DNA of 64,000 nucleotides from Bradyrhizobium sp. AUGA SZCCT0176 (lineage in GTDB: Bacteria > Pseudomonadota > Alphaproteobacteria > Rhizobiales > Xanthobacteraceae). Below the pieces are notes generated by a model that worked only from the letters and a program-made list of their open reading frames with translations, was not told the DNA's origin and searched no databases. The stretch is taken from NCBI RefSeq assembly GCF_018130145.1, contig NZ_JAFCMB010000006.1, positions 186,001 to 250,000 of the forward strand, in the 5' to 3' direction. Position numbers and translations under genes: made by a program. Each line of letters starts with the position of its first letter. The stretch's first letter is position 1. Below, in pieces: positions 1-64,000 of this stretch.

Positions 1-1
1 G

Positions 2-529
2 CGAACCGCGACCAGTGCCGAGATCAGCGGCCTCATCCGCCGCGGCGAGGCGACGATCGGCTTGCGCTTTGATCGCGACGGTTCGCGCGATCTCGACTGC
101 GAATTGCTGTTCGCCGAGCCGCTCCAGGTCGTTTGCGCGACCGATCACCCGCGTGCCGGCCGCCGCGTCGCAATACTTGCCGACCTGCGCGGCGAACGAT
201 GGATCGCATTTCCCGAAGCGCCGGGACGCCGCGAGATCGCCGCGTCGCATATCCTCGCGCTATTCCAGACTCGCGGATTGGGCGACGTCGCCTGGACGCC
301 GGTCGATAGCCTGACCGCCCAGAAGCGCCTGATCGAGGCCGGTTTCGGCATCGCGCTGCTATCGCAAATCAACGCCGCCGAGGAGCTCGAATCCTCGGCG
401 CTTTCGACTATCCGTGTCGGTGACCTCGATGCCAGCCACGACATCGTGACAGTGACGCGCCGCGGCGGCTTTCTCAGCGCGGCCTCGCGGCGGCTCTTGG
501 AGATTATTCGGGCGGCATACGGCGGGTGA
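2..529 (+). CDS. LysR-family regulator, C-terminal part (5' end outside window)
   Basis: The reading frame is open from the first bases of the window to the stop at 527-529, giving about 175 residues with no N-terminal helix-turn-helix. What is seen resembles the second half of a LysR-type effector-binding domain: a stretch about a ligand pocket and readout of the kind 'EPLQVVCATDHP', then a central strand/helix region and the segment 'KRLIEAGFGIALLSQ', which matches the usual LTTR pattern of 'xxVaaGlGiallP'. Members of this family bind a small effector and regulate a nearby, often divergent, gene. The target and effector cannot be read from this fragment. An ATG at 62 exists but starts in the middle of the fold, so it is not the true start. 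Confidence 0.8.
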   Translation, partial: RTATSAEISGLIRRGEATIGLRFDRDGSRDLDCELLFAEPLQVVCATDHPRAGRRVAILADLRGERWIAFPEAPGRREIAASHILALFQTRGLGDVAWTPVDSLTAQKRLIEAGFGIALLSQINAAEELESSALSTIRVGDLDASHDIVTVTRRGGFLSAASRRLLEIIRAAYGG

Positions 530-553
530 AAGCGTCGAAGCGATAATTCAAGC

Positions 554-660
554 CGTCATTCCGGGATGGTCCGTTAGGACCAGACCCGAAATCTCGAGAT
601 TCCCCGATGCGCAATTGCGCATCTGAGGGGCGGTGCTTTCGCACCGCCCGGGGAATGACG
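554..660. repeat. Palindromic intergenic repeat, family A copy 1
   Basis: The element begins with CGTCATTCCGGG and ends with CCCGGGGAATGACG, so its ends are inverted repeats. Inside is the perfect palindrome GATGCGCAATTGCGCATC (606-623) and a GGGCGGTG...CACCGCCC hairpin. Related copies lie at 23843-23934 and 26316-26462. It fills the space between two convergent genes and could fold into a long hairpin in either transcript. Confidence 0.75.
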
Positions 661-666
661 CCAGCT

Positions 667-990
667 TTACGTTCCCGCCTTCACCTGGGCGACGGCGGTC
701 GCCATCAGCTCGTCCATCTTGGCGCGGAGTTCCTGCTCGGTGAGGGCAACGCCCTTGGCCTTGATATCGGCCATCACCTTGCGAAGCACGTCGGAATCGC
801 CGGCTTCCTCGAAATCGGCGGCGACCACCTCCTTGGCGTAGGCAGTGGCGGCGTCGCCGGTAATTCCGAGCTTTTCTGCGACCCAGGTTCCAAGCAGCCG
901 GTTGCGGCGCGCCTCGGCCTTGAACTTCTGATCCGCATCGAGAGCGAATTTCTTCTCGAAACCTTCTTCGCGCTTGTCGAAAGTGCTCAT
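667..990 (-). CDS. DUF1476 family protein (ATPase inhibitor zeta-subunit type)
   Basis: A 107-residue, highly charged, mostly helical protein starting with 'MSTFDKREEGFEKKFALD', which is the characteristic N-terminus of the alphaproteobacterial DUF1476 family. In Paracoccus denitrificans this family includes the zeta subunit, whose N-terminus inhibits reverse ATP hydrolysis by F1F0-ATPase; some relatives have lost inhibitory activity. The length and the repeated Glu/Lys/Ala helices fit. It stands alone, divergent from purC. In many alphaproteobacteria this gene is found near purC, which agrees with the arrangement here. The role in ATPase control is inferred from family membership only. Confidence 0.9.
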   Translation of the reverse strand: MSTFDKREEGFEKKFALDADQKFKAEARRNRLLGTWVAEKLGITGDAATAYAKEVVAADFEEAGDSDVLRKVMADIKAKGVALTEQELRAKMDELMATAVAQVKAGT

Positions 991-1310
991 ATTTGAGTTC
1001 CAATCCCTGCCAGATGCACGCGGGGGCCGCGTTGTGGCGACCCCGTCGCCTACCTAGATAGAGGGGGCGAATCGGCAAAACAACGGGCCGTTAAGCCGCA
1101 GTCTACAGGTATAAGTTGGGCCCAATTGGGCCGTGTCGATTGTGCTGGATAGGCCAATCGGATAGGTTGCCAACAGGCTTGGTTCTTGTTCTGTTTCCAG
1201 ATGGTTAAGATCAGGTTCCTGGCCTTCACGGCAGCTCCGTCGTGGTCGTAAACCCTTGTCATCCGGAGCACACCAAATTCATGGATTTCAACAAAACACG
1301 GTACATCCCT
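991..1310. other. Divergent intergenic region DUF1476 / purC
   Basis: About 320 bases with no convincing gene. It contains the perfect 14-bp palindrome GGCCCAATTGGGCC at 1119-1132, which is a possible protein-binding site or simply a hairpin in the leader. Upstream in-frame ATG codons at 1242 and 1281 would lengthen PurC by 23 or 10 residues but add nothing recognisable. Confidence 0.4.
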
Positions 1311-2078
1311 ATGAGCCGTCGACGCCGCATTTATGAAGGCAAGGCCAAGGTCCTGTATGAAGGTCCGGAGCCGGGAACCCTGATCCAGCACTTCAAGGAC
1401 GATGCGACCGCGTTCAATGCCAAGAAACACCAGGTGATCGAGGGCAAGGGCGTCCTCAACAACCGGATTTCGGAGTACCTGTTTCAGCACCTCAACGACA
1501 TCGGGGTGCCGACCCATTTCATCCGCCGCCTCAACATGCGCGAGCAGCTGATTCGCGAGGTCGAGATTGTGCCGCTGGAGGTGGTGGTGCGGAACGTAGC
1601 GGCGGGATCGCTGTCGCAGCGCCTCGGCATCGAGGAAGGCACCCAGCTGCCGCGCTCGATCATCGAGTTTTATTACAAGAACGACCAGCTCAACGACCCG
1701 ATGGTCTCGGAAGAGCACATCACCGCATTCGGCTGGGCGACGCCGCAGGAAATCGACGACATCATGGCGCTCGCCATCCGCGTCAACGACTTCCTGACCG
1801 GGCTGTTTCTGGGCATCGGCATCCGTCTGGTCGATTTCAAGATGGAATGCGGCCGCCTGTTCGAGAACGAAATGATGCGGATCATCGTCGCCGACGAGAT
1901 CTCGCCCGACTCATGCCGGCTGTGGGACATCAAGTCGAACGAGAAGCTCGACAAGGATCGTTTCCGCAGGGATCTGGGTGGTCTCCTGGAGGCCTATACC
2001 GAGGTCGCAAAGCGTCTGGGTATCCTGATGGAGAACGAGCGGCCGGCGGGTACGGGTCCGGTGCTGGTGAAGAGCTGA
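1311..2078 (+). CDS. purC: Phosphoribosylaminoimidazole-succinocarboxamide synthase (SAICAR synthetase)
   Basis: This 255-residue enzyme joins CAIR and aspartate with ATP to give SAICAR, in de novo purine synthesis. The N-terminus '[18 protein letters not shown]' carries the family's ATP-binding YEGKAK signature, and later segments '[14 protein letters not shown]' and 'LVDFKMECG' match the conserved active-site regions. The start at 1311 is chosen because it places YEGKAK eight residues in, as in other alphaproteobacterial PurC; earlier in-frame ATGs at 1242 and 1281 give longer versions. There is no strong ribosome binding site before it. purS and purQ follow on the same strand after a 136-base gap filled by a repeat. 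Confidence 0.97.
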
Positions 2079-2086
2079 TCGGTCAC

Positions 2087-2192
2087 CGTCATCCTGAGGT
2101 GCTCGCCGGCTTCGGCGAGCCTCGAAGGATGGAGATGAAATACAAGGTCGCCCTTCGAGGCTCGGGCTTCGCCCGCGCACCTCAGGGTGACG
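2087..2192. repeat. Palindromic intergenic repeat, family B
   Basis: Begins CGTCATCCTGAGGTG and ends CACCTCAGGGTGACG, so the ends are near-perfect inverted repeats. Inner arms CTTCGAGGCTCG and the GCCGGCTTCGGC hairpin add structure. It sits between purC and purS. It looks like a short dispersed repeat and would form a strong hairpin in the purC-purS transcript. Confidence 0.7.
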
Positions 2193-2214
2193 TCCTGAAT
2201 ATTGGGCCAAGAAT

Positions 2215-2454
2215 ATGAAAGCACGTGTTACCGTTACCTTGAAGTCCGGCATTCTCGATCCGCAGGGCAAGGCCATCGAAGGCGCGCTGAAATCGCTCGG
2301 CGTCGACGGTGTCGCCAGCGTCCGTCAGGGCAAGGTGTTCGACATCGAGCTATCAGGCTCGGACAAGGCCAAGGCCGAGGCGGCGTTGAAAGACGCCGCC
2401 GACAAGCTGCTGGCGAACACCGTGATCGAGAATTATCGGGTCGAACTGCTCTAG
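2215..2454 (+). CDS. purS: Phosphoribosylformylglycinamidine synthase, PurS subunit
   Basis: A 79-residue protein with the typical PurS beginning 'MKARVTVTLKSGILDPQGKA' and the ending 'NTVIENYRVELL'. PurS is the small subunit of the three-part FGAM synthase (PurS, PurQ, PurL) found in bacteria that lack the large single-chain PurL, and it is thought to help pass ammonia from PurQ to PurL. Length and position directly before purQ (nine bases apart) agree. The presence of purS predicts a short PurL, which is what is found at 8124. Confidence 0.97.
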   Translation: MKARVTVTLKSGILDPQGKAIEGALKSLGVDGVASVRQGKVFDIELSGSDKAKAEAALKDAADKLLANTVIENYRVELL

Positions 2455-2463
2455 GCGCTTCCC

Positions 2464-3165
2464 ATGAAATCAGCCGTTCTCGTCTTCCCTGGCATCAATC
2501 GCGAGCGCGATATGGCGCGGGCGCTTAAACTCGCATCGGGCAACGAGGCCGCGATGGTCTGGCATGCCGAGACCGCGCTGCCCAAGGGCACCGATCTCGT
2601 TGTGGTGCCCGGCGGGTTTTCCTATGGCGATTATCTGCGCTGCGGCGCCATTGCCGCGCGTGCGCCGGTCATGGACGCGGTGCGGGACTTTGCGGCGGGT
2701 GGCGGCCTCGTGCTCGGTGTCTGCAACGGTTTTCAGATCCTCTGCGAAGCCGGCCTTCTGCCCGGCGTGCTGATGCGCAACGCGCGGCTGAAATTCATCT
2801 GCAAGGATGTGCACCTGCGGGTCGAACGCTCCGACACGCCGTTCACGCGCGGCTACAATGCCGGCCAGGTCATCCGCGTGCCGGTGGCGCATGGCGAAGG
2901 CAATTACGAGGCCGATGAAGAGACGGTTAAACGCCTCGAAGGCGAGGGGCGGGTGCTGTACCGTTATTGCTCCGCAGATGGCGTGGTGGACGAAAGCTCC
3001 AACATCAACGGCGCCGCGCAGTCGATCGCCGGCATCGTCAGCGAGCGCGGCAATGTGCTCGGCATGATGCCGCATCCGGAAAACCACGTCGAAGACATCA
3101 TGGGCTGCACCGACGGCCGCGGCCTGTTCGCGGGCCTCGTCGCGCATCTGGAAAAAGCGGCGTGA
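2464..3165 (+). CDS. purQ: Phosphoribosylformylglycinamidine synthase, glutaminase subunit PurQ
   Basis: A class I glutamine amidotransferase of 233 residues that releases ammonia from glutamine for FGAM synthesis. The nucleophile elbow is seen in '[20 protein letters not shown]' with the catalytic cysteine, and the His-x-Glu pair in '[10 protein letters not shown]'. The N-terminus '[16 protein letters not shown]' matches PurQ proteins. It follows purS by nine bases, so the two are almost certainly co-transcribed. PurL lies about 5 kb downstream, separated by five unrelated genes. Confidence 0.97.
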
Positions 3166-3173
3166 TTGCCCAT

Positions 3174-3220
3174 AGCGTTTTCAGGCGAAGCGGGAACCGG
3201 TTCGCGTGAAGAAAACGCGT
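3174..3220. repeat. GCGTTTTC...GAAAACGC repeat, family C copy 1
   Basis: Starts with AGCGTTTTC and closes with GAAAACGCGT, with GAAGCGGGAACCGGTTCGC between. The arms and the GGGAACCGGTTCGCG core recur at 24880-24947, 25425-25470 and 27768-27878. It overlaps the region just before the tricarboxylate-binding protein gene and includes a GTG that could be misread as its start. Confidence 0.65.
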
Positions 3221-3229
3221 CACAATAAA

Positions 3230-4186
3230 ATGACGAAGTGGCTGCTGGCGGTCATTGCGTCGCTGTCTTTCGTCACGAGCGCCCACGCGCAGGATTATCC
3301 AAAACGTCCCGTCACGATGATCGTGCCGTTCGCGGCCGGCGGCACTTCGGACGTGATCGCGCGCGTGGTTGCCGAAGAGATGGCCAAGCCACTCGGACAG
3401 CCGATCGTGATCGAGAATATCGTGGGCGCCGGCGGCTCGATCGCGCTGGCGCGGGCGGCGCGCGCTGAAGCCGATGGTTACACCATCGCGATCGGCAATG
3501 CCGGCACCAGCGCCGCGACCTATACGATCTATCCGAAACTGTCGTTCACGCCGGACTCCTTCGTGCCGATTGCGATGGTGGCGAAGACCTTCGGCATCGT
3601 CGCGCTGCGCAAGGATTTCCCGGCCAGGAACCTTCAGGAGTTCATCGCCTACGCGAAGAAAAATCCCGGCAAGATCAATCTCGGACATGCCGGCGTCGGC
3701 TCATCGAATTTCCTGATCTGCAAGAGCTTTGCGCAGGCCGCCGGCATCGATGTCACGCTGGTCGGCTATCGTGGCGCGGCGCCCGCGCTGACGGATGCGA
3801 TCGGCGGCCAGATCGACGGCGTCTGCGATGCCGCGGCGTCCGTGTCGCAGGCGATCGACGACAAGCTGGTGAGGGGCGTCGTGGTCGGCTCGACGGTGCG
3901 GCTCGCGACCTTGTCGGAACTACCGACGTCGGCGGAAGCGGGGCTTCCCGAATTCGAGGCGCAGGGCTGGAACGGTCTGTTCGCGCCAAAAGGCACGCCG
4001 CCGGCGATCATCGCGAAATTGAATGCCGCGGCGAAGAGCGCGGTGGAGAGCGATGCCGTCAAAAAGCGTTTTCACGATCTCTCGACCGTTGCCCCCGATG
4101 CCAATGAGCACACTCCGGAAGTGCTGCAGCAACTGGTGACGCGCGACGTTGAGAAATACCGCAAGCTGCTGGAAGAGAAGAAGTAG
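3230..4186 (+). CDS. Tripartite tricarboxylate transporter substrate-binding protein (TctC/Bug family)
   Basis: A 318-residue periplasmic solute receptor. Residues 1-21 form a signal peptide ending in 'SAHAQ', and the mature part opens with 'DYPKRPVTMIVPFAAGGTSD', the standard Bug-family motif. These proteins bind carboxylates and feed TctA/TctB membrane parts; neither partner is present here, so it is an orphan receptor, which is common in this family. I chose the ATG at 3230 because it gives a clean signal peptide; a GTG at 3206 is also in frame but lies in a repeat. The ligand is unknown. Confidence 0.93.
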   Translation: MTKWLLAVIASLSFVTSAHAQDYPKRPVTMIVPFAAGGTSDVIARVVAEEMAKPLGQPIVIENIVGAGGSIALARAARAEADGYTIAIGNAGTSAATYTIYPKLSFTPDSFVPIAMVAKTFGIVALRKDFPARNLQEFIAYAKKNPGKINLGHAGVGSSNFLICKSFAQAAGIDVTLVGYRGAAPALTDAIGGQIDGVCDAAASVSQAIDDKLVRGVVVGSTVRLATLSELPTSAEAGLPEFEAQGWNGLFAPKGTPPAIIAKLNAAAKSAVESDAVKKRFHDLSTVAPDANEHTPEVLQQLVTRDVEKYRKLLEEKK

Positions 4187-4193
4187 CGCGCCA

Positions 4194-4727
4194 CTACGAC
4201 ACCCATACGATAGGCGGCTTGTCGTGGACTACCGCTTCCGGAATCGCCACGGGATAACCGAGGCATAACACCGCAACCGGCGCCAGCGTGGCCGGAATTC
4301 CCAGCTCCTTCCTTACCTCTGGCGTGCTGAGCCAGAGCATCGGCGAGCCGACCCAGCACGTTCCCAATCCGCGCGCATGCGCTGACAGCATCAGGTTCTG
4401 ACCGGCGCGGCAACAATCTCCTACCGGTCCGGAAATGATGACGACGACCGGCGCGTCCCAGAAGATCTTGAAGCCGGGCCGTTCGATCCAGTCCCAGCCG
4501 GGTTCGTCGGGATGATGGTCTCTCGCATAGTCCATCGCGCGCGCGCCACAGGCCGCGATGCGCTCGACGCCCTGCACGACATTGAACGCCCAGGGGACCT
4601 GACCGCGAAAAGGCGGCGGCGCCTGTGCGGCATCCTCAATCACGCTTTCGATCAGCTCGGGCTCGACTGGTTTGGGATCATAGGAGCGCACCGACCGGCG
4701 CCCGTGGATCGCTGCAATGACGTCCAT
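4194..4727 (-). CDS. Nitroreductase-family FMN oxidoreductase
   Basis: A protein of 177 residues beginning 'MDVIAAIHGRRSVRSYDPKP', the FMN-phosphate-binding pattern (RRSxRxY) of the nitroreductase superfamily. Further landmarks are 'AAQAPP', and 'LMLSAHARGLGTCWVGS', which matches the conserved helix near the flavin. Family members use NAD(P)H and bound FMN to reduce nitro groups, quinones or other substrates as homodimers; the substrate is unknown. The start at 4727 is preceded by GGGGAGAG, a good ribosome binding site; an in-frame ATG at 4850 would add 41 residues with no match to the family. It is convergent with the preceding gene, eight bases away. Confidence 0.9.
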   Translation of the reverse strand: MDVIAAIHGRRSVRSYDPKPVEPELIESVIEDAAQAPPPFRGQVPWAFNVVQGVERIAACGARAMDYARDHHPDEPGWDWIERPGFKIFWDAPVVVIISGPVGDCCRAGQNLMLSAHARGLGTCWVGSPMLWLSTPEVRKELGIPATLAPVAVLCLGYPVAIPEAVVHDKPPIVWVS

Positions 4728-4903
4728 CTCGCTCTCCCCGGTCTCGATATTTCCGCGGAGCATACGCGAATTCTGAGGCGCAATCTGCGGGCACGGGCTT
4801 CCAGCCATTTCGCTGCGCCCTGCCGGCTGGCCTGAAATTTGCTCCTGCATCCTCTGGCTACCCGCTGAACGCGGACTTTCCGATCGTCGGACGGAGGATT
4901 GTC

Positions 4904-6505
4904 ATGCTCATCAAGCTTTCCCGTACCTTTGCGCTTGCGGCCGCTTTGCTGTCGTACCAACCGGCGATGGCCGAAACTGCGCTGCGCATCGCGATGACGG
5001 CGTCCGATATCCCGACCGCAACGGGAATGCCAAATAATGGCTTCGAAGGCATGCGCTTTATGGGGTATCCGATCTTTGAAGGGCTGGTGCTGTGGGATTT
5101 GACCAGAACCGACCGGTTGGCGACCCTGCGGCCCGGGCTCGCGGAGAAATGGGAGCAGGACCCAGCCGATAACAAGACGTGGATTTTCCATCTGCGCCGC
5201 GGCGTGAAATTCCACGACGGCACCGATTTCAATGCGGATGCCGTGATCTGGAACCTTGATCGCTATTTCAACAATAGCAGCCCACAATTTGAGCCGCCAA
5301 GCTCGGCAATTTCGCGCGCCCGCGTCCCTATCATGGGAAGCTACAAGAAGGTCGATGACGACACCGTCGCCATCACCACGACCAAGCCAGCGTCGTACTT
5401 TCCCTATATGGCGGTGTACCTTCTGTTCACGTCGCCTACGTCGTTCGAGAAGGCCGGCCGGGAGTGGGCCAAGGTCGCGACGTTGCCCGCTGCAGGCACC
5501 GGTCCATTCCGCATCACCAAGATCGTGCCACGGCAGGAAGCCAATCTCGCCCGGTGGGATAAATACTGGGACCCCAGCCGGATGGCGAAGGTCGACAACG
5601 TCGTGCTGATGCCGATCCCCGAAGCGAATTCGCGGCTGGCTGCGTTGCGCGCCGGCCAGGTCGACTGGATCGAAGTGCCGCCGCCCGATGGTCTCGCCTC
5701 ACTGAAATCGGCGGGCTTCACCATCACGACCGGCTCATATCCGCATGTCTGGCCCTGGTTCTACAACATCGGCGCGACCAACAGCCCTTTCAAGGACGTC
5801 AGGGTTCGCCAGGCTCTAAACTATTGCATCGATCGTGAAGGGCTGGTGTCGCTTCTCAATGGGACCGCGGAGCCGTCGGTAGGCTGGCTCAAGGCCAGCG
5901 ATCCCGATTTCGGAAGCCCGGTCAACCGCTACAAGTTCGACGCGGCCAAAGGCAAAGCCCTGCTTGCCGAAGCGGGATACTCACCGGCGAAACCGTTATC
6001 GTTCAAGGCGCTGATCTCGAATTCCGGTTCGGGCCAAATGTTGCCTTTGCCGATGAACGAATTCCTGCAGCAGAACCTCAAAGAAAATTGCGGGGTGAAT
6101 GTGGAAGTCGGCGTGATCGAATGGCAGGTTCTGTTGACGGCGGCCCGCGCCACACCCGATCATGCAAGCCTGCAAGGGGCGATGGTGCTCAACATCAGCT
6201 CGCCATCGTCAGATGCCGGTGTCATGGCGCGTTACTTTGCGGCGGCCAATTTTTCGCCGAACGGATTCAATTTTGAGCAATGGAAGGACGATGATTTCGA
6301 GGATGCGCTCAAGACGATTTCCGAGGCGACTGATCCGAAAGCCATCTCGGCCGCCTATCGCAAGGCGCACGAACGCATCGTCGATAATCCTCCCTGGCTT
6401 TTCATCGTCCACGATCTTAACCCGCGTGCGATGAGCCCGAAGGTCAAGGGTTTCGTCTCGCCGCAGTCGTGGTTCGTCGATCTCACCCTGGTCAATTTGC
6501 AGTAG
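4904..6505 (+). CDS. ABC transporter substrate-binding protein, oligopeptide family (SBP_bac_5)
   Basis: A 533-residue exported receptor of the DppA/OppA type. It has a signal peptide of about 23 residues ending 'PAMAE', then 'WIFHLRRGVKFHDGTDFNAD', the classic SBP_bac_5 core signature, and 'VRQALNYCIDREGLV', another family hallmark. Such proteins deliver peptides, sugars or opines to an ABC importer. No permease or ATPase gene is adjacent, so its partner lies elsewhere. GGAGG six bases before the ATG supports the start. The gene is divergent from the nitroreductase gene. Confidence 0.93.
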   Translation: MLIKLSRTFALAAALLSYQPAMAETALRIAMTASDIPTATGMPNNGFEGMRFMGYPIFEGLVLWDLTRTDRLATLRPGLAEKWEQDPADNKTWIFHLRRGVKFHDGTDFNADAVIWNLDRYFNNSSPQFEPPSSAISRARVPIMGSYKKVDDDTVAITTTKPASYFPYMAVYLLFTSPTSFEKAGREWAKVATLPAAGTGPFRITKIVPRQEANLARWDKYWDPSRMAKVDNVVLMPIPEANSRLAALRAGQVDWIEVPPPDGLASLKSAGFTITTGSYPHVWPWFYNIGATNSPFKDVRVRQALNYCIDREGLVSLLNGTAEPSVGWLKASDPDFGSPVNRYKFDAAKGKALLAEAGYSPAKPLSFKALISNSGSGQMLPLPMNEFLQQNLKENCGVNVEVGVIEWQVLLTAARATPDHASLQGAMVLNISSPSSDAGVMARYFAAANFSPNGFNFEQWKDDDFEDALKTISEATDPKAISAAYRKAHERIVDNPPWLFIVHDLNPRAMSPKVKGFVSPQSWFVDLTLVNLQ

Positions 6506-6553
6506 AGAAGCGTCCGGATTCATTGCCCGCGCCAACGTGCCGAGCGCAGCCTT

Positions 6554-7486
6554 CTACCGGCCGCGCAACCGGTCGATCCACTTGCCATAGCGATCGCCGG
6601 GAATGGTCATCGCGGCGACGCCGGCCATGACCAGTACCAGTCCAAGCGCCAGATTCGCCGGCACGGATTCGCCGAGCAGCAGCACCGAGAGACCGACGCC
6701 GATCGGTATGCGCAGATAACCTTGCGCGTTGGTGGTGAGCGTGCCGAGCCGGCTCAGGCACATATAAAACAGCATCAGCCCGAACGCGCTCGAGAAGATG
6801 CCCATCGCGACGGTCGCCGCCAGGGCTTCCGCCGTCGGCTGCAAGGTCCAGGGGTGATCGACGATCAGCGATGCCGGCAGCAGCACGAAGCCGCCGAACA
6901 GCAGTGAGCCCGCTGCCACCACCATCGGATCGTAGTCGGTCAGCCGCAGCCCGAAGATGGTGGCGCAGGCAAAGGAGAGGGTGGCGACAAGGATGACGAT
7001 TTCGGCGAACACGTCCTTGCTGAGACCGCCGAGCGCGTCGAGCCCGATGATCGCAGCCGTTCCGGCGAGGCCGAGGATGGCGCCAACCAGCTTCAACAGC
7101 GTCGCCGGCTCGTGCCGCGTGATGCCCCAGGTGATCAGGAAGGCAAAAATAGGCGTCGTCGAGGCCAGCACCACGGCGCTGGATGCCGGCACATATTGTT
7201 GCGCCCAGGTGATCATCAAAAACGGGATGGTCGAGTTGATGCTCTGCTGGAAGGCGAACAGCTTCCAGGCCTTGGCATCGATCGGGAGACGCAATCCGCG
7301 CGCGTACAGGATGACGAGAAGGAATGCGGCCGCGATCAGCGAACGGGCCGAGATGAAGGTGATCGGCGGGATCGAGCCGAGGCCGATCTTGGTCAGCGGA
7401 TAGGTCGAACTCCAGCAGCACGCCAGCGCCAGCAGCAAGGCATAATCGCGCCAGCTGTGCTTCCCCGGGGGAATGCTAGGTGGCAA
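6554..7486 (-). CDS. DMT-superfamily transporter (EamA)
   Basis: A 310-residue membrane protein with about ten hydrophobic segments and two EamA repeats; 'ACCWSSTYPLTKIGLGSIPP' and 'ITWGITRHEPATLLKLVGAI' fit the two halves. Family members are usually metabolite or drug exporters. The only available start upstream of the first membrane helix is a TTG at 7486, which lies inside the end of the thioesterase gene (11-base overlap), so translation is probably coupled to that gene. The substrate cannot be told. Confidence 0.9.
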   Translation of the reverse strand: MPPSIPPGKHSWRDYALLLALACCWSSTYPLTKIGLGSIPPITFISARSLIAAAFLLVILYARGLRLPIDAKAWKLFAFQQSINSTIPFLMITWAQQYVPASSAVVLASTTPIFAFLITWGITRHEPATLLKLVGAILGLAGTAAIIGLDALGGLSKDVFAEIVILVATLSFACATIFGLRLTDYDPMVVAAGSLLFGGFVLLPASLIVDHPWTLQPTAEALAATVAMGIFSSAFGLMLFYMCLSRLGTLTTNAQGYLRIPIGVGLSVLLLGESVPANLALGLVLVMAGVAAMTIPGDRYGKWIDRLRGR

Positions 7487-7964
7487 CGGCGCCTGCGTCC
7501 GTCCGCGGCTTTTTCTTCACCCGCTTGATGGTGCCGGAAAAGGTGAACAGCGACCGCTCGCCCGATTTCAGCACCCCGCGCAGGAATATCAGGGAGCCGC
7601 CGGCGCGGGTGATCTCACCCTCGCATTCGACCAGTTCGCCTTCGTGTGCCGCATCGAGGAACTCGCAGCCAAATGCGACCGTCACGCCCGACCCCTGCAG
7701 CACCGGCGAGGCCAGGGCGAACAGGCAGTAATCCGCAAAGGTCATGAAGCAGCCGCCATGGACGTTGCGCTGGCCGTTGAGGTGTTTTTTCTCGACGCGG
7801 AAGGCGCAGCGGACCCGGCCGTCTTCCTCCACCCGGTGCCAGAACGGCCCGCTATTGGTCTCGAAATTGTCACGGGTCCAGGTGCGCCAGCCGGCGAATT
7901 CGCCCTCGGTTTCAACGTACAGGTCGGGACGTTTGACGAAGGGGGTCGTGGAGAGGTCATTCAC
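7476..7964 (-). CDS. PaaI-like hotdog thioesterase
   Basis: A 162-residue protein with the hotdog thioesterase pattern: 'NVHGGCFMTFADYCLFALAS', where the HGG motif and following acidic residue shape the active site, and a closing beta-sheet rich C-terminus. PaaI-type enzymes hydrolyse acyl-CoA or aryl-CoA thioesters in the cytoplasm. It overlaps the downstream EamA transporter gene by 11 bases on the same strand, so the two form an operon; a link between a CoA-ester product and the exporter is possible but only inference. Confidence 0.85.
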   Translation of the reverse strand: MNDLSTTPFVKRPDLYVETEGEFAGWRTWTRDNFETNSGPFWHRVEEDGRVRCAFRVEKKHLNGQRNVHGGCFMTFADYCLFALASPVLQGSGVTVAFGCEFLDAAHEGELVECEGEITRAGGSLIFLRGVLKSGERSLFTFSGTIKRVKKKPRTDAGAVAT

Positions 7965-8123
7965 GAAATGGGGCCTTCCTTTGCAGGTTTAAGCCCTTAA
8001 ATCCGATCCAGGCGTGATGTGCAAACGCCGATCCCGGCTGGCCTGCCGTAAAGCTCTGGACAGGGCGGAAATGCGTCCTAAAAGGCCTTTTCGCAGCCCC
8101 CCGATCTTCCTATTAAGGGACCC

Positions 8124-10331
8124 ATGAACGAGCCCCAGATCACCCCCGAACTCGTCGCCAGCCATGGTCTCAAGCCGGACGAGTATGAGCGCATCCTCAA
8201 GCTGATCGGCCGGGTGCCGAGTTTCACCGAACTCGGGATTTTTTCCGCGATGTGGAACGAGCACTGCTCGTACAAATCCTCGCGCATCCATCTGCGCGGA
8301 CTGCCGACCAAGGCGCCGTGGGTGATCCAGGGCCCGGGCGAGAACGCCGGGGTGATCGACATCGGCGACGGCCAGGCGGTCGTGTTCAAGATGGAGAGCC
8401 ACAACCACCCGAGCTATATCGAGCCCTATCAGGGCGCGACCACCGGTGTCGGCGGCATTTTGCGTGACGTGTTCACGATGGGCGCGCGTCCGATCGCATG
8501 CCTCAATGCGCTCTCCTTTGGCGCGCCGGAGCATCCCAAAACCCGCCATCTGGTGTCGGGCGTGGTCGCCGGCGTCGGCGGTTACGGCAATTCGTTCGGC
8601 GTGCCGACGGTTGGCGGGCAGGTGCGTTTCCACACCCGCTATGACGGCAACATTCTGGTCAACGCGATGGCCGTCGGCCTCGCCGACACCGACAAGATCT
8701 TCTACGCCGCGGCCTCCGGCGTGAACATGCCGATCGTCTATTTGGGATCCAAGACCGGCCGCGACGGCATTCACGGCGCGTCGATGGCATCGGCCGAATT
8801 CGATGATGATTCCGCCGAAAAGCGCCCGACCGTGCAGGTCGGCGATCCCTTCGCGGAAAAGCTCCTGCTGGAAGCCTGCCTCGAGATCATGGAAGCCGAT
8901 TGCGTGATCGCGATCCAGGACATGGGCGCGGCCGGGCTGACCTGTTCGGCGGTCGAGATGGGCGCCAAGGGCGACCTCGGCGTCGATCTCAATCTCGATG
9001 CAGTGCCGACGCGCGAAACCGGCATGAGCGCCTATGAGATGATGCTCTCGGAAAGCCAGGAGCGCATGCTCATGGTGCTGAAGCCCGAGAAGGAACAAGA
9101 GGCCGAGGCGATCTTCCGCAAATGGGGGCTCGATTTTGCCGTTGTCGGCTACACCACGCCGAGCAAACGCTTCGTGGTGAAGCATGGCGGTGACGTCATG
9201 GCCGATTTGCCGATCAAGGAATTGGGAGACGAGGCGCCGCTGTACGACCGGCCGCATGTCGCATCCGCATTGTTGCCGGTGGTGCGCGCGCAGGACGTCA
9301 AGCCGCCGATCGGCATTTCGGCCGCGCTGGAAAAGCTGATAGCGACGCCCGAGCTGTGCTCGCGGCGCTGGGTCTGGGAGCAGTACGACCACGTCATCCT
9401 CGGCAATACGGTGCAGCGCCCGGGTGGCGACGCCGCCGTCGTGCGGGTGCAGGACGGACCAAAGGGGCTTGCGCTCACGGTCGACGTAACGCCGCGTTAT
9501 TGCGAGGCTGATCCGTTCGAAGGCGGCAAGCAGGCGGTGGCCGAGGCCTGGCGCAACATCACTGCGGTCGGCGGACGGCCGCTCGCGATCACCGACAATC
9601 TGAATTTCGGCAATCCGGAACGGCCCGAGATCATGGGTCAGTTCGTCGGCTGCCTGAAGGGTATTGCGGAAGCCTGTCGTTCGCTCGACTTCCCCGTCGT
9701 GTCCGGCAACGTCTCGCTCTACAACGAGACCAACGGCCGCGGCATTCTGCCGACGCCCTCGATCGGTGGCGTTGGGCTGCTCGACGATTTCACCAAGTCC
9801 GCGACGCTCGCCTTCAAGGCGGCAGGCGAGGCGATCCTCTTGATCGGTGACACGCAGGGCTGGCTCGGACAGTCCGTCTATCTGCGCGATGTCTGTGGTC
9901 GCGAAGAGGGCGCGCCGCCGCCGGTGGACCTCGCCGCCGAAAAGCGCAATGGCGACGTGGTGCGCGGCATGATCCACGCCGGCACCGCAACCGCGGTGCA
10001 TGATGTTTCCGACGGCGGACTCCTGATCGCGCTCGCGGAGATGGCGATTGCGAGCGGCATCGGCGCGCAATTGCTGGCGGCACCGGCCTCGATCGTGCCG
10101 CACGGCTACTGGTTCGGCGAAGACCAGGCACGCTACATCGTGACGGTGCCGGCGGCCGATGCCGGACTGGTGCTGGCGAAGATGAAGGGCGCCGGGGTGC
10201 CTTGCGCGCGGGTCGGCACCACCGGTGGTGATGCAATTGCGGTGGCCGGTGAAGCACCGGTCGCGGTGACGTCGCTCAATACGGCGTTCGAAAGCTGGCT
10301 CCCGGCCTATATGAGCGGCAAGGCGTCCTGA
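8124..10331 (+). CDS. purL: Phosphoribosylformylglycinamidine synthase, PurL subunit (short form)
   Basis: A 735-residue ATP-dependent synthetase that turns FGAR and ammonia into FGAM. It is the short PurL that works with PurS and PurQ. Visible family marks include '[20 protein letters not shown]' near residue 45, '[20 protein letters not shown]', '[17 protein letters not shown]' and '[15 protein letters not shown]'. The start is preceded by AAGGGACCC. It is the fourth of the purine genes in this window but is separated from purQ by about 5 kb. Confidence 0.98.
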
Positions 10332-10350
10332 TCTTACGGGCTACTGGCCC

Positions 10351-11532
10351 TCACAGCACCCGCTTCGCACCCGGAATCTGCCGTAGCGCGCGCGTCAGCG
10401 CCCAGCTGAACGCGACCGTCAATACGAAGCCGATGGGGGCTTTCACGGTCGCAGGCATATTGAAATCGAACAGCCAATACTGCAGCCACAGCGCGATCGG
10501 ATAGTGCACCAGGAACATGCCGTAGGCGTCGCCCTGCATCGGATCGAGGACGCTCTTGCCGGAGTGGGCGAACCGCAGGAAATAGGCCAGGATCAGGAAC
10601 AGGATGGCCACGCTGAAGACGGTGAAGCAGACAGCATAGGCCCCTTCATACCAGTCGGGTAGGTCTGCTGGATTCCCCAGGTTTTCGCGCTTGATGGAGA
10701 TCAGCACCCACATGAGGTAATACGGAACGATCGCTAGGATCATCCAATCCCAGCTGACCTTCGCCATCCGGCCGTCAGCCGCGAGCAGCCCGCGATCCAT
10801 CATCGCAACGCCGATGCCGGCGCCGAAAAAGAAGTAGGTTGCGTAGAGCATCACGCGCCCGTGCTGGACGGAAAACGGTCCGAACTCGAACCAGCTGCCT
10901 GCTCCGTAGTAAATCCGCCCGGGAATGTAGAACGCAGCGGTGACGGCAAGCATGACCGCGAAGAACACCGCGGGCCGGCGGCGACCGTGCAGCGAGAGGC
11001 GATTGATCGGATCGAGAAGGTTGGGTGACAGCCGATACAGCAGGCAAGCAACCAGGTCGAAGCCGAGCAAGACCCAAAGGAACCAGATCGGTCCGCTCGG
11101 CCAGGGTCCGACGGTGACGGTTTTCCACCAGAATGAAGCGAAGCTGACCTCGGGATGCTGACGCAGGGAAATGGCGTAATAGGCGATCGGAATGACGGTC
11201 AGCGCGCAGATCGCGAATGGCAGGGCAAGCCGAAACAGGCGATCCTGCAAATAATTCAGCGGTCCCTTTCGCGCAATGCCGGACCATGCGAACAAGCCAG
11301 ACAGGAAAAAGAACATCGCCATGAAGAAACTGTCGGTGGCGAGCACGATCATGTCGAAGCCGAAGAATGACTTCGGGTCGGTGTGACCGTAGTAAGTATA
11401 CGGGATGACGGCGTGGTGCAGCAGCACCACCAGCGTCAGGAAGGTGCGGGCGCGATCAAGCGAAAGGTTTCGCGTTTTGGTTTTTGGCACCGCGTGAGCG
11501 TCGGCGTGCCCCGCGGCGGTAATCGATGTCAT
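10351..11532 (-). CDS. Acyltransferase 3 family membrane protein
   Basis: A 393-residue protein with about ten hydrophobic helices. The first helix region 'ARTFLTLVVLLHHAVIPYTY' carries the conserved arginine and histidine of acyltransferase-3 proteins, and the helix 'FFLSGLFAWSGIARKGPLNY' is typical of the family. These enzymes acylate carbohydrates such as lipopolysaccharide, periplasmic glucans or Nod factor. GGGGAGG five bases before the ATG at 11532 supports this start rather than an ATG 66 bases upstream. The acceptor is unknown. Confidence 0.85.
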   Translation of the reverse strand: MTSITAAGHADAHAVPKTKTRNLSLDRARTFLTLVVLLHHAVIPYTYYGHTDPKSFFGFDMIVLATDSFFMAMFFFLSGLFAWSGIARKGPLNYLQDRLFRLALPFAICALTVIPIAYYAISLRQHPEVSFASFWWKTVTVGPWPSGPIWFLWVLLGFDLVACLLYRLSPNLLDPINRLSLHGRRRPAVFFAVMLAVTAAFYIPGRIYYGAGSWFEFGPFSVQHGRVMLYATYFFFGAGIGVAMMDRGLLAADGRMAKVSWDWMILAIVPYYLMWVLISIKRENLGNPADLPDWYEGAYAVCFTVFSVAILFLILAYFLRFAHSGKSVLDPMQGDAYGMFLVHYPIALWLQYWLFDFNMPATVKAPIGFVLTVAFSWALTRALRQIPGAKRVL

Positions 11533-11757
11533 GCGTGCCTCCCCAGCCAGGCTATTTGTCCGGAATGTTGCAGCCGGGAACCCGATCAGCAAGGCCAATC
11601 ATCAAACCCCGCAGCGAGGCATCGTCGTTCACTCGATGAGAATGTCGCGAGCTCGCGGCTGAAAAGGATCTGGAATTTCGTTAAGCGGCAAAAGCGCCAA
11701 GTGCGGCTTCGCGCCAGATGATCCAGCCGTCCGCGCCTTGGCCGGCGGATCAGGCCC

Positions 11758-12117
11758 TCAGACGACTTCCTCGATCTTGACCTTGTCCGGATAGAACGCC
11801 AGATGGCCGGCGATCTCTGCCATCGCCGGGAACGGCGTCTCATAGGTCCAGATCGAGTTCTCCAGTGTCTTGCCGTCGGCGTTGATGCTGAAATAATTCG
11901 CGTCCCCCTTATAGGGACAATGCGTGGTCCGCTCGGTGCGGGCCAACAGCGCCATATTGACGTCGCTGCGCGGCACATATTGCACCGCCGGATAGCGCGC
12001 CTCCTTGAGAGTGAGGGCCTGGGTGGTGTCGGCGATGACCACGCCGCCGGCCGAAACCCGGACGCGCTTGGGATTGGCCGCAATCGTGATCGGATGGTCG
12101 GGACCGGGAAGTTTCAT
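11758..12117 (-). CDS. DUF427 domain protein
   Basis: A 119-residue protein with the DUF427 pattern: 'PKRVRVSAGGVVIADTTQAL', then 'CPYKGDANYFSI' and 'WTYETPFP' near the end, where the CPYKG and Tyr-Tyr/Phe-Ser residues are the family's most conserved. The family has a beta-tent fold and no agreed biochemical role. It stands alone between a repeat-poor gap and bolA on the opposite strand. Confidence 0.9.
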   Translation of the reverse strand: MKLPGPDHPITIAANPKRVRVSAGGVVIADTTQALTLKEARYPAVQYVPRSDVNMALLARTERTTHCPYKGDANYFSINADGKTLENSIWTYETPFPAMAEIAGHLAFYPDKVKIEEVV

Positions 12118-12301
12118 GCTTCTTTGCCTCTTTTTGGGTCAGCCGGATGTGACCGGACGCCTCAACCTGAATGGTTTAAAAGGTTTGAACCCGGGATATA
12201 GTGCCGGGCAGGATGACCTAGAAGGGCGTACGCGCTAGGTTTGGCCGTCACGGTCGCGAGAGCTGGCCGTGATTCGCAACATCTGACGGAGACATGCTGG
12301 A

Positions 12302-12538
12302 ATGCCGATGGACGCCCACGATATCGAATCGATGATCAAGGCAGCCATACCCGATGCCGAGGTGACGATCCGCGATCTGGCCGGTGACGGCGACCACTAC
12401 GCCGCGACTGTGATTTCTGAGTCCTTCCGCGGCAAGTCGAGGGTCCAGCAACACCAGATCGTCTACCAGTCGCTCAAGGGGCAGATGGGCGGCGTGCTGC
12501 ACGCGCTGGCGCTGCAAACCGGGGTGCCCGAAGGCTGA
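12302..12538 (+). CDS. BolA family protein
   Basis: A 78-residue single-domain BolA/YrbA-like protein. The C-terminal region 'KSRVQQHQIVYQSLKGQMGG' with the invariant histidine and 'GVLHALALQT' are typical. BolA proteins bind Fe-S clusters together with monothiol glutaredoxins of the Grx4 type; such a glutaredoxin is encoded at 17199 in the same orientation. In many alphaproteobacteria purL, bolA and grx4 lie side by side; here other genes are placed between them. The physical partnership is known for the family and only inferred here. Confidence 0.92.
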   Translation: MPMDAHDIESMIKAAIPDAEVTIRDLAGDGDHYAATVISESFRGKSRVQQHQIVYQSLKGQMGGVLHALALQTGVPEG

Positions 12539-12559
12539 CCGAACCTCGGAGGCGCGCCG

Positions 12560-13738
12560 ATGGCGGCGGATGCACACGGCGCGCTGTTTCGACCGATCGT
12601 GCCGCACCAGCACAGCCGGGTGACCTACGCCGAGCTGTTCTTCGATCTCGTCTTCGTCTTTGCGGTCACACAGATCTCGCACAGCCTGCTCGGCCATTTC
12701 ACGCCATTGGGCGCGCTGCAGGTCACGATGCTGTTCCTCGCGGTCTGGTGGGTGTGGGTCTACACCTCCTGGATCACCAACTGGCTCAATCCCGAAAAGA
12801 CCCCGGTCCGGCTGCTGCTGTTTGCGCTGACGCTCGGCGGGCTCGTGCTCTCGACCTCGATCCCGAAGGCGTTTGACGACCGCGGGCTGTGGTTCGCGTT
12901 GGCCTATGCCGCGATGCAGGTCGGCAAGACCGTGTTCCTGTGGGTCGCGACGCCACCGTCGCGTCCCCTGGCGCGGATGAATGCGATCCGCATCACGTCG
13001 TGGCTGGCGTTGTCGGCGGTGTTCTGGATCGCGGGTGGCTTTGCGAAGGGCGAAACCCGGCTGGTGCTGTGGGGGATCGCGCTCGTCATCGAATATCTGT
13101 CGCCGGCGGTGCGGTTCTGGATACCCCGGTACGGCGCGTCTTCGGTCGCCGATTGGGTGATCGAGGGCGGCCACATGGCCGAACGCTGCGCGGGGTTCAT
13201 CATCATCGCGCTCGGCGAATCCATCATCGTGACGGGTGTTACTTTTGCCGAGCTGACCTGGACGATCGAAAACGTCGCGGCCTTCGTGTCAGCCTTTGTC
13301 GGCACCCTGGCGATGTGGTGGATCTACTTCAACAAGGGCGCCGAAGCGGGATCCGAGGAGATTTCAAAATCGAGCGAACCGGGGCGGCTGGCGCGGCTCG
13401 CCTATACTTACCTGCACATGCCGATCGTGGCCGGGATTATCGTCACGGCAGTGGCCGACGAACTCGTGCTGAAGCACCCGGGCGGTCATTCCGATCTCAG
13501 GACGGTCCTGAGCGCGACCGGCGGACCGCTGCTGTTCCTGATCGGGACGATCCTGTTCAAGCACAGTTTTCGCGGCTTTCTGCAGCTCTCGCACGGTGTC
13601 GGTATTATCGTGCTGTGCGGGCTGGCCTGGTTCGCGCACGACCTGTCGCCGCTATGGCTCTCGTTGCTCACGACCGCGATCATGGTGGTGGTCGCGGTGT
13701 GGGAATCAATCTCGCTCAGGTCCGACACGCCGGAGTAA
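12560..13738 (+). CDS. Low temperature requirement protein A (LtrA) family membrane protein
   Basis: A 392-residue multi-spanning membrane protein. The N-terminus 'VTYAELFFDLVFVFAVTQIS' is the diagnostic LtrA motif, and 'HMAERCAGFIIIALGESIIV' is the second conserved block. LtrA was first linked to growth at low temperature in Listeria, but the molecular function is unknown. It starts 22 bases after bolA with a GGAGG-type site before the ATG, so the two may share a transcript. Confidence 0.92.
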   Translation: MAADAHGALFRPIVPHQHSRVTYAELFFDLVFVFAVTQISHSLLGHFTPLGALQVTMLFLAVWWVWVYTSWITNWLNPEKTPVRLLLFALTLGGLVLSTSIPKAFDDRGLWFALAYAAMQVGKTVFLWVATPPSRPLARMNAIRITSWLALSAVFWIAGGFAKGETRLVLWGIALVIEYLSPAVRFWIPRYGASSVADWVIEGGHMAERCAGFIIIALGESIIVTGVTFAELTWTIENVAAFVSAFVGTLAMWWIYFNKGAEAGSEEISKSSEPGRLARLAYTYLHMPIVAGIIVTAVADELVLKHPGGHSDLRTVLSATGGPLLFLIGTILFKHSFRGFLQLSHGVGIIVLCGLAWFAHDLSPLWLSLLTTAIMVVVAVWESISLRSDTPE

Positions 13739-13739
13739 C

Positions 13740-13771
13740 GGCGTGTGCCGGTCGCGTGACCGGCACGCCAT
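13740..13771. terminator. Hairpin between convergent genes, possible bidirectional terminator
   Basis: GGCGTGTGCCGGTC pairs with GACCGGCACGCC across a short loop, with a two-base bulge. It begins directly after the ltrA stop and precedes the end of a minus-strand gene. There is no T-run, so it is only a weak terminator candidate. Confidence 0.4.
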
Positions 13772-13786
13772 CGCGAACTGCAAGCA

Positions 13787-13984
13787 CTACTTCTGGGCGA
13801 CGAGGTTCTTCAGGACGAGGTCGGACAACTGGACCACAAGGGCACGAAGCCTGACATTTTCCTCGATCAGCGACGCCAGCGCGGCGCTCACGTCGGAATC
13901 GGGTCCCTCGTCTTCATCGTCGAGCGCCGATGAAGGTCCGAAGCGGTGCTTCTGGTTCCCGGACGTCGGATACGCATTCCCCAT
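13787..13984 (-). CDS. Small conserved-looking protein with C-terminal coiled coil
   Basis: A 65-residue protein, acidic in the middle ('SALDDEDEGPDSD') and ending in a leucine-rich helix 'LIEENVRLRALVVQLSDLVL' that looks like a short coiled coil for dimer formation. The start at 13984 has CAGGGG upstream; a longer version from 14053 adds 23 residues and is less likely. I do not recognise a function. Confidence 0.6.
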   Translation of the reverse strand: MGNAYPTSGNQKHRFGPSSALDDEDEGPDSDVSAALASLIEENVRLRALVVQLSDLVLKNLVAQK

Positions 13985-14265
13985 AACTAGATCCCCTGGC
14001 ACGAACTCACCCCAGCCAAGTCGTATGCGCAGGATTGGCTGAGTCGGCGTCAAAATTTGGACATTTCGAAGGGGAAACGACAGCGCTGCTGCAGCGAATT
14101 GCTGGCGTAGATTGCCGAAATTGCAAATTTGTTAAGCATTTGCTTTCATACGGATTACGAAGGTGCAGGTAGCGCGGCGGCGCGGACACCTTTTTTGCAA
14201 GTTAAATCTGACCAGCGCGGTCAACTCAGTTCCCACGGCATGCCCGTGGCCGAGAACGCGCGCCG

Positions 14266-14565
14266 ATGAAACAAAGCGAAGCACGTGCCCTGATACTCCA
14301 GCAGTGGGATGACTGGATACTGACGCACGCGATCGATCCTGGCGGACCCACCGGCAAGGACTCGCTGCGATTCTTCTACGAGCTGCAGGACGACGGGTCA
14401 CCGCTGTTGGATTTCCAATCTCGCGGGCAGGACAAATGGCGCATCATTCACGGCTGGCTGTTGGGCGCCGGGCGATTGTCCGATCATTGGATGATGCCTT
14501 CGCCACGGATCATACCCACGCGCAAGCCGCGGTCGGCTCGCGGCAAGTCCGGGGCGAAAACGTGA
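14266..14565 (+). CDS. Hypothetical protein, 99 aa
   Basis: A soluble protein rich in Trp in its first half ('LILQQWDDWILTHAID', 'WRIIHGWLLGAG') and basic at the C-terminus (RKPRSARGKSGAK). Codon use fits a real gene. It lies between two minus-strand genes and ends eight bases before the egtD stop. No known domain is recognised. Confidence 0.65.
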   Translation: MKQSEARALILQQWDDWILTHAIDPGGPTGKDSLRFFYELQDDGSPLLDFQSRGQDKWRIIHGWLLGAGRLSDHWMMPSPRIIPTRKPRSARGKSGAKT

Positions 14566-14572
14566 AGCGGCC

Positions 14573-15544
14573 TCAGCTTGAAGCCGCCAGCGCGTGAACC
14601 GAGAACATCCCGCCCTTGTCGGTCCAGGATTCCCGCACCTTCCAGCCCGCCCCGCGCGCCAGTGCGGTGAAACGCTCGAAGCTGTATTTGTAGCTATTCT
14701 CGGTATGGATGCTCTCGCCGGGACGGAACGAGAAACTGTGCCCGAGCACGCGCACGTTCTGCGCCTTGCGGCTGATCAGGTGCATTTCGATGCGATGGCG
14801 GTCGCGATTGTAGATCGAGCGGTGGGTGAAGGCGGAGAGGTCGAAATTGCCTCCGAGCTCGCGGTTGATGCGCACCAGCACATTGAGATTGAAGCGCGCG
14901 GTGACTCCCGCCGAATCATTGTAAGCGTCGTAAAGCACGCGCTCATCTTTTTCGAGATCGACGCCGATGATCATCTGCGCGCCATCGCCGAGGATTTCGC
15001 GGGCGGTGCGCAGGAAGGCGCTGGCTTCATGCGGCTCGAAATTGCCGAGCGTCGATCCCGGAAAGAAGCCGAGCTTCGGCATATTGGCGATTTCGGCCGG
15101 CAGCGCAAACGGTGCAGTGAAATCGGCGGCCACCGGATAGACGTTGAGACCGGGGAAGTCCGTGCGCAGGGCATCGGCCTGCGCCTTGAGAAAGTCGCCG
15201 GATATATCAACCGGGACGTAGGCGCCGAAGTCGCTGCGTTCCAGCAGCAGGCGCGCCTTCGTGGTGGCGCCGGCGCCGAATTCCACCAGCGCCGCCCCCT
15301 TCGCGATGATCGCGGCAATCGCATCGCCGCGGTCGCGCAGAATGCCCAGTTCGGTACGGGTCGGATAATATTCCGGCAGCACCGTGATCTGTTCGAACAG
15401 CTCCGAACCCGTGACGTCGTAGAAATATTTCGGCGACAGCCGTTTCGGATGCTGTGCGAGGTTGCCGATCACGTCTTCCGCAAATGCGGAAGTCTGTTCG
15501 TCGAACTCGTGCGTTTGGGCCAAAGCGGGGGCGTGCACATTCAT
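14573..15544 (-). CDS. egtD: L-histidine N-alpha-methyltransferase EgtD
   Basis: A 323-residue SAM-dependent enzyme that trimethylates histidine to hercynine, the first step of ergothioneine synthesis. Family marks are 'LSPKYFYDVTGSELFEQIT', 'EYYPTRTELGIL', 'LVEFGAGATTKARLLLE' (SAM-binding loop) and 'LGFFPGSTLGNFEP'. The ATG at 15544 is preceded by AGGAGAG, so it is preferred to an earlier ATG at 15583. It follows egtB on the same strand after about 100 bases that hold a short palindromic repeat, so the two are probably one transcript. Confidence 0.95.
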   Translation of the reverse strand: MNVHAPALAQTHEFDEQTSAFAEDVIGNLAQHPKRLSPKYFYDVTGSELFEQITVLPEYYPTRTELGILRDRGDAIAAIIAKGAALVEFGAGATTKARLLLERSDFGAYVPVDISGDFLKAQADALRTDFPGLNVYPVAADFTAPFALPAEIANMPKLGFFPGSTLGNFEPHEASAFLRTAREILGDGAQMIIGVDLEKDERVLYDAYNDSAGVTARFNLNVLVRINRELGGNFDLSAFTHRSIYNRDRHRIEMHLISRKAQNVRVLGHSFSFRPGESIHTENSYKYSFERFTALARGAGWKVRESWTDKGGMFSVHALAASS

Positions 15545-15590
15545 GATACTCTCCTGAACGCGCTTCCCGGCGCGCTTGATCATCGGTTGG

Positions 15591-15636
15591 GCATGATCTG
15601 GTTTCGAAAGGCGTTACGCGCCATTCCGGATCATGC
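15591..15636. repeat. GCATGATC...GATCATGC repeat, family D copy 1
   Basis: Inverted arms GCATGATCTGG and CCGGATCATGC surround TTTCGAAAGGCGTTACGCGCC. It lies between egtB and egtD and would form a hairpin in their transcript. A shorter, less perfect relative is at 33370-33406. Confidence 0.6.
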
Positions 15637-15646
15637 TTGAGAAAAG

Positions 15647-16897
15647 TCAGGCGTAGTCTGCAAGGCGCAATCCCGTGAATTGCCAGCGGTGGTGCGGATA
15701 AAAGAAGTTGCGATAGGTGATACGGCTGTGTGCGGCCGGAGTTGCAAGCGAGGAGCCGCGCAGCACCAGCTGGTTGACCATGAACTTGCCGTTATATTCG
15801 CCGAGCGCGCCTTCGATGGCGCGATACCCGGGGTAGGGCGAGTAGGAACTGCGGGTCCACTGCCAGACGATGCCGAACGCATCGTTCAACAGGCCGGCAC
15901 GTGCCGCGACTTCCCATTCCATCTCGGTCGGCAGATGCTTTCCGCTCCAGCGCGCGAACGCATCCGCCTCGTAATAACTGACATGGCTGACCGGAGCGGA
16001 CGGATCGATCGGCTGCAATCCGCCGAGCGTCATGATCCGCCATTCGCCGTCGACCTGGCGCCAATGGCCGGGCGCCTGCCATTGCTCGTTGTTCACGGCG
16101 GCAAAACCGTCCATCAGCCACAGCGTCGCCGTTGCGTAGCCGCCGTCCTTCATGAAGGCGAGCCACTCGGCGTTGGTGACGAGGCTGCGGGCGAGTTTCA
16201 CGGGGCCGACCAGCGCGCGGTGGGCGGGCTTCTCATTGTCGAAATGAAAACTGTCGTCGCTATGCCCGACGGTATGGATGCCTTCGTTCAGGGCGATCCA
16301 TTCGTCACCGCCCCGTGTCGGGGCAGGGAAGCGCCACGCCGCGTCATAGGCCGGCGGGATCGGGTTCTGGGCGAAGGCGTGCAGGATGTCGGTCAGCATC
16401 AATTCCTGATGCTGCTGCTCGTGGTTGAGACCGACTTCGACCAGCGGTACCAGTCCGGTAAGGACGTCCTCGCGCGCGGTCTGGAAGAATTTGACGACGG
16501 CGGCATCGACATGGCGCCGATAGGCGGTGACTTCATCGGCGCTCGGGCGCGTGAGGTGACCGCGCTGGTGGCGGGCATGGCGGGGGCCGGCACTGACATA
16601 ATAGGAGTTGAACAGGAAGGCGTAGTCGGGGTGAAAAACCCGATAGCCCTCGCAATGCTCGCCGAGCAGGAATTGCTCGAAAAACCAGGTGGTATGAGCG
16701 CGGTGCCACTTTGCCGGGCTGGCGTCCGGCATCGACTGGATCAGCTGATCCTCGGGGGACAGGGGTGCGGCCCGGCGCTCGGTCTCGTCCCGGACAGCGA
16801 GATAGGCGTCGACCAGTCGCTGGGCGAGGGTGCCGGAATCGGAAAAGAGTGACGGGATGGGGGTGGCAAACGCGGCCGCGGCTACTGATTTCGTCAC
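15647..16897 (-). CDS. egtB: Ergothioneine biosynthesis sulfoxide synthase EgtB
   Basis: A 416-residue non-haem iron enzyme that couples hercynine with a thiol donor (gamma-glutamylcysteine or cysteine) and oxygen. The DinB-like N-terminal half carries a first histidine in 'PAKWHRAHTTWFFEQ' and the iron-binding HX3HXE motif in 'GLNHEQQHQELMLTD'. The C-terminal half is FGE/sulfatase-like, with 'VSHVSYYEADAFARWSGKHL' and 'EVAARAG'. Translation probably starts at GTG with GGAG upstream. The final lyase EgtE and EgtC are not next to it. A perfect palindrome lies 49 bases upstream of the start. Confidence 0.95.
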   Translation of the reverse strand: MTKSVAAAAFATPIPSLFSDSGTLAQRLVDAYLAVRDETERRAAPLSPEDQLIQSMPDASPAKWHRAHTTWFFEQFLLGEHCEGYRVFHPDYAFLFNSYYVSAGPRHARHQRGHLTRPSADEVTAYRRHVDAAVVKFFQTAREDVLTGLVPLVEVGLNHEQQHQELMLTDILHAFAQNPIPPAYDAAWRFPAPTRGGDEWIALNEGIHTVGHSDDSFHFDNEKPAHRALVGPVKLARSLVTNAEWLAFMKDGGYATATLWLMDGFAAVNNEQWQAPGHWRQVDGEWRIMTLGGLQPIDPSAPVSHVSYYEADAFARWSGKHLPTEMEWEVAARAGLLNDAFGIVWQWTRSSYSPYPGYRAIEGALGEYNGKFMVNQLVLRGSSLATPAAHSRITYRNFFYPHHRWQFTGLRLADYA

Positions 16898-16945
16898 TGG
16901 TGGCTCCGGTTCGGGAGAGAACGTTTCTCTGGCAGACAGGTTCCT

Positions 16946-16960
16946 GACGGACAGTCCGTC
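16946..16960. promoter_or_regulatory. Perfect inverted repeat upstream of egtB, possible operator
   Basis: GACGGAC-A-GTCCGTC is a perfect inverted repeat with seven-base arms and one central base. It lies about 49 bases before the egtB start codon, where a repressor would overlap a promoter. TetR-type regulators often bind sites of this size. No regulator gene is adjacent; this is inferred from position and symmetry only. Confidence 0.45.
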
Positions 16961-17198
16961 CTAGATAGGGGTTCCCATCCGGGAAAAAAGCCTCCCGGCG
17001 CCATGATATTGATGCCATCAGACTATGAGTCGCCCGGCCTTTTGGGCCCCGCGTCAAGGCCGCGCATGCCAGCTCCTCGCCATTTTACTTTGGATGCACA
17101 ACGGTTTGGGCTACATATATAGGCAGGATCGGGTTAAATCGGACGAGCCGGCCCGCAAGGCTTAGCCGCAGGGGGCCGTGCCCCAAAAGGAAGCGAAT

Positions 17199-17537
17199 AT
17201 GAGCATCGAGCAATTCATCGACAACGAAGTGAAGTCGAACGACGTCGTGCTGTTCATGAAGGGAACACCGCAGTTTCCCCAGTGCGGTTTTTCGGGGCAG
17301 GTGGTCCAGATCCTCGATCACGTGGGCGTCGGCTACAAGGGCCTGAATGTTCTGGAGTCCGCCGATCTGCGCGACGGCATCAAAACCTACTCCAACTGGC
17401 CGACCATTCCGCAACTCTACGTCAAGGGCGAGTTCGTTGGCGGCTGCGACATCGTCCGCGAGATGTTCCAGGCCGGTGAACTGCAGCAGCTGCTGGCCGA
17501 CAAAGGCGTTACCGTCAACACGGCGGCTTCAGCCTGA
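17199..17537 (+). CDS. grxD: Grx4-family monothiol glutaredoxin
   Basis: A 112-residue cytoplasmic monothiol glutaredoxin. '[20 protein letters not shown]' contains the CGFS active site, and '[19 protein letters not shown]' holds the cis-proline and the glutathione-binding GG-C-D motif. These proteins carry and transfer [2Fe-2S] clusters bound with glutathione, often together with BolA. The start at 17199 has AAGGAAG nearby. The macro-domain gene follows directly, its likely start overlapping this stop codon. Confidence 0.96.
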
Positions 17538-18085
17538 GTTCAACCGCGCGCCAGATCGGCAAGGCGCGGCTGGAAGTCATCATTGCCGACATCACCAGCT
17601 TGCGCGTTGACGCCATCGTCAACGCCGCGAATTCGTCCCTGCTCGGCGGGGGCGGCGTCGATGGGGCGATCCATCGGGCGGCTGGACCTGAGCTGTTGGC
17701 CGAGTGTCGCACCCTGAATGGTTGCGCGACTGGCGATGCCAAAATCACCCGCGGCTACCGGCTGAAAGCCCAACATGTGATCCACACAGTTGGACCGGTT
17801 TGGAACGGCGGTAACCTTGGCGAAGACGATTTGCTCGCCTCGTGTTATCGCCGCTCGATCGAACTTTGCCGGAAGCACGGTCTTGCCTCCGTGGCTTTTC
17901 CGGCGATTTCAACCGGCATCTATCGCTTCCCCGCCGAACGCGCGGCCGGGATCGCGGTCGCAACCGTGGTCGATGCGCTGGCCACGGCACCTGAAATGAC
18001 CAGCGTGATTTTTTGCTGCTTCTCCGAGGATAGCGCTCGCCTGCATGAATCGGCGCTGGCTGCCTTCGGGAGCCCTTGTGCCTGA
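17534..18085 (+). CDS. Macro domain protein (ADP-ribose / O-acetyl-ADP-ribose hydrolase type)
   Basis: About 183 residues if translation begins at the CTG at 17534. The macro-domain signature is clear: '[20 protein letters not shown]', '[13 protein letters not shown]', 'HTVGPVW' and '[12 protein letters not shown]'. Such enzymes remove ADP-ribose or hydrolyse O-acetyl-ADP-ribose. The start is a puzzle. No ATG, GTG or TTG occurs in frame between the upstream stop (17477-17479) and a TTG at 17600, and starting at 17600 would lose the first beta strand ([10 protein letters not shown]). The CTG overlaps the glutaredoxin stop as CTGA, the place where ATGA would be expected. The 5' boundary is therefore uncertain. 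Confidence 0.85.
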
Positions 18086-18103
18086 TGACACGCGACCGCT
18101 ACA

Positions 18104-18126
18104 CTCCCCGGGCGAATTCCGGGGAG
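18104..18126 (+). promoter_or_regulatory. Hairpin covering the ribosome binding site of the first serine hydrolase
   Basis: CTCCCCGG (18104-18111) pairs perfectly with CCGGGGAG (18119-18126) across the loop GCGAATT. The second arm is part of GGGGAGGGG, the ribosome binding site for the ATG at 18134. The hairpin could therefore hide the site and lower translation. Confidence 0.5.
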
Positions 18127-18133
18127 GGGTCCA

Positions 18134-19417
18134 ATGAATTCACGTCAAGTGCTGTGCGCGTTCGTTGGTGGCGCGCTGATGCTGGGGGCGCCGCCGCTCG
18201 CCCGCGCTCAAGGCACCTTCGACATGCCTGCGGGAGCACGTTTCAGTGAAGCAAAACTCGCCAAGATCAGCGAGTTCTTCGCGAACGAGGTCGCAACCGG
18301 CAAGATCGCCGGCGCGAATGTGCTGATCCAGCAGCGCGGCAAGCCGGTCTATCATCAGACCTTCGGCGTGCAGGACGTGGTCTCCAAGACGCCGATATCA
18401 GACAAGACCATCTTCCGCCTGTCGTCGCTGACCAAAGCGATCACATCAGTCGTGGCGATGCAGCTGATCCAGGACGGCAAGATCAAGCTCGACGATCCCG
18501 TCTCGAAATACATTCCGTCCTTCGCAAACATGAAGGTCGGGGTGGAGAAAAAGGCCGAGGACGGCAACAGGACGCTCGAACTGGTGCCGATGACCCGGCC
18601 CATTACCATTCTCGACCTGTTGCGTCACACCTCCGGCATCACCTATGGCTTCTATGGCGACAGTCTGGTGCGCAAGGCTTACAAGGAAGCCAACATCTAT
18701 GCGGGCGAATTCGACCTTGCCGAGTTCGCCGAACGGATCGCCAAGCTGCCGCTGCACAACCAGCCGGGCGCGCTCTGGCAATACGGCCATTCCACCGACA
18801 TCCTGGGACGGATCATGGAGATCGTGTCCGGAAAATCATTGCTCGAGATCGAGAAGGAAAAGCTGCTCGATCCGCTCGGCATGACCGACACCGGCTTCTT
18901 CGTCACCGAACCGGAGAGGTTGCAACGGCTCGCCCAGCCGGTGCCGAACGACAGTGATTTCCGTGTCGGCCGCCAGTACCGGACCGAGGTTCGCCAGAAA
19001 TGGGAATCCGCCAGCGGCGGCATGGTCTCGACCATGTCGGACTTTTCGCGCTTTGCGCAAATGCTGCTCAACGGCGGGACGTTCGAGGGCAAGACCTATC
19101 TCAGCCCGAAGACGTTCGAATTGATGGCATCGGACCATACCGGCAAGAGCTCCGGCGTCGAGCGGGACTATTTCTATTTTCCCGGTGACGGCTTCGGCAT
19201 GGGGCTTGGGTTTGCCGTGCGCACCGATCCCGGCAACGCCAAGCCTCCGCCGCCGGGATCGCTGGGCGAATTGAAATGGGACGGCGCCTCGGGTTGCTAC
19301 ATGGTGATCGACCGCAAGCAGGAAATGCTTTTCGTATTGCTGGAACAGACTCCCACCGAACGGCAGCGCGTTCAGCGCACCCTCAAGCAGTTGGTTTATG
19401 AAGCGATGGAGAATTGA
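18134..19417 (+). CDS. Exported serine hydrolase, class C beta-lactamase fold (copy 1)
   Basis: A 427-residue protein with a signal peptide ending about residue 25 ('PPLARAQ'). The active-site Ser-x-x-Lys is in 'FRLSSLTKAITSVVAMQLI', and the second-motif tyrosine is in 'WQYGHSTDILGRIMEIV' (Y-G-H instead of the Y-x-N of true beta-lactamases), so an esterase, amidase or peptidase role is more likely than penicillin hydrolysis. The third motif may be 'LKWDGASG'. The gene next to it encodes a close relative in tandem, and their ends overlap. Confidence 0.92.
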   Translation: MNSRQVLCAFVGGALMLGAPPLARAQGTFDMPAGARFSEAKLAKISEFFANEVATGKIAGANVLIQQRGKPVYHQTFGVQDVVSKTPISDKTIFRLSSLTKAITSVVAMQLIQDGKIKLDDPVSKYIPSFANMKVGVEKKAEDGNRTLELVPMTRPITILDLLRHTSGITYGFYGDSLVRKAYKEANIYAGEFDLAEFAERIAKLPLHNQPGALWQYGHSTDILGRIMEIVSGKSLLEIEKEKLLDPLGMTDTGFFVTEPERLQRLAQPVPNDSDFRVGRQYRTEVRQKWESASGGMVSTMSDFSRFAQMLLNGGTFEGKTYLSPKTFELMASDHTGKSSGVERDYFYFPGDGFGMGLGFAVRTDPGNAKPPPPGSLGELKWDGASGCYMVIDRKQEMLFVLLEQTPTERQRVQRTLKQLVYEAMEN

Positions 19418-20693
19418 CGGCGTGAGGCTCCGCGGTCTTTTCGTCGCGGCGCTGGCCGCATTCGTCGTCCTGGTCTCGTCGCATGTCGTGCGTGCCAGCG
19501 AGCCTGCGCCGGGCGCGGGAAGCTTTTCGCGCGAAGGCCTGACGCGCGTCGGCGACTATATCCGCAACGAAATCGCGACCGGCAAAATCCCCGGTGCGAT
19601 CCTGCTGATCCAGCAGCACGGCAAGCCGGTCTATTTCGAGAACTTCGGCGTCCGCGACGTCGCGACCAAATTGCCGATGACCGCGGATACCGTCTTCCGC
19701 CTCTATTCGATGTCGAAGCCGATCACCTCGGTGGCGGCGATGATGCTGGTCGAGGACGGAAAATTAAAGCTCGACGATCCCGTCTCGAAATACATCCCGG
19801 CCTTTGCGACGACAAAAGTCGGTGTCGAGAAGCGCGCCGACGATGGTACGCTGACGCTGGTCGAGGAGCCGCTCGAACGGCCCATTACGATCACCGATTT
19901 GCTGCGCCATACCTCCGGCCTGCCTTACGGTTACATGGGAGGAGGTCTCGTACGCGCCCGCTACGCCGAGGCTGGTCTCATCCGCCGCAACCTGACCAAT
20001 GCCGAGTTTGCCGAGCAAGTCGCAAAACTGCCTTTGGTCGAGCAGCCAGGCACGCGATGGGACTACGGCTATTCCACCGACGTACTGGGTCGCGTGATCG
20101 AGGTGGCGTCGGGAAAATCCCTGCTTGAATTCGAAAGGGAACGCTTGCTCGGCCCACTCGGGATGAACGAGACGGCGTTCGTCGTCGCCGATCCGGCGAT
20201 GCGGCCACGCATTGCCGAGCCGATGCCGACCGATCGCGCGATTAGCCCGGTCACCAACGTTCGGGATCCGATGGAGCCGAGGAGGATGCAGTCCGGCGGC
20301 GGCGGCATGGTGGGTACCATCGGCGACTACGCACGCTTCGCGCAGATGCTGCTGAATGGCGGCACTTTCGAAGGCCGTCGTTACCTCAGGCCCGAGACGA
20401 TCGCGCTCATGACGTCCGACCACATCGGCGCGGAAACGAAAATCGCGCGCGACTACGCTTACTACCCCGGCGAAACGAGCGGCTTCGGGCTTGGCTTTGC
20501 AGTACGCACGTCGGTGCCGCCGAACACGTCATGGCCGCTGGGCGAGTACCGTTGGGACGGCGTCGCGGGCACGTTCTTCTTCATCGATCCCAAGGACGAT
20601 ATGTTCGCGATCTGCATGGTGCAGACGCCATCGCAGCGCGGACGTATTCAGCTTGCATTGAAGACGCTGATCTATCAAGCGTTGGGGAGATGA
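19398..20693 (+). CDS. Exported serine hydrolase, class C beta-lactamase fold (copy 2)
   Basis: A 431-residue paralogue of the preceding protein, sharing long stretches such as 'KLKLDDPVSKYIPAFATTKV' and 'RPITITDLLRHTSGLPYGYM'. The nucleophile is in 'FRLYSMSKPITSVAAMMLVE' and the second-motif tyrosine in 'WDYGYSTDVLGRVIEV'. A signal peptide ends near 'VVRAS'. The ATG at 19398 overlaps the first gene by 20 bases; a GTG at 19422, five bases after that stop, would give a cleaner signal peptide and is equally possible. The two genes are an operon made by tandem duplication. Confidence 0.92.
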   Translation: MKRWRIDGVRLRGLFVAALAAFVVLVSSHVVRASEPAPGAGSFSREGLTRVGDYIRNEIATGKIPGAILLIQQHGKPVYFENFGVRDVATKLPMTADTVFRLYSMSKPITSVAAMMLVEDGKLKLDDPVSKYIPAFATTKVGVEKRADDGTLTLVEEPLERPITITDLLRHTSGLPYGYMGGGLVRARYAEAGLIRRNLTNAEFAEQVAKLPLVEQPGTRWDYGYSTDVLGRVIEVASGKSLLEFERERLLGPLGMNETAFVVADPAMRPRIAEPMPTDRAISPVTNVRDPMEPRRMQSGGGGMVGTIGDYARFAQMLLNGGTFEGRRYLRPETIALMTSDHIGAETKIARDYAYYPGETSGFGLGFAVRTSVPPNTSWPLGEYRWDGVAGTFFFIDPKDDMFAICMVQTPSQRGRIQLALKTLIYQALGR

Positions 20694-20696
20694 GCG

Positions 20697-21767
20697 TTAG
20701 GCCCCGCGCACAATCTCGCGCACGAATCCGACCGTCTCCTCGATCATCGCGGCCGTCACATCGAGATGGGTGCAGGCACGGATCCTGCCGTCCATCATCG
20801 CCAGCAGCACGCCGCGCTTGCGCAGAGCCTCGATCATCTTGTCACCCGGGATGCCGGCACCGTCAGGCTTGAAGAACACCAGGTTGGTTTCCGGCTGCTG
20901 CACCTCGACGCCATTGATCTGCGACAGCCCGCGCGCCAGCGCCCGCGCGTTGGCGTGATCGTCGGCGAGGCGGTCGACGTGATGGTCGAGCGCGTAGACG
21001 CAGGCCGCTGCGCAAATGCCGGCCTGCCGCATCGAGCCGCCCAGCCGCTGCTTCCAGCGCCAGACATTGTCGATGAAATCGCGCGAGCCAGCGATGGCGC
21101 CGCCGACGGGCGCGCCGAGGCCTTTGGAGAAATCGATCCAGGCCGAATCCCAGCCCGCAGCCATGTCGCGCGCGGAAATGCCTGACGCGACGCAGGCGTT
21201 CAAGAGCCGCGCACCGTCCATATGGGTGACGAGCCCGTTGGCCTTGGCGATTTCGACGACCTCATCCAGCGCGGCCTTCTTCCAAATCGTGCCGCCGCCG
21301 ATATTGGCGGTCTGTTCGACGCTGACGACGGTTTGCGGCGGCTGGTAGCGCGAGCGTGGGTGAAGCGCGGCCAGAAACGTCTCCGGCGAGAATTGCCCGT
21401 CGTCGCCCGGCAGTGGCGTGATCTGGAAGCCGCCGAGCGCGGCATGCGCACCACCTTCGCGGGCGATGATGTGCGCGCTGACATGCGCCAGGATCTCGTC
21501 GCCCGGCCGGCACCAGGACAAGGTCGCCGCGACGTTGCACATGGTGCCCGACGGCATGAACACGGCCGCCTCCTTGCCGAGCAGGTCGGCGACGCGTTCG
21601 CAGAGCAGATTGACGGTCGGATCGTCGCCGATCTGTTCGTCACCAACCTCGGCCCGCGCCATTGCCTCGCGCATCGCCGGCGTGGGGCGGGTCTGGGTAT
21701 CCGACAGCAGGTTGATACGGACCGGCGCTGCCTTGGGATCGCGCGGAGGAGGGGTGTAATAGGTCAT
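20697..21767 (-). CDS. Low-specificity L-threonine aldolase (GLY1/LtaE type)
   Basis: A 356-residue fold-type I PLP enzyme that cleaves threonine or allo-threonine to glycine and acetaldehyde. Features are 'RINLLSDTQTRPTPAMREAM' at the N-terminus, 'DDPTVNLLCERVADLLGKEA', 'HMDGARLLNA' (PLP-interacting Asp and Arg) and the Schiff-base lysine in 'WIDFSKGLGAPVGGAIAGS'. The ATG at 21767 is preferred because longer forms run into the upstream gene. It ends four bases from the tandem hydrolase pair, facing it, and lies 45 bases after the alpha-hydroxy acid dehydrogenase gene, so these two may be co-transcribed. Confidence 0.93.
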   Translation of the reverse strand: MTYYTPPPRDPKAAPVRINLLSDTQTRPTPAMREAMARAEVGDEQIGDDPTVNLLCERVADLLGKEAAVFMPSGTMCNVAATLSWCRPGDEILAHVSAHIIAREGGAHAALGGFQITPLPGDDGQFSPETFLAALHPRSRYQPPQTVVSVEQTANIGGGTIWKKAALDEVVEIAKANGLVTHMDGARLLNACVASGISARDMAAGWDSAWIDFSKGLGAPVGGAIAGSRDFIDNVWRWKQRLGGSMRQAGICAAACVYALDHHVDRLADDHANARALARGLSQINGVEVQQPETNLVFFKPDGAGIPGDKMIEALRKRGVLLAMMDGRIRACTHLDVTAAMIEETVGFVREIVRGA

Positions 21768-21811
21768 TGGCTGGCTCTCGGTAGTTGCAAGACGGCGAGG
21801 AGAGGAGGGAA

Positions 21812-22957
21812 TTATCTGAAGCGCAGATTTTCGCGTGACAACTGGTCGATCGATCTGCACCCCATCAGCTTCATGTCGCGCTCGATCTCGGCCCGCATCA
21901 GGCCGAGCGCACGCTCAACGCCGGCCTGGCCGGCTGCCGCGAGAGGATAAAGATAGAAGCGGCCGACGCCAACCGCTTTGGCCCCCAGCGACAATGCTTT
22001 CAGGACATGGGTGCCACGCTGGATTCCGCCGTCCATGATGACGTCGATCCGGTCGCCGACGGCATCGACGATTTCAGCCAGTTGATCGAACGCCGCCCGC
22101 GAGCCGTCGAGCTGCCGGCCGCCATGGTTGGACAGGATGATTCCGGTGCAGCCGATCTCGACGGCGCGTTTGGCATCGGCCACCGACATGATGCCTTTCA
22201 GGCAGAATTGTCCGTTCCATAGCTTCACCATTTCGGCGACGTCGTCCCAGGTCATGGAAGGGTCGAGCATTTCGGTGAAATAGCGCCCGATCGACATGGC
22301 GCCGCCGCTCATATCGACGTGCTCGTCGAGCTGAGGCAGTTTGAAGCCCTCATGGGTGAGATAGTTGATGCCCCACATCGGCTTGATTGCGAACTGGGCC
22401 ATGCCGGCAAGCGTCAGGCGGAAGGGAATCGAGAATCCGGTACGCAAATCGCGTTCGCGGTTGCCGCCGGTGATGCTGTCCACCGTCAGCATCATGACGT
22501 TGACGCCGGCTTGCTTCGCCCGCTGCATCATGGCGCGGTTGAGGCCGCGATCGCGGTGAAAATAGAACTGATAGACCTGCGGCGTATCGTGCGCCTTGCG
22601 CAATTCCTCAAGGCTCACCGTGCCGAGCGAGGATACGCCGAACATCGTGCCGTACTTCGCCGCCGCTGCGGCTACCGCGCGCTCTCCGGTATGGTGGAAC
22701 AGGCGCTGCAGCGCGGTCGGCGAGCAATAGACCGGCATCGCCAGTTTCTGGCCCATGACGGTCACCGACATGTCGATGGCCTCCACGCCGCGCAGGACGT
22801 TGGGGACCAGATCGCAGCGCTCGAAGCTTTGGGTATTCCGGCGCAGCGTTGCCTCGTCGTCGGCGGCGCCGTCGATGTAATTGAAGATCGGGCCGGGCAA
22901 GCGCTGTTGCGCCAGCTTGCGGAAATCATGGAAGTTGTGGCAGTCGCTCAGGCGCAT
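21812..22957 (-). CDS. FMN-dependent alpha-hydroxy acid dehydrogenase (LldD-like)
   Basis: A 381-residue TIM-barrel flavoenzyme of the L-lactate dehydrogenase / glycolate oxidase family. 'RLPGPIFNYIDGAADDEATL' is the conserved N-terminal block, and the active-site histidine and arginine are in 'IILSNHGGRQLDGSRAAFDQ'. It oxidises an L-2-hydroxy acid (lactate, glycolate or mandelate) at FMN. There is no lactate permease gene nearby, so lactate is a likely but unproven substrate. The start has GGGAACGCC upstream. Confidence 0.92.
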   Translation of the reverse strand: MRLSDCHNFHDFRKLAQQRLPGPIFNYIDGAADDEATLRRNTQSFERCDLVPNVLRGVEAIDMSVTVMGQKLAMPVYCSPTALQRLFHHTGERAVAAAAAKYGTMFGVSSLGTVSLEELRKAHDTPQVYQFYFHRDRGLNRAMMQRAKQAGVNVMMLTVDSITGGNRERDLRTGFSIPFRLTLAGMAQFAIKPMWGINYLTHEGFKLPQLDEHVDMSGGAMSIGRYFTEMLDPSMTWDDVAEMVKLWNGQFCLKGIMSVADAKRAVEIGCTGIILSNHGGRQLDGSRAAFDQLAEIVDAVGDRIDVIMDGGIQRGTHVLKALSLGAKAVGVGRFYLYPLAAAGQAGVERALGLMRAEIERDMKLMGCRSIDQLSRENLRFR

Positions 22958-22979
22958 GGGGCGTTCCCATTGGGGGCAG

Positions 22980-23010
22980 AAAAAAGGCCCCGGTTTTCCC
23001 GGGGCCTTTA
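22980..23010 (-). terminator. Rho-independent terminator of rpsD
   Basis: Read on the minus strand, AAAGGCCCCGG, a short loop and CCGGGGCCTTTTTT make an 11-bp GC-rich stem followed by a run of six T. It begins 23 bases after the rpsD stop codon. Confidence 0.92.
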
Positions 23011-23032
23011 ATAACTCGAAAATGCGTTCCGA

Positions 23033-23650
23033 TCAGCGCGAATAGAACTCGACGATCAGATGCGGCTCCATCTGCACCGCGAACGGCACGTCCGACAGCG
23101 CCGGGATGCGGGTGAACTTCGCCGTCATCTTGGAGTGATCGGCCTCGATGAAGTCGGGCACGTCGCGCTCGCCGAGCTGGACGGCTTCCAGCACCGGGGT
23201 GAGCTGCCTGGAGGATTCCTTGATCTCGACGACGTCGCCGGGCTTGACCTTGTAGCTCGAAATGTTGACGCGGCGGCCGTTCACCTTGATGTGGCCGTGG
23301 TTGATGAACTGGCGCGCGGCGAACATGGTGGCGACGAACTTGGCGCGATACACCACGGTATCGAGGCGGCGCTCGAGGAGGCCGATCAGGTTTTCACCGG
23401 TGTCGCCCTTCATCCGGCCGGCTTCGACATAGATGCCGTGGAACTGGCGCTCGGAAATGTTGGCGTAATAGCCCTTGAGCTTCTGCTTGGCGCGGAGCTG
23501 CACGCCGAAGTCGGACAGCTTGCCCTTGCGGCGCTGGCCGTGCTGGCCGGGGCCGTATTCACGGCGGTTCACGGGGCTCTTGGGGCGGCCCCAGATATTC
23601 TGGCCCATACGGCGATCGATCTTGTATTTCGCCTCACTGCGCTTAGTCAT
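23033..23650 (-). CDS. rpsD: 30S ribosomal protein S4
   Basis: A 205-residue ribosomal protein that starts small-subunit assembly by binding 16S rRNA. '[20 protein letters not shown]' is the S4 N-terminal block, and the S4 RNA-binding domain is visible as '[20 protein letters not shown]' to '[20 protein letters not shown]'. It is a single-gene unit with a good ribosome binding site (AGAGGA) and its own terminator. A seven-base-arm palindrome in the leader (about 23702-23716) could be regulatory, but that is speculation. Confidence 0.98.
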
Positions 23651-23842
23651 CGCGTCCTCTTGATAAGTTTGGGTTTTGAGGAGACGCGCCCTCCTGTGCG
23701 CCGGGAACTTCCCGGTGCCGACAGGTCCGCCTCGAAAGCTTCAAGGAGAACCACGGGTCGCGAAACGCAACGCGGGCCGAAAACGGCCCGCGAGCAAGCG
23801 GGTTATTAGGGAGAAAGCGCCGTTCTGTCAATGCGAAGGGCA

Positions 23843-23934
23843 CGTCATTCCGCGGCGCGAAGCGAACCCGGAATCTCGAGATCCCCCGGGGTGCAATTGC
23901 ACCCCCGGAGGTTCGCTTCGCCCCCGGGACGACG
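23843..23934. repeat. Palindromic intergenic repeat, family A copy 2
   Basis: Begins CGTCATTCC like copy 1 and ends CCCGGGACGACGG. It has GCGAAGCGAACC pairing with GGTTCGCTTCGC and the core GGGGTGCAATTGCACCCC, so nearly the whole element is one imperfect hairpin. It separates the rpsD leader from the next gene's 3' end. Confidence 0.75.
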
Positions 23935-23946
23935 GCCAAGAAGCCG

Positions 23947-24738
23947 TCAAGTCGCGACCGCCCGGACCGCTTTTGGCTCGGTTTGCTGCCGATTCGAGCG
24001 CAATTCGCCGGCGATTTCGGTGTTCAGCACCTGTTCCAGCCGATTCAGCACCTTGGCGATCAGGGCGGCATCGGTAATCCGGTGGTCCCAGCGCAGCACG
24101 ACGTCGATCGTCTGGTCCGGTTTCTCGACCCCGTAGCTCAGGACGAACGGGCCCGGGCTCAGGGCGTGGAGCTGGCCGGCGCCATAGGCGGCCACGGACG
24201 TGACCCCGAAACTGCCGAAATAATTGGCGCGCTGGCGGCCGAAATTGAGCCCGATCGCCCAGAACAGCCGGCGCACCGGCAGCGGCAGCCGGGTCGTGCG
24301 CAAGATTTTCCGGAACGCCGGCACCTGTTCGATCGGCGCCTCCTTGGCATGCCGGATCATCGCATCGACGTCCGCGAGCGACATTTCATCGGGGGCGGTG
24401 ACCTTTTGCGGCAGCACGCAATCCTGGCCGTCTTCGACGCGCGCGATCGCCACCATCGCGACGCTGCGCGGCAGTTCGTAGAACGCAGGCGTTGGCCATT
24501 TGACGTAGAGCGTGCGCAGCACCGGCTGCTCCTTGGCGACCAGCGCGAACGCCTTGACGAAGATCGCCGCCCAACCCGGCCGCACGGCGGCCTGCGCGCG
24601 GGCCTCCAGCAGCCCGCGGATATTGAGCGGCCGCGCCAGCGAGACAAACGGCACGCGGTTCGACGCATGCATGAGGTCAGCGATGAGACGGCGCGGCAAT
24701 GTTATTTTTCGAACCGTTCCGCGCATGGCTCCGCTCAA
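23947..24738 (-). CDS. Stand-alone 2-oxoacid dehydrogenase E2-like acyltransferase domain
   Basis: A 263-residue protein that resembles only the C-terminal catalytic domain of dihydrolipoyl acyltransferases. The catalytic motif is seen as 'RWDHRITDAALIAKVLNRLE' (compare DHRxxDG in E2 enzymes), about residues 216-235. No lipoyl or subunit-binding domain is present, and no E1 or E3 gene is close. The glycine usually after the aspartate is alanine here. It may acylate a small CoA-linked substrate in the manner of chloramphenicol acetyltransferase, which shares the fold, but the substrate is unknown. The basic N-terminus (MRGTVRKITLPRRL) is not an export signal. Confidence 0.75.
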   Translation of the reverse strand: MSGAMRGTVRKITLPRRLIADLMHASNRVPFVSLARPLNIRGLLEARAQAAVRPGWAAIFVKAFALVAKEQPVLRTLYVKWPTPAFYELPRSVAMVAIARVEDGQDCVLPQKVTAPDEMSLADVDAMIRHAKEAPIEQVPAFRKILRTTRLPLPVRRLFWAIGLNFGRQRANYFGSFGVTSVAAYGAGQLHALSPGPFVLSYGVEKPDQTIDVVLRWDHRITDAALIAKVLNRLEQVLNTEIAGELRSNRQQTEPKAVRAVAT

Positions 24739-24879
24739 CTTCCCGCAATCAACAAATCAGAAAAACCGGCGGGCCCAACGACCCGCCAATCCCCTGATGT
24801 AGCACGAACCGGCCGGTTTGACGCCAGAGCCTTTCCGTTTCGATTGCATCGAAACGGGGTTCTGGGTCCTTATTTTTGA

Positions 24880-24947
24880 CGCGTTTTCTTGACGCGAACC
24901 GGGTCCACCCACGGATCAAGTCCGAGGGCATGCTTCGCTGGAAAACG
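24880..24947. repeat. GCGTTTTC...GAAAACG repeat, family C copy 2
   Basis: Contains GACGCGTTTTCTTGACGCGAACC, GGATCAAGTCCGAGG and CATGCTTCGCTGGAAAACG. The blocks recur in copy 4 (27768-27878) in the same order. It lies in the 216-base gap before the cupin gene's 3' end. A second short hairpin (TTTCCGTTTCGATTGCATCGAAACGG) precedes it at 24830-24860. Confidence 0.65.
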
Positions 24948-24954
24948 TACAGCC

Positions 24955-25341
24955 TTATGGCGCCGGTTTGGCCAATGGTTCGCCCGCCTTGACGACGTAA
25001 ACCCCAAGCACTTTGAAGGGCTTGTCGCCGGCCTTGGCGTCGTGAACGGCGCCCTCCGGGATCTGGTAGGATTCGCCGGCCTTGATCTTCACGGGCGGCT
25101 TGCCGTCGATGATGAGCTCAAGCTCGCCCTCGAGCACATAGCCGGTCTCGGCGCCGGGATGGGTATGGCGGCCGGCCGCGCCGCCGGCAGGCACTTCCGC
25201 AATCGCGGTGACGGTGTTGTAGCCGGGCGGGAAATCGAGTTTTTGCAGCGGGGTGCGCTTGATGCCGCTTTGCTGGGCAATCGCAACCCCGGCGCCGGCG
25301 AAGGCAATGACGGTCAGTCCGAGCAGAATTTTCCTGATCAT
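24955..25341 (-). CDS. Exported small cupin protein
   Basis: A 128-residue protein with a signal peptide ending 'GVAIAQ' and one cupin domain. Cupin motif 1 is 'GRHTHPGAETGYVLEGELEL' (two His and a Glu for metal binding), and motif 2 is 'IPEGAVHDAKAGDKP'. Periplasmic cupins of this size bind a metal and a small ligand; enzyme activity is unknown. It is a single-gene unit flanked by two family C repeats. Confidence 0.88.
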   Translation of the reverse strand: MIRKILLGLTVIAFAGAGVAIAQQSGIKRTPLQKLDFPPGYNTVTAIAEVPAGGAAGRHTHPGAETGYVLEGELELIIDGKPPVKIKAGESYQIPEGAVHDAKAGDKPFKVLGVYVVKAGEPLAKPAP

Positions 25342-25424
25342 GATGTTTGTTCTCCCTGTCGGAAAAGACTAGCAGCGACACCGCGGTGGGCAAAGCGGGG
25401 CGGGCAGCTAGACTCTTGTCTTGA

Positions 25425-25470
25425 CGCGTTTTCTTCACGCGAACCGGTAGCCACTTCGCTCGAAAACGCT
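25425..25470. repeat. GCGTTTTC...GAAAACGC repeat, family C copy 3 (short form)
   Basis: GACGCGTTTTCTTCACGCGAACCGG followed by CTTCGCTCGAAAACGCT. It lacks the GGATCAAGTCCGAGG centre of the longer copies. It lies directly after the aldolase gene stop. Confidence 0.65.
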
Positions 25471-26286
25471 CTATCGCTTGATCCCTTCAAAGCTCGCGGC
25501 GATGCCGCGCTGAAACAGTGACCAGTCGAAGCCGAGCGCGAGCGCCACATAACCGCGCTCGATCATTTTATTGGCCTGTTCGGCGGATCGCGCGACGCCG
25601 CCGATCGGCACGCCGCTCTTGAGGATGCCTTCCTCGGCGCGCTGCATCAGCGCGACCACCTGGGGATCGTCGGGCAGGCCACGCTTGTTGATGGAGGTCG
25701 CAAGGTCGCCGGGGCCGATCACCGCAAGGTCGATGCCTGGCGTTGCCATGATCTCGTCGATGCGGCTGACCGCCTCGACATGTTCGATGGTGATCATGCA
25801 GATCATGTCATCGTCGGCGGTCGCCATGTAGTCCGGCATCGACACGCCCCAGCGGAACGGCGCGTGAAACGGGCCCCACAGCCGGTCGCCCTTCGGCGGA
25901 TAGCGCACGCTGCGCACCGCCTTTTCGGCGTCCGCTGCGCTGCAGATCATCGGAAAATTGATGCCGAGCGCGCCGATGTCCATCGGCGCCTTCGCCAAAT
26001 GCGGCTCGTTGGCCGCGATCCGCACCATCGGCACGCAGGGCGTGCCTGAAGTGGCCGTGATCATCGCATGCGCGGAGCCGAGATCGATCGGGCCGTGTTC
26101 GAGGTCGACGATGATCCAGTCGATCCCGGTGCGGGCCATGATCTGCACCGTCTGGAGCGAGGGGATGGTCGCGATGGCGCCGAAGGTCGGGCGCTTCTCG
26201 CGCCATTGCTGACGGAGACGGTTGAGCGGCGTGAGGGAGGCAGAGGTCAATTGCAAGGCTCCGTTGGGCGGGCAGGGTGTATGCAC
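25471..26286 (-). CDS. HpcH/HpaI family aldolase
   Basis: A protein of about 259-271 residues with the class II HpcH/HpaI TIM-barrel: 'GIDWIIVDLEHGPIDLGSAH' with the catalytic His and the Asp/Glu metal region, 'MICMITIEHVEAVSRIDEIM' and 'GIDLAVIGPGDLATSIN'. Such enzymes reversibly split 2-keto-4-hydroxy acids to pyruvate and an aldehyde using a divalent metal. The codon at 26286 is GTG without a good ribosome site; a TTG at 26250 with GGAG eight bases before it may be the true start. The natural substrate is not evident. Confidence 0.9.
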   Translation of the reverse strand: MHTPCPPNGALQLTSASLTPLNRLRQQWREKRPTFGAIATIPSLQTVQIMARTGIDWIIVDLEHGPIDLGSAHAMITATSGTPCVPMVRIAANEPHLAKAPMDIGALGINFPMICSAADAEKAVRSVRYPPKGDRLWGPFHAPFRWGVSMPDYMATADDDMICMITIEHVEAVSRIDEIMATPGIDLAVIGPGDLATSINKRGLPDDPQVVALMQRAEEGILKSGVPIGGVARSAEQANKMIERGYVALALGFDWSLFQRGIAASFEGIKR

Positions 26287-26315
26287 GGCGATCAGAGTAA
26301 CGGTGTAGCATCCTC

Positions 26316-26462
26316 TCGTCGTCCCGGCGAACGCCGGGACCCATACGCCGCGGCAGTCATTGTTTGCAGAAGGTCTCTAACGCCACCGCTCTCACCGATG
26401 GGCCGCGGCGTATGGGTCCCCGATGCGCAATTGCGCATCTGAGCTCAAGGCCGGGACGACGG
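26316..26462. repeat. Palindromic intergenic repeat, family A copy 3 (interrupted)
   Basis: CGTCCCGGCGAACGCCGGGACCCATACGCCGCGGC is matched by GCCGCGGCGTATGGGTCC, then GATGCGCAATTGCGCATC (26422-26439) as in copy 1, ending GGCCGGGACGACGG. Fifty unique bases sit between the GC-rich arms. Confidence 0.7.
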
Positions 26463-26559
26463 CAGTGTTTGTAATTGCACCATCATCCAAACGCAACTTC
26501 GCGATCTCGCGACGCAATGCGCCCGAGCTTTGCCAGAAATTCCTTGCCCCCAAAATGAG

Positions 26560-27005
26560 AGGGCGCAGGGAAGACCGGGTGCGCGCTGCACCCGCGGTCC
26601 CGTGTGCGGTTTGCACAAAACAAAGTGCACACGAGCATACAGGGCAGCGGAGAACACCCGGCCTTCCCTGCGCAATGGCTTTACGGCTTATGCCGTGCTC
26701 TCCCCGGAGACGAGTTCTTGGTTGACTCCGTCGCCGCCGTTCAGCTCTCGCCTACCCGACAGCTTGCCACCTGCAACGGGTGCCAGGACCACACGGTTTT
26801 GCCGTACGCTTATCCACGCCGTCGTCGAGGCGTAAACCAGCGTCCACCGCAACCCGCCCAACGTCCGTGACGACGGCCGACGCCCTTCTGAGTAGGACGG
26901 GATGGCCAAACATATGCACCTGATTTGCCTTCTGGTAAACAGAAATATTTTTTATTTCAGGGCTTGACATGACTTCCGTAAATCGGAAGTGATTTGCCCG
27001 TCGGG
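26560..27005. repeat. Large structured non-coding repeat element, family E
   Basis: The 5' part is a multi-hairpin unit: 17-base arms GCGCAGGGAAGACCGGG (26563-26579) and CCCGGCCTTCCCTGCGC (26657-26673, one mismatch that allows a G-U pair) enclose GGGTGC...GCACCC and CGTGTGC...GCACACG hairpins. The 3' part ends near GGCTTGACATGACTTCCG and CGGAAGTGATTTGCC. From memory, blocks like this are spread through Bradyrhizobium and Rhodopseudomonas genomes and are often mis-annotated as short proteins. It has open frames on both strands but none with protein-like composition. Confidence 0.6.
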
Positions 27006-27309
27006 CCAATTTGTCGCATCGCGACCTTCCTCCCCGTCGGTCTTCCGGGGCTGCGCAGTCACGCCCGGAAGCCATAGACGGATCGCATTGGAGCATGTCA
27101 CGCTTACTGCCCCCACCACCGGGAAGGTGATCGTTAAACGGAAGTTGCGCAGTACTTTGCCGCCAGCAGATACAGTCGAAAAGCGACCGGACACCCCGCA
27201 AATAGTTCGTTCGTGCGAACCGTGCCATTACCGGGCCGGAACCAAGCGCGCCCTGATCGATTGACGTGCAGCCTGCATCTCAGTGCATTCCTCACACTCT
27301 GGAGATTTC
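27006..27309. other. Gene-free spacer before the host-attachment-like gene
   Basis: About 300 bases without a credible gene. GTTCGTTCGTGCGAAC at about 27204-27219 is a short imperfect palindrome. Nothing else was recognised. Confidence 0.4.
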
Positions 27310-27714
27310 ATGTTGCTTCCCAAGGGAACAATCGTGGCCGTCGCCGACGGAGAAAAGTTCAACCTCTTTAGCAATACCGGCGATGAGGCCAGCCCAGCGC
27401 TGACGGCGATGCCTGAATCGGAGATCGAAAACGTAAACAAGGGGTCCGGCGCGGGCCATCAGAGCAGTTCCGCCAATCCTGACGAAAGCCAGGCCGCGGA
27501 AGACGGCTTCGCCGGCGGAATAGCGGGTTTACTCAACAAACGGGTTCTGGATGGCGAAATTTCGGATCTCATAATCATCGCCGCCCCGCGCACCCTCGGC
27601 GAACTTCGCAAGAGCTATCATAAAAAGCTGTCGGAGGTTCTTCGCGGCGAGATCTCGAAGGACCTTACCGGTCATGCGGTGCACGATATCGAAAAGACGA
27701 TCGCTGCGGCCTAG
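27310..27714 (+). CDS. Host attachment family protein (baeRF-like, PF10116 type)
   Basis: A 134-residue protein with the start 'MLLPKGTIVAVADGEKFNLF' and the C-terminal half 'DLIIIAAPRTLGELRKSYHK' followed by 'EISKDLTGHAVHDIEKTIAA'. This matches the family named after Agrobacterium proteins required for attachment to host cells. The fold is related to eRF1-like domains, and the biochemical role is not settled. GGAG six bases before the ATG at 27310 supports this start. It is not in an evident operon. Confidence 0.85.
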   Translation: MLLPKGTIVAVADGEKFNLFSNTGDEASPALTAMPESEIENVNKGSGAGHQSSSANPDESQAAEDGFAGGIAGLLNKRVLDGEISDLIIIAAPRTLGELRKSYHKKLSEVLRGEISKDLTGHAVHDIEKTIAAA

Positions 27715-27767
27715 AGTCTTATCGGTTCTGATTGAATGAGAACCGAAGCTCCAGACTGTTGTCTTGG

Positions 27768-27878
27768 ACGCGTTTTCTACCGCAGATAAGTTTAAGCAAT
27801 CTGCGTAAACTTGATTGCTCTGCGAAGCGGTATCCACCCCGGATCAAGTCCGAGGACATGCTTCGCTCGAAAACGCGA
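27768..27878. repeat. GCGTTTTC...GAAAACGC repeat, family C copy 4 (long form)
   Basis: GACGCGTTTTCTACCGCAGAT starts the element and TTCGCTCGAAAACGCG ends it, with GGATCAAGTCCGAGGACATGC before the end. An inner hairpin is made by CGCAGAT and ATCTGCG, and by AAGTTTAAGCAATC with GATTGC further on. It is the most complete copy in the window. Confidence 0.7.
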
Positions 27879-28011
27879 CAGCGGTGGGCATCCACGGTGC
27901 CGCTCACGGGTCTCTGACACGAATCCGCGGTGACGGCGCAACTTTCCCCCTGGCCAGCAGCGGCGACATCCCGGCACTTGTTCGTATTGAAACTTCATGT
28001 TGGAGACCAAA

Positions 28012-28350
28012 ATGCGCGTTGGAAAAATTGCAATCTCTCTCGCGACATTGTTTATCGGCATTTCCGTCGAAAATGTATCAGCTCAAGTTGCGAACCCCGA
28101 ACTGGAGGCGTGCCGGTCGACGGGTTTAATTGCACTGAGAGAGCGCAATCCCGGCATCAAGGACGTGACTCTCGACGTTGACGGAATGACGGTTGCAAAG
28201 GCCAATACGAAGGTCGAGGACACGCCCATCAAAACCATTGTTATTGGCGATGCCTATCTCGAAAAAGGCAAGCAGGACACGCGCCGAACCTTTCTCTGCC
28301 TGATCGGCGAAAAGGGCAAAGTCTTACTGACGTTTTTTACGGACAAATAG
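28012..28350 (+). CDS. Small exported protein, unknown function
   Basis: A 112-residue protein with a signal peptide (residues 1-25, ending 'ENVSAQ'). The mature part has two cysteines ('LEACRSTG' and 'RTFLCLIGEKG') that could form a disulfide bond in the periplasm. The C-terminus is beta-rich. GGAG before the ATG at 28012 supports the start. Its base composition is lower in GC than its neighbours. I do not recognise the family. Confidence 0.75.
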   Translation: MRVGKIAISLATLFIGISVENVSAQVANPELEACRSTGLIALRERNPGIKDVTLDVDGMTVAKANTKVEDTPIKTIVIGDAYLEKGKQDTRRTFLCLIGEKGKVLLTFFTDK

Positions 28351-28397
28351 GCGGACGAGCTTGAGGAGCCGCCCACGCGTTCAAGCGTTCGCGGCGT

Positions 28398-28868
28398 CTA
28401 GTTGCCGAACATCACCAGGCGCGAAGTGGCGTCACTACCAAAAGCCATGACCGGGGCTTCTTCGTGCTCTCGTGGTTCCAGTCGCTGTTTCGCCCGGGCA
28501 GCCTCGCGCCTGGATTTGCGTTCGGCGTAGCGTTTGCGGCGTTCACGCACTTCGGCTTCAGCCTTCTTCGCGTCTGGCTTCTCAATGCGTTTTTCCGGCT
28601 GCGTTGCCTGCACCGGCTCGGGTGCCGAGTCCACCACCGCAGCCTGTTGCGATGTCTGTTGGGGCGGCTGCGGCGGCTGGGCCGCCTCGGCCGTGGTAGG
28701 CAGGATGACCCTGACGGCGGACGGCAGTTCCGCGGTCGTACGTGCCTGGTAGCCGGAGCGTTCCTTGAGCGCCGAGTTAGCCATCAGGAGTCCGCTGCCA
28801 AAGCCAACTCCCAGGATGACAAAAGTAGTTCCCACCCCTGCGAAAAAAATGCGCGCGCTAGATGCCAT
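28398..28868 (-). CDS. Single-span membrane protein with charged helical tail
   Basis: A 156-residue protein. Residues about 5-30 form one membrane helix ('IFFAGVGTTFVILGVGFGSG'), followed by a Pro/Gln-rich linker ('AAQPPQPPQQTSQQAA') and a long Arg/Lys/Glu-rich helix ('KAEAEVRERRKRYAERKSRR'). The start at 28868 has GGAG eight bases upstream; an ATG at 28991 gives a longer protein with no better support. It is likely anchored in the inner membrane with the tail in the periplasm. Function unknown. Confidence 0.7.
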   Translation of the reverse strand: MASSARIFFAGVGTTFVILGVGFGSGLLMANSALKERSGYQARTTAELPSAVRVILPTTAEAAQPPQPPQQTSQQAAVVDSAPEPVQATQPEKRIEKPDAKKAEAEVRERRKRYAERKSRREAARAKQRLEPREHEEAPVMAFGSDATSRLVMFGN

Positions 28869-29171
28869 GACCGTGTCTCCAAGAATGCACGTCAACACCG
28901 TGATCTCGAGATAGGTTCCGAGCCGGGAAAAATAGGTAACCGGCGTTTCCTTTGCCTCCGCTATCCTTACCCGCTCGTAGTGCTTGTGCACGACTCGCGG
29001 CGCAATTCAGAACGTGGCTTCCCATGTTGAGATCAATGACTCTCGCTGTATACCAATCCTCTACTTCAATAGCGGAGAAGGCGTGCTTGAGGTTTGCGCC
29101 TCGTTCGAGCATGCTGATGCAGTGTCCGAAAAAGCTTGTCGTCGCGATGATGAGCAGCGCTGCCGAGCATT
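28869..29171. other. Gene-free spacer
   Basis: No convincing gene in these 300 bases on either strand. The only feature found nearby is the minus-strand terminator at 29172-29205. Confidence 0.4.
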
Positions 29172-29205
29172 ATAAAAAGCCCTGCCGAGCGGGTGCTCGG
29201 CAGGG
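29172..29205 (-). terminator. Rho-independent terminator, minus strand
   Basis: On the minus strand CCCTGCCGAGC, a four-base loop and GCTCGGCAGGG form a perfect 11-bp stem followed by CTTTTTATA. The nearest upstream minus-strand gene is the NTF2-like gene ending at 29397, so that transcript would have a 3' tail of about 190 bases. Confidence 0.85.
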
Positions 29206-29396
29206 ATCACGCAGAGAAGTCGACGGACGGCAAGAGGGGACTTGGTGGCCCATCGAGGGTCTGCGAGCGTATTAGCGTCGGCACTAACGTCCCGGATTGC
29301 CACTTGTTCCCGGCAGGATACTCTCTGGAAAGTCTGTCGCTTAATCGCCGTCCGCTTTGAACCTGATAGCGATCATCGACGGTTCGCGAACGTCGG

Positions 29397-29759
29397 TTAT
29401 GCCGACAGACGTCGGTCCACCGGCCCGCAGTGGGTGCGCTCAATCTTGCCTGACGGGCTGAAACGAAAATGCGCCCGCACCAGACTGGCTTTGTTGTTCC
29501 GATAATCGACCCAAATGCCGTCTTCCGTCACCGTGAGATCGTCGAGGGTAAAGGCAGTCGGGAGCAGATTTTGAAGTTTGCCGGTCCAGTAAGCCGACAA
29601 CGGCTCTCGCCCGGTCAGGCGCGCACCCTCACAATCGCATTCAAGAGTGGCGCGCTCGTCGTAGAGATCGAGCAACGCGTCGAGGTCGCCTGATCGACAT
29701 GCGTCGAGCCAGTCAATAACAACGGCCAGCGGATCGAAGTCATCAGGGGCAAGCGACAT
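29397..29759 (-). CDS. SnoaL/NTF2-like protein
   Basis: A 120-residue cone-shaped alpha+beta-barrel protein. 'VIDWLDACRSGDLDALLDLY' is the usual first helix, followed by 'DERATLECDCEGARLTGREP' and a C-terminal sheet ending 'AHFRFSPSGKIERTHCGPVD'. The family binds small ligands or acts as isomerase or hydrolase; no catalytic residues can be assigned. The start at 29759 has GGGAAC just upstream; a longer start at 29846 is unlikely. Confidence 0.8.
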   Translation of the reverse strand: MSLAPDDFDPLAVVIDWLDACRSGDLDALLDLYDERATLECDCEGARLTGREPLSAYWTGKLQNLLPTAFTLDDLTVTEDGIWVDYRNNKASLVRAHFRFSPSGKIERTHCGPVDRRLSA

Positions 29760-30093
29760 AACGTTCCCATCACAAGCAGTCTGCCGCCCCAGGCGCTGAA
29801 TAGGCAGTCGATGATGAATGCACCTTGAACGGCCCAAGCCTCGCACCCCGTAAAAACACGGTGCCTCTCCTCATGCGAAGTCTTCACTGTGCCGCGAAGG
29901 TGAGTCGTGTTTGTGCGTGCGCGCACGCAGGAGAAGCGATGACTGGCTGATGCCGCTCTTGCCAAAAGCAGACTGCGCCCAACGCAAGGCTTGTTCCCCA
30001 GGGAACAGCGCGGCGCGGCAGACGGGGGTATTGTGCGGCTCACCGATGAAACGGAGCGATGATCGCCCCGGTCGGACACGAAGGAGCAAACCG
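29760..30093. other. Upstream region of the double-glycine peptide gene
   Basis: No gene was found. It has a perfect 16-bp palindrome TGCGTGCGCGCACGCA (29914-29929) and the inverted repeat TGTTCCC-CA-GGGAACA (29992-30007), the second lying 87 bases before the ATG at 30094. Both could be regulatory sites for that gene. Confidence 0.4.
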
Positions 30094-30285
30094 ATGACCA
30101 GCCATACCGGACTTCTGAACGACACCGAGCTTGCGATCGCTTCAGGTGGCGTCACTTCCCTGATCGGCACCAGCACCATTGCGCATCCGCACATTCCCCG
30201 GAATCACGACCTGCTGACGCCGCAGCAGATCGCAAAGCTGCTTTCGTTCAACGGCGGCTTCAGCCCCCCGATCCCCCGCAGCTGA
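30094..30285 (+). CDS. Small peptide with double-glycine-type leader
   Basis: A 63-residue peptide. Residues 8-19 read 'LNDTELAIASGG', close to the bacteriocin-type leader consensus LSxxELxxIxGG with Glu at -8, Leu at -7 and Gly-Gly at -2/-1. Cleavage would release a 44-residue product 'VTSLIGTSTIAHPHI...', with no cysteine and a proline-rich end. AAGGAG seven bases before the ATG is an excellent ribosome binding site, and a clean hairpin terminator follows 30 bases after the stop. No C39-peptidase transporter or modification enzyme is adjacent; the exporter 5 kb away lacks the peptidase domain. Function unknown: a secreted peptide or bacteriocin-like product is inference. Confidence 0.7.
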   Translation: MTSHTGLLNDTELAIASGGVTSLIGTSTIAHPHIPRNHDLLTPQQIAKLLSFNGGFSPPIPRS

Positions 30286-30315
30286 TTTCAGCAAGCCGAG
30301 AGCTGAATTGCCTGG

Positions 30316-30353
30316 TCTCGCCTCCCCTGGCCAAGGAGGCGAGATCTTTCCTT
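30316..30353 (+). terminator. Terminator of the double-glycine peptide gene
   Basis: TCTCGCCTCC pairs perfectly with GGAGGCGAGA across a nine-base loop and is followed by TCTTTCCTT. It lies 30 bases after the stop of the 63-residue gene and marks it as a single-gene transcript. Confidence 0.75.
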
Positions 30354-30429
30354 GCCCACAGATGACGGGGGTGCTGCGGGGCGCCTACAAGCCCATCGAG
30401 AAGTTGGCTGCCGCGACCGCACCCGCTCC

Positions 30430-30897
30430 TCACTTCGCGGCGGCCTGCTTCTTGTCGCGCGGCAGGAATGGCTTGAGCGGACGCTTGATCGCGCCCGCGC
30501 AGGCACGGGTGACGGTCTTGCCGCCGTCGGTCCAGGTCTGCGTGCCCTTCAGCCCGGCGCTGCGCCGCACGAAGCTGCCGCTGTACTTCGCCTCGTACGC
30601 CCGGCTCCCGCTCTTCCAGGTGCCCTGAAGATCGATCTTCTGGCCGTCTATTTTTCCGGTCCCCTGCTCGGCGGTGGCCTCGACGGCGGCGTTGCGCAGC
30701 CGCACCACATGCGTGTAGCGCGCGGTGCTGCCGCTGATCGTAACCTCGATGGCCTCGCGCATCTTGTCGCTGGTAAACGGCAGCTTGTCGCATACCATGG
30801 TGCCGCGATAGGTGGCGTCGAGCACTTCCGCCGCGACGGGCGTGCCCATCGCCGCCATCATCGCCGCCGCCAGCACCGCATGTTCCAGCCGCACCAT
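30430..30897 (-). CDS. Exported protein, unknown function, basic C-terminus
   Basis: A 155-residue protein with a signal peptide ending about 'GTPVAAE'. Cysteines at 'GTMVCDKLPF' and 'VTRACAGAIKRP' could be paired in the periplasm. The mature domain is beta-rich ('TYRGTMVC', 'KIDLQGTWKSGSRAYEAKYS') and the tail is strongly basic ('RPLKPFLPRDKKQAAAK'). A frameshifted remnant of the 3' end of a second copy is found at 41231-41345. Family function unknown. Confidence 0.8.
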   Translation of the reverse strand: MVRLEHAVLAAAMMAAMGTPVAAEVLDATYRGTMVCDKLPFTSDKMREAIEVTISGSTARYTHVVRLRNAAVEATAEQGTGKIDGQKIDLQGTWKSGSRAYEAKYSGSFVRRSAGLKGTQTWTDGGKTVTRACAGAIKRPLKPFLPRDKKQAAAK

Positions 30898-31257
30898 TGC
30901 CGCCCCCTTTGTCTCGTTGCCGCCACCGAGCAGTCTTCCGCCGCTTCATTCAATCCGCATCGTACTGCTCAACCGGGGACGTCGATAGGGGTTGAACTCA
31001 GCTTCGCAGCAGCAGCGTGGCGGCTGACCGAGACCTGGGATGGGTGAAAAAACCTGACCTCCCAGGGAGGTCCGTACCTGGCGCAAGGCGGACACTCCAC
31101 ACACTGAACATGTTCGCCAAGAGCCAGATGCAGACGAACGCAACGCAGCAAAAAAATGATCAGTTTGCAATTACAGTGACGGTATCGGACTTCCATGACC
31201 CCACAACCAGCTTCAAGCCGAGCGCACTCAAGCAGTTGCACGGGATGACCACCGGGC
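30898..31257. other. Spacer with minus-strand terminator
   Basis: About 360 bases without a gene. It includes a terminator for the PhaC-like gene at 31047-31072 and, around 31070-31105, a stretch (CTGGCGCAAGGCGGACACTC) resembling the family F repeat described at 44573. Confidence 0.4.
31047..31072 (-). terminator. Minus-strand terminator-like hairpin
   Basis: On the minus strand GACCTCCCTGGGAGGTC is a near-perfect palindrome followed by AGGTTTTTT. It is 186 bases beyond the stop of the PhaC-like gene. Confidence 0.6.
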
Positions 31258-32361
31258 TCATTCAGCTTGCTTCATCCAGCGCACAATCCCGGGCCAATAC
31301 TCCTCAAGCGTGCGCCTCCCCATGAACAGACTTAGATGGCCGCACGGGGCGACCGCGTGGCGCAGAGATTCCGCCGGCGTTCCTACGAGCCGTTCCACTG
31401 CAAGCAATTGTTCCGGGGCGACCACTTCGTCGGCGCTCCCGGCCAGAAGATACATCGGAAGCAGCAGCCGCGAGAGGTCGATCTCTTTTCCCAGGGCGAC
31501 GAAATTTCCGCTGGCGAGCGCGTTGCATTTGTACAGTTTCTCGACAACTTCGAGATAGTATTTTCCGGGAACGTCGATCGTCCAGGAATTCCAGTTCTTG
31601 AAGATGGCTTCGAGTCGGGTGAATTCCGGCGAGCCGATCGGCTGCACAGTCTGCAGAGAGTTGCGGATATCGTTCGGATCAGTCTCGTTCCCCCAGAACG
31701 GCGCGACGTTGCGGCCGATAACGAGACCATCACCTGACTTGACCAGGCTCTCAAACACGAACCGTGGGGTCGCCTCGGCGATAACAGACAAACCGGATTG
31801 CCGCGCGGCAATATCAACCGGCGCGCCGGCCATCACAAGCTTGCGTACCTTGGCCGGGAAGCGTCCCGCATAGACCAGGGATAACCAGCCGCCCTGGCAA
31901 AGCCCCACGAGATCGACCAGGCCGCCGAGATGATCGACAAGGACATTGAGATCGGCAAGATATTCGTCGATTCCGAGAAATCGCATGTCAGCGCTGGCAG
32001 AGCGCCAATCGGCCATGAACAGCCGTTCAATTCCAGCGCCATGGAGGGCAGCAACGAGACTGTGGCCGGCTGCAAGGTCGGCGATAGCGGCTCCATGCAG
32101 CGCGAGCGGTGGGCACAGCAGGGTGGGAACGCCGCTTCCGCCCACAGTAAAGTCACGAAGCCGGACGGCATGCAGCTCCAGCGCGATCGTGCTTGGCGTG
32201 GCTCCTTCCGGCTCCTGCGCAGGATTGGCGCCACCAGCGTCGGCTGAGAATCCAAGAAGCTGCGCGGCGACGGACGAGGCGGTTTCAGCGGCCGATGCAG
32301 CGACCATCGCAGGCCAGAAGAACGCCGCATAAGGGAATTGATCGCCTGGATACCGATCCAT
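31258..32361 (-). CDS. PhaC-like alpha/beta hydrolase
   Basis: A 367-residue alpha/beta-hydrolase. The nucleophile elbow 'VGLCQGGWLSLVYAGRFPAK' has cysteine in place of serine, as in polyhydroxyalkanoate synthases (G-x-C-x-G-G). The acid is probably in 'LLAGSADEVVAPEQ' and the histidine in 'VAPCGHLSLFMGRRTLEEYW', again like PhaC, where GH(I/L)xxF(M/V)G is conserved. It is much shorter than class I PhaC (about 590 residues) and is not near phaA, phaB, phaE or phasin genes. It may be a class III-like synthase relative or a separate hydrolase. The start at 32361 has only a weak ribosome site. Confidence 0.8.
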   Translation of the reverse strand: MDRYPGDQFPYAAFFWPAMVAASAAETASSVAAQLLGFSADAGGANPAQEPEGATPSTIALELHAVRLRDFTVGGSGVPTLLCPPLALHGAAIADLAAGHSLVAALHGAGIERLFMADWRSASADMRFLGIDEYLADLNVLVDHLGGLVDLVGLCQGGWLSLVYAGRFPAKVRKLVMAGAPVDIAARQSGLSVIAEATPRFVFESLVKSGDGLVIGRNVAPFWGNETDPNDIRNSLQTVQPIGSPEFTRLEAIFKNWNSWTIDVPGKYYLEVVEKLYKCNALASGNFVALGKEIDLSRLLLPMYLLAGSADEVVAPEQLLAVERLVGTPAESLRHAVAPCGHLSLFMGRRTLEEYWPGIVRWMKQAE

Positions 32362-32789
32362 TTGATTGATGTCCGGTGCGCCCCCACGCGATAGCCTAGC
32401 ACTTTTCGCTGGGCATCGAGCCGGGAAATGGCGCAACCGGGCTCAGCTATTGGCCATGGCTGCTCCTGGCGCAGAGCGGGACAGCGGGACATTCACCGAA
32501 AAGGCTGACGAAGCAACCGCCACCTGCGAGCGGCTACGCGGCCGATCGCGCAACGGTCCAACAAAGTAAACCGGGCAGCCGGTCAGATTTGAATTGAGCG
32601 GACAGATCCGTCAGGCAATCGACCGCTCGGCGGTGCGTCAACGTTAACCATGCGGGAGGGTGATTTCGCACGGGATGCACGCTTAATGAGCGCTTAACGC
32701 TTTTGCGCAACAGATAGCTCCTCAGCAGTAAAATCAAGAAGTTGCGGCAAGAGTGCAATGGGAATTCCGCCCTCGAGGAGGGGAATTGC
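32362..32789. other. Spacer between divergent genes
   Basis: About 430 bases without a convincing gene. CTGGCGCAGAGCGGGACAGCGGGACATTC near 32466 resembles the family F degenerate repeat. The strong site GAGGAGGGG at its right end belongs to the next gene. Confidence 0.4.
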
Positions 32790-33368
32790 ATGGGACTGCT
32801 TTTCATTGGCGTACTGGCTGGACTCCTGATCGGCTATGGGCTTGGCCCGTCGCAGGCAAGCCTCCGGGAGTGCGCGCCACAAGGCTGCCTCGAAGGACCC
32901 CCGACCGGTCCGCCGATGGCGCAGAAGTCAGCGGCGCCCAAGCCATATCCCGCAACAGCTGGAGCGAAATCCGCTGCGGCCAAGTCCAGGAAACCATCAT
33001 CGGCCGGGTCGCGCGGACGGGCTCAAATCGTCAAGACCGCACACGCGCCATCGACGACCCCGGCCTCGCCAAGCTATCGATCCGCCGAACGCCCGGATCC
33101 CGTCCTGGCCAAGGCAAAGATCTCAGTCGCCGCAAAGATGGACGATCCGGCATCCGCCGAATTTGGCGACATGAAGCGGGCCGTCAGACTGAATATGTGG
33201 GGGCGTCCGGTGGACACCATCTGCGGTCACGTCAGAGGGAAGAATGCGTCCGGTTCAGATACCGGAGACAGGCCGTTTCTATATCTCGTGAAGGAGGATG
33301 ATGCATACGTCGTTGCTGGCAAGGCAGACTCAGCGGCGGCGATCGCGTATCGTAACATCTGCAACTAA
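32790..33368 (+). CDS. Membrane-anchored or exported protein, unknown function
   Basis: A 192-residue protein with a hydrophobic N-terminus ('MGLLFIGVLAGLLIGYGLG') that may be a signal anchor, a Lys/Ala/Pro-rich linker (about residues 40-110) and a folded C-terminal domain with 'KMDDPASAEFGDMKRAV' and 'CGHVRGKNASG'. The C-terminal domain ends 'AIAYRNICN'. GAGGAGGGG before the ATG is strong. A linker between a membrane anchor and a periplasmic domain is a reasonable reading. Function unknown. Confidence 0.75.
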   Translation: MGLLFIGVLAGLLIGYGLGPSQASLRECAPQGCLEGPPTGPPMAQKSAAPKPYPATAGAKSAAAKSRKPSSAGSRGRAQIVKTAHAPSTTPASPSYRSAERPDPVLAKAKISVAAKMDDPASAEFGDMKRAVRLNMWGRPVDTICGHVRGKNASGSDTGDRPFLYLVKEDDAYVVAGKADSAAAIAYRNICN

Positions 33369-33369
33369 G

Positions 33370-33406
33370 GCATGATCCGGGATTGCGGATACCGGTTCTA
33401 TCATGC
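33370..33406. repeat. GCATGATC...ATCATGC repeat, family D copy 2
   Basis: GCATGATCCGGGATTGCGGATACCGGTTCTATCATGC. It has the same outer arms as 15591-15636 with a different centre. It sits directly after the preceding stop codon and could act as a weak terminator. Confidence 0.5.
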
Positions 33407-33637
33407 TCAATCAGAAGCCAGAATGCGCGCGGTGCGATGAAATCGCATCGTGCCCGGCAGTGAAGTTGTGTGGAAAGAATTTCCTCCTGCAACTGTAGCG
33501 TCGTGGATATCCCTGAGATCTCTGAGCACCGATTGCTGAATCGGGCATCTCTCATGGACACGGCGCCACGCGATTATGATCGGTGGAAATTTGGAATCAG
33601 TGGGGTGGCCCAACAGCTTTTTGAATTCGGGGTTATT

Positions 33638-34405
33638 ATGGACCAAGTCGTCAACCACGCTGAACGGCTCAATGGATCGCCGCAAATGCCGGCCCTGGTG
33701 ATCATCGAGCCTCTCACGTTAACGCGTACCTGCATTCTAAGCATTCTCCGGCGGGAATTGCCGGGGTTCGAAATCGTCGAAATGGCGACCACGGACGGTC
33801 TGGATTTCGTGTCGGGACGAGATGTTTGCCTGGTGGCGCTGAGTACCGGGGACAAGTCCATCGCCGATCCATCCGTCGAGGACGATCTTGCTCTCCTCGT
33901 GGACTACTGCCCCAATGCCTCCATCGCGCTCTTGTCGAACCGTGACGACGAGGCCACGGCATTGGCCGCAATGCACAGGGGAGTACGGGGCTTCTTCCCG
34001 ACCTCGATCCCGGTCGAGGTCGCGGTTGCCGGCCTGCGTCTTGTTCTCGCCGGCGGGGTCTACAGACCACTTCCGATCATCGCGCAAAATGGGACGACAG
34101 CGCCGGAATTGCTCTCTGCTGCCGAGTTGCCGTCGGGGTACCTGGCCGCCGACGCTGCGAAAGACGTGGCAGAAAAACACCTGATCGATTTCACGCCTCG
34201 CGAGCAACACGTGCTTGCGGAACTGGAACTCGGTCTTCCGAACAAGCTGATTGCGGCTAAACTGAATCTTTCGGAAAACACCGTTAAAATGCATATTCAT
34301 CATATCATGCGGAAGTGTGCCGCTCGCAACCGCACTGAGGCGGTGCTCCGCTGGAGCGGCCGGCTGTCGGGCCATGAACGCGATACCAGCCCAGGCGCAT
34401 CTTGA
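33638..34405 (+). CDS. LuxR-type regulator with degenerate receiver domain
   Basis: A 255-residue protein. The C-terminal LuxR/NarL helix-turn-helix is clear: 'FTPREQHVLAELELGLPNKL' and 'LNLSENTVKMHIHHIMRKCA'. The N-terminal half has the length and pattern of a response-regulator receiver ('ALVIIEPLTLTRTCILSIL...'), but the acidic pair normally after the first strand and the phosphorylated aspartate ('VCLVALSTGD') are not evident, so it may respond to something other than phosphorylation. An ATG at 33554 would add 28 residues; the start at 33638 follows TCGGGG. The gene is convergent with the type I secretion genes, 13 bases from their end, and is a plausible regulator of them. Confidence 0.82.
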   Translation: MDQVVNHAERLNGSPQMPALVIIEPLTLTRTCILSILRRELPGFEIVEMATTDGLDFVSGRDVCLVALSTGDKSIADPSVEDDLALLVDYCPNASIALLSNRDDEATALAAMHRGVRGFFPTSIPVEVAVAGLRLVLAGGVYRPLPIIAQNGTTAPELLSAAELPSGYLAADAAKDVAEKHLIDFTPREQHVLAELELGLPNKLIAAKLNLSENTVKMHIHHIMRKCAARNRTEAVLRWSGRLSGHERDTSPGAS

Positions 34406-34418
34406 GGCAGATCGTAGC

Positions 34419-35840
34419 TCAATCTTCCTTGAACGCGCCGTTGAAGCTGTCGAGCAGGGGCCTCAGGGCGTAGAGTGCCACGGTGCTGCGCCCGGTTGTG
34501 ATGAACACCTGTGCCGGCATTCCGGGGATGATCCGGATGTCTTGCTCGGCGATCCGCGCATCCTGCACGCGAATTTTGGTTGCGTAGTAGGGCTGCTCGG
34601 TACGCTTGTCGACGAGGCGATCGGCGGATACGTGCGTCACTGTCCCACTGAGACGCGGTGCGCGGCGCTGATTGTAGGGCAGCAGGTGCACGTCGGCATT
34701 CAGTCCTGGATGAACCACATCGATGTCCTCGGGCCTGATGCGCGCGGTCACGATGAGGCGATCCTGCCGGGGCACCATATCCATAAGCGGGGCACCAGCC
34801 CCGATCACGCCGCCGGGGGTATGAATCCGCAGGTCGGTTACCACGCCGTCCTCGGGAGCCTTGACCTCGGTTCGCGACAGCTGGTCCTCGGCCGCCCGCA
34901 ATCGCTCGCGTAGCTGAAACATCTGATTTTGTGCCTCGCGCAGCGACTGCGCGATTTCGTTTTGCCGGTCGCTCTCGAGCTTGAGCAGCGTCGCCTGCGA
35001 TTCGCTAATGACCTGCTCGGCGCGCGAAATATGCGCGGCGATCTCGCCCCGCCGCCCCTGTATTTCAGCCACTTCCCGTTCGAGGTTCAGAAGGCGCGGC
35101 CGCCGTTCGAGCCCCTTGCTGACGAGGGTGGCCACCATGTCCAGTTCCTCGCGGGCGATTGCCGCCCGCTGCGCGACGGCGGTTTCCTGCGCCTTGAGGC
35201 CCAGGATTTCCTTGTCGACCTGGAGGCTTTTCTCCCGGACGACGGCGAGCTGAGACCGGAAGACCTGCCGGCGCGTTTCAAAGATGTTTCGCTGCGCGGT
35301 GAGGACATCTGCGGCCGATGAATTCTCTTTCCCCGCAGTCGCCATCCTGGCCGGAAACGACACATGCTCTTGCCCTTGCATCTCGGCCTGGAGCCTTGCT
35401 TCACGTGCCGTTGCGTCCCACAATTGGCCCTGAAGGCTCTGCACCTCGGCGCGGGCCCTGGTGTCGTCCAGCCAGATCAGCACCTGCCCGGCGCGCACCG
35501 CGTCGCCGTCGGCAACCAGAATCTCCCTGACGATGCCGCCCTCAAGGTGCTGAATCGTCTTCCGGCTCGATTCCGTTTCCACGACGCCGGAAGCGATCGC
35601 GGCACTCTCGAGTGGCGCAAAGCCCGACCAGATTCCCAGGCCCAGCACAAAGCAGACGACCAGCAGATTGCCTGCCCAGGTGAAGCCGCGGAGTGCGGAG
35701 CGAGGTGAAGCTGGCGTCGGGGCCGTCCACCATGCAAACTCCAGAGGCTCGATATCGTCGATCGCGGTAATCACGACCTTGGTTCGCCGCTCCGGGACGA
35801 GGGAAGACGAATGCGGCGGCTTGTCTGGAACGTCGGTCAC
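34419..35840 (-). CDS. HlyD/PrtE-type membrane fusion protein of a type I secretion system
   Basis: A 473-residue periplasmic adaptor that links the ABC exporter to an outer-membrane TolC-like channel. It has one N-terminal membrane helix ('NLLVVCFVLGLGIWSGFAPL'), then 'ESAAIASGVVETESSRKTIQ' and 'LEGGIVREILVADGDAVRAG' (lipoyl-like half), a long coiled coil (about residues 130-330) and 'APEDGVVTDLRIHTPGGVIG' closing the lipoyl domain, followed by a beta-barrel region. I place the start at the GTG at 35840, which overlaps the exporter's stop codon as GTGA, so the two are translationally coupled. No TolC gene is in the window. Confidence 0.92.
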   Translation of the reverse strand: MTDVPDKPPHSSSLVPERRTKVVITAIDDIEPLEFAWWTAPTPASPRSALRGFTWAGNLLVVCFVLGLGIWSGFAPLESAAIASGVVETESSRKTIQHLEGGIVREILVADGDAVRAGQVLIWLDDTRARAEVQSLQGQLWDATAREARLQAEMQGQEHVSFPARMATAGKENSSAADVLTAQRNIFETRRQVFRSQLAVVREKSLQVDKEILGLKAQETAVAQRAAIAREELDMVATLVSKGLERRPRLLNLEREVAEIQGRRGEIAAHISRAEQVISESQATLLKLESDRQNEIAQSLREAQNQMFQLRERLRAAEDQLSRTEVKAPEDGVVTDLRIHTPGGVIGAGAPLMDMVPRQDRLIVTARIRPEDIDVVHPGLNADVHLLPYNQRRAPRLSGTVTHVSADRLVDKRTEQPYYATKIRVQDARIAEQDIRIIPGMPAQVFITTGRSTVALYALRPLLDSFNGAFKED

Positions 35841-37618
35841 GGGACAACTCGCTGAGGTGACACGTTGGCGGCTGCGGGCGTACTCTCGGGCAACGTGACC
35901 TGTGATGCGACTTGCGGTCGGCTCAAATACCTCTCGAAAATCTCCTCGCTTTCGCCACATGCCATGACGGCGCCGCCCTGCATGATGGCAATTCTGTTCG
36001 TGGCCGCGAGAATACCCATTCGATGGGTGATGATGATCACCGTGATGTTGGCTTTCTTCAGCTGCTCGATGGCATCGAACAGCACGCGCTCGCCTACGTA
36101 ATCGAGGCTGGCGTTCGGCTCGTCGAGCACGACAAGGCGCGGGTCATCGAAGAAAGCCCGCGCAAGGCCGAGACGCTGGCGATACCCGCGCGAAAAAGCA
36201 CAGCCGCCGCCGGGAATGACGGTGTCATACCCCTGTGGCAGCCCCACGATGGTGTCATGGATTCCGGCGAGCTTCGCGGCTGCGATGACTTTCTGCGGAT
36301 CGCTATCATCCAGCCCTGCGATGACATCCGTTATCGTCTCCCCAAACAGGTTGATGTCCTGCGGCAGATATCCGAGGTGACGATCGCCCCCTCCCTCACG
36401 CAAGACCGATACGTCGACGTTGTCGAGCAGGACGCGCCCCTGAGTTGGCGTCGAGATTCCGGCAATGATCTGGCCGAGCATTGATTTGCCGGAGCCGGAC
36501 GGACCGATAATGCCAAGGCATTCACCAGGCGCGAGGCTGAACGAGACTTCCCTCAGCAGGAATCCGCCGGAGCCTGGCAGTGCCACGCCGACATTGTCGA
36601 CGACGAGACGGCACCGGTTCGACGCAATGCCCGCGCTCTCCGGGACAGCGGGGATGACGACAAGGACGTCCGTGAGCCGCCGATAGGCGCTCAAGGCCGT
36701 CGCGAAAGCTTTCCAGCCAGCAATGGCACCCTCGACGGGTGCGAGCGCGCGGCTGAACAGCAGTGTCGAGGCAAAGATAATGGCGGGGCTTCTGTTGTAG
36801 TCGAGCACCAGCCACGCGGCGGCTCCCATGATCAGGACCTGCGACAATGCGCGTGCCGGCTTTGCGACAAGCATGATGATCTCGTATCGCCGCTGGGCCT
36901 CGTCGTGCTCGCTTCGCGCGTCCTGCGCGGCCTGGCAGATCAGGCGCGCGGCGCGGTCGCGCATCCCCATGGCCTGGATCAATTGAACATTATCGACAGC
37001 CGTCGCGAACCGGCTATGGCTTCTGGCCCAGGCGGTTCCGGACCTGGCCTGCGCATCCTCGGTGAGGACATCGCCGACAAGAGCGAGGCCGAACAGGAAG
37101 AGCACGCTGCAGGCTCCTATCACTCCCAGCAAAGGATGTACGAGAAAAAGCACACTTAGAAACAAAGGTACCCAGAGCGCGTCGAACAGTATCGGGCATG
37201 CATTGGATTCGACGAACTGACGCAGAACAGTGAGATCCCGATACGCCTGCGATGCCTGCGCCGGGTTGCCGCGGTTGGCGCATTCGAGGCTGGCCGAGAG
37301 CACGGAGGGACGAAGGCGATCTTCGAGCCATGCCCCGAGCCGCCCCAACACGGCGCGGCGCAGCGCGTCAAGTACGCCACCAACCACAACGGTGAGCGCG
37401 ACGATCAGGGTGAGCATCAGAAGCGTGTGGCCGCTCCGGCTCGACAAAACCCGATCATAGATCTGAAGCAGGTAGATGGACGGAGCGAAGAGCAGCAAAT
37501 TGTAGCTGCAACTGTACGCGAACACGATGCCAAGCGTGCTGGCGCAGGCCCAGAGCGCCGCCTGCAGCCTTGTCTGTGGCTGTGCTGCGAGGTGTAATCG
37601 GAGGGGCGGCATCAGCAT
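35837..37618 (-). CDS. PrtD-type ABC exporter of a type I secretion system
   Basis: About 593 residues: a six-helix membrane domain (residues about 20-300) and an ATPase domain. Walker A is 'GIIGPSGSGKSMLGQIIAGI', Walker B 'RLVVLDEPNASLD', and the switch histidine is in 'VIIITHRMG'. There is no N-terminal C39 peptidase domain, as in PrtD/HasD exporters. The ABC signature is unusual: 'AFSRGYRQRLGLARAF' stands where LSGGQRQR is expected. The start may be the ATG at 37618, 37612 or 37687; none has a strong ribosome site. It lies directly after the two repeat-protein genes and before the adaptor gene, with which it overlaps. Confidence 0.93.
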   Translation of the reverse strand: MLMPPLRLHLAAQPQTRLQAALWACASTLGIVFAYSCSYNLLLFAPSIYLLQIYDRVLSSRSGHTLLMLTLIVALTVVVGGVLDALRRAVLGRLGAWLEDRLRPSVLSASLECANRGNPAQASQAYRDLTVLRQFVESNACPILFDALWVPLFLSVLFLVHPLLGVIGACSVLFLFGLALVGDVLTEDAQARSGTAWARSHSRFATAVDNVQLIQAMGMRDRAARLICQAAQDARSEHDEAQRRYEIIMLVAKPARALSQVLIMGAAAWLVLDYNRSPAIIFASTLLFSRALAPVEGAIAGWKAFATALSAYRRLTDVLVVIPAVPESAGIASNRCRLVVDNVGVALPGSGGFLLREVSFSLAPGECLGIIGPSGSGKSMLGQIIAGISTPTQGRVLLDNVDVSVLREGGGDRHLGYLPQDINLFGETITDVIAGLDDSDPQKVIAAAKLAGIHDTIVGLPQGYDTVIPGGGCAFSRGYRQRLGLARAFFDDPRLVVLDEPNASLDYVGERVLFDAIEQLKKANITVIIITHRMGILAATNRIAIMQGGAVMACGESEEIFERYLSRPQVASQVTLPESTPAAANVSPQRVVP

Positions 37619-37706
37619 TGTCGTCACCGCCAGAGCCCTGAGGATTCGACCTTCTCGTTCCACCGTCAGTCCGGCGTGGCGCCGCATTGATCGGCGGCGA
37701 GTCGTG

Positions 37707-37730
37707 GACCGGCGGCCACTGCCGCCGGTC
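37707..37730 (-). promoter_or_regulatory. Hairpin between substrate and exporter genes
   Basis: GACCGGCGGC and GCCGCCGGTC are perfect ten-base inverted repeats separated by CACT. The hairpin lies in the 135-base gap between the 155-residue protein gene and the exporter gene and has no T-run. It could protect the upstream mRNA end or partly stop transcription, giving more substrate than exporter. Confidence 0.55.
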
Positions 37731-37753
37731 TTGCCAGTCGGACAAGCTGCCGA

Positions 37754-38221
37754 TCAGAAGGTATCGAATTCAAAGTGGACGTCTCCACCCAGCGCGATGT
37801 TGCCGTTTCCACCGTCGCCGCCGATACCAGCCACCACTTCCTGATGCATGTCCGCCTTCAGCGAGTTTGACTGCTGCGCCGTCGTGTTGGCGTATACCTT
37901 GGAGGTATTATGGCCGCTGTCGGAGTCCTGGTTTCCGTTCGACGTGGCCTTTCCTCCCTCGGCCTTCGCAAACCACGAAGCCTTTCCGTTTGCGCCCCCG
38001 GCATCCCATCCCGCCTTTTGATTGACGTGATCGCCGGTTTTCACGTCCACGCTGGCACCGCTCGCCTTGTTGTATGGATCGAAGCTGATGCTCGGTTGGT
38101 TGACGATTTTTCCCGAGAAGCTACCGTCGCCGCCATTTCCGGCGTTGTTGCCCCCGGTGTTGATCGATTTGAACTCGATGGAGTCGGAAACGTTGATTAA
38201 TCCCTTTGCCTTGGCCATCAT
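37754..38221 (-). CDS. Single-module Gly/Asn-rich protein, candidate type I secretion substrate
   Basis: A 155-residue protein with no signal peptide. Residues 24-37 'GNNAGNGGDGSFSG' and 132-148 'GIGGDGGNGNIALGGDV' match the two halves of the module in the adjacent 489-residue protein, and a Gln-x-Asn segment ('AQQSNSLKAD') lies between. It is polar, with few hydrophobic residues. It ends 'HFEFDTF', a short acidic-hydrophobic tail like those of PrtD-type type I substrates. GGAGG before the ATG pair at 38221/38218 gives the start. The exporter genes follow on the same strand. I do not recognise a family; the secretion role is inferred from context. Confidence 0.75.
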   Translation of the reverse strand: MMAKAKGLINVSDSIEFKSINTGGNNAGNGGDGSFSGKIVNQPSISFDPYNKASGASVDVKTGDHVNQKAGWDAGGANGKASWFAKAEGGKATSNGNQDSDSGHNTSKVYANTTAQQSNSLKADMHQEVVAGIGGDGGNGNIALGGDVHFEFDTF

Positions 38222-38369
38222 GTCAGCCTCCGTCCTGTGTTTAATTTCACGCACCATCCGTCCGGATCAGGATAGCGGATGTGTCAACAAGTCTGATCCC
38301 CACTTGCATGAGCCGGATAGATGGCAAATGGAGTGCCATCCTGTTCGGTAGGCGTTACACACGAAAGGA

Positions 38370-38391
38370 TTACATGCCTTTTACATGCCTT
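38370..38391. promoter_or_regulatory. Tandem 11-bp direct repeats between the two repeat-protein genes
   Basis: TTACATGCCTT occurs twice without spacing (38370-38380 and 38381-38391). It lies about 150 bases upstream of the 155-residue protein gene on the minus strand. GATGGCA...TGCCATC (38320-38340) is an inverted repeat next to it. These could be binding sites for a regulator of an internal promoter. Confidence 0.4.
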
Positions 38392-38499
38392 GGCGCCTCC
38401 CGATGGCGACGCAGCATGGCGAAGCGCGAGCGCTCCTGGTCGATCAGCGGGACGCGAGCGGCTTCGGCCTCACCATCGGAGCGGCAGCGAATTCTCGCC

Positions 38500-39969
38500 C
38501 TATCCTATCAAATGAAGTTCAGACAGAAGATGCGTGGCGACATCACCACCCAGCGCAAGATTGCCGTGGCCGCCGTACCCGCCTATTCCCGCGATCTGGA
38601 CCGCGCTCTGGTCGAGCATCACATTGTTGATCTGGTCGGCTTGGGCCGTCGAATTGGGGCCGGCGATCGCAATGTTGATCGGCGCATAAATCGCGATGCT
38701 GACATCGATCATGCTGCCCGTGAAATGGCCGCTGCCACCGTTGCCGGCAGTGTTGTCTCCGGTTGCGATGGCATTGGAGCCACCTCCGAAGCCGGAGAAG
38801 ACGTTTCCGCCCGCTGCGGCATTGCCGTTGCCTCCATTTCCTCCAAGGCCGGCCATCTGAAAGGAGAACTGATCCAGCTGCACGTTGTTTGCCTGGAAGG
38901 CGTGCGCACTGGAATTATACCCAGCCACCGCAATGTTGACCGGGTTATATATCGCGAAGGATGCGTGGACGAGGCCTCCATAAAAGTAACCGTCGCCGCC
39001 GTTGCCCGCATGGTTGTCGCCAGTATGTATGAGCCAGTCAGTCCCGCCGTTGCCCGATCCGGAGGTGTGTCCGAGCATCGATACGTTGCCGCCGCCTGCC
39101 GCATTTCCGTTACCGCCATTGCCACCGACACCTGCGATCTGGACGGCGGACTGATCGATCTCAACCGTATTGGACTGAGTAGCCACGGCCGTGCCTCCAG
39201 CGCCGGCGATGGCAATATTTACTGGATGGTAGATAACGACGGGAGCGTTCACCAGGCTCCCGAAGAAGTAGCCGTCGCCACCATTGCCAGCGCCATTGCC
39301 GCCGGTCGCGATCAGGTCGGCGCCAGAAGAAGAACTGCCGACGTTTCCCCCCGATGCGGCGTTGCCATTGCCGCCGTTTCCCCCGACGCCGGCGATCTGA
39401 ACGGCTGATTGATCGATACTCACATTGTTGGTTTGTTCAGCGTGGGCGCTGGAGCCATATCCGACCGCCACCGCGATGTTGATCGGCTGATAAATGAGGA
39501 AGGAGGCGTGGATGATGCCTCCATAAAAATATCCATCTCCGCCGTTGCCCGCCTGATTGGCCCCGCTCTGGATCGTGGTGGAATCAAGCCAGCCATAGCC
39601 TGGGCCAGAACCAGAATTGAGGGCTGATACCTCTGCGCCAGTCGTCGCGCTGCCGCCTCCATCGTTGCGGCCCGTCTGGCCGGCGTGTTGATCGGCGTGC
39701 ACCGCATTGGACTGGGCATCGGCCTTGCTTTGAATACCTCCGTGTTCTGCATCAAGCCAATCAGAACGCGCGACAGGCGGGTGCATCTCCGCACCGAAGA
39801 AGGAGCCATAGCCGCCGTCGCCAGCGCCATTGTAACGGGTGCCGATCGCGAAATTCAGTGAAGGATCCAGCCATGCCACGTCTCGAACGTCGTGGCCGTC
39901 GTACCCGTCATGATGAGGGGGCTGCTGATGATGCAGCCGGATTCCGTCGGACATCTGCCAAAAATTCAT
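38500..39969 (-). CDS. Gly/Asn-rich modular repeat protein, candidate type I secretion substrate
   Basis: A 489-residue protein without a signal peptide. Four modules begin with AGNGG[DS]G[YH]F at residues 140, 227, 321 and 408 (spacing 87, 94, 87); each continues with 'IYxPxNIA[VI]A', a 'Q-x-N-x-V' segment, 'DQSAVQIAGVGGNGGNGNAA' and GGNV or GGDV. A degenerate module precedes them (residues 47-113). The N-terminus is His/Asp-rich ('LHHQQPPHHDGYDGHD'). The alternation of hydrophobic short strands with Gly/Asn turns suggests a beta-solenoid or stacked sheet. It is not a canonical RTX protein. GGGAGG five bases before the ATG at 39969 supports the start. It is the first of four same-strand genes with the exporter. 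Confidence 0.8.
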   Translation of the reverse strand: MNFWQMSDGIRLHHQQPPHHDGYDGHDVRDVAWLDPSLNFAIGTRYNGAGDGGYGSFFGAEMHPPVARSDWLDAEHGGIQSKADAQSNAVHADQHAGQTGRNDGGGSATTGAEVSALNSGSGPGYGWLDSTTIQSGANQAGNGGDGYFYGGIIHASFLIYQPINIAVAVGYGSSAHAEQTNNVSIDQSAVQIAGVGGNGGNGNAASGGNVGSSSSGADLIATGGNGAGNGGDGYFFGSLVNAPVVIYHPVNIAIAGAGGTAVATQSNTVEIDQSAVQIAGVGGNGGNGNAAGGGNVSMLGHTSGSGNGGTDWLIHTGDNHAGNGGDGYFYGGLVHASFAIYNPVNIAVAGYNSSAHAFQANNVQLDQFSFQMAGLGGNGGNGNAAAGGNVFSGFGGGSNAIATGDNTAGNGGSGHFTGSMIDVSIAIYAPINIAIAGPNSTAQADQINNVMLDQSAVQIAGIGGYGGHGNLALGGDVATHLLSELHLIG

Positions 39970-40293
39970 GGTCGCCTCCCTCGTCGCAATCGCACTGCAC
40001 AACTCGACGGGACTCTCCCGACCCAAGGAAGGAATGTCGCCCTGCGCCAGTCAAAAGCCGAGTCGCCAATTCGGATTGCAGCGCTTCGGGTGATAGACGT
40101 CATAACGGCTACACTCTTTCGGGCGGAGGGCCCGCTCCAATCGCGGCGCGCGTCGTTGCTGATCGAAGCGCCATATCGACCCGCAATTGCGGTGCAGCAG
40201 GCCATCCATTAGACGCCAGGTACAAAAACGCTTACGATCTTGACCGGCGACCGGTGCAGCCGTTCGCTGGAAAACAACATGCGGGAGGGACCG
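39970..40293. other. Divergent intergenic region upstream of the repeat-protein gene
   Basis: About 320 bases between divergent genes, which must hold the promoter for the secretion locus. No clear promoter boxes or operators were seen, and no gene was found. Confidence 0.4.
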
Positions 40294-40557
40294 ATGGCTT
40301 CGATGATTATCCATCACAGAGTCCGCGACTACGCAGCATGGCGTCCGGGCTATGACGCCCACGAATCGAGCCGGACCGCGGCTGGAGTCACTCACTGCCG
40401 CGTCTACCGCAACGCGGAAGACCCTAATGACCTTGTAATCGTAGCCAACGTGTCAGACCTGGCCAAGGCGCGCGCCTGGACGGCGAGTGATGATTTGAAG
40501 GCTGCGATGCAAAAGGCCGGTGTGATGGGCGCGCCCACCATTCATCTGATCGGCTGA
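40294..40557 (+). CDS. Small dimeric alpha/beta-barrel (ABM-like) protein
   Basis: An 87-residue protein: 'MIIHHRVRDYAAWRPGYDAH' then 'CRVYRNAEDPNDLVIVANVS' and a last helix/strand 'SDDLKAAMQKAGVMGAPTIH'. This is the pattern of the dimeric ferredoxin-like proteins grouped with antibiotic biosynthesis monooxygenases and cyclases. They often lack a cofactor and bind small aromatic ligands. GGGAGG before the ATG at 40294 gives the start. Substrate unknown. Confidence 0.8.
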   Translation: MASMIIHHRVRDYAAWRPGYDAHESSRTAAGVTHCRVYRNAEDPNDLVIVANVSDLAKARAWTASDDLKAAMQKAGVMGAPTIHLIG

Positions 40558-40717
40558 TACTTGATCGGCTGATACTCTCGGTAAGGCGACATCGGCGGGC
40601 GGTTAACCCTGTCGGCAAACATCCTGCACGTGGGTGAGGTTCCTGCGTGGTCCGCCGCCAAGTTGCCCCATTAGATCGGAGAATTTGCACCGGCACTATA
40701 ATGGCCGGAGAAGCATC

Positions 40718-41221
40718 ATGTTGAGAATGGTGTTGTTGGGCCTCCTCATCCCATTGGGCATAGGAGCACTTGCGGCAATGGAACTCAGAACTCCGCCGCG
40801 TACTGCAGTAGCGGTCGTTCAGCCCCCTGCCGAAACAACCGTCGGCATGTCCGATTCACATGGTGCGTTGGCGAAGGCTGATAAGCTTGAAGTTAACTAT
40901 GCGAAAGCCGAGACGCCAGCGCAGCCTGCTCTGGTCAACGAACGCGTTTCTCCCTCGCCGCCTCCGGAAGCCACCTTCATATGGCCTTCGGAGGCCCCGA
41001 GGATTAACCGCCACCGGCACGATACCAAATCAAAGAAGGTCACTACCGCTGCCCTTCCCAAGCCGAAGCCAAAGGCCACCGATATCAGGCGAACTGCCGA
41101 TATCAGACGCACTACCAGTGCCGAGCGCTCAAAAGCCGCCGCCAGCGAGCCCCTGCACTGCCGGCTGAGCGCGTTTGGTGGTTTGCGTAAGGCGTTGAAT
41201 ACAGCCGGCTGCGAAATCTAG
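40718..41221 (+). CDS. Exported or membrane-anchored basic Pro/Ala-rich protein
   Basis: A 167-residue protein with one N-terminal hydrophobic helix ('MVLLGLLIPLGIGALAAME'), a disordered Ala/Pro/Lys-rich middle with a short duplicated piece ('DIRRTADIRRTTSAER') and a C-terminus 'HCRLSAFGGLRKALNTAGCE' with two cysteines. GGAGAAG before the ATG at 40718 supports the start. GC content is lower than in housekeeping genes here. Function unknown; it resembles in layout the protein at 32790. Confidence 0.7.
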   Translation: MLRMVLLGLLIPLGIGALAAMELRTPPRTAVAVVQPPAETTVGMSDSHGALAKADKLEVNYAKAETPAQPALVNERVSPSPPPEATFIWPSEAPRINRHRHDTKSKKVTTAALPKPKPKATDIRRTADIRRTTSAERSKAAASEPLHCRLSAFGGLRKALNTAGCEI

Positions 41222-41230
41222 CGAGCCGCG

Positions 41231-41345
41231 ATCCCCGGCCCCGTGGTCGCCTGCTTCTTGTCGCGCGGCGGGAATGGCTTGAGTGGCCGCTTGATCGCCC
41301 ACGCAGGTGTACGGGTGACGCGGTCTTGCCACCGCCAACCACCGC
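41231..41345 (-). pseudogene. Frameshifted 3' remnant of an exported-protein gene (paralogue of 30430-30897)
   Basis: On the minus strand the DNA matches the end of the gene at 30430-30897 closely: GGTGGCAAGACC, then GATCAAGCGGCCACTCAAGCCATTCC and GCCGCGCGACAAGAAGCAGGCG are shared, but several one- or two-base insertions and deletions break the frame. It covers only the last 35 or so codons. The rest of the gene is missing. It lies between two intact genes and marks a duplicated and decayed copy. Confidence 0.75.
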
Positions 41346-41356
41346 TGCATGCAAGT

Positions 41357-42346
41357 CTATTCGATCACCTGGTCGGCACGAGCAACCAGTGTCGGCGGCA
41401 CGGTGAGACCGAGCGCATGCGCGGTCTTCAGGTTAATGACCAGCTCGAGTTTGGTTGGCTGCTCAACGGGCAGGTCGGCAGGCTTGGTCCCCTTGAGTAT
41501 CTTATCCACGTAGCTGGCAGCGCGCCGAAACAAACCATCCAGGCTCGGTCCGTAGGACATAAGGCCGCCGGCATCTACCAGCTCTCTGAATGTGTAGATG
41601 ACCGACAGCCGGTTCTTGGCAGCGAGGTCCACGATGCGTCGTCGCTCGCCAAGCAGCATGCCGCTTACGAGTACAGTCAGCGCATCCGCCCGCGCGCCGG
41701 TGATTTCCGAAAAAGCTTTGTCGATATCGGCGGGACTTCGCGCCTCCACGAATTGAAGCTGGATCCCGAGCGCCTGCGCGGCGGCTGCCGCTGCCTGCAG
41801 CATTTCCTTTTCCGTGCGTTCGCCGAAGGCGCCTGGCTGCCAGAGGACCGCGACGCGACTGACCCGCGGGACGGCCTGCGTGAGATATTCTAGACACTTG
41901 CCGACAAGGTCTGCGTTGAGGTTAGACAACCCCGTGACATTGCCGCCCGGTCGCGCAAGGCTGGTGACCAACCCGGTCGCAACCGGATCGGGAACCGTCG
42001 CGAAGACGATGGGAATAACCGCGGTCGCTTGCTTGGCGGCCTGAGCGGCCGCCGTGCTTGAGGCCACAATGACATCCACCTTGAGCGCGACCAGTTCGGC
42101 CGCAAGGGCCGGGAGCGGCTCGAGCTTTCCCTGGGCATCCCGGTATTCGATCAAGACGTTACGTCCCTCGACGTAACCGAGGTCACGCAGTCCTTGACGG
42201 AAAGCTTCAAGCAGGCCCTGGTTGATTAGATTGGTCGCAAGGTAGCCTATTCTCGCAATCCTGGCCGCCTGCTGGGCGTCCGCGGCAAACGGCCAAGCCA
42301 CACCCGAAGCTCCGACCAGCAGTGTCATGAAATCACGGCGCCGCAT
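41357..42346 (-). CDS. ABC transporter substrate-binding protein (ABC_sub_bind / TrpX-like), copy 1
   Basis: A 329-residue periplasmic receptor with an N-terminus 'MRRRDFMTLLVGASGVAWPF' that resembles a twin-arginine signal. Landmarks are 'AARIARIGYLATN', 'IPIVFATVPDPVATGLVTSL', 'ARPGGNVTGLSNLNADLVGK' and the C-terminal 'LPVEQPTKLELVINLKTAHA'. This family is very common in Bradyrhizobium without linked permeases. A paralogue is at 50330. The ligand is unknown. The start at 42346 is preferred to longer forms because of the signal sequence. Confidence 0.9.
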   Translation of the reverse strand: MRRRDFMTLLVGASGVAWPFAADAQQAARIARIGYLATNLINQGLLEAFRQGLRDLGYVEGRNVLIEYRDAQGKLEPLPALAAELVALKVDVIVASSTAAAQAAKQATAVIPIVFATVPDPVATGLVTSLARPGGNVTGLSNLNADLVGKCLEYLTQAVPRVSRVAVLWQPGAFGERTEKEMLQAAAAAAQALGIQLQFVEARSPADIDKAFSEITGARADALTVLVSGMLLGERRRIVDLAAKNRLSVIYTFRELVDAGGLMSYGPSLDGLFRRAASYVDKILKGTKPADLPVEQPTKLELVINLKTAHALGLTVPPTLVARADQVIE

Positions 42347-42503
42347 GTCGTGCCCCAGATGCTGGAGACGGCATGTTAGCGGTTGAGACGAGTGCTTTGA
42401 TAGGATGAAATCCGACTCATTGCTGCAATATGAGATTCCGGCGGGCTTCCGAGTTGGATCAAGAATCAAACCGTGCCCGGAAAAACCGGCAACAATGTAT
42501 CAT

Positions 42504-43493
42504 TCAGCCGGCGATCCCCACGGCGCCGGCGATCAGTTCGAAGGAGCGCAGCCGCTTGGCGTGATCGTAGACATCGGACACGATCATGAGTTCGTCGGCG
42601 CCGGTTTCCGCAACGAGCGCATCGATGCCGGCGCGAACCGTATCGGGCGAACCGACGATGGAGCGCGCGAGCATGCCCATCGCCTGTTTCTTTTCCGCCG
42701 GCGACCAATAGCTCTCGATGTCGTCGATCGGAGGCTGGCTGAGGCCGCGCGCGCCGCGGAAGATGTTGGTAAAGGACATCTGCTGCGTCGTCGCCAGCCG
42801 GCGCGCTTCGGCATCGCTGCCGGCGGCGATGATGTTGACGCCGACCATCGCGTAGGGACGGTCGAGCTGCTCGGACGGCTTGAAGCGGCTGCGGTAGATC
42901 TGCAGCGCCGGTATCAGGAGCTCGGGTGCAAAGTGCGAGGCGAAGGCATAGGGAAGCCCGAGTTCGCCCGCCAGCATCGCGCCAAAATTGCTCGATCCCA
43001 GAATCCATAGCGGCACTTCCGTTCCTGCCGCCGGCACCGCCTGGATGCGCTGGTTGGGACCGGCCGGCGCCAGGAAGGCCTGCACCTCCAGAACGTCCTG
43101 CGGAAAATTTTCGGCAGCTTCTGGCGTGCGGCGCAAGGCGCGCAGCGTGAGCTGGTCGGTGCCGGGGGCGCGGCCGAGCCCAAGGTCGATGCGGCCGGGA
43201 AACAGCCGCGCCAGCGTGCCGAACTGCTCGGCGATGACGTAGGGCGCATGGTTCGGGAGCATGATGCCGCCCGCGCCGACCCGGATGGTCTTTGTTCCCG
43301 CTGCGATATGACCGATCACGACCGACGTCGCGGCGCTCGCGATGCCGGCCATGTTGTGATGCTCCGCCACCCAGATGCGACGATATCCCCAGGCCTCGGC
43401 ATGAACCGCGACATCGCGGGCGTTATAGAGCGCGCCGCGCGCATCGGTCTCTTCGGTGACGCGGACGAGATCGAGGATGGACAGTGCAGTCAT
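42504..43493 (-). CDS. LLM-class flavin-dependent oxidoreductase
   Basis: A 329-residue luciferase-like TIM-barrel protein. '[20 protein letters not shown]' at the start, then '[20 protein letters not shown]' with the family's AEHH motif, '[20 protein letters not shown]' and '[11 protein letters not shown]' are standard. It uses reduced flavin to oxidise an unknown substrate. GGGAG before the ATG supports the start. It is a single gene. Confidence 0.93.
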
Positions 43494-43868
43494 GAAAACT
43501 CCCGAACGAAACCACTTGAAATGACGCCGCCCGAGCTACAAGGCCGCATGCTTGCTAGTCCGAAACGGCAGGCTTCATCCGATTCTTCTGCCCCCATATG
43601 GATATTGTCACCGCGGGGGTCAATCTGCTGAAATCGAATGGCGACCAACCGACAGCGCCGGGCGCGTCGCTGCGCCGACCGCTATCGGCCGCGCGAAGCG
43701 GTCATTTGACAAACCGGCGATGTTCGCTATGTGCGAACCTTTCCGTAAGACGGCAGTGACAACGCTTTGCGTGCTCAGGCAATTTCTGCATTCGTAGACA
43801 TCGTGCATCACGTATGTGGGCCACAGGAATGCGGAGCCGGAGCTTCCACCTATCGCGGCCGGATTGCA
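43494..43868. other. Gene-free spacer
   Basis: About 375 bases without a credible gene. GTTCGCTATGTGCGAAC at about 43724-43740 is a short inverted repeat with a five-base centre. GC content is lower than in the flanking genes. Confidence 0.4.
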
Positions 43869-44108
43869 CTAATCGAATGCAACGCCAATCCGGTATTCTT
43901 TGCGCCAAACAACGCGGCACCGCAGCTTCAGTCTGTCTTCAGGAATTATTAATGTGAATTCTCTGGGCACTCGAACCAGATCAGATATCTCGATCGCTGC
44001 CCCAGTTGCCGAGATGTCGCGAATTACGCAGCCGATCTTATCGCCGCCGTGTTCTATCTTCGCGGGCTTCGTAACACGATAGCGGGGCGCAATACGAGTT
44101 TCGACCAT
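43869..44108 (-). CDS. PilZ domain protein
   Basis: A 79-residue single PilZ domain. The c-di-GMP-binding RxxxR motif is 'RIAPR' near residue 5 and the DxSxxG motif is in 'CVIRDISATGAAIEISDLVR'. The sheet ends 'LRCRVVWRKEYRIGVAFD'. Stand-alone PilZ proteins bind c-di-GMP and act on motility, exopolysaccharide or transcription through a partner. GGGGAG seven bases before the ATG at 44108 gives the start. A diguanylate cyclase is encoded at 59878 but is not linked. Confidence 0.9.
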   Translation of the reverse strand: MVETRIAPRYRVTKPAKIEHGGDKIGCVIRDISATGAAIEISDLVRVPREFTLIIPEDRLKLRCRVVWRKEYRIGVAFD

Positions 44109-44610
44109 AACCGGTCTCCCCGGTTGAAAGAACACAAGTCGGAAAATGAGTTAGTTTAGAAACTGATCTTTGAATTCGGATATTCCTGGCTCGTTGGGAT
44201 CTCGCGCGCCGCATCGCGGAGTTCTCTAATCATGTTGACCGCTTCGGCAGATGCGGTGCCGGCGGCAGTCGTGTTTTGCGCTTCAGTACTTTCTGCGGAA
44301 ACCTTCAACAGGCCCGAAATTCTCACTAATGGAAGCATTGATCGCGTCCCGCGACGAGATCAGCGAGAGCCGCCCCAGAAGGCGAACTAGACGAAGATCC
44401 GCCCACTACGGCATTCCGTCCAAGGATTCTAAACATAACCTTGAAGTATTGCGGGTTCCTTAAGCGACGCCCGTGAAAGAACTCGCCGGCGGCGGCGGCA
44501 TCGTTCGTCGCGAACGCTCATCCACAGGTTCGCAGTGCCGCTTGGCATCAAAACGGGCGTCATCTGTACGACCGCTTCTGGCGCAAAGCGGCCGCTCAGC
44601 AAATGCGGTG
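44109..44610. other. Spacer between PilZ and glgA genes
   Basis: About 500 bases. A 60-codon minus-strand frame (44156-44338) is open but has no recognisable family and no good ribosome site. The family F repeat block CGCTTCTGGCGCAAAGCG is at 44573-44590. Confidence 0.4.
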
Positions 44611-44620
44611 CTATTGATTC
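44573..44620. repeat. Degenerate CTGGCGCAAAGCGG repeat, family F copy 1
   Basis: CGCTTCTGGCGCAAAGCG (44573-44590) is identical to 51437-51454, and related pieces are found at 50262-50325 and 57150-57215. These regions lie outside genes and look like decayed members of a dispersed family. Confidence 0.5.
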
Positions 44621-46062
44621 CGGCGGGCCGCGACGACATCGCGATACAGGGCGGCGTAGCGGCTCGCCCGACTGCGCCATGATACATCCGTCGACAAGCC
44701 ATTGTACTGCAACCTTCGCCAGCCTTGCTGGTCGTGCCACAGGATATTGGCTCGTTGCAGCGCGCCAGCGAGGGCGTCGGCCGTGACGGGCCCAAACTTC
44801 AAGCCGGTTGCTGCGCCACCTGCCTCACCTACGTCAATGACGGTATCCGAAAGGCCGCCGACCTGCGATACGATCGGAACAGCGCCATATCGCAAGGCGC
44901 AAAGCTGGGTCAGGCCGCATGGTTCGAAGCGCGACGGCACGACGAGGGCGTCGGCGCCGGCTTGAATGACATGGGCGACAGCTTCGTCGTAGCCGATCAG
45001 AACCGCTATCCGGCCCGGGTGCGCTTTTGCGGCGGCCTGATAAGCATGCTGGAGATCCGCCTCTCCGCTCCCGAGCAAGACGAGTTGCATCCCCTCCCCG
45101 AGGATGGTCGGCAGGTTCTCGAGGAGGATATCCAGTCCCTTTTGCCAGGACAGCCGGCTCACCACGCCGAGCAGCAGTGCGTTTGAGGATGGATCAAGAC
45201 CAAACCGGCGCTGCAGGGCCAGTTTATTTGCCGCACGGGGATCCAGCTCGTTCGCGCTGAAACGCGCGGCGATGTCGGGGTCGGTCTCCGGGTTCCAGAC
45301 CGACATATCGATGCCGTTGATGATGCCGCTCAGGACCTGCGACCGTTCGCGCAGCAACCCACCCAGCCCCATACCTCCCTCATCTGTCTGAATCTCGCGC
45401 GCATAGGTCGGCGAAACCGTCGTGATGCGATCGGAGAATTGCAGGCCCGCTTTCAGGAAGCTGATCTCACCATAATATTCGACGCCGTGAATCGAGAAAG
45501 ACTCGGGCGGCAAGCCGAACACACTGAGCATGTGATGCGGAAACTTGCCCTGGTAGGCCAGATTGTGGACCGTCATCACGGTGGCGGGCCGGCGCTGATG
45601 GGTAAGGTGCAAATAGGCAGGCGCGAGGCCAGCCTGCCAGTCATGGGCATGCACCACATCAGGCACGAACGACGGAATGGCGCCCTGGCCGATTTCGGAC
45701 GCCATCTTCGAAAGCGCGGCAAAGCGCACGCCGTTATCAGGCCAGTCCTTGCCATCAGGGGTGACGTAGGGGTTGCCGGGCCGCGCAAAGAGATGCGGCG
45801 CGTCGAGCACGAGCAGATTGAGGTTGCCATGCACGCGACCGAGCAGGCGGGCCGGTCCGCCAAAAAACTCCGGCACATGAAGGAACTCCTCCGCGACCGC
45901 AAGCCCCTTGATGACATCGGGATATCCCGGCACCAGGGTCCGCGTTTCGATGCCATGCGCCTGTAGCGCAGTCGGGAGCGCGCCGACGACGTCGGCAAGA
46001 CCTCCTGTCTTGACGATCGGATAGATTTCAGAGGCGACCGCAAGGACGCGAAGCTCCGTCAT
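44611..46062 (-). CDS. glgA: Glycogen synthase (ADP-glucose type)
   Basis: A 483-residue GT5 glucosyltransferase that builds alpha-1,4-glucan from ADP-glucose. The ADP-glucose-binding K-x-G-G-L motif is in '[20 protein letters not shown]', and the C-terminal donor site appears as '[20 protein letters not shown]'. Its ATG overlaps the glgC stop by four bases (ATGA), so the two are translated together. glgB, glgX and glgP are not in the window. Confidence 0.97.
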
Positions 46063-47318
46063 GCATCAAGCCTGTCGATCATCGGCTGCGTGATCAGCGT
46101 GATACCCTGCGCCGTGGTTCGAAACCGTTTCGCATCGAATTCGGGATCTTCGCCGACCACGAGACCTTCCGGGATTCGAACGCCGCGATCGATCACGACA
46201 TTCTTCAACCGCGCATGCCGGCCCACATTCACATAAGGCATGACGACGGCATTTTCCATGTTTGCATAGGAATTGACGTGCACCCCGGTGAACAGCAGGG
46301 AGCGGCGCAATGCGGCGCCGGATATGATGCATCCTCCGGAGACCAGCGAAGTCACCGCCTGTCCGCGCCGGTCCTCCTCATCGTGAACAAACTTGGCGGG
46401 CGGCGTGATCTCGGCATGGGTCCAGATCGGCCATGCACGGTCGTAAATATCGAGTTCGGGTAAAACGTCGGTGAGGTCGATGTTGGCGGCCCAGTAGGCA
46501 TCGACAGTTCCGACGTCCCGCCAATAGCTCCGTGGATCGCCGTCGGACCTGACGCAGGAGGTCGAGAATTGGTGCGCCACCGCCCGGCCGTTCTTGACGA
46601 GGTAGGGAATCAGGTCCTTGCCGAAATCATGGCTCGAATTCGGGTCGTTCGCGTCGCGCCGCAACTCGTCGAACAGGAATTTCGAATCGAATACATAGAT
46701 CCCCATGCTGGCCAATGACTTGTCGGGCTTGCCGGGCATCGGCGGCGGATCGGCCGGCTTCTCGAGAAAGGATTTCACGATGCCATTGTCGTCCACGTCC
46801 ATGATCCCGAAGCCGCTGGATTCCGCACGCGGCATTTCCAGGCAGCCGATGGTGACGTCCGCGCGTTGCTCGACATGCTGCTTCAGCATGCGCTCGTAGT
46901 CCATCTTGTAGATGTGATCTCCGGCGAGCAGCACGATGAATTTGGCGTCGTGCGACTCGATGATGTCGATGTTCTGATAAACCGCGTCCGCCGTTCCGAG
47001 GTACCAGTTCGTCTCCGAGACGCGCTGGCTCGCCGGCAGGATATCGAAACTCTCGTTGCGCTCCGGACGAAAGAAGTTCCAGCCCATTTGCAGATGCCTG
47101 ATCAGGCTGTGGGCCTTGTATTGGGTTGCAACCGCGATCCGGCGAATTCCGGAGTTCACCGCGTTGGAGAGGGCAAAATCGATGATGCGCGATTTTCCGC
47201 CGAAATAGACCGCCGGCTTGGCGCGCCTGTCGGTCAGCTCCAGGAGCCGGCTTCCACGACCGCCCGCAAGAACGAAGGCGAGCGCATGGCGTGAAAGCGG
47301 TTCATTGACGATGGCCAT
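46059..47318 (-). CDS. glgC: Glucose-1-phosphate adenylyltransferase
   Basis: A 419-residue enzyme that makes ADP-glucose, the committed step of glycogen synthesis. '[20 protein letters not shown]' is the nucleotide-binding GGxGxRL region, '[20 protein letters not shown]' the catalytic block, and a left-handed beta-helix domain with '[19 protein letters not shown]' closes it. GGGAGG before the ATG at 47318 gives the start; longer upstream frames are not supported. It is the first gene of a glgC-glgA operon. Confidence 0.97.
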
Positions 47319-47590
47319 TTTTGTCCTCCCTGGGAACCACAACGCATGCCCCGACACCTTCTCTTGCCGGAAGGCAGGGTCGGGCCACGGGACCGATAGT
47401 AGCTGGACGATTGGTTGATCGGAAAGTGGTATGTAAAACGGCCGAGTTCTGAAGTTTGTTCCTTCCACGGCAGTCGGAGGTTCGGCGTTCCACCGGGCCG
47501 AATGGCTGCGGCTGGCTACCATGAACGGACATGCGCACACTGAAATGAAGGCATCAGCGACCGGAGCGTATTACGGTCCGGGCCCATTTC

Positions 47591-48733
47591 TCATGGGTGC
47601 CAGTCAGCCACCGAACGCACCATATGCCATCCCAACATATCAAGAGCGGCGGTCATGTCCCGGAATTTGGGCCGCGTGTTGGTAAACGCGGACCAGCAAA
47701 AATCGCTATTTGTTCGTACAGAAAGGGTTTCTGTTCCAGGCAACGAACCGCCATGCCACCAATTATTGGCCGAATTAACGAACAGGCCTTTGGCATAACG
47801 GGGATTTGCGGCGGTAGGGGTGCTCATTGTGCGGAGCGTGTCGTCGGTCAGCAGTTGTTTCGTAGTCTTGAACCCATCGATATGAACGAAGAACGTTGTC
47901 ATCTCGCTCGGTGTCGCAATCCAACCACCGTGAGAATCCATTCGGGCGACGTTCATCCCGTAAGGATCGCCCCCAGCCGGACTATAGTATTTTACCTCGT
48001 TGATCGCTCGGTCCGTCAACGTATTTCCGGCAATCTGCATATCGTTTATTCCACAGCGCTTTAGAATGTTTTCCTTGATGAATTGTTCGTAGGTCTGACC
48101 AGTAAGTTTTTCAATCACGCGCCCAAGTATGCAGTAGCCGAAATTGGAATAGGCAAAGGATGTCCCTGGAGGGACGGCAAGAGGCATTTGCTTCAATGTC
48201 CAGGTAATTAGTTCCCGATGGTTCAGTTGCTTGTTCAAGAACATTGGATCGCGAGCATCGTTTTTCCAACCACCGGTGGTGTGAGTTAACAGATGCTCAA
48301 TTGTAATTCGTGTTTCAGATCCATCGGCCGACCACGGGTAATCATCACCAAAAATGGAATTTGGTCCAAAAATGCGCTGATCCAGCTGCAATTTTCCTGC
48401 TTCGATGAGTGTGAAAATTCCGGTGGACGTAATCGGCTTCGATATGCTCGCTACGCGAAATCGATGTTGCGGCGTTAATGCTTCGCCAGTGTCACGATCT
48501 GCAACGCCGAACGCCTCAACGTAGGCAGGCTTTCCCCTGATTGCGATCGCAATCGAGAGACCCGGAACCTCATAGGTTTCCATGAAAGCGGCGGCCAACC
48601 GAGCCAACCTCTTGCGCTCATCCGGCGTCGGTGCCGGGGCGGACTCCTGAGGAAGAGCCGGGGACGATCCGTGGACCATTCCTGCAGCACAAAGTAACGA
48701 AGTCTGAAGCAACTGTCTGCGTGAAATGGACAT
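47591..48733 (-). CDS. Exported serine hydrolase, class C beta-lactamase fold (copy 3, lower GC)
   Basis: A 380-residue protein with a twin-arginine-like signal ('MSISRRQLLQTSLLCAAGMV'). The Ser-x-x-Lys is in 'FRVASISKPITSTGIFTLIE', the Tyr-x-Asn is intact in 'FAYSNFGYCILGRVIEKLTG', and 'WWHGGSLPGTETLS' may be the third motif (HxG instead of KTG). It is only distantly like the tandem pair at 18-20 kb. Parts of the gene, for example 48000-48480, are visibly richer in A and T than the neighbours, which suggests later acquisition. An ATG at 48748 is also in frame. Confidence 0.9.
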   Translation of the reverse strand: MSISRRQLLQTSLLCAAGMVHGSSPALPQESAPAPTPDERKRLARLAAAFMETYEVPGLSIAIAIRGKPAYVEAFGVADRDTGEALTPQHRFRVASISKPITSTGIFTLIEAGKLQLDQRIFGPNSIFGDDYPWSADGSETRITIEHLLTHTTGGWKNDARDPMFLNKQLNHRELITWTLKQMPLAVPPGTSFAYSNFGYCILGRVIEKLTGQTYEQFIKENILKRCGINDMQIAGNTLTDRAINEVKYYSPAGGDPYGMNVARMDSHGGWIATPSEMTTFFVHIDGFKTTKQLLTDDTLRTMSTPTAANPRYAKGLFVNSANNWWHGGSLPGTETLSVRTNSDFCWSAFTNTRPKFRDMTAALDMLGWHMVRSVADWHP

Positions 48734-48939
48734 CGCGGCCTTTCTCAACTGAGAGCGATATCCCCAGCGTAGATTGTTTTTTTGTATTTTGCACCTGGTC
48801 CCAGAACAGCGTGAAGTCCGTTTAGGGTCAAGAAGGACCAGAGGGAACGTCTGCTGCTGGCGCGCCCCGCGGGCATTCGTTGCAAGCCATCAAGAACGCA
48901 TCATGAATCGCAATGGCGAGAAGTTCGGCGCGCGGCGCG
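48734..48939. other. Gene-free spacer upstream of serine hydrolase copy 3
   Basis: About 200 bases with no gene found. It includes an A/T-rich stretch (TTGTTTTTTTGTATTTTGC near 48770) that may hold the promoter of the minus-strand hydrolase gene. Confidence 0.35.
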
Positions 48940-48980
48940 ATAAAAAGAAAAAGGCCGGCGGGCATTACGCCGCCGACCTT
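48940..48980 (-). terminator. Rho-independent terminator, minus strand
   Basis: On the minus strand AAGGTCGGCGGC, a short loop and GCCGGCCTT form an 11-12 bp stem with one G-U pair, followed by TTTTTCTTTTT. The closest minus-strand gene upstream ends at 49260, 280 bases away, so it may end that transcript's long tail or a separate small RNA. Confidence 0.8.
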
Positions 48981-49259
48981 GTCTTGCAACTGCCGGCTCG
49001 GGGGTCCGGTTCCGTTGCTTTGCATTTCGTCGTGCTGGATTGGTAGCGCGACGCGTCGGCGGACACCATTGCACGCGGGTATGGTTCGGCCGTCCCGAGG
49101 TAGCCTCCCCCTACGCAATTGGGATGGAGTCGGCTATCCCTTGGTTTAGGGCACATATCGTGCGACCGGGCTGACATCGTCATTTCCGGCGGGGGTCGCC
49201 TCGCCGCAGGTGCTGGAACAACCGCTCCGGGCGCCAAACGGCCGTTCGGCGCTGACCCG
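48981..49259. other. Region upstream of an isolated terminator, possible small RNA
   Basis: About 280 bases between a protein gene and a strong terminator on the same strand. No credible protein is encoded. It could be a 3' untranslated region or a small RNA gene; no promoter could be identified by eye. Confidence 0.3.
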
Positions 49260-50132
49260 TTACGGGCCGCCTGCCTTCAACACTTCGAACACCGCGGCCG
49301 TATCCTGATCGCCCAATCCCATCGCCATGGCCTGTGTGTAAACCGGTTGCGTCATTGCAAAGAGCGGCGTTTCGCAGCCGACGTCGCTGGCGAACTCCGC
49401 GATAATGGCCATGTCCTTTTTCCAGGTCGAGATCCGCATCGTTGCCGGTTCATAGCTGCGGCTTGCCATCATCGGGGCCCGCATCTGAAACATCCGCGAA
49501 CCGCCCGCGCCGGGAGCGATCATCTCGATCACCTGATTCAAATCGAGGCCGGCCCGTTCCGCGAGCAGCATCGCTTCCGCCGAGGCGACGTTGTGAATGG
49601 CGACCAGGTGATTGGCGACGAACTTCATCCGGCTGCCATTGCCGTATTCGCCGAGATCGGCACTTTGCTTGGCAAAGTCGGCAAACAGACCGCCACAGCG
49701 CGCGATCGCGGCTTTATCGCCGCTCGCATAGACGACGAGGTCTCGAACCGCGGCCTGGGCGCCTGTGCCGCTGAGCGGACAGTCGAGCGCGATATGACCT
49801 GCAGACTCGAGAATTTGCTTGAAGTACACCTTGTCGGCGATGGTGAACGTACTGAGTTCGACCACGATGCGCTCACCCTGCGCACACGCGGCGATTTCCG
49901 CAGCAACCGCATGGGCAGCCCCGGCGTTGGGCAGGCTCGTCATGATCGTCGAGGCGCGGGCGGCGACGGCGCTGGTGCCATCGACGATATCAACGCCGGC
50001 AAGCGCAAGCTCGCTCCTGCGCGCCGGCTCGGTGTCGAATCCGACGACGGCCCAGCCGCGCGTGGCGAGGTTGCGGGCGATGGCGCCCCCCATGATGCCC
50101 AGTCCAATGATACCCACTGTCCGATCTGTCAC
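49260..50132 (-). CDS. NAD(P)-dependent beta-hydroxyacid dehydrogenase (3-hydroxyisobutyrate dehydrogenase family)
   Basis: A 290-residue protein. The Rossmann motif 'TVGIIGLGIMGGAIARNLAT' is at the N-terminus, the substrate-binding block is 'LDCPLSGTGAQAAVRDLVVY' and the catalytic lysine is in 'RMKFVANHLVAIHNVASAEA'. The family oxidises 3-hydroxyisobutyrate, tartronate semialdehyde and similar compounds; the true substrate is unknown. Translation probably starts at the GTG at 50132, which follows GGAGG; a longer form from 50168 adds 12 residues. Confidence 0.92.
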   Translation of the reverse strand: MTDRTVGIIGLGIMGGAIARNLATRGWAVVGFDTEPARRSELALAGVDIVDGTSAVAARASTIMTSLPNAGAAHAVAAEIAACAQGERIVVELSTFTIADKVYFKQILESAGHIALDCPLSGTGAQAAVRDLVVYASGDKAAIARCGGLFADFAKQSADLGEYGNGSRMKFVANHLVAIHNVASAEAMLLAERAGLDLNQVIEMIAPGAGGSRMFQMRAPMMASRSYEPATMRISTWKKDMAIIAEFASDVGCETPLFAMTQPVYTQAMAMGLGDQDTAAVFEVLKAGGP

Positions 50133-50261
50133 GTGACCTCCAGCCTGTTGACTCCTGCCAACAACCAACCCGCCCGACGATTCTCAGCCAACCGCGGGAA
50201 ATCATATCATTGGCGGCGCTTCGCGGTCCGGCTCAAATCCGAATTCCTCCCGGAATGGCCA

Positions 50262-50325
50262 CTGTTGGCGCACAGCAGACGTTCGGCCAAATGTCGACGT
50301 CCGTTAAGTGCCATGAACGGACCTG
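50262..50325. repeat. Family F degenerate repeat, copy 2
   Basis: TTGGCGCACAGCAGACGTTCGGCCAAATGTCGACGTCCG resembles the block at 57150-57215 (CTGGCGCAGTAGCGGACGTTCGGCAAGCGGACG). It lies just after the stop of the next minus-strand gene. Confidence 0.4.
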
Positions 50326-50329
50326 CCGC

Positions 50330-51301
50330 CTATTCGATGACCTGGTCGGCGCGGGCAACCAGCGTCGATGGCACGGCGAGATCGAGTGCTTTCGCCGTCT
50401 TCAGATTGATCTTCAGGGTCACCGCGGTCGGCTGCTCGATGGGAAGGTTGGCCGGCTTTTCGCCCTTGAGAATGCGATCGACATAACTCGCCGCAAGCCG
50501 CCACAGTTTAAAAAAGTCAGCAGAGTAGGACATCAGGCCGCCCTGCTGGACGGCGGTGCTGAATGGATAGATCGCCGGCAGTCGGTGCTCCGCAGCCCAT
50601 GCAATAATCCGAGGTGTACTTGGTTCTATAGAGGCATCGGTGGTCACAACAAGACCGTCAAAGCCGCCGTTTGCGATTGCGGCAAAGCTAACCTCGATGT
50701 CGTTGGGCTTCGCCGAGAACGCGGTCAAATCGAGGCCAAGCGCACGCGCCGCTGCCTGCAACCGTTCCATTTCCAGGACGATGCTCGGATTGTCGGCATT
50801 CCACAGCACCGCAACGCGATGCAGCTTCGGCAGCGCCTCTTTCAGCAGTTCCAGCCACTTTTCGCTGTATTCAGCCGCAAGCAGCGAGAGCCCGGTGACG
50901 TTGCCTCCCGGCCGTGACAGGCTAGCCACGAGACCCGTGCCGACTGGATCGCCGGATATGCAAACGATCGGCACGGTTGAGGTCGCGCGCCGCGCCGCAA
51001 GGCTGATGGACGTACCCACCGTCACAAGAACGTCGACCTTGAGCGCGAGAAGCTCGGCAATGAGTGCCGGGATCTTTTCGATGTCGCCGTGGGCGTATCG
51101 GTCTTCGAACGCGAGATTGCGCCCGATTTCATAGCCCTTGTCGACTAGTCCCTGACGCAGCCCGGCGCCGCTCACGTCCGTGCTACGTTCCCCGATCCAG
51201 ACATAGCCAACCTTGGGCGTGCCCGACCGCTGCGCACGTGCCACTACCGGCCAAGCCGCCGCCGCGCCGCCGATGAGACCGATGAACTCGCGGCGCCTCA
51301 T
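50330..51301 (-). CDS. ABC transporter substrate-binding protein (ABC_sub_bind / TrpX-like), copy 2
   Basis: A 323-residue paralogue of the protein at 41357, with a similar N-terminus 'MRRREFIGLIGGAAAAWPVV' and a clear signal peptide cut after 'VVARAQ'. 'VPIVCISGDPVGTGLVASLS' and 'RPGGNVTGLSLLAAEYSEKW' are in the same places, as is the end 'LPIEQPTAVTLKINLKTAKA'. No permease or ATPase gene is adjacent. Ligand unknown. Confidence 0.9.
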   Translation of the reverse strand: MRRREFIGLIGGAAAAWPVVARAQRSGTPKVGYVWIGERSTDVSGAGLRQGLVDKGYEIGRNLAFEDRYAHGDIEKIPALIAELLALKVDVLVTVGTSISLAARRATSTVPIVCISGDPVGTGLVASLSRPGGNVTGLSLLAAEYSEKWLELLKEALPKLHRVAVLWNADNPSIVLEMERLQAAARALGLDLTAFSAKPNDIEVSFAAIANGGFDGLVVTTDASIEPSTPRIIAWAAEHRLPAIYPFSTAVQQGGLMSYSADFFKLWRLAASYVDRILKGEKPANLPIEQPTAVTLKINLKTAKALDLAVPSTLVARADQVIE

Positions 51302-51389
51302 GCACACCCCCGTCTCGGAGGCAGCATCATAACTGCTCAAACGGACACCTTGATAGAGGTTAAAACCGGGCTCGCTGCAACATGAGATG

Positions 51390-51480
51390 CTGGCCAATGT
51401 CCGCTCCGGGCCAAAAGCTGACCTGGAGGGTATGCCCGCTTCTGGCGCAAAGCGAGCTTTCGCCAATTGAGCGATGCGCG
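51390..51480. repeat. Family F degenerate repeat, copy 3
   Basis: TGGCCAATGTCCGCTCCGGGCC is followed by CGCTTCTGGCGCAAAGCG (51437-51454), the latter identical to 44573-44590. It fills the gap between divergent genes. Confidence 0.45.
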
Positions 51481-51565
51481 AAATACTGACTTGTTGCCAG
51501 TGATGCTGGACGCTACCTTCGTTTGCTCGATTTTTTCGACCACGCTATTTTTCCTGGAAGCTCAA

Positions 51566-54500
51566 ATGATCTGCCCGGGTTGCCAGCACGAAAACAGCGC
51601 GGAAGCGAAGTTCTGCGAGGAATGTGCTTTCGCCCTGGCACCTGTTTGTACGAGTTGCGGCAACCAGCTGTCGCCCACGGCCAAGTTCTGCTCGCATTGC
51701 GGTCACGCCACGGGCCGGAGTGTGCCGACGTTTTTGTCTTCACGCTCTTTGGCGCTGAGACCGCCGACCCCGCGCCACCTCGCCGAAAGAATCCTCACTG
51801 CCAGAGCCGAAGTCGAGGGCGAGCGAAAACAGGTCAGCGTGCTGTTCGCTGACATCACGGGGTCATTGGAGCTGATATACGGCCGCGATCCCGAGAGTGC
51901 GCAGGCGATCCTCAATCCCGTGCTCGAGCAGATGATTGATGCCGTCCATTACTATGAGGGGACGGTCAACAGGCTTTTGGGTGACGGGATCATGGCGATC
52001 TTTGGCGCGCCATTGGCGCACGAGGATCATGCCGTGCGCGCTTGCTACGCCGCGCTGATGATACAGGAATCTGCCGCCGAACTGGCCGACCGTGCCGAAC
52101 AGCCGCTCAAAATTCGCGTTGGGATCAACTCGGGGGAAATTGTCGTCTGTGCCATCAGTAAAGATCTCGATATGGAATACACCGTCGTTGGCGAGACCGC
52201 GCATCTGGCGGCTCGCATGGAGCAGATGGCGCGACCCGGCTCGATCCTGACGACAACACAGACCATCCGCTTGGCGGAAGGATACATAACCGCGCGATCT
52301 CTCGGCCCGATGACGATCAAGGGACTTGCCGAGCCCGAGGAGGTCTATGAACTCGTTGGCGCAGGCCCAGCGCGCACCCGCTTGCAGGCGGCAACCATTC
52401 GGGGCTTAACCCAGTTCGTTGGCCGCGAGACCGAACTGGATCAGCTCCGCCGTGCACAGCAGCCAGTGGCCACCGGGGCGGGCCAATTGGTCGCCGTTAT
52501 CGGCGAGGCCGGCGTTGGCAAATCGCGTCTTCTTCATGAGTTCACCCACTCGCATCGACTGCTTGGCTGGCTGGTGCTTGAGACCACGGCGATCTCGCTC
52601 GGACGCGGAACGAGCTACCTGCCCGTGGTCGCGCTTCTCAAGAGCTATTTTGCGATCCAGGACCGGGACGAGCAGCACGAAATACGCCGCAAGGTAGTCG
52701 AGAAAACAATCGCGCTCGACGAAGGGCTTGAACCGACGCTTCCGGCGCTATTGGCGCTGCTCGACATCCCCGTCGATGACGCCGGCTGGCACGCGCTCGA
52801 TCCGGCTCAGCGCCGGCGTCGCCATCTTGACGCCGTAAGAGGCCTGATACTGCAGGCAGCTCGCAAGCAGCCGGTTCTCCTGATCTTCGAAGACCTTCAT
52901 TGGGTGGACAACGAGACGCAAGCATTGCTCGACGCCCTGGCGGGCGCTCTCGGCTCGGCCCGGCTGCTGCTGCTGGTCACGTATCGTCCCGGCTACCAGG
53001 ACGTCTGGGGCTCCAGGCCAAACTACCGTCAGGTCAGGTTAAGCGCGCTGCCGACCCATGACACCCATGATCTGCTGGAAGTGCTGCTTGGCCGGGATCC
53101 CGAACTTGACCCGCTCAAGCAGCTTCTCATGGGGCGCGGCGGCAATCCGTTTTTTCTCGAGGAAACTGTCCGTGCCCTGGTGGAAACACAGGCCTTGTCG
53201 GGAGACCGAGGTCATTATCGGCTGATGCGCCCGATTGGAAATATCCAGGTTCCACCCACGGTACAGGCCATTCTGGCGGCGCGCATCGATCGGCTTCTCC
53301 CCGGCGACAAAAATCTGCTGCAGATCGCTTCCGTGGTGGGCCGGGAGATTCCGCTAGCGGTGCTTCGACCCATGGCCGATTTTACCGAAGAAGCACTCGA
53401 TCATGCGCTCGAACACCTGCAGACGGCCGAGTTTCTCTTTGAGACCGGACTTTACCCAGACGTTGAATACTCATTCACCCACGCGCTCACCCACGAAGTG
53501 ACCTACAATGGGCTGCTGCGGGCACGGCGGAGCTCGCTCCATGCGCGACTGGTCAATGCGATAGAGACCTTGTATCGGGATCGGCTCGGCGAACACATCG
53601 AGCGCCTGGCGCAGCATGCCGTTCGTGGTGAGCTGCTGGAGAAAGCTGTTCGATACCTCCGGCAGGCCGGACAGAAAGCGCTGTCGCGTTCGGCGCTCGA
53701 GAACGGACGGGTCTGGTTCGAACAGGCACTCTCCATCCTCGAGAAAGTGCCCGAAACCAGAGAGAATATCGAACTTTCCATCGATATCCGGTTTGATCTG
53801 CGCAACTCGCTTCACCCGCTGGGCTACCTCGAGCGATGCCTGGAACACCTTCAGAAGGTGCAGGTGCAGGCCACGCAGCTCGGCGACAAGCGAAGACTCG
53901 GTCAAGCTTCATCGTTCCTGTGTCAGTATTACCGCCTGATGGGGGAGCTCGATCCCGCCACCGAAGCCGGCGAACGCGCCATGGCGATCGCGGAAGAGCT
54001 CGACGAACTGCCGCTGCGGATGGTGGTGAGCGGACATTTTGCGGCCCTGTGCGCCGCCAGGGGAAATCACCGTCGCGCAGCAGAGATACTGGACGCGGCC
54101 GTTGAGCGCCTTCGCGGCGACATTGCCACCGAGATGATGGGCACCACGGGGGTTCTTGGCGTATTCATGCGCGGATATCTTGCGTGCTCGCTCGCCGAAC
54201 TCGGCGAGTTTGAGCGCGCTGCGTTTTTCGCCAAGGAGGCCGTCGAAATCGCCGAAAGCGCGAACCAGGTCTACAGCCTCGCCTTTTCCTATTACTGCAA
54301 AGGCACCGTTCTGGCGCTGCAGGGCAACGTGGCGCAAAGCATCGCGGTCCTCGAGCAGGCCCTCAATCTCGGCCGCTCGTGGACGCTTCCCTTGGTGCTA
54401 CCGCTCATCGGCGTAGCGCTCGGGCACGCTTATTGCCTGGCGGATCGCGCGGACGAGGCGATCGTGCTGCTGGAGGAAACCGAACGCGAGGGAAACACCA

Positions 54501-54919
54501 TGCATCGCCTCGGTGGCCACGCCATGATTCTGGTCCGCCTGGGCGAAGCCTATCTTCGGGGCGCCCGCATGGCCGACGCAGAGCGAACCGCCCGGCGAGC
54601 ACTCCTGATTGCGCGCAAACAGGGAGAGTACGGTTATGAAGCCTACGCGCTCCGGCTCCTTGCCGAGCTTGGACTGAGTGACCCCTCCCCCCTCGACGAG
54701 AGCGAAACCAATTTTCACGAAGCCCTCCGAAAGGCCGAGGCGTTCGATCTGCGCCCCCTGGCGGCTCAATGTCACCTCGGGCTCGGAAAACGCTACAGAT
54801 CGGCCGGCCAGAGCGGAAGCGCCGAGCAGCATCTCAATGCGGCCGCAGCCCTGTTCCAGCAACTTGGCATGCAATTCTGGCTGGAGCAGACGCAGTCGCA
54901 GCTTGCTTCATTGTCCTAG
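51566..54919 (+). CDS. Zinc-ribbon, class III adenylate cyclase, AAA ATPase and TPR signalling protein
   Basis: A 1117-residue multidomain protein. Residues 1-47 form two zinc-ribbon knuckles ('CPGCQHENSAEAKFCEEC' and 'CTSCG...CSHCG'). A class III cyclase domain follows (about 85-260) with the metal-binding 'VSVLFADITGSLELIYG' and 'LLGDGIMAIFGAPLAHEDHA'. An AAA/STAND ATPase has Walker A in 'AVIGEAGVGKSRLLHEF' (about 308-325) and 'VLLIFEDLHWVDNETQAL' as Walker B. The last 500 or so residues are TPR-like helices. GGAAG before the ATG at 51566 gives the start. Such proteins are thought to make cAMP in response to a ligand sensed by the ATPase/TPR parts; whether this one is active is not known. 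Confidence 0.93.
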   Translation: MICPGCQHENSAEAKFCEECAFALAPVCTSCGNQLSPTAKFCSHCGHATGRSVPTFLSSRSLALRPPTPRHLAERILTARAEVEGERKQVSVLFADITGSLELIYGRDPESAQAILNPVLEQMIDAVHYYEGTVNRLLGDGIMAIFGAPLAHEDHAVRACYAALMIQESAAELADRAEQPLKIRVGINSGEIVVCAISKDLDMEYTVVGETAHLAARMEQMARPGSILTTTQTIRLAEGYITARSLGPMTIKGLAEPEEVYELVGAGPARTRLQAATIRGLTQFVGRETELDQLRRAQQPVATGAGQLVAVIGEAGVGKSRLLHEFTHSHRLLGWLVLETTAISLGRGTSYLPVVALLKSYFAIQDRDEQHEIRRKVVEKTIALDEGLEPTLPALLALLDIPVDDAGWHALDPAQRRRRHLDAVRGLILQAARKQPVLLIFEDLHWVDNETQALLDALAGALGSARLLLLVTYRPGYQDVWGSRPNYRQVRLSALPTHDTHDLLEVLLGRDPELDPLKQLLMGRGGNPFFLEETVRALVETQALSGDRGHYRLMRPIGNIQVPPTVQAILAARIDRLLPGDKNLLQIASVVGREIPLAVLRPMADFTEEALDHALEHLQTAEFLFETGLYPDVEYSFTHALTHEVTYNGLLRARRSSLHARLVNAIETLYRDRLGEHIERLAQHAVRGELLEKAVRYLRQAGQKALSRSALENGRVWFEQALSILEKVPETRENIELSIDIRFDLRNSLHPLGYLERCLEHLQKVQVQATQLGDKRRLGQASSFLCQYYRLMGELDPATEAGERAMAIAEELDELPLRMVVSGHFAALCAARGNHRRAAEILDAAVERLRGDIATEMMGTTGVLGVFMRGYLACSLAELGEFERAAFFAKEAVEIAESANQVYSLAFSYYCKGTVLALQGNVAQSIAVLEQALNLGRSWTLPLVLPLIGVALGHAYCLADRADEAIVLLEETEREGNTMHRLGGHAMILVRLGEAYLRGARMADAERTARRALLIARKQGEYGYEAYALRLLAELGLSDPSPLDESETNFHEALRKAEAFDLRPLAAQCHLGLGKRYRSAGQSGSAEQHLNAAAALFQQLGMQFWLEQTQSQLASLS

Positions 54920-55053
54920 TCCAAGGTCGAAGAGAAGTGCCGGAAAAGGAAGACGCCATATCCAGCGCAAAACCCCCTTGCGAGGGATTTGTTGATGGTT
55001 CGGTAATCTTCTGCATTCAAGATTCGGGCAGTTAGTTGCGTTGGAGTACCGCT

Positions 55054-55332
55054 TTGGAAAATTTTGACGAGCTGCGCGATCTCGCAGCGGACGTTCGCAC
55101 ATTCATTGAAAGTTCAAAAAACCCGGCCGCCGCATTGAGGGATGTGGTCGCGGCCTATGATGTTGTTTTGGGTATCTTCCCCTCGGAAGAGGGAATGGGC
55201 CTGCACGTCGTCAAGGGCAGCAGTTTGCTTGACCGCCTCGCTACCCTTCAGTCGAATGCCCTCTATAGTCACACCGCTATTGCCGTGCATAACCGGGAAC
55301 AGGCGGTAGAGCTTCAAGCACTGGTGGCTTAA
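55054..55332 (+). CDS. Small soluble protein, unknown function
   Basis: A 92-residue protein starting at a TTG (55054) that has GGAG eight bases upstream; another TTG at 55036 is also in frame. The sequence 'LENFDELRDLAADVRTFIES' is an amphipathic helix, and the rest ('VVAAYDVVLGIFPSEEG', 'HNREQAVELQALVA') looks mixed alpha/beta. A terminator follows directly. No domain is recognised. Confidence 0.6.
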   Translation: MENFDELRDLAADVRTFIESSKNPAAALRDVVAAYDVVLGIFPSEEGMGLHVVKGSSLLDRLATLQSNALYSHTAIAVHNREQAVELQALVA

Positions 55333-55333
55333 A

Positions 55334-55357
55334 GGCGCCCCTGGAGGGGGCGTTTTC
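55334..55357 (+). terminator. Rho-independent terminator
   Basis: GCGCCCC, a five-base loop and GGGGCG followed by TTTTCGTATT. It begins two bases after the stop of the 92-residue gene. Confidence 0.7.
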
Positions 55358-55452
55358 GTATTATCCTTTTCCTCTTTCAATTCCTTGAGATCATTCAAAC
55401 TGCTTTTGACGTGCGCCGCATCGTAAGGATCCGTCGCTCCGACCTAAACGCA

Positions 55453-55767
55453 TCATGTCCTAGCGGCGCTTCGCAGCCTTGGCTTCGGGGGCTGCTTCGC
55501 AGCCTTGGCTTCCGGGGCTGCAACTTCCAGGGCGGTGACCTCCAGTCCGCAAGCGCTGGCGAGCGCTCGCAGTTCGAGTTGAAGGGCCTCGAGCTCATGG
55601 CTATCGAGGCCTCCATCGATTGCGAGCGCGGTGACGACCGGATCCCGGATCTCGGGAGACTTACTTCTTGGCGGCTTTCTTTTTCTTGGCAGCTCTCTTC
55701 TTGACTCTTGCTTCCCTTGCAAGGCGGTCCTTTTTTGCGGCCGCGGTCGCTTTCCACTTTTTCTCAA
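55453..55767 (-). CDS. Possible overlapping gene, basic N-terminus and helical C-terminus (low confidence)
   Basis: A 104-codon frame that overlaps the lysine-rich gene in another frame. Its N-terminal 35 codons may be only a shadow, but the second half ('EIRDPVVTALAIDGGLDSHE' and 'LEALQLELRALASACGLEVT') looks like real protein. No start codon separates the two halves. It could be a second gene, or the fused remains of one after a frameshift. Its C-terminal region contains the 26-bp tandem direct repeat at 55468-55519. Confidence 0.35.
   Translation of the reverse strand: MRKSGKRPRPQKRTALQGKQESRRELPRKRKPPRSKSPEIRDPVVTALAIDGGLDSHELEALQLELRALASACGLEVTALEVAAPEAKAAKQPPKPRLRSAART
55468..55519. 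repeat. 26-bp tandem direct repeat
   Basis: GCTTCGCAGCCTTGGCTTCGGGG (from 55468) is repeated from 55494 with one base changed (TTCCGGGG). It lies inside the uncertain minus-strand frame above and adds about nine alanine/lysine-rich codons. Confidence 0.7.
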
Positions 55768-55894
55768 AATCCTTCACTCCCGCCACGAACTGACGAAGCA
55801 TCGCCTTCCCTTCGGCGCTCTTCGGCGTGACCGCCACCCGAATATAGGTACGGCCTGTGGTGCTTATCTTCTTGTTGACTTGAATGTACGCCAT
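55661..55894 (-). CDS. Small basic protein with histone H1-like lysine/alanine tail
   Basis: A 77-residue protein. The N-terminal half 'MAYIQVNKKISTTGRTYIRV' and 'TPKSAEGKAMLRQFVAGVKD' looks folded (beta strands then a helix), and the C-terminal 30 residues are almost only Lys, Ala and Arg ('RVKKRAAKKKKAAKK'). Such tails bind nucleic acid in histone H1-like and some ribosome-associated proteins. It overlaps the end of the ATP-grasp gene by 31 bases on the same strand and is probably coupled to it. A role in DNA or RNA binding is inference. Confidence 0.7.
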   Translation of the reverse strand: MAYIQVNKKISTTGRTYIRVAVTPKSAEGKAMLRQFVAGVKDFEKKWKATAAAKKDRLAREARVKKRAAKKKKAAKK

Positions 55895-57021
55895 CCGCTC
55901 TCGCCCCTTCCCGTTGTTTTCAGGCGGCCCCGACCCGAGGCGGCCCCTTGCCAAGTACTTCGAATGTTATCAGCGAATTGGGAGGCGTGGAAGATGCGCG
56001 GCGCGCCGTCGAGGTCTCGCATCATGTACCAGTCCGGCGTGGCCTCGTAGCTGTCTTCGATCTTGACCTTCAGGCCTCGCGCCAGCTGAACGAAGGTCCT
56101 GGCCATGTTGTGCTTTCCGACCATATCGAAAATGTTGGTCGAAGACGTAAACCGGCCGACGCCGATTTCCGTGATGCAGGGAATGCCGCGCACATCCTCC
56201 TTGAGATCCACGCTGAAAACGCCGGACGCCCTTGCATCAAGCAGCTTGATGGCCCGCACGCAGGTGTCCACGACTTTCGGTTCGAAGACCGTCTTTGCCA
56301 GCCCCGCCACCGAGGAGACCCGCGATGGTTGGCTGCCCATGCCAAGATAGGAGAGCCGTTCGTAGGTCTTGATGAGCACCAGCTCGCCGTCCCTCCAGAC
56401 GCTCTGGCAGCCGAAATCCCGGCCCGGCAAAAACTCCGACAGCAAAAAAGCCGTAACCGGCACGCCGCGCATCTCCTTCCAGTACCTGATCCAGCTCCGT
56501 GCCTGCTCGGCGGTCTGGACCGGCAGCGCGCCGAGCGCGCCGGCCCCGCTCCGGACGCGGCACCATAGTGGTCTGCCGCCTTTGAGCTGCTGGAAGATTT
56601 TGGTGACGCTCTTCAGGTCCTCCACCGGATAGGTTTCGGGAGCGTCGATGCCGTTGCGGCGCAACAGTGAAACGAGACGGTACTTGTCGCGGGAAACACT
56701 CAGCACAGCTTCGCCTGGCAGGAACAGATATTCGCCGAGGGTCTTCCGTGCGCGCGACAGGCTCTCAACATCGGAATCAACGGTCGGAATAATGAGATGC
56801 AGGCGTTCGGTCTTCATGATCCAGCGCAGCACCTCGCTCCATTCCGGGTGGTCGGCGGGCGGGACGAGGTAATTTCTGTCGGCGTCGGATTTCTTCAGGG
56901 CGAACTGGTCGTCGTTGCAGCCAGCAATAAAGGAAGAGCCGGCGCCGGCCCGGATGCTGCGGACCAAATTATTACTCGAACCGTTACCCGCGCTCGTAAA
57001 CAGCAATCGCGCAGCCACCAA
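55864..57021 (-). CDS. ATP-grasp family enzyme (carbamoyl-phosphate-synthase-like)
   Basis: A 385-residue protein. The N-terminal pre-ATP-grasp part begins 'RLLFTSAGNGSSNNLVRSIR', and the ATP-grasp region includes 'VSRDKYRLVSLLRRNGIDAP' (nucleotide loop), 'TAFLLSEFLPGRDFGCQSVW' and 'IPCITEIGVGRFTSSTNIFD', which supplies the metal-binding Glu and Asn-type residues. Family enzymes ligate a carboxylate to an amine or other nucleophile using ATP. The partner substrate is unknown. The small lysine-rich gene overlaps its 3' end, and an LtaS-like gene lies upstream. Confidence 0.85.
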   Translation of the reverse strand: MVAARLLFTSAGNGSSNNLVRSIRAGAGSSFIAGCNDDQFALKKSDADRNYLVPPADHPEWSEVLRWIMKTERLHLIIPTVDSDVESLSRARKTLGEYLFLPGEAVLSVSRDKYRLVSLLRRNGIDAPETYPVEDLKSVTKIFQQLKGGRPLWCRVRSGAGALGALPVQTAEQARSWIRYWKEMRGVPVTAFLLSEFLPGRDFGCQSVWRDGELVLIKTYERLSYLGMGSQPSRVSSVAGLAKTVFEPKVVDTCVRAIKLLDARASGVFSVDLKEDVRGIPCITEIGVGRFTSSTNIFDMVGKHNMARTFVQLARGLKVKIEDSYEATPDWYMMRDLDGAPRIFHASQFADNIRSTWQGAASGRGRLKTTGRGESGWRTFKSTRR

Positions 57022-57149
57022 CTTCTCCCGTATCGCTTAAATTATGATCTCGCCTGAAAGGAAGCTAACGATGAACCTCACGAGGGTATGCAACAAATCT
57101 TGCTGAAGCAACCAAGCATGGGCCGTATCCCACAGTGACAAGCATTCGC

Positions 57150-57215
57150 GAAGCTCGGAGCGGGACGAAGCTGCTGGCGCAGTAGCGGACGTTCGGCAAG
57201 CGGACGACGTGGGCC
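57150..57215. repeat. Family F degenerate repeat, copy 4
   Basis: CGGAGCGGGACGAAGCTGCTGGCGCAGTAGCGGACGTTCGGC. It resembles 50262-50325 and sits between the LtaS-like and ATP-grasp genes, which makes a single uninterrupted operon less certain. Confidence 0.4.
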
Positions 57216-57228
57216 CTGCGGGGAAGGT

Positions 57229-58956
57229 TTAGCGCTGGTATCGCACCGCTGGTGCCACGTCGATCACGCCCAGATCGACCAGGGTACGGTGAAACCGGCG
57301 TTTCCGTTCCGACGATGACGCGAAGTAGGCGCCGCCGCACTGTTCAAGCAGGCTCGCTCGCGTCGCGAAGATTTCATCCAGCGGCAGACCGGCATGCTGC
57401 AAGGCCACGGTGCCGAGAAAGGCGATATCCAGGTCCGGGCCGCGTCCACGCGGAATTCGATCAGGAAAATCATTCAAGGTTTCCATGGCGTAGAACGTGC
57501 GGAACTGCCGCCTCGCGTCCGAGCCGAGCTTGAGTTTTTTCTCGATCCGCCGGGTCATGACGGGCTGATGATCGCCATAGTGTACAATGAGTGTCGGACG
57601 CTTGGGAAAACGGGAGGAAAGCTCGGACTTGAGTCTATTCCAGGTCACGGCGGTCTCGACCAGCCGCGCGTAATACTCGGCATAATGTGCATCGGGAAGG
57701 CTCGCGGCAGCAAACGCCCGCTCGCCTTCAAAGCGCCCGGGGGCAACCAGGTTTCGGTTGTGCGGGCCGTGATTGAAGTTGGTCAGCGCGTATAGAAAGC
57801 GAGGTGAGGCATCGTCCGCCATGCCTTTCATATGCGCATTGAGCGCGGCGCCGAGAAACAACGCATCGGAATTTGTGGTTTCGAAACGATCGACGTCGAA
57901 GGGCGGCTCAAAATCATCCGTGAAGAGACGTTCGTTGATCCCGATTGAACGGTAGAACCTGTCATAGCTGAGAAAGCTGCGACGGCAGCTCGAAGTCAGC
58001 ATTGTTCTGTATCCAAGCGCCGAGAGCGTCCCTGGAAGACTGCTGTGGAAGCGGCCGGCCCCGCGCTTGAAGAGAAAATAGGCGTTCGAACCGAAGCTCG
58101 CGCTTGAAAGGCCGGTCAGCAGGCTGAATTCCGATTGCCACGATCCTCCGCCGAAAATATCCACGTTGAGGCTGCCATGGAGTCCGTCTTTCGGTGACAG
58201 AAACGACTCGACAATCGGCTCAACCGGGAGACCAAACAGACGTGGATCGAAGATCGACTCGTGCTGGATCACGATGATGTCGGGATAGTCGAGGCTGCGC
58301 GCCGGTACGGCCGCCATCAGCGGCAGCGGATCTTTGGCGATGTCGCTCAGCGCGAGCCCGCCGGACGGCCGCCAGGAAAGCGGGTTGAGAAGCGAAGCGA
58401 TGAAGCTGGAAAGAAAACAGCGGCGGAGCGCCGCATTGCGCTGGAAAGTTACCGGCCCGCCGCTCGCTTTGTAGGCCGCCACTAGGCCAATACAAGCCAT
58501 GCCGAAAAACATGATCTGGAGTTCAAACGGGACTGGCGGTCCGCGCACGTAAATCAGGGTCGCGACCGCGGCCAGCATGAGTGCGATGGTTCCCGCCAGA
58601 GCAGCTGTCAGTGCGAGCGGATATTGCACCAATAAAAATGGAACTGTTCCCGCAAAAGCCAGCGGCAAATCGGTTGCAATGAGTTTGATCCCGCTGTGAT
58701 TATATTTAACTCTCGACGCTCCGAAAATTGCCGCCGCCACGATGGATGACAACAGGATCGCGCGTTCCAGATCGCTAACGACAAACAGCAGCATTGCGGT
58801 GCACAAACACAGCGCGGCCGCAGCCAATGCAAGGTGCTCAAGGCTGCGCTCCGCAAACCAAAGCACGGCGAGAGCGATCAGGATGATCAGGGCCAACGAC
58901 ATCTCGACAAGATGCCAGAGGAATGAATCGACGTCCACGATGGCGAAAGCGGACAT
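57229..58956 (-). CDS. LtaS-like sulfatase-fold membrane transferase
   Basis: About 575 residues: four to five N-terminal membrane helices (for example 'LALIILIALAVLWFAERSLE', 'LVQYPLALTAALAGTIALML') then a large periplasmic alkaline-phosphatase-fold domain. Its motifs are 'DIIVIQHESIFDPRLFGLP' (metal-binding Glu), 'IFGGGSWQSEFSLLTGLSS' (nucleophile Ser/Thr region) and 'IVHYGDHQPVMTRR' (metal-binding Asp-His). In Gram-negative bacteria such enzymes move phosphoglycerol or phosphoethanolamine onto glucans or lipids. The start is unclear: 58956, 58902 and 58989 are possible; the very long open frame to 59697 is only a shadow of the divergent methyltransferase gene. Confidence 0.87.
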   Translation of the reverse strand: MSAFAIVDVDSFLWHLVEMSLALIILIALAVLWFAERSLEHLALAAAALCLCTAMLLFVVSDLERAILLSSIVAAAIFGASRVKYNHSGIKLIATDLPLAFAGTVPFLLVQYPLALTAALAGTIALMLAAVATLIYVRGPPVPFELQIMFFGMACIGLVAAYKASGGPVTFQRNAALRRCFLSSFIASLLNPLSWRPSGGLALSDIAKDPLPLMAAVPARSLDYPDIIVIQHESIFDPRLFGLPVEPIVESFLSPKDGLHGSLNVDIFGGGSWQSEFSLLTGLSSASFGSNAYFLFKRGAGRFHSSLPGTLSALGYRTMLTSSCRRSFLSYDRFYRSIGINERLFTDDFEPPFDVDRFETTNSDALFLGAALNAHMKGMADDASPRFLYALTNFNHGPHNRNLVAPGRFEGERAFAAASLPDAHYAEYYARLVETAVTWNRLKSELSSRFPKRPTLIVHYGDHQPVMTRRIEKKLKLGSDARRQFRTFYAMETLNDFPDRIPRGRGPDLDIAFLGTVALQHAGLPLDEIFATRASLLEQCGGAYFASSSERKRRFHRTLVDLGVIDVAPAVRYQR

Positions 58957-59004
58957 TCGCGAAGGACATTGAAATCTGCTAGGGGTCATCAAGATGGAGC
59001 AGAC

Positions 59005-59820
59005 ATGACCGACCCCGTCGACATCAACCGCCGGAACTGGGACGAGCGCACTGTCATTCATGCACGCGATACCAACGGTGAATACATGCTCGACCGGTTT
59101 CGGGCGGGCGAGGATGCGCTGAGTGCGATTGAAGTGGCGGAACTCGGCGACATCAGGGGAAAGCGCGTCCTGCATCTGCAGTGCCATATCGGCCGCGACA
59201 CGCTGTGCCTGGTGCGGCGCGGCGCGACGGTTACCGGGCTGGATTTTTCCCCGGCCGCGCTGGAGGTAGCGCGGCGCCTCTCCGATGAGACCGGGCTGAA
59301 GGCTGATTTCGTCGAGGGGGCTGTCGATCAGGCCCCTACCCTGACGCCGGGCCCGTTCGATCTCGTCTTCACCACCTGGGGCACCATTTGCTGGCTGCCC
59401 GATATGAAGAAATGGGCACAGACCATTGCGACCGTGCTGGCGCCGGGTGGCGAGCTCTATTTCGCGGACGCGCATCCCAGCTTCACGGTGCTGGAAGAAT
59501 TCGCCGGCAGGCTTGTTCCCACCTACGATTTTCAAACGCCTGCCGACCGGCCGCTGCATTTCGCAAATGAAACAACCTACACCGGCGATCCCACGATCAT
59601 GTCGCATCGATCGACCCGCGAGTGGATCCACTCGCTCTCGGCCGTGCTCGGCGGCCTGATCGATGCCGGACTGACGATTACGATGTTCAGGGAGCACGAA
59701 GTGTTGCCCTGGCGCGGCCTGCCAAGCCTGGTGCCGGCATCGGAAAGGCTGTGGCGGCTTGCCGATGACGTGCCGCGCATGCCGTTGTCGTATTCGGTCA
59801 GGGCCAAAAAGACTTCGTGA
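59005..59820 (+). CDS. Class I SAM-dependent methyltransferase
   Basis: A 271-residue protein. 'KRVLHLQCHIGRDTLCLVRR' followed by 'GATVTGLDFSPAALEVARRL' gives the SAM-binding motifs I and II, and 'FDLVFTTWGTICWLPDMKKW' the post-motif region. The first helix 'INRRNWDERTVIHARDTNGE' occurs in a family of unknown substrate found in rhizobia. GGAG five bases before the ATG at 59005 gives the start. It is divergent from the LtaS-like gene, about 48 bases apart, so they share a promoter region. Confidence 0.92.
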   Translation: MTDPVDINRRNWDERTVIHARDTNGEYMLDRFRAGEDALSAIEVAELGDIRGKRVLHLQCHIGRDTLCLVRRGATVTGLDFSPAALEVARRLSDETGLKADFVEGAVDQAPTLTPGPFDLVFTTWGTICWLPDMKKWAQTIATVLAPGGELYFADAHPSFTVLEEFAGRLVPTYDFQTPADRPLHFANETTYTGDPTIMSHRSTREWIHSLSAVLGGLIDAGLTITMFREHEVLPWRGLPSLVPASERLWRLADDVPRMPLSYSVRAKKTS

Positions 59821-59877
59821 AGTCAGCCAAGCGCCAGATCGAAAATGGCGAGGCGTCTCGCCTCACGCGGTCTTGTA

Positions 59878-61824
59878 TCAAGCGCTTTTGACATCAGGCC
59901 AGGCGACGACTTGTCCTGACATGACCAGCCGATCACGTCCTCCATTCTTGGCCGAATAGAGCGCCCGATCCGCTGCGGCAATCAGGGCCGCGTGCTCGGT
60001 CATGCTCTGGGCCGGGACATTCGTCGCACCGCCGAGACTGACCGTAATGAGTTTGGAAGGCGGGTTGAGCGCGTGCAGCATGCCGAGTTCAAGAAGCGCT
60101 TCACGCACCTTCTCGCCGACCTGCATGCAGCCCTCCGAATCGGTGTTGGGCAGGAGCAGCACGAACTCTTCGCCACCGTAGCGGGCTGCCAGATCTGCCG
60201 GCCTGCGAATTTGCGCGTCCAGGATCCGCGCCAGCGCGCGCAGGCAGGCGTCTCCGGCCTGATGACCATAGTGATCATTGAATTTCTTGAAATGGTCGAC
60301 GTCGATCAACAACAGCGATAGCGGCGTGCCATCGCGCCTGGCGCGCGCCCATTCCTCCGACAGGCGCTCGTCGAAATGCCGTCGGTTGGCCAATCCCGTC
60401 AAGCCATCGGACGTGGCAAGCGCCGCCAGCTTGTTCTGCAAATCCTGCTGCTCTGTCATGTCGCGCGAGATTGCGACCACGCCGTCGATCTTGTTGGTCT
60501 CGGCCGCCCGCGTCACGCGCAGCGCCGTCTCGACCCAGATTTCGTTCTTCTCGCGGTGACGGACGCGATAGATGAGCCGCGCCTCTTCGGCCTCGCCGTT
60601 TTTCAATGAAGCGATGGCTTGCTCAACCCGCGGCCGGTCCTCCTCATTGATTGCCGCAAGGGCCGGCGCTCCCAGCAACTTGGCGGGGTCGTGGCCGAAA
60701 ACGCGGGCGCATGATGGCGAAACGTAGAGAATCCGCTCATCCAGCCCGATACGCATCACCACATCGCTGCACTGTTCGGCCAGCAGGCGAAAGTCCGCCT
60801 CCTTGGCCACAAGGGCTGCCGCCATGCGCTGGCGCTGCAGCAGGTAACGCACGAAGGCAAAGCCGGTCAGCGCAATCACCAGCAAGAGGCCTGCGACGAC
60901 AGCCAGCCGTGTGAACGATTGCTGGCGCCATGGCTCCAGCACATCGTCCTGCGCCTTGGTCGCCAGAACCAGGATGGGATATCGGCTGCTCAGCTGGTAG
61001 AAGCTCAACCGCTCAAGTCCGTCCAGCGGCGATTTGAAGTAATAGACGCTGGCACTGGGGCGGTCTTTCAGGTTCCGGAACAATGGCGCCTTGGACATAT
61101 CGCGTCCGACATTGCTGCCGTCTTCGTCGCGGCTGCGCGCCAGCATGATGCCATCTGCACTCAACAGCGACACCGAGCCGTTCGGCCCGATGTCAAACCG
61201 CCGGTAGAATTGCGTGAAATAGGCCACGTCGATGCTGGTCAACACCACGCCGGCAAAACTGCCATCGGGATGATTGAAGCGACGGGACAGGGTGATGATC
61301 CACTGTCCTCCCGAACGACTCTTGACCGGCCGGCCAACCAGCGTCCCGCGGTCGGTGGAGGCGCGATGTTGCTGGAAGTAGTCGCGATCGCCGTTGTTGA
61401 GACCGGCGAGATTGATGTCTTCGGTCGTTGCGAGCCAGCGACCGGTTTCATCATAGACGAAGATGCCGCGGATACGTTGCCGGTTGTACTTGCGCGATTT
61501 GAGAAACGTCTGGATTTTTTCGACCGCGGCGGGACCGGTTCCTCCGGTCTCCATGCGGTCGGCCATTCCGGCGAGGATGGTATCAGCCAGATCAAAAGTA
61601 TCTTCGGCATGTTGCGTCAGCGAACGGGCAAGGTTGGCCATGTCCACTTCGGCATTCTTCAAATCGACCTGCCGGGACTCCCATTCGCGCCAGCCGCTTA
61701 GCGCGAGAATTGCAACGCAAGCCAACGCCACAAATCCCGCCGCCCACAACGGGATATGTGCTTTGCCAATTTCCCGCCGGCTGGTGATCATCTTAAGGCT
61801 GCTCCGATCCGAGCAAATTTCCAT
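59878..61824 (-). CDS. Membrane-bound PAS-GGDEF diguanylate cyclase
   Basis: A 648-residue sensor. A membrane helix at about 24-44 and another at about 313-335 enclose a periplasmic Cache-like domain ('GIFVYDETGRWLATTEDINL', 'GVVLTSIDVAYFTQFYRRFD'). A PAS domain (about 350-465, 'ILYVSPSCARVFGHDPAKLL') is followed by a GGDEF domain with the intact active site 'ARYGGEEFVLLLP' and an inhibitory RxxD site ('RPAD') exactly five residues before it. It should make c-di-GMP with product feedback. The start at 61824 lacks a strong site; ATG at 61791 has GGAG upstream and is also possible. Confidence 0.95.
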   Translation of the reverse strand: MEICSDRSSLKMITSRREIGKAHIPLWAAGFVALACVAILALSGWREWESRQVDLKNAEVDMANLARSLTQHAEDTFDLADTILAGMADRMETGGTGPAAVEKIQTFLKSRKYNRQRIRGIFVYDETGRWLATTEDINLAGLNNGDRDYFQQHRASTDRGTLVGRPVKSRSGGQWIITLSRRFNHPDGSFAGVVLTSIDVAYFTQFYRRFDIGPNGSVSLLSADGIMLARSRDEDGSNVGRDMSKAPLFRNLKDRPSASVYYFKSPLDGLERLSFYQLSSRYPILVLATKAQDDVLEPWRQQSFTRLAVVAGLLLVIALTGFAFVRYLLQRQRMAAALVAKEADFRLLAEQCSDVVMRIGLDERILYVSPSCARVFGHDPAKLLGAPALAAINEEDRPRVEQAIASLKNGEAEEARLIYRVRHREKNEIWVETALRVTRAAETNKIDGVVAISRDMTEQQDLQNKLAALATSDGLTGLANRRHFDERLSEEWARARRDGTPLSLLLIDVDHFKKFNDHYGHQAGDACLRALARILDAQIRRPADLAARYGGEEFVLLLPNTDSEGCMQVGEKVREALLELGMLHALNPPSKLITVSLGGATNVPAQSMTEHAALIAAADRALYSAKNGGRDRLVMSGQVVAWPDVKSA

Positions 61825-62025
61825 GGAGGGCTTAACGCCGCGTTGCCTCTACAACAGCAACGGCGGAATGGGTGAGCGTTTTGCCCTCGTGCTGTATCGG
61901 ATGTTAAGAAATGCGGTCGTACTTCATTAACCATGGAGGTTGCGTTGGGCTCGGCCCGCGGCAACGCTGCCCCAGAGGGAATGTCCTCCCCCGGGCATCA
62001 AGCAGGCATCACGCGAGGCGCACAG

Positions 62026-63309
62026 CTACGCCGCGTTCAGGGCCTGCGCGATATCGGCGATCAGGTCGGACGGATGCTCGATGCCGATCGACAACCGGAT
62101 CGTGGAGTCGAGCACGCCGATTTTCTGGCGGATGTCGGCTGGAACGCCGGAATGGGTCATGCTCGCCGGCAGGCTGGCCAGCGACTCGGTGCCGCCGAGA
62201 CTGACCGCCAGCTTGAAGATCTGCAGCGCGTTGAGGAATTTGAAGGCGGCGGCCTGGCCGCCGACGATGTCGAACGAAAACGTCGAGCCCGCGCCGGTGC
62301 ATTGCCCTGCGAACAGACGCCCGGCCGGCGAGTTCGCATCGTGATGGCCGAGGTAATGGACATGCGCCACCTTGGCGTGGTCGCGCAGAAAATCCGCCAC
62401 CAGCCGCGCGTTGGCGTCGGCCTTTTCCATGCGGATGCTCAAGGTCTCGAGCGACCTGGAAAGCATCCAGCAGGAATGCGGGTCGAGCTGGGTGCCGATC
62501 GCGCCGCGCAGCGCCTTGATGTCCTTCATCAGGGCTTTCGAGCCGAGCGCGGCGCCCGCGATCAGGTCGGAATGGCCGCCGATATATTTGGTCAGCGAGT
62601 ACAATGACAGATCCGCGCCGTGTTCGATCGGCCGCTGAAACACCGGTCCGAGCAGCGTATTGTCGCACGCGACGATCGGCGTGTGATCCTGCGCCTCGCC
62701 AATGTTCTCGGCGACGCGGCGGACCATCGCGATATCGACCAGTCCGTTGGTGGGGTTGGCCGGGGTCTCGATGAAGATCATCGAAACCCGTCCCTTGCGC
62801 ATGGCGTCCTCCGCCGCCAGCTGCACCGCGGCTTCGTCGATGCCGTCGGCAAAACCCACCGAGCCGATCGAGAGGCCCGCAAGCGTTTTCGTGAACAGGG
62901 TTTCCGTGCCGCCATACAGCGGTTGCGAGTGCAAGATGACGTCACCGGGGCGGACGAAGGCGAGGATCGCCGTCGAGATCGCCGACATGCCGGACGAGAA
63001 CAGCGCGCATTTCTCGGTGCGCTCGTAGACCGCAAGCCGGTCCTCGACGATCTCGCTGTTGGGATGATTGAACCGCGAATAGACCAGGCCCGCGCCCATC
63101 CCCTCGGGCGGCTCGCGCCGGCCCGAGACGAAATCGAAGAAATCCTGACCGTCTTCGGCGGTCCGAAACACGAAGGTCGAGGTCAGGAACACCGGCGGCT
63201 TGACGGCGCCTTCCGACAATTGCGGATCGTAGCCGTAGTTCAGCATCAGCGTTTCCGGATGCAGCATGTGGTTGCCGATGTGGGTCTTGGACGGAAACGG
63301 TTTCACCAT
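62026..63309 (-). CDS. PLP-dependent Cys/Met metabolism enzyme (cystathionine gamma-synthase family)
   Basis: A 427-residue fold-type I PLP enzyme. '[20 protein letters not shown]', '[20 protein letters not shown]' and '[20 protein letters not shown]' are family blocks; the Schiff-base lysine is in '[20 protein letters not shown]'. Close relatives act as cystathionine gamma-synthase, gamma-lyase, methionine gamma-lyase or O-acetylhomoserine sulfhydrylase; I cannot choose among them. The ATG at 63309 has GAGG upstream and is preferred to 63330. Confidence 0.93.
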
Positions 63310-63562
63310 GGCCTGCCTCGCTGGCTGCATTCAGAAACGTTCCCCTTTGTGGGGGTCGTCAAAGACGGTGCGCCGTTCGCGTGGACATGACGGCATCCAA
63401 CGACTCGGGTCACCGATCTCTGGAGCAGCCTAGCAACATCCGGGGGTGAATTCACTGCGTTCGCAGGCAAGGCGACCACGTCGCCCGTGCGAGATGCTGT
63501 CGCAGCTGGGCCGGCAATACCGCCACGAGGTTAGGAAATATCGTCGATTTGTCGCAGCCTGG

Positions 63563-63751
63563 TCAGCGCTCGGACCGCATATACGGGCTGCGCTCGGTCA
63601 CATGCTTGAGTTCGGGCGCAACGTCCATCGTCTGGGTCACGTGCTGCGCTATATTGGTTCGCTTCGTGCTGGCCGGATTGCCCACAAACGCCCACATGAC
63701 CACGCCAATCGCGAGCGTCGCGCCGCTTATCACCCCGATATCTCGCTTCAT
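63563..63751 (-). CDS. Small single-span membrane protein
   Basis: A 62-residue protein with one membrane helix near the N-terminus ('DIGVISGATLAIGVVMWAFV') and a polar tail ('HVTQTMDVAPELKHVTERSP'). GGGAG six bases before the ATG at 63751 gives the start. No family is recognised. Confidence 0.6.
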   Translation of the reverse strand: MKRDIGVISGATLAIGVVMWAFVGNPASTKRTNIAQHVTQTMDVAPELKHVTERSPYMRSER

Positions 63752-63873
63752 TGCGATCTCCCGTTTTGTTTTCGGGTGCGCGCAAATCAAGCCAGTTGGT
63801 CGTGGTCGAAGTATGGCTATTACAAGATTGGCCGGCCGATCCCGGCAATGTGATGGCTGAACCGCGGCAGCGC

Positions 63874-64000
63874 TCAGCTCTTGCTTGGCGTGGCCGCGTC
63901 CGCAGACAATTTGCCGAGCATGACGGTGAGTTCCTCATCGGCGCTGATGATCGTCTTGTTGCTGTCTCCCTCGCCCGGTGCAGGATCCACTGCAGTCGGC
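63874..64000 (-). CDS. C-terminal end of an unknown protein (cut by window edge)
   Basis: The minus-strand frame is open from the window edge to a TGA at 63874-63876. Its 41 codons read '...DPAPGEGDSNKTIISADEEL' and 'TVMLGKLSADAATPSKS', a natural-looking C-terminus. The rest lies outside the window. Confidence 0.55.
   Translation of the reverse strand, partial: PTAVDPAPGEGDSNKTIISADEELTVMLGKLSADAATPSKS

What the first reader, a model, noticed from the sequence alone, without database searches (positions are those of the whole stretch)
30094..30285. 63-residue gene with a double-glycine-type leader, its own ribosome site and terminator
The leader LNDTELAIASGG fits the bacteriocin-type pattern (Glu -8, Leu -7, Gly-Gly at -2/-1). 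AAGGAG at ideal spacing and a perfect 10-bp hairpin terminator frame it as a real, monocistronic gene. The predicted 44-residue product has no cysteines and is rich in His, Pro and Ile at intervals. No C39 peptidase exporter is adjacent; the nearby exporter lacks that domain.
Basis: partly seen in the sequence, partly recalled or inferred. Interest (0 to 1): 0.62.

Follow-up and report, generated by a model that had tools for sequence, protein, structure and literature searches.

The report
Secreted peptide in cAMP-type regulon
A small soil-bacterium gene encodes a short peptide that is probably cut and exported, and it shares a regulatory switch with many other unlinked peptide genes of the same kind, which gives a way to find and test this hidden set of secreted peptides.

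Summary
The gene is real and the leader call is right. The ORF 30094-30285 reads MTSHTGLLNDTELAIASGG|VTSLIG..., the only match to a strict double-glycine rule in the window. Full-length orthologs occur in 5 of 265 Bradyrhizobium genomes, this one included. The most distant (71%) has the canonical leader RLNTTELDTVSGG; dN/dS is 0.36. A C39 exporter lies elsewhere in the genome: a complete NHLM system with the aligned Cys/His/Asp triad, beside a peptide with a similar leader, LLNDEALSIVSGG.

New: upstream lies a 16-bp palindrome, TGTTCCCCAGGGAACA, fitting the published Clr (cAMP-receptor) box, then 21 nt and a -10 element. Of 28 such boxes in 8 genomes, 20 precede a double-glycine peptide, against 0 of 28 read backwards and 24 of 16000 random positions. 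A Clr-like regulator near the exporter has close homologs in each of the six genomes with three or more box matches.

Best reading: one of many scattered peptides switched on by a cyclic-nucleotide regulator and exported through a shared NHLM transporter. Regulation, cleavage, export and activity are inferred. No immunity gene travels with it, so bacteriocin versus signal is open.

The parts
29992..30007 (+). 16-bp palindrome TGTTCCCCAGGGAACA, Clr-type (CRP/FNR family) operator
   Evidence: The only match in the window to HGTYHCNNNNGRWACA or TGTGA-N6-TCAC; the consensus half-sites are kept in all 5 orthologs; consensus from PMC5498481 and PMC10127613 (passages)
30029..30034 (+). -10-like element TATTGT, 21 nt after the palindrome
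   Evidence: Over 24 boxes with GG or RTX products downstream, A at box+38 is 100%, T at +39 96%, T at +42 96%
30043..30075 (+). 5'-UTR element with hairpin potential; almost unchanged in the 71% ortholog
   Evidence: folding signal weak (z -0.64 for this copy, mean -1.27 over 18 UTRs)
30081..30086 (+). Shine-Dalgarno AAGGAG
   Evidence: AAGGAG in the G183 ortholog, ACGGAG in the three 95% orthologs
30094..30285 (+). 63-aa double-glycine precursor peptide
30094..30150 (+). leader MTSHTGLLNDTELAIASGG (19 aa); predicted cut after Gly-Gly
   Evidence: L-12, E-8, L-7, GG; recognition rule from PMC6363468
30151..30282 (+). predicted 44-aa core VTSLIGTSTIAHPHIPRNHDLLTPQQIAKLLSFNGGFSPPIPRS
   Evidence: weakly predicted helix at precursor residues 43-52
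30314..30346 (+). terminator-like hairpin, 12 pairs, loop of 9
   Evidence: stem CTCGCCTCCC/GGGAGGCGAG-type also in the G183 ortholog
35837..37687 (-). nearby PrtD-like type I exporter without C39 domain; judged NOT part of this system

Best explanation
The gene encodes a short precursor peptide with a double-glycine leader, one of a scattered set in this small Bradyrhizobium group. A Clr-like CRP-family regulator, presumably bound to a cyclic nucleotide made by the CHASE2-type cyclase encoded next to it, binds the palindrome at 29992-30007 and activates transcription from a class-II-like promoter (box, 21 nt, -10). The precursor is recognised through L-12, E-8 and L-7, cut after Gly-Gly by the C39 domain of the NHLM transporter encoded elsewhere in the genome, and the 44-residue core is exported. 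Shown by computation: the gene, its conservation, the leader rule, the shared promoter, the exporter with its aligned triad, and co-occurrence of regulator and boxes. Inferred: binding by this regulator, cyclic-nucleotide control, cleavage, export, and any activity. The core most likely acts outside the cell on other bacteria or on a host; I cannot choose between the two.
For: Orthologs in 5 of 265 genus genomes; dN/dS 0.36 against G183; homology to G183 confined to 29982-30352, promoter to terminator, with different flanks. 28 Clr-type boxes in 8 genomes: 20 with a GG peptide downstream, 0 of 28 backwards, 24 of 16000 random. 20 GG peptides found independently by TIGR01847: 20 of 20 have a CRP- or Clr-type box 80-125 nt before the start, against 316 of 8000 random places and 5 of 90 ordinary ORFs. 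In 15 further TIGR01847 hits, mostly from other genomes, 12 have such a box within 130 nt. Regulator: close homologs (87-100%) in the 6 genomes with three or more box matches and not in 6 others tested; 5 of 184 genus genomes at E<=1e-50, the same group; best PDB match is Clr, 7pza, sharing GASRPK(V/I)N in the recognition region, whereas two other CRP paralogs of this genome have RES. NHLM exporter with aligned triad, present in all 5 carriers; a GG peptide with leader LLND(E/K)..SIV.GG-type sits next to it in 5 genomes. GG hits fall in NHLM genomes, 13 of 15 against 56 of 250 (Fisher 7e-7).
Against: The peptide itself gives no match to Pfam or NCBIfam, TIGR01847 included, at E<=1. Position -4 is Ala rather than the usual Val/Leu/Ile. 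No direct linkage to the exporter: another contig here; 83-100 kb apart on one contig in G196 and G197. 8 of 28 boxes have no GG peptide (4 an RTX-like protein, 1 a 107-aa ORF, 1 a 93-aa ORF, 2 neither). The 20 successes are about 7 peptide families by eye, seen in 6 related genomes, so they are not independent, and the relatedness was not corrected. The GG search rule was written after the first hits were seen, though the same rule was used on the controls. No Clr-type box was found before the exporter operon itself.
Confidence: 0.72

Rival explanations
1. A classical bacteriocin (class II microcin type) that kills related bacteria, exported by the same C39 system.
For: Double-glycine leader; basic 44-aa core, computed pI 10.8; many different cores per genome, as in an arsenal.
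Against: No immunity gene: the unit shared with G183 is only 29982-30352 and holds one ORF. No match to bacteriocin families.
Confidence: 0.35
2. A secreted signal peptide, to siblings or to a plant, released in the cyclic-nucleotide state.
For: Clr-type control; in Sinorhizobium meliloti CHASE2 cyclases and Clr respond to plant signals (PMC13001267, passages), and a CHASE2-cyclase lies beside the Clr-like gene here. No immunity gene is needed.
Against: No dedicated receptor found next to the gene; conservation limited to 5 genomes. Whether these strains nodulate was not tested.
Confidence: 0.35
3. A modified RiPP precursor (NHLP/Nif11-type), with tailoring enzymes in trans.
For: The exporter is the NHLM type, which accompanies NHLP precursors (PMC2887384, passages).
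Against: No NHLP or Nif11 match; no Cys; no tailoring enzyme recognised beside the gene, and none looked for genome-wide.
Confidence: 0.12
4. The nearby PrtD/HlyD type I system exports it.
For: About 4-5 kb away in the window and in G012.
Against: No C39 domain; in G196 the region 32.4-40.2 kb is absent from the site although the peptide is kept; not found in the 20 kb held around the peptide of G197.
Confidence: 0.05
5. Not translated; the conserved block is a non-coding RNA or a regulatory element.
For: The 5' element (27 nt) is even better conserved than the ORF; no Rfam match either way.
Against: Against G183, 20 of 41 changes are at third codon positions and dN/dS is 0.36, with no frameshift; a GG ORF follows the promoter in most boxed genes.
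Confidence: 0.05

Closest known systems
Clr regulon of Sinorhizobium meliloti (CRP-like, cAMP/cGMP)
   Same: Operator fits HGTYHCNNNNGRWACA; the best PDB match of the regulator is Clr (7pza) with a shared GASRPK(V/I)N stretch; a CHASE2 cyclase is encoded alongside
   Different: The passages seen on Clr targets name no double-glycine peptides; here most boxes drive such peptides, and the regulator sits near an NHLM exporter
NHLM/NHLP peptide export systems (TIGR03794/03796/03797)
   Same: All three components over their cut-offs
   Different: The substrates here are short leaders (19 aa), not NHLP or Nif11 leaders, and are mostly scattered single genes
LahT-type AMS/PCAT peptidases acting on many substrates (PDB 6mpz)
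   Same: C39 domain is the best PDB match (E 9.5e-48) with Cys27, His101, Asp117 aligned; one protease, many cores
   Different: Lachnospiraceae system with long NHLP/Nif11 leaders; no activity known for this one
Class II double-glycine bacteriocins / microcins
   Same: Leader type and size
   Different: No immunity gene, no exporter beside this gene, no family match

Membership tests
Double-glycine (C39-type) precursor peptides | Leu-12, Glu-8, Leu-7 and Gly-Gly before the cut | tested here: met
Double-glycine (C39-type) precursor peptides | Leader conserved in relatives | tested here: met
   L-12, E-8, L-7, S-3, GG unchanged in 5 of 5
Double-glycine (C39-type) precursor peptides | Catalytic C39 exporter in the genome | tested here: met
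Double-glycine (C39-type) precursor peptides | Cleavage after Gly-Gly | not testable with these tools
   Needs peptidomics
TIGR01847 bacteriocin_sig / PF10439 Bacteriocin_IIc | Profile match | tested here: not met
   0 families at E<=1
NHLP / Nif11 leader RiPPs | NHLP or Nif11 leader homology | tested here: not met
Class II bacteriocin with immunity | Linked immunity gene | tested here: not met
   Conserved unit holds one ORF; an immunity gene elsewhere was not looked for
Clr regulon | Operator HGTYHCNNNNGRWACA at an activating position | tested here: met
Clr regulon | Clr-like regulator in the genome | tested here: met
Clr regulon | Binding and cyclic-nucleotide response | not testable with these tools
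   Needs gel shift and reporter

The most novel reading that the evidence does not exclude
These Bradyrhizobium carry a plant- or environment-triggered peptide programme: a CHASE2 cyclase raises a cyclic nucleotide, a Clr-like regulator switches on scattered, fast-evolving double-glycine peptides and an RTX-like protein, and one NHLM transporter cuts and releases them all. The promoter alone predicts new members, including ones that no family model recognises.
Probability: 0.3. Interest if true: 0.85.

Novelty: new variant of a known kind. Interest (0 to 1): 0.66.

Why it matters
Short secreted peptides are hard to annotate, and scattered ones harder still. Here a promoter rule (Clr-type box, 21 nt, -10) finds them without looking at the protein, and it links cyclic-nucleotide control, which in S. 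meliloti limits root infection, to a peptide export system. The regulator, operator, exporter and substrates are all named, so the model can be tested with a few deletions and one gel shift. My literature searches showed no listing that describes such a regulon; they cover open-licence papers only, and most hits were seen only as listings.

Tried and rejected
Chance and artefact: rejected on conservation, codon pattern and scan controls. Upstream in-frame extension from ATG 30046: rejected, out of frame in G183. Nearby PrtD exporter as the transporter: rejected. Other C39-like hits in this genome are HlyB-type by NCBIfam (L045, L046); I saw no catalytic Cys in the printed N-termini but made no residue test, so this is an impression. 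Homologs outside Bradyrhizobium: none in 397 genomes of the order beyond 2 Bradyrhizobium (evenly drawn, so it also missed 3 known carriers that were not sampled), none in plasmids. Of 94 genus genomes with a match at E<=1, I kept only the 5 with full-length matches (E<=2.8e-23) plus one partial copy in one of them; the rest start at E 0.024 and were treated as chance. The partial copy (G012:C166) lacks the leader and was set aside as decayed. RNA element in the 5'-UTR: sequence well conserved, but folding support weak (mean z -1.27 over 18 and -1.38 over 12); not claimed. Rfam: no match. Structure: low confidence, mean pLDDT 60.8, pTM 0.24; no fold search made. A Clr-type box before the exporter operon: not found. 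PHROGs, PADLOC, viral and phage collections were not searched.

Limits of the controls: the random places come from 8 loci that hold some of these peptides, which raises the control counts. Whether G075 and G030 (one box each, no GG peptide) carry the regulator is unknown: one search saw 184 of 265 genomes and lists few names. The Fisher test ignores kinship.

Full report
What is there. The ORF 30094-30285 encodes 63 residues: a 19-residue leader MTSHTGLLNDTELAIASGG and a 44-residue core. The leader has Leu-12, Glu-8, Leu-7 and Gly-Gly, the published C39 recognition sequence (PMC6363468, passages). A strict scan finds no second such ORF in the window and none in 40 Markov windows.

Is it a gene? 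Full-length orthologs lie in 5 of 265 Bradyrhizobium genomes, this one included: three at 95% identity (G012, G196, G197) and one at 71% (G183). A scan of genome contigs names three of them as Bradyrhizobium sp. SZCCT0180, SZCCT0158 and SZCCT0428. Against G183, changes by codon position are 8/13/20 and dN/dS is 0.36 (dS 0.51, dN 0.18). The leader there, RLNTTELDTVSGG, is closer to the rule than the window's own. In G183 the homology covers only 29982-30352, from promoter to hairpin, with different neighbours, while the window's flanking genes lie on other contigs. The gene behaves as a one-gene unit.

Exporter. This genome has four C39 stretches. The strongest belongs to a 743-aa protein over the cut-off for TIGR03796 (1058 bits), with TIGR03794 and TIGR03797 partners on either side. 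Its C39 domain has LahT (6mpz) as best PDB match, with the catalytic Cys27, His101 and Asp117 of LahT aligned to Cys, His and Asp. NHLM ABC1 occurs in 69 of 265 genus genomes at E<=1e-200 and in all five carriers. Between the exporter and a cNMP-binding patatin gene lies a peptide gene with leader LLNDEALSIVSGG in this genome (9 of 13 leader residues identical to the window peptide) and LLNDKELSIVSGG in G196 and G012 (10 of 13). G197 and G194 have it too. So the exporter sits beside a peptide with a leader of this same type.

Promoter. The 5 orthologs share the palindrome TGTTCCC(CA/GG)GGGAACA about 102 nt before the start. It fits the Clr consensus HGTYHCNNNNGRWACA (PMC5498481 and PMC10127613, passages), and it is the only such site in the window. 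Searching TGTTNCCNNGGGAACAGCG in the genus gives 29 matches in 8 of 265 genomes and 1 match of the reversed control. These are 28 distinct boxes. 20 have a double-glycine ORF with SD 70-130 nt downstream, 0 of 28 on the other side, 24 of 16000 random places. Of the other 8, four precede an RTX-like repeat protein, one a 107-aa ORF, one a 93-aa ORF and two neither. Over the 24 boxes before GG or RTX genes, a -10 element is fixed at box+38 to +42 (A 100%, T 96%, T 96%), although the search pattern did not ask for it.

Independent test. TIGR01847 finds 39 GG-leader matches in the five carriers. Of the 20 whose loci I fetched, 20 have a CRP-type (GTGA-N6-TCAC) or Clr-type box 80-125 nt before the ATG, each with at most one mismatch in 8; random places 316 of 8000, ordinary ORFs 5 of 90. 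Of 15 further genus-wide hits, 12 have a box within 130 nt; the three without are in G151, G251 and G256, the last two being the only GG genomes without NHLM. GG hits fall in NHLM genomes 13 of 15 times, against 56 of 250 elsewhere (Fisher 7e-7; kinship not corrected).

Regulator. About 8 kb from the exporter genes lie a CHASE2-cyclase and a CRP-family protein. The latter matches Clr, 7pza, best in the PDB (E 2.4e-44). Both have GASRPK(V/I)N in the recognition region, while two other CRP paralogs of this genome have RES there. Close homologs (87-100%) are in G000, G012, G183, G196, G197 and G249, the six genomes with three or more box matches, and not in six others tested. Among 184 genus genomes, 5 have it at E<=1e-50, all from that group. 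In G000, G196 and G249 the regulator gene lies 1-2.4 kb from a boxed GG peptide. A natural division, not tested: the RPK-type regulator reads GTTnC boxes, the RES-type ones read GTGA boxes.

How it most likely works. Signal, cyclase, cyclic nucleotide, Clr-like regulator on 29992-30007, transcription of the monocistronic unit, translation, cleavage after Gly-Gly by NHLM C39, export of the 44-aa core. In S. meliloti CHASE2 cyclases answer to a plant signal and act through Clr to limit infection (PMC13001267, passages). Whether that carries over is conjecture.

Against. The peptide itself matches no Pfam or NCBIfam model. Position -4 is Ala. It is unlinked to its presumed exporter. Boxes and regulator co-occur in one small related group, and the 20 positive boxes fall into about seven peptide families by eye. 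No experiment supports any step.

Function. A single-ORF unit without immunity gene speaks against a classical bacteriocin; a core that differs from peptide to peptide speaks against one fixed receptor. I leave bacteriocin and signal at equal odds.

Noticed in passing
L101, L078, L099, L094 (G000:C17, G196:C40, G197:C27, G012:C120): An RTX-like repeat protein starts 95 nt after the same Clr-type box, so the regulon may also hold a type I secreted protein.
   Followed up: partly
L086 (G000:C4) against L081 (G012:C1): Same box and 5'-UTR and similar first codons, but G012 encodes a GG peptide and G000 a different 107-aa ORF, as if the coding part had been swapped.
   Followed up: no
window 30043-30075 and the 5'-UTRs of other boxed genes: A hairpin-like element with a loop near ATGAT/AATGGT between the -10 and the SD in most boxed genes; base changes look compensatory by eye but folding z-scores are weak.
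   Followed up: partly
L055, L058: A CRP-type and a Clr-type box stand in tandem before the same GG peptide, which suggests two CRP-family inputs.
   Followed up: no
L003/L007 (G012:C166, 5034-5148): A leaderless partial copy of the core, about 0.6 kb before a boxed proline-rich GG peptide; a homolog of window 28398-28991 lies 1.5 kb on.
   Followed up: partly
L074, L075 (G196:C14): Two matches with 2 mismatches to the conserved 27-nt 5' element, not tied to a known peptide.
   Followed up: no
window 33470-38257: LuxR-type regulator, HlyD, PrtD-like ABC exporter and a 167-aa Gly/Asn-rich protein form a separate type I secretion locus, absent from this site in G196.
   Followed up: partly
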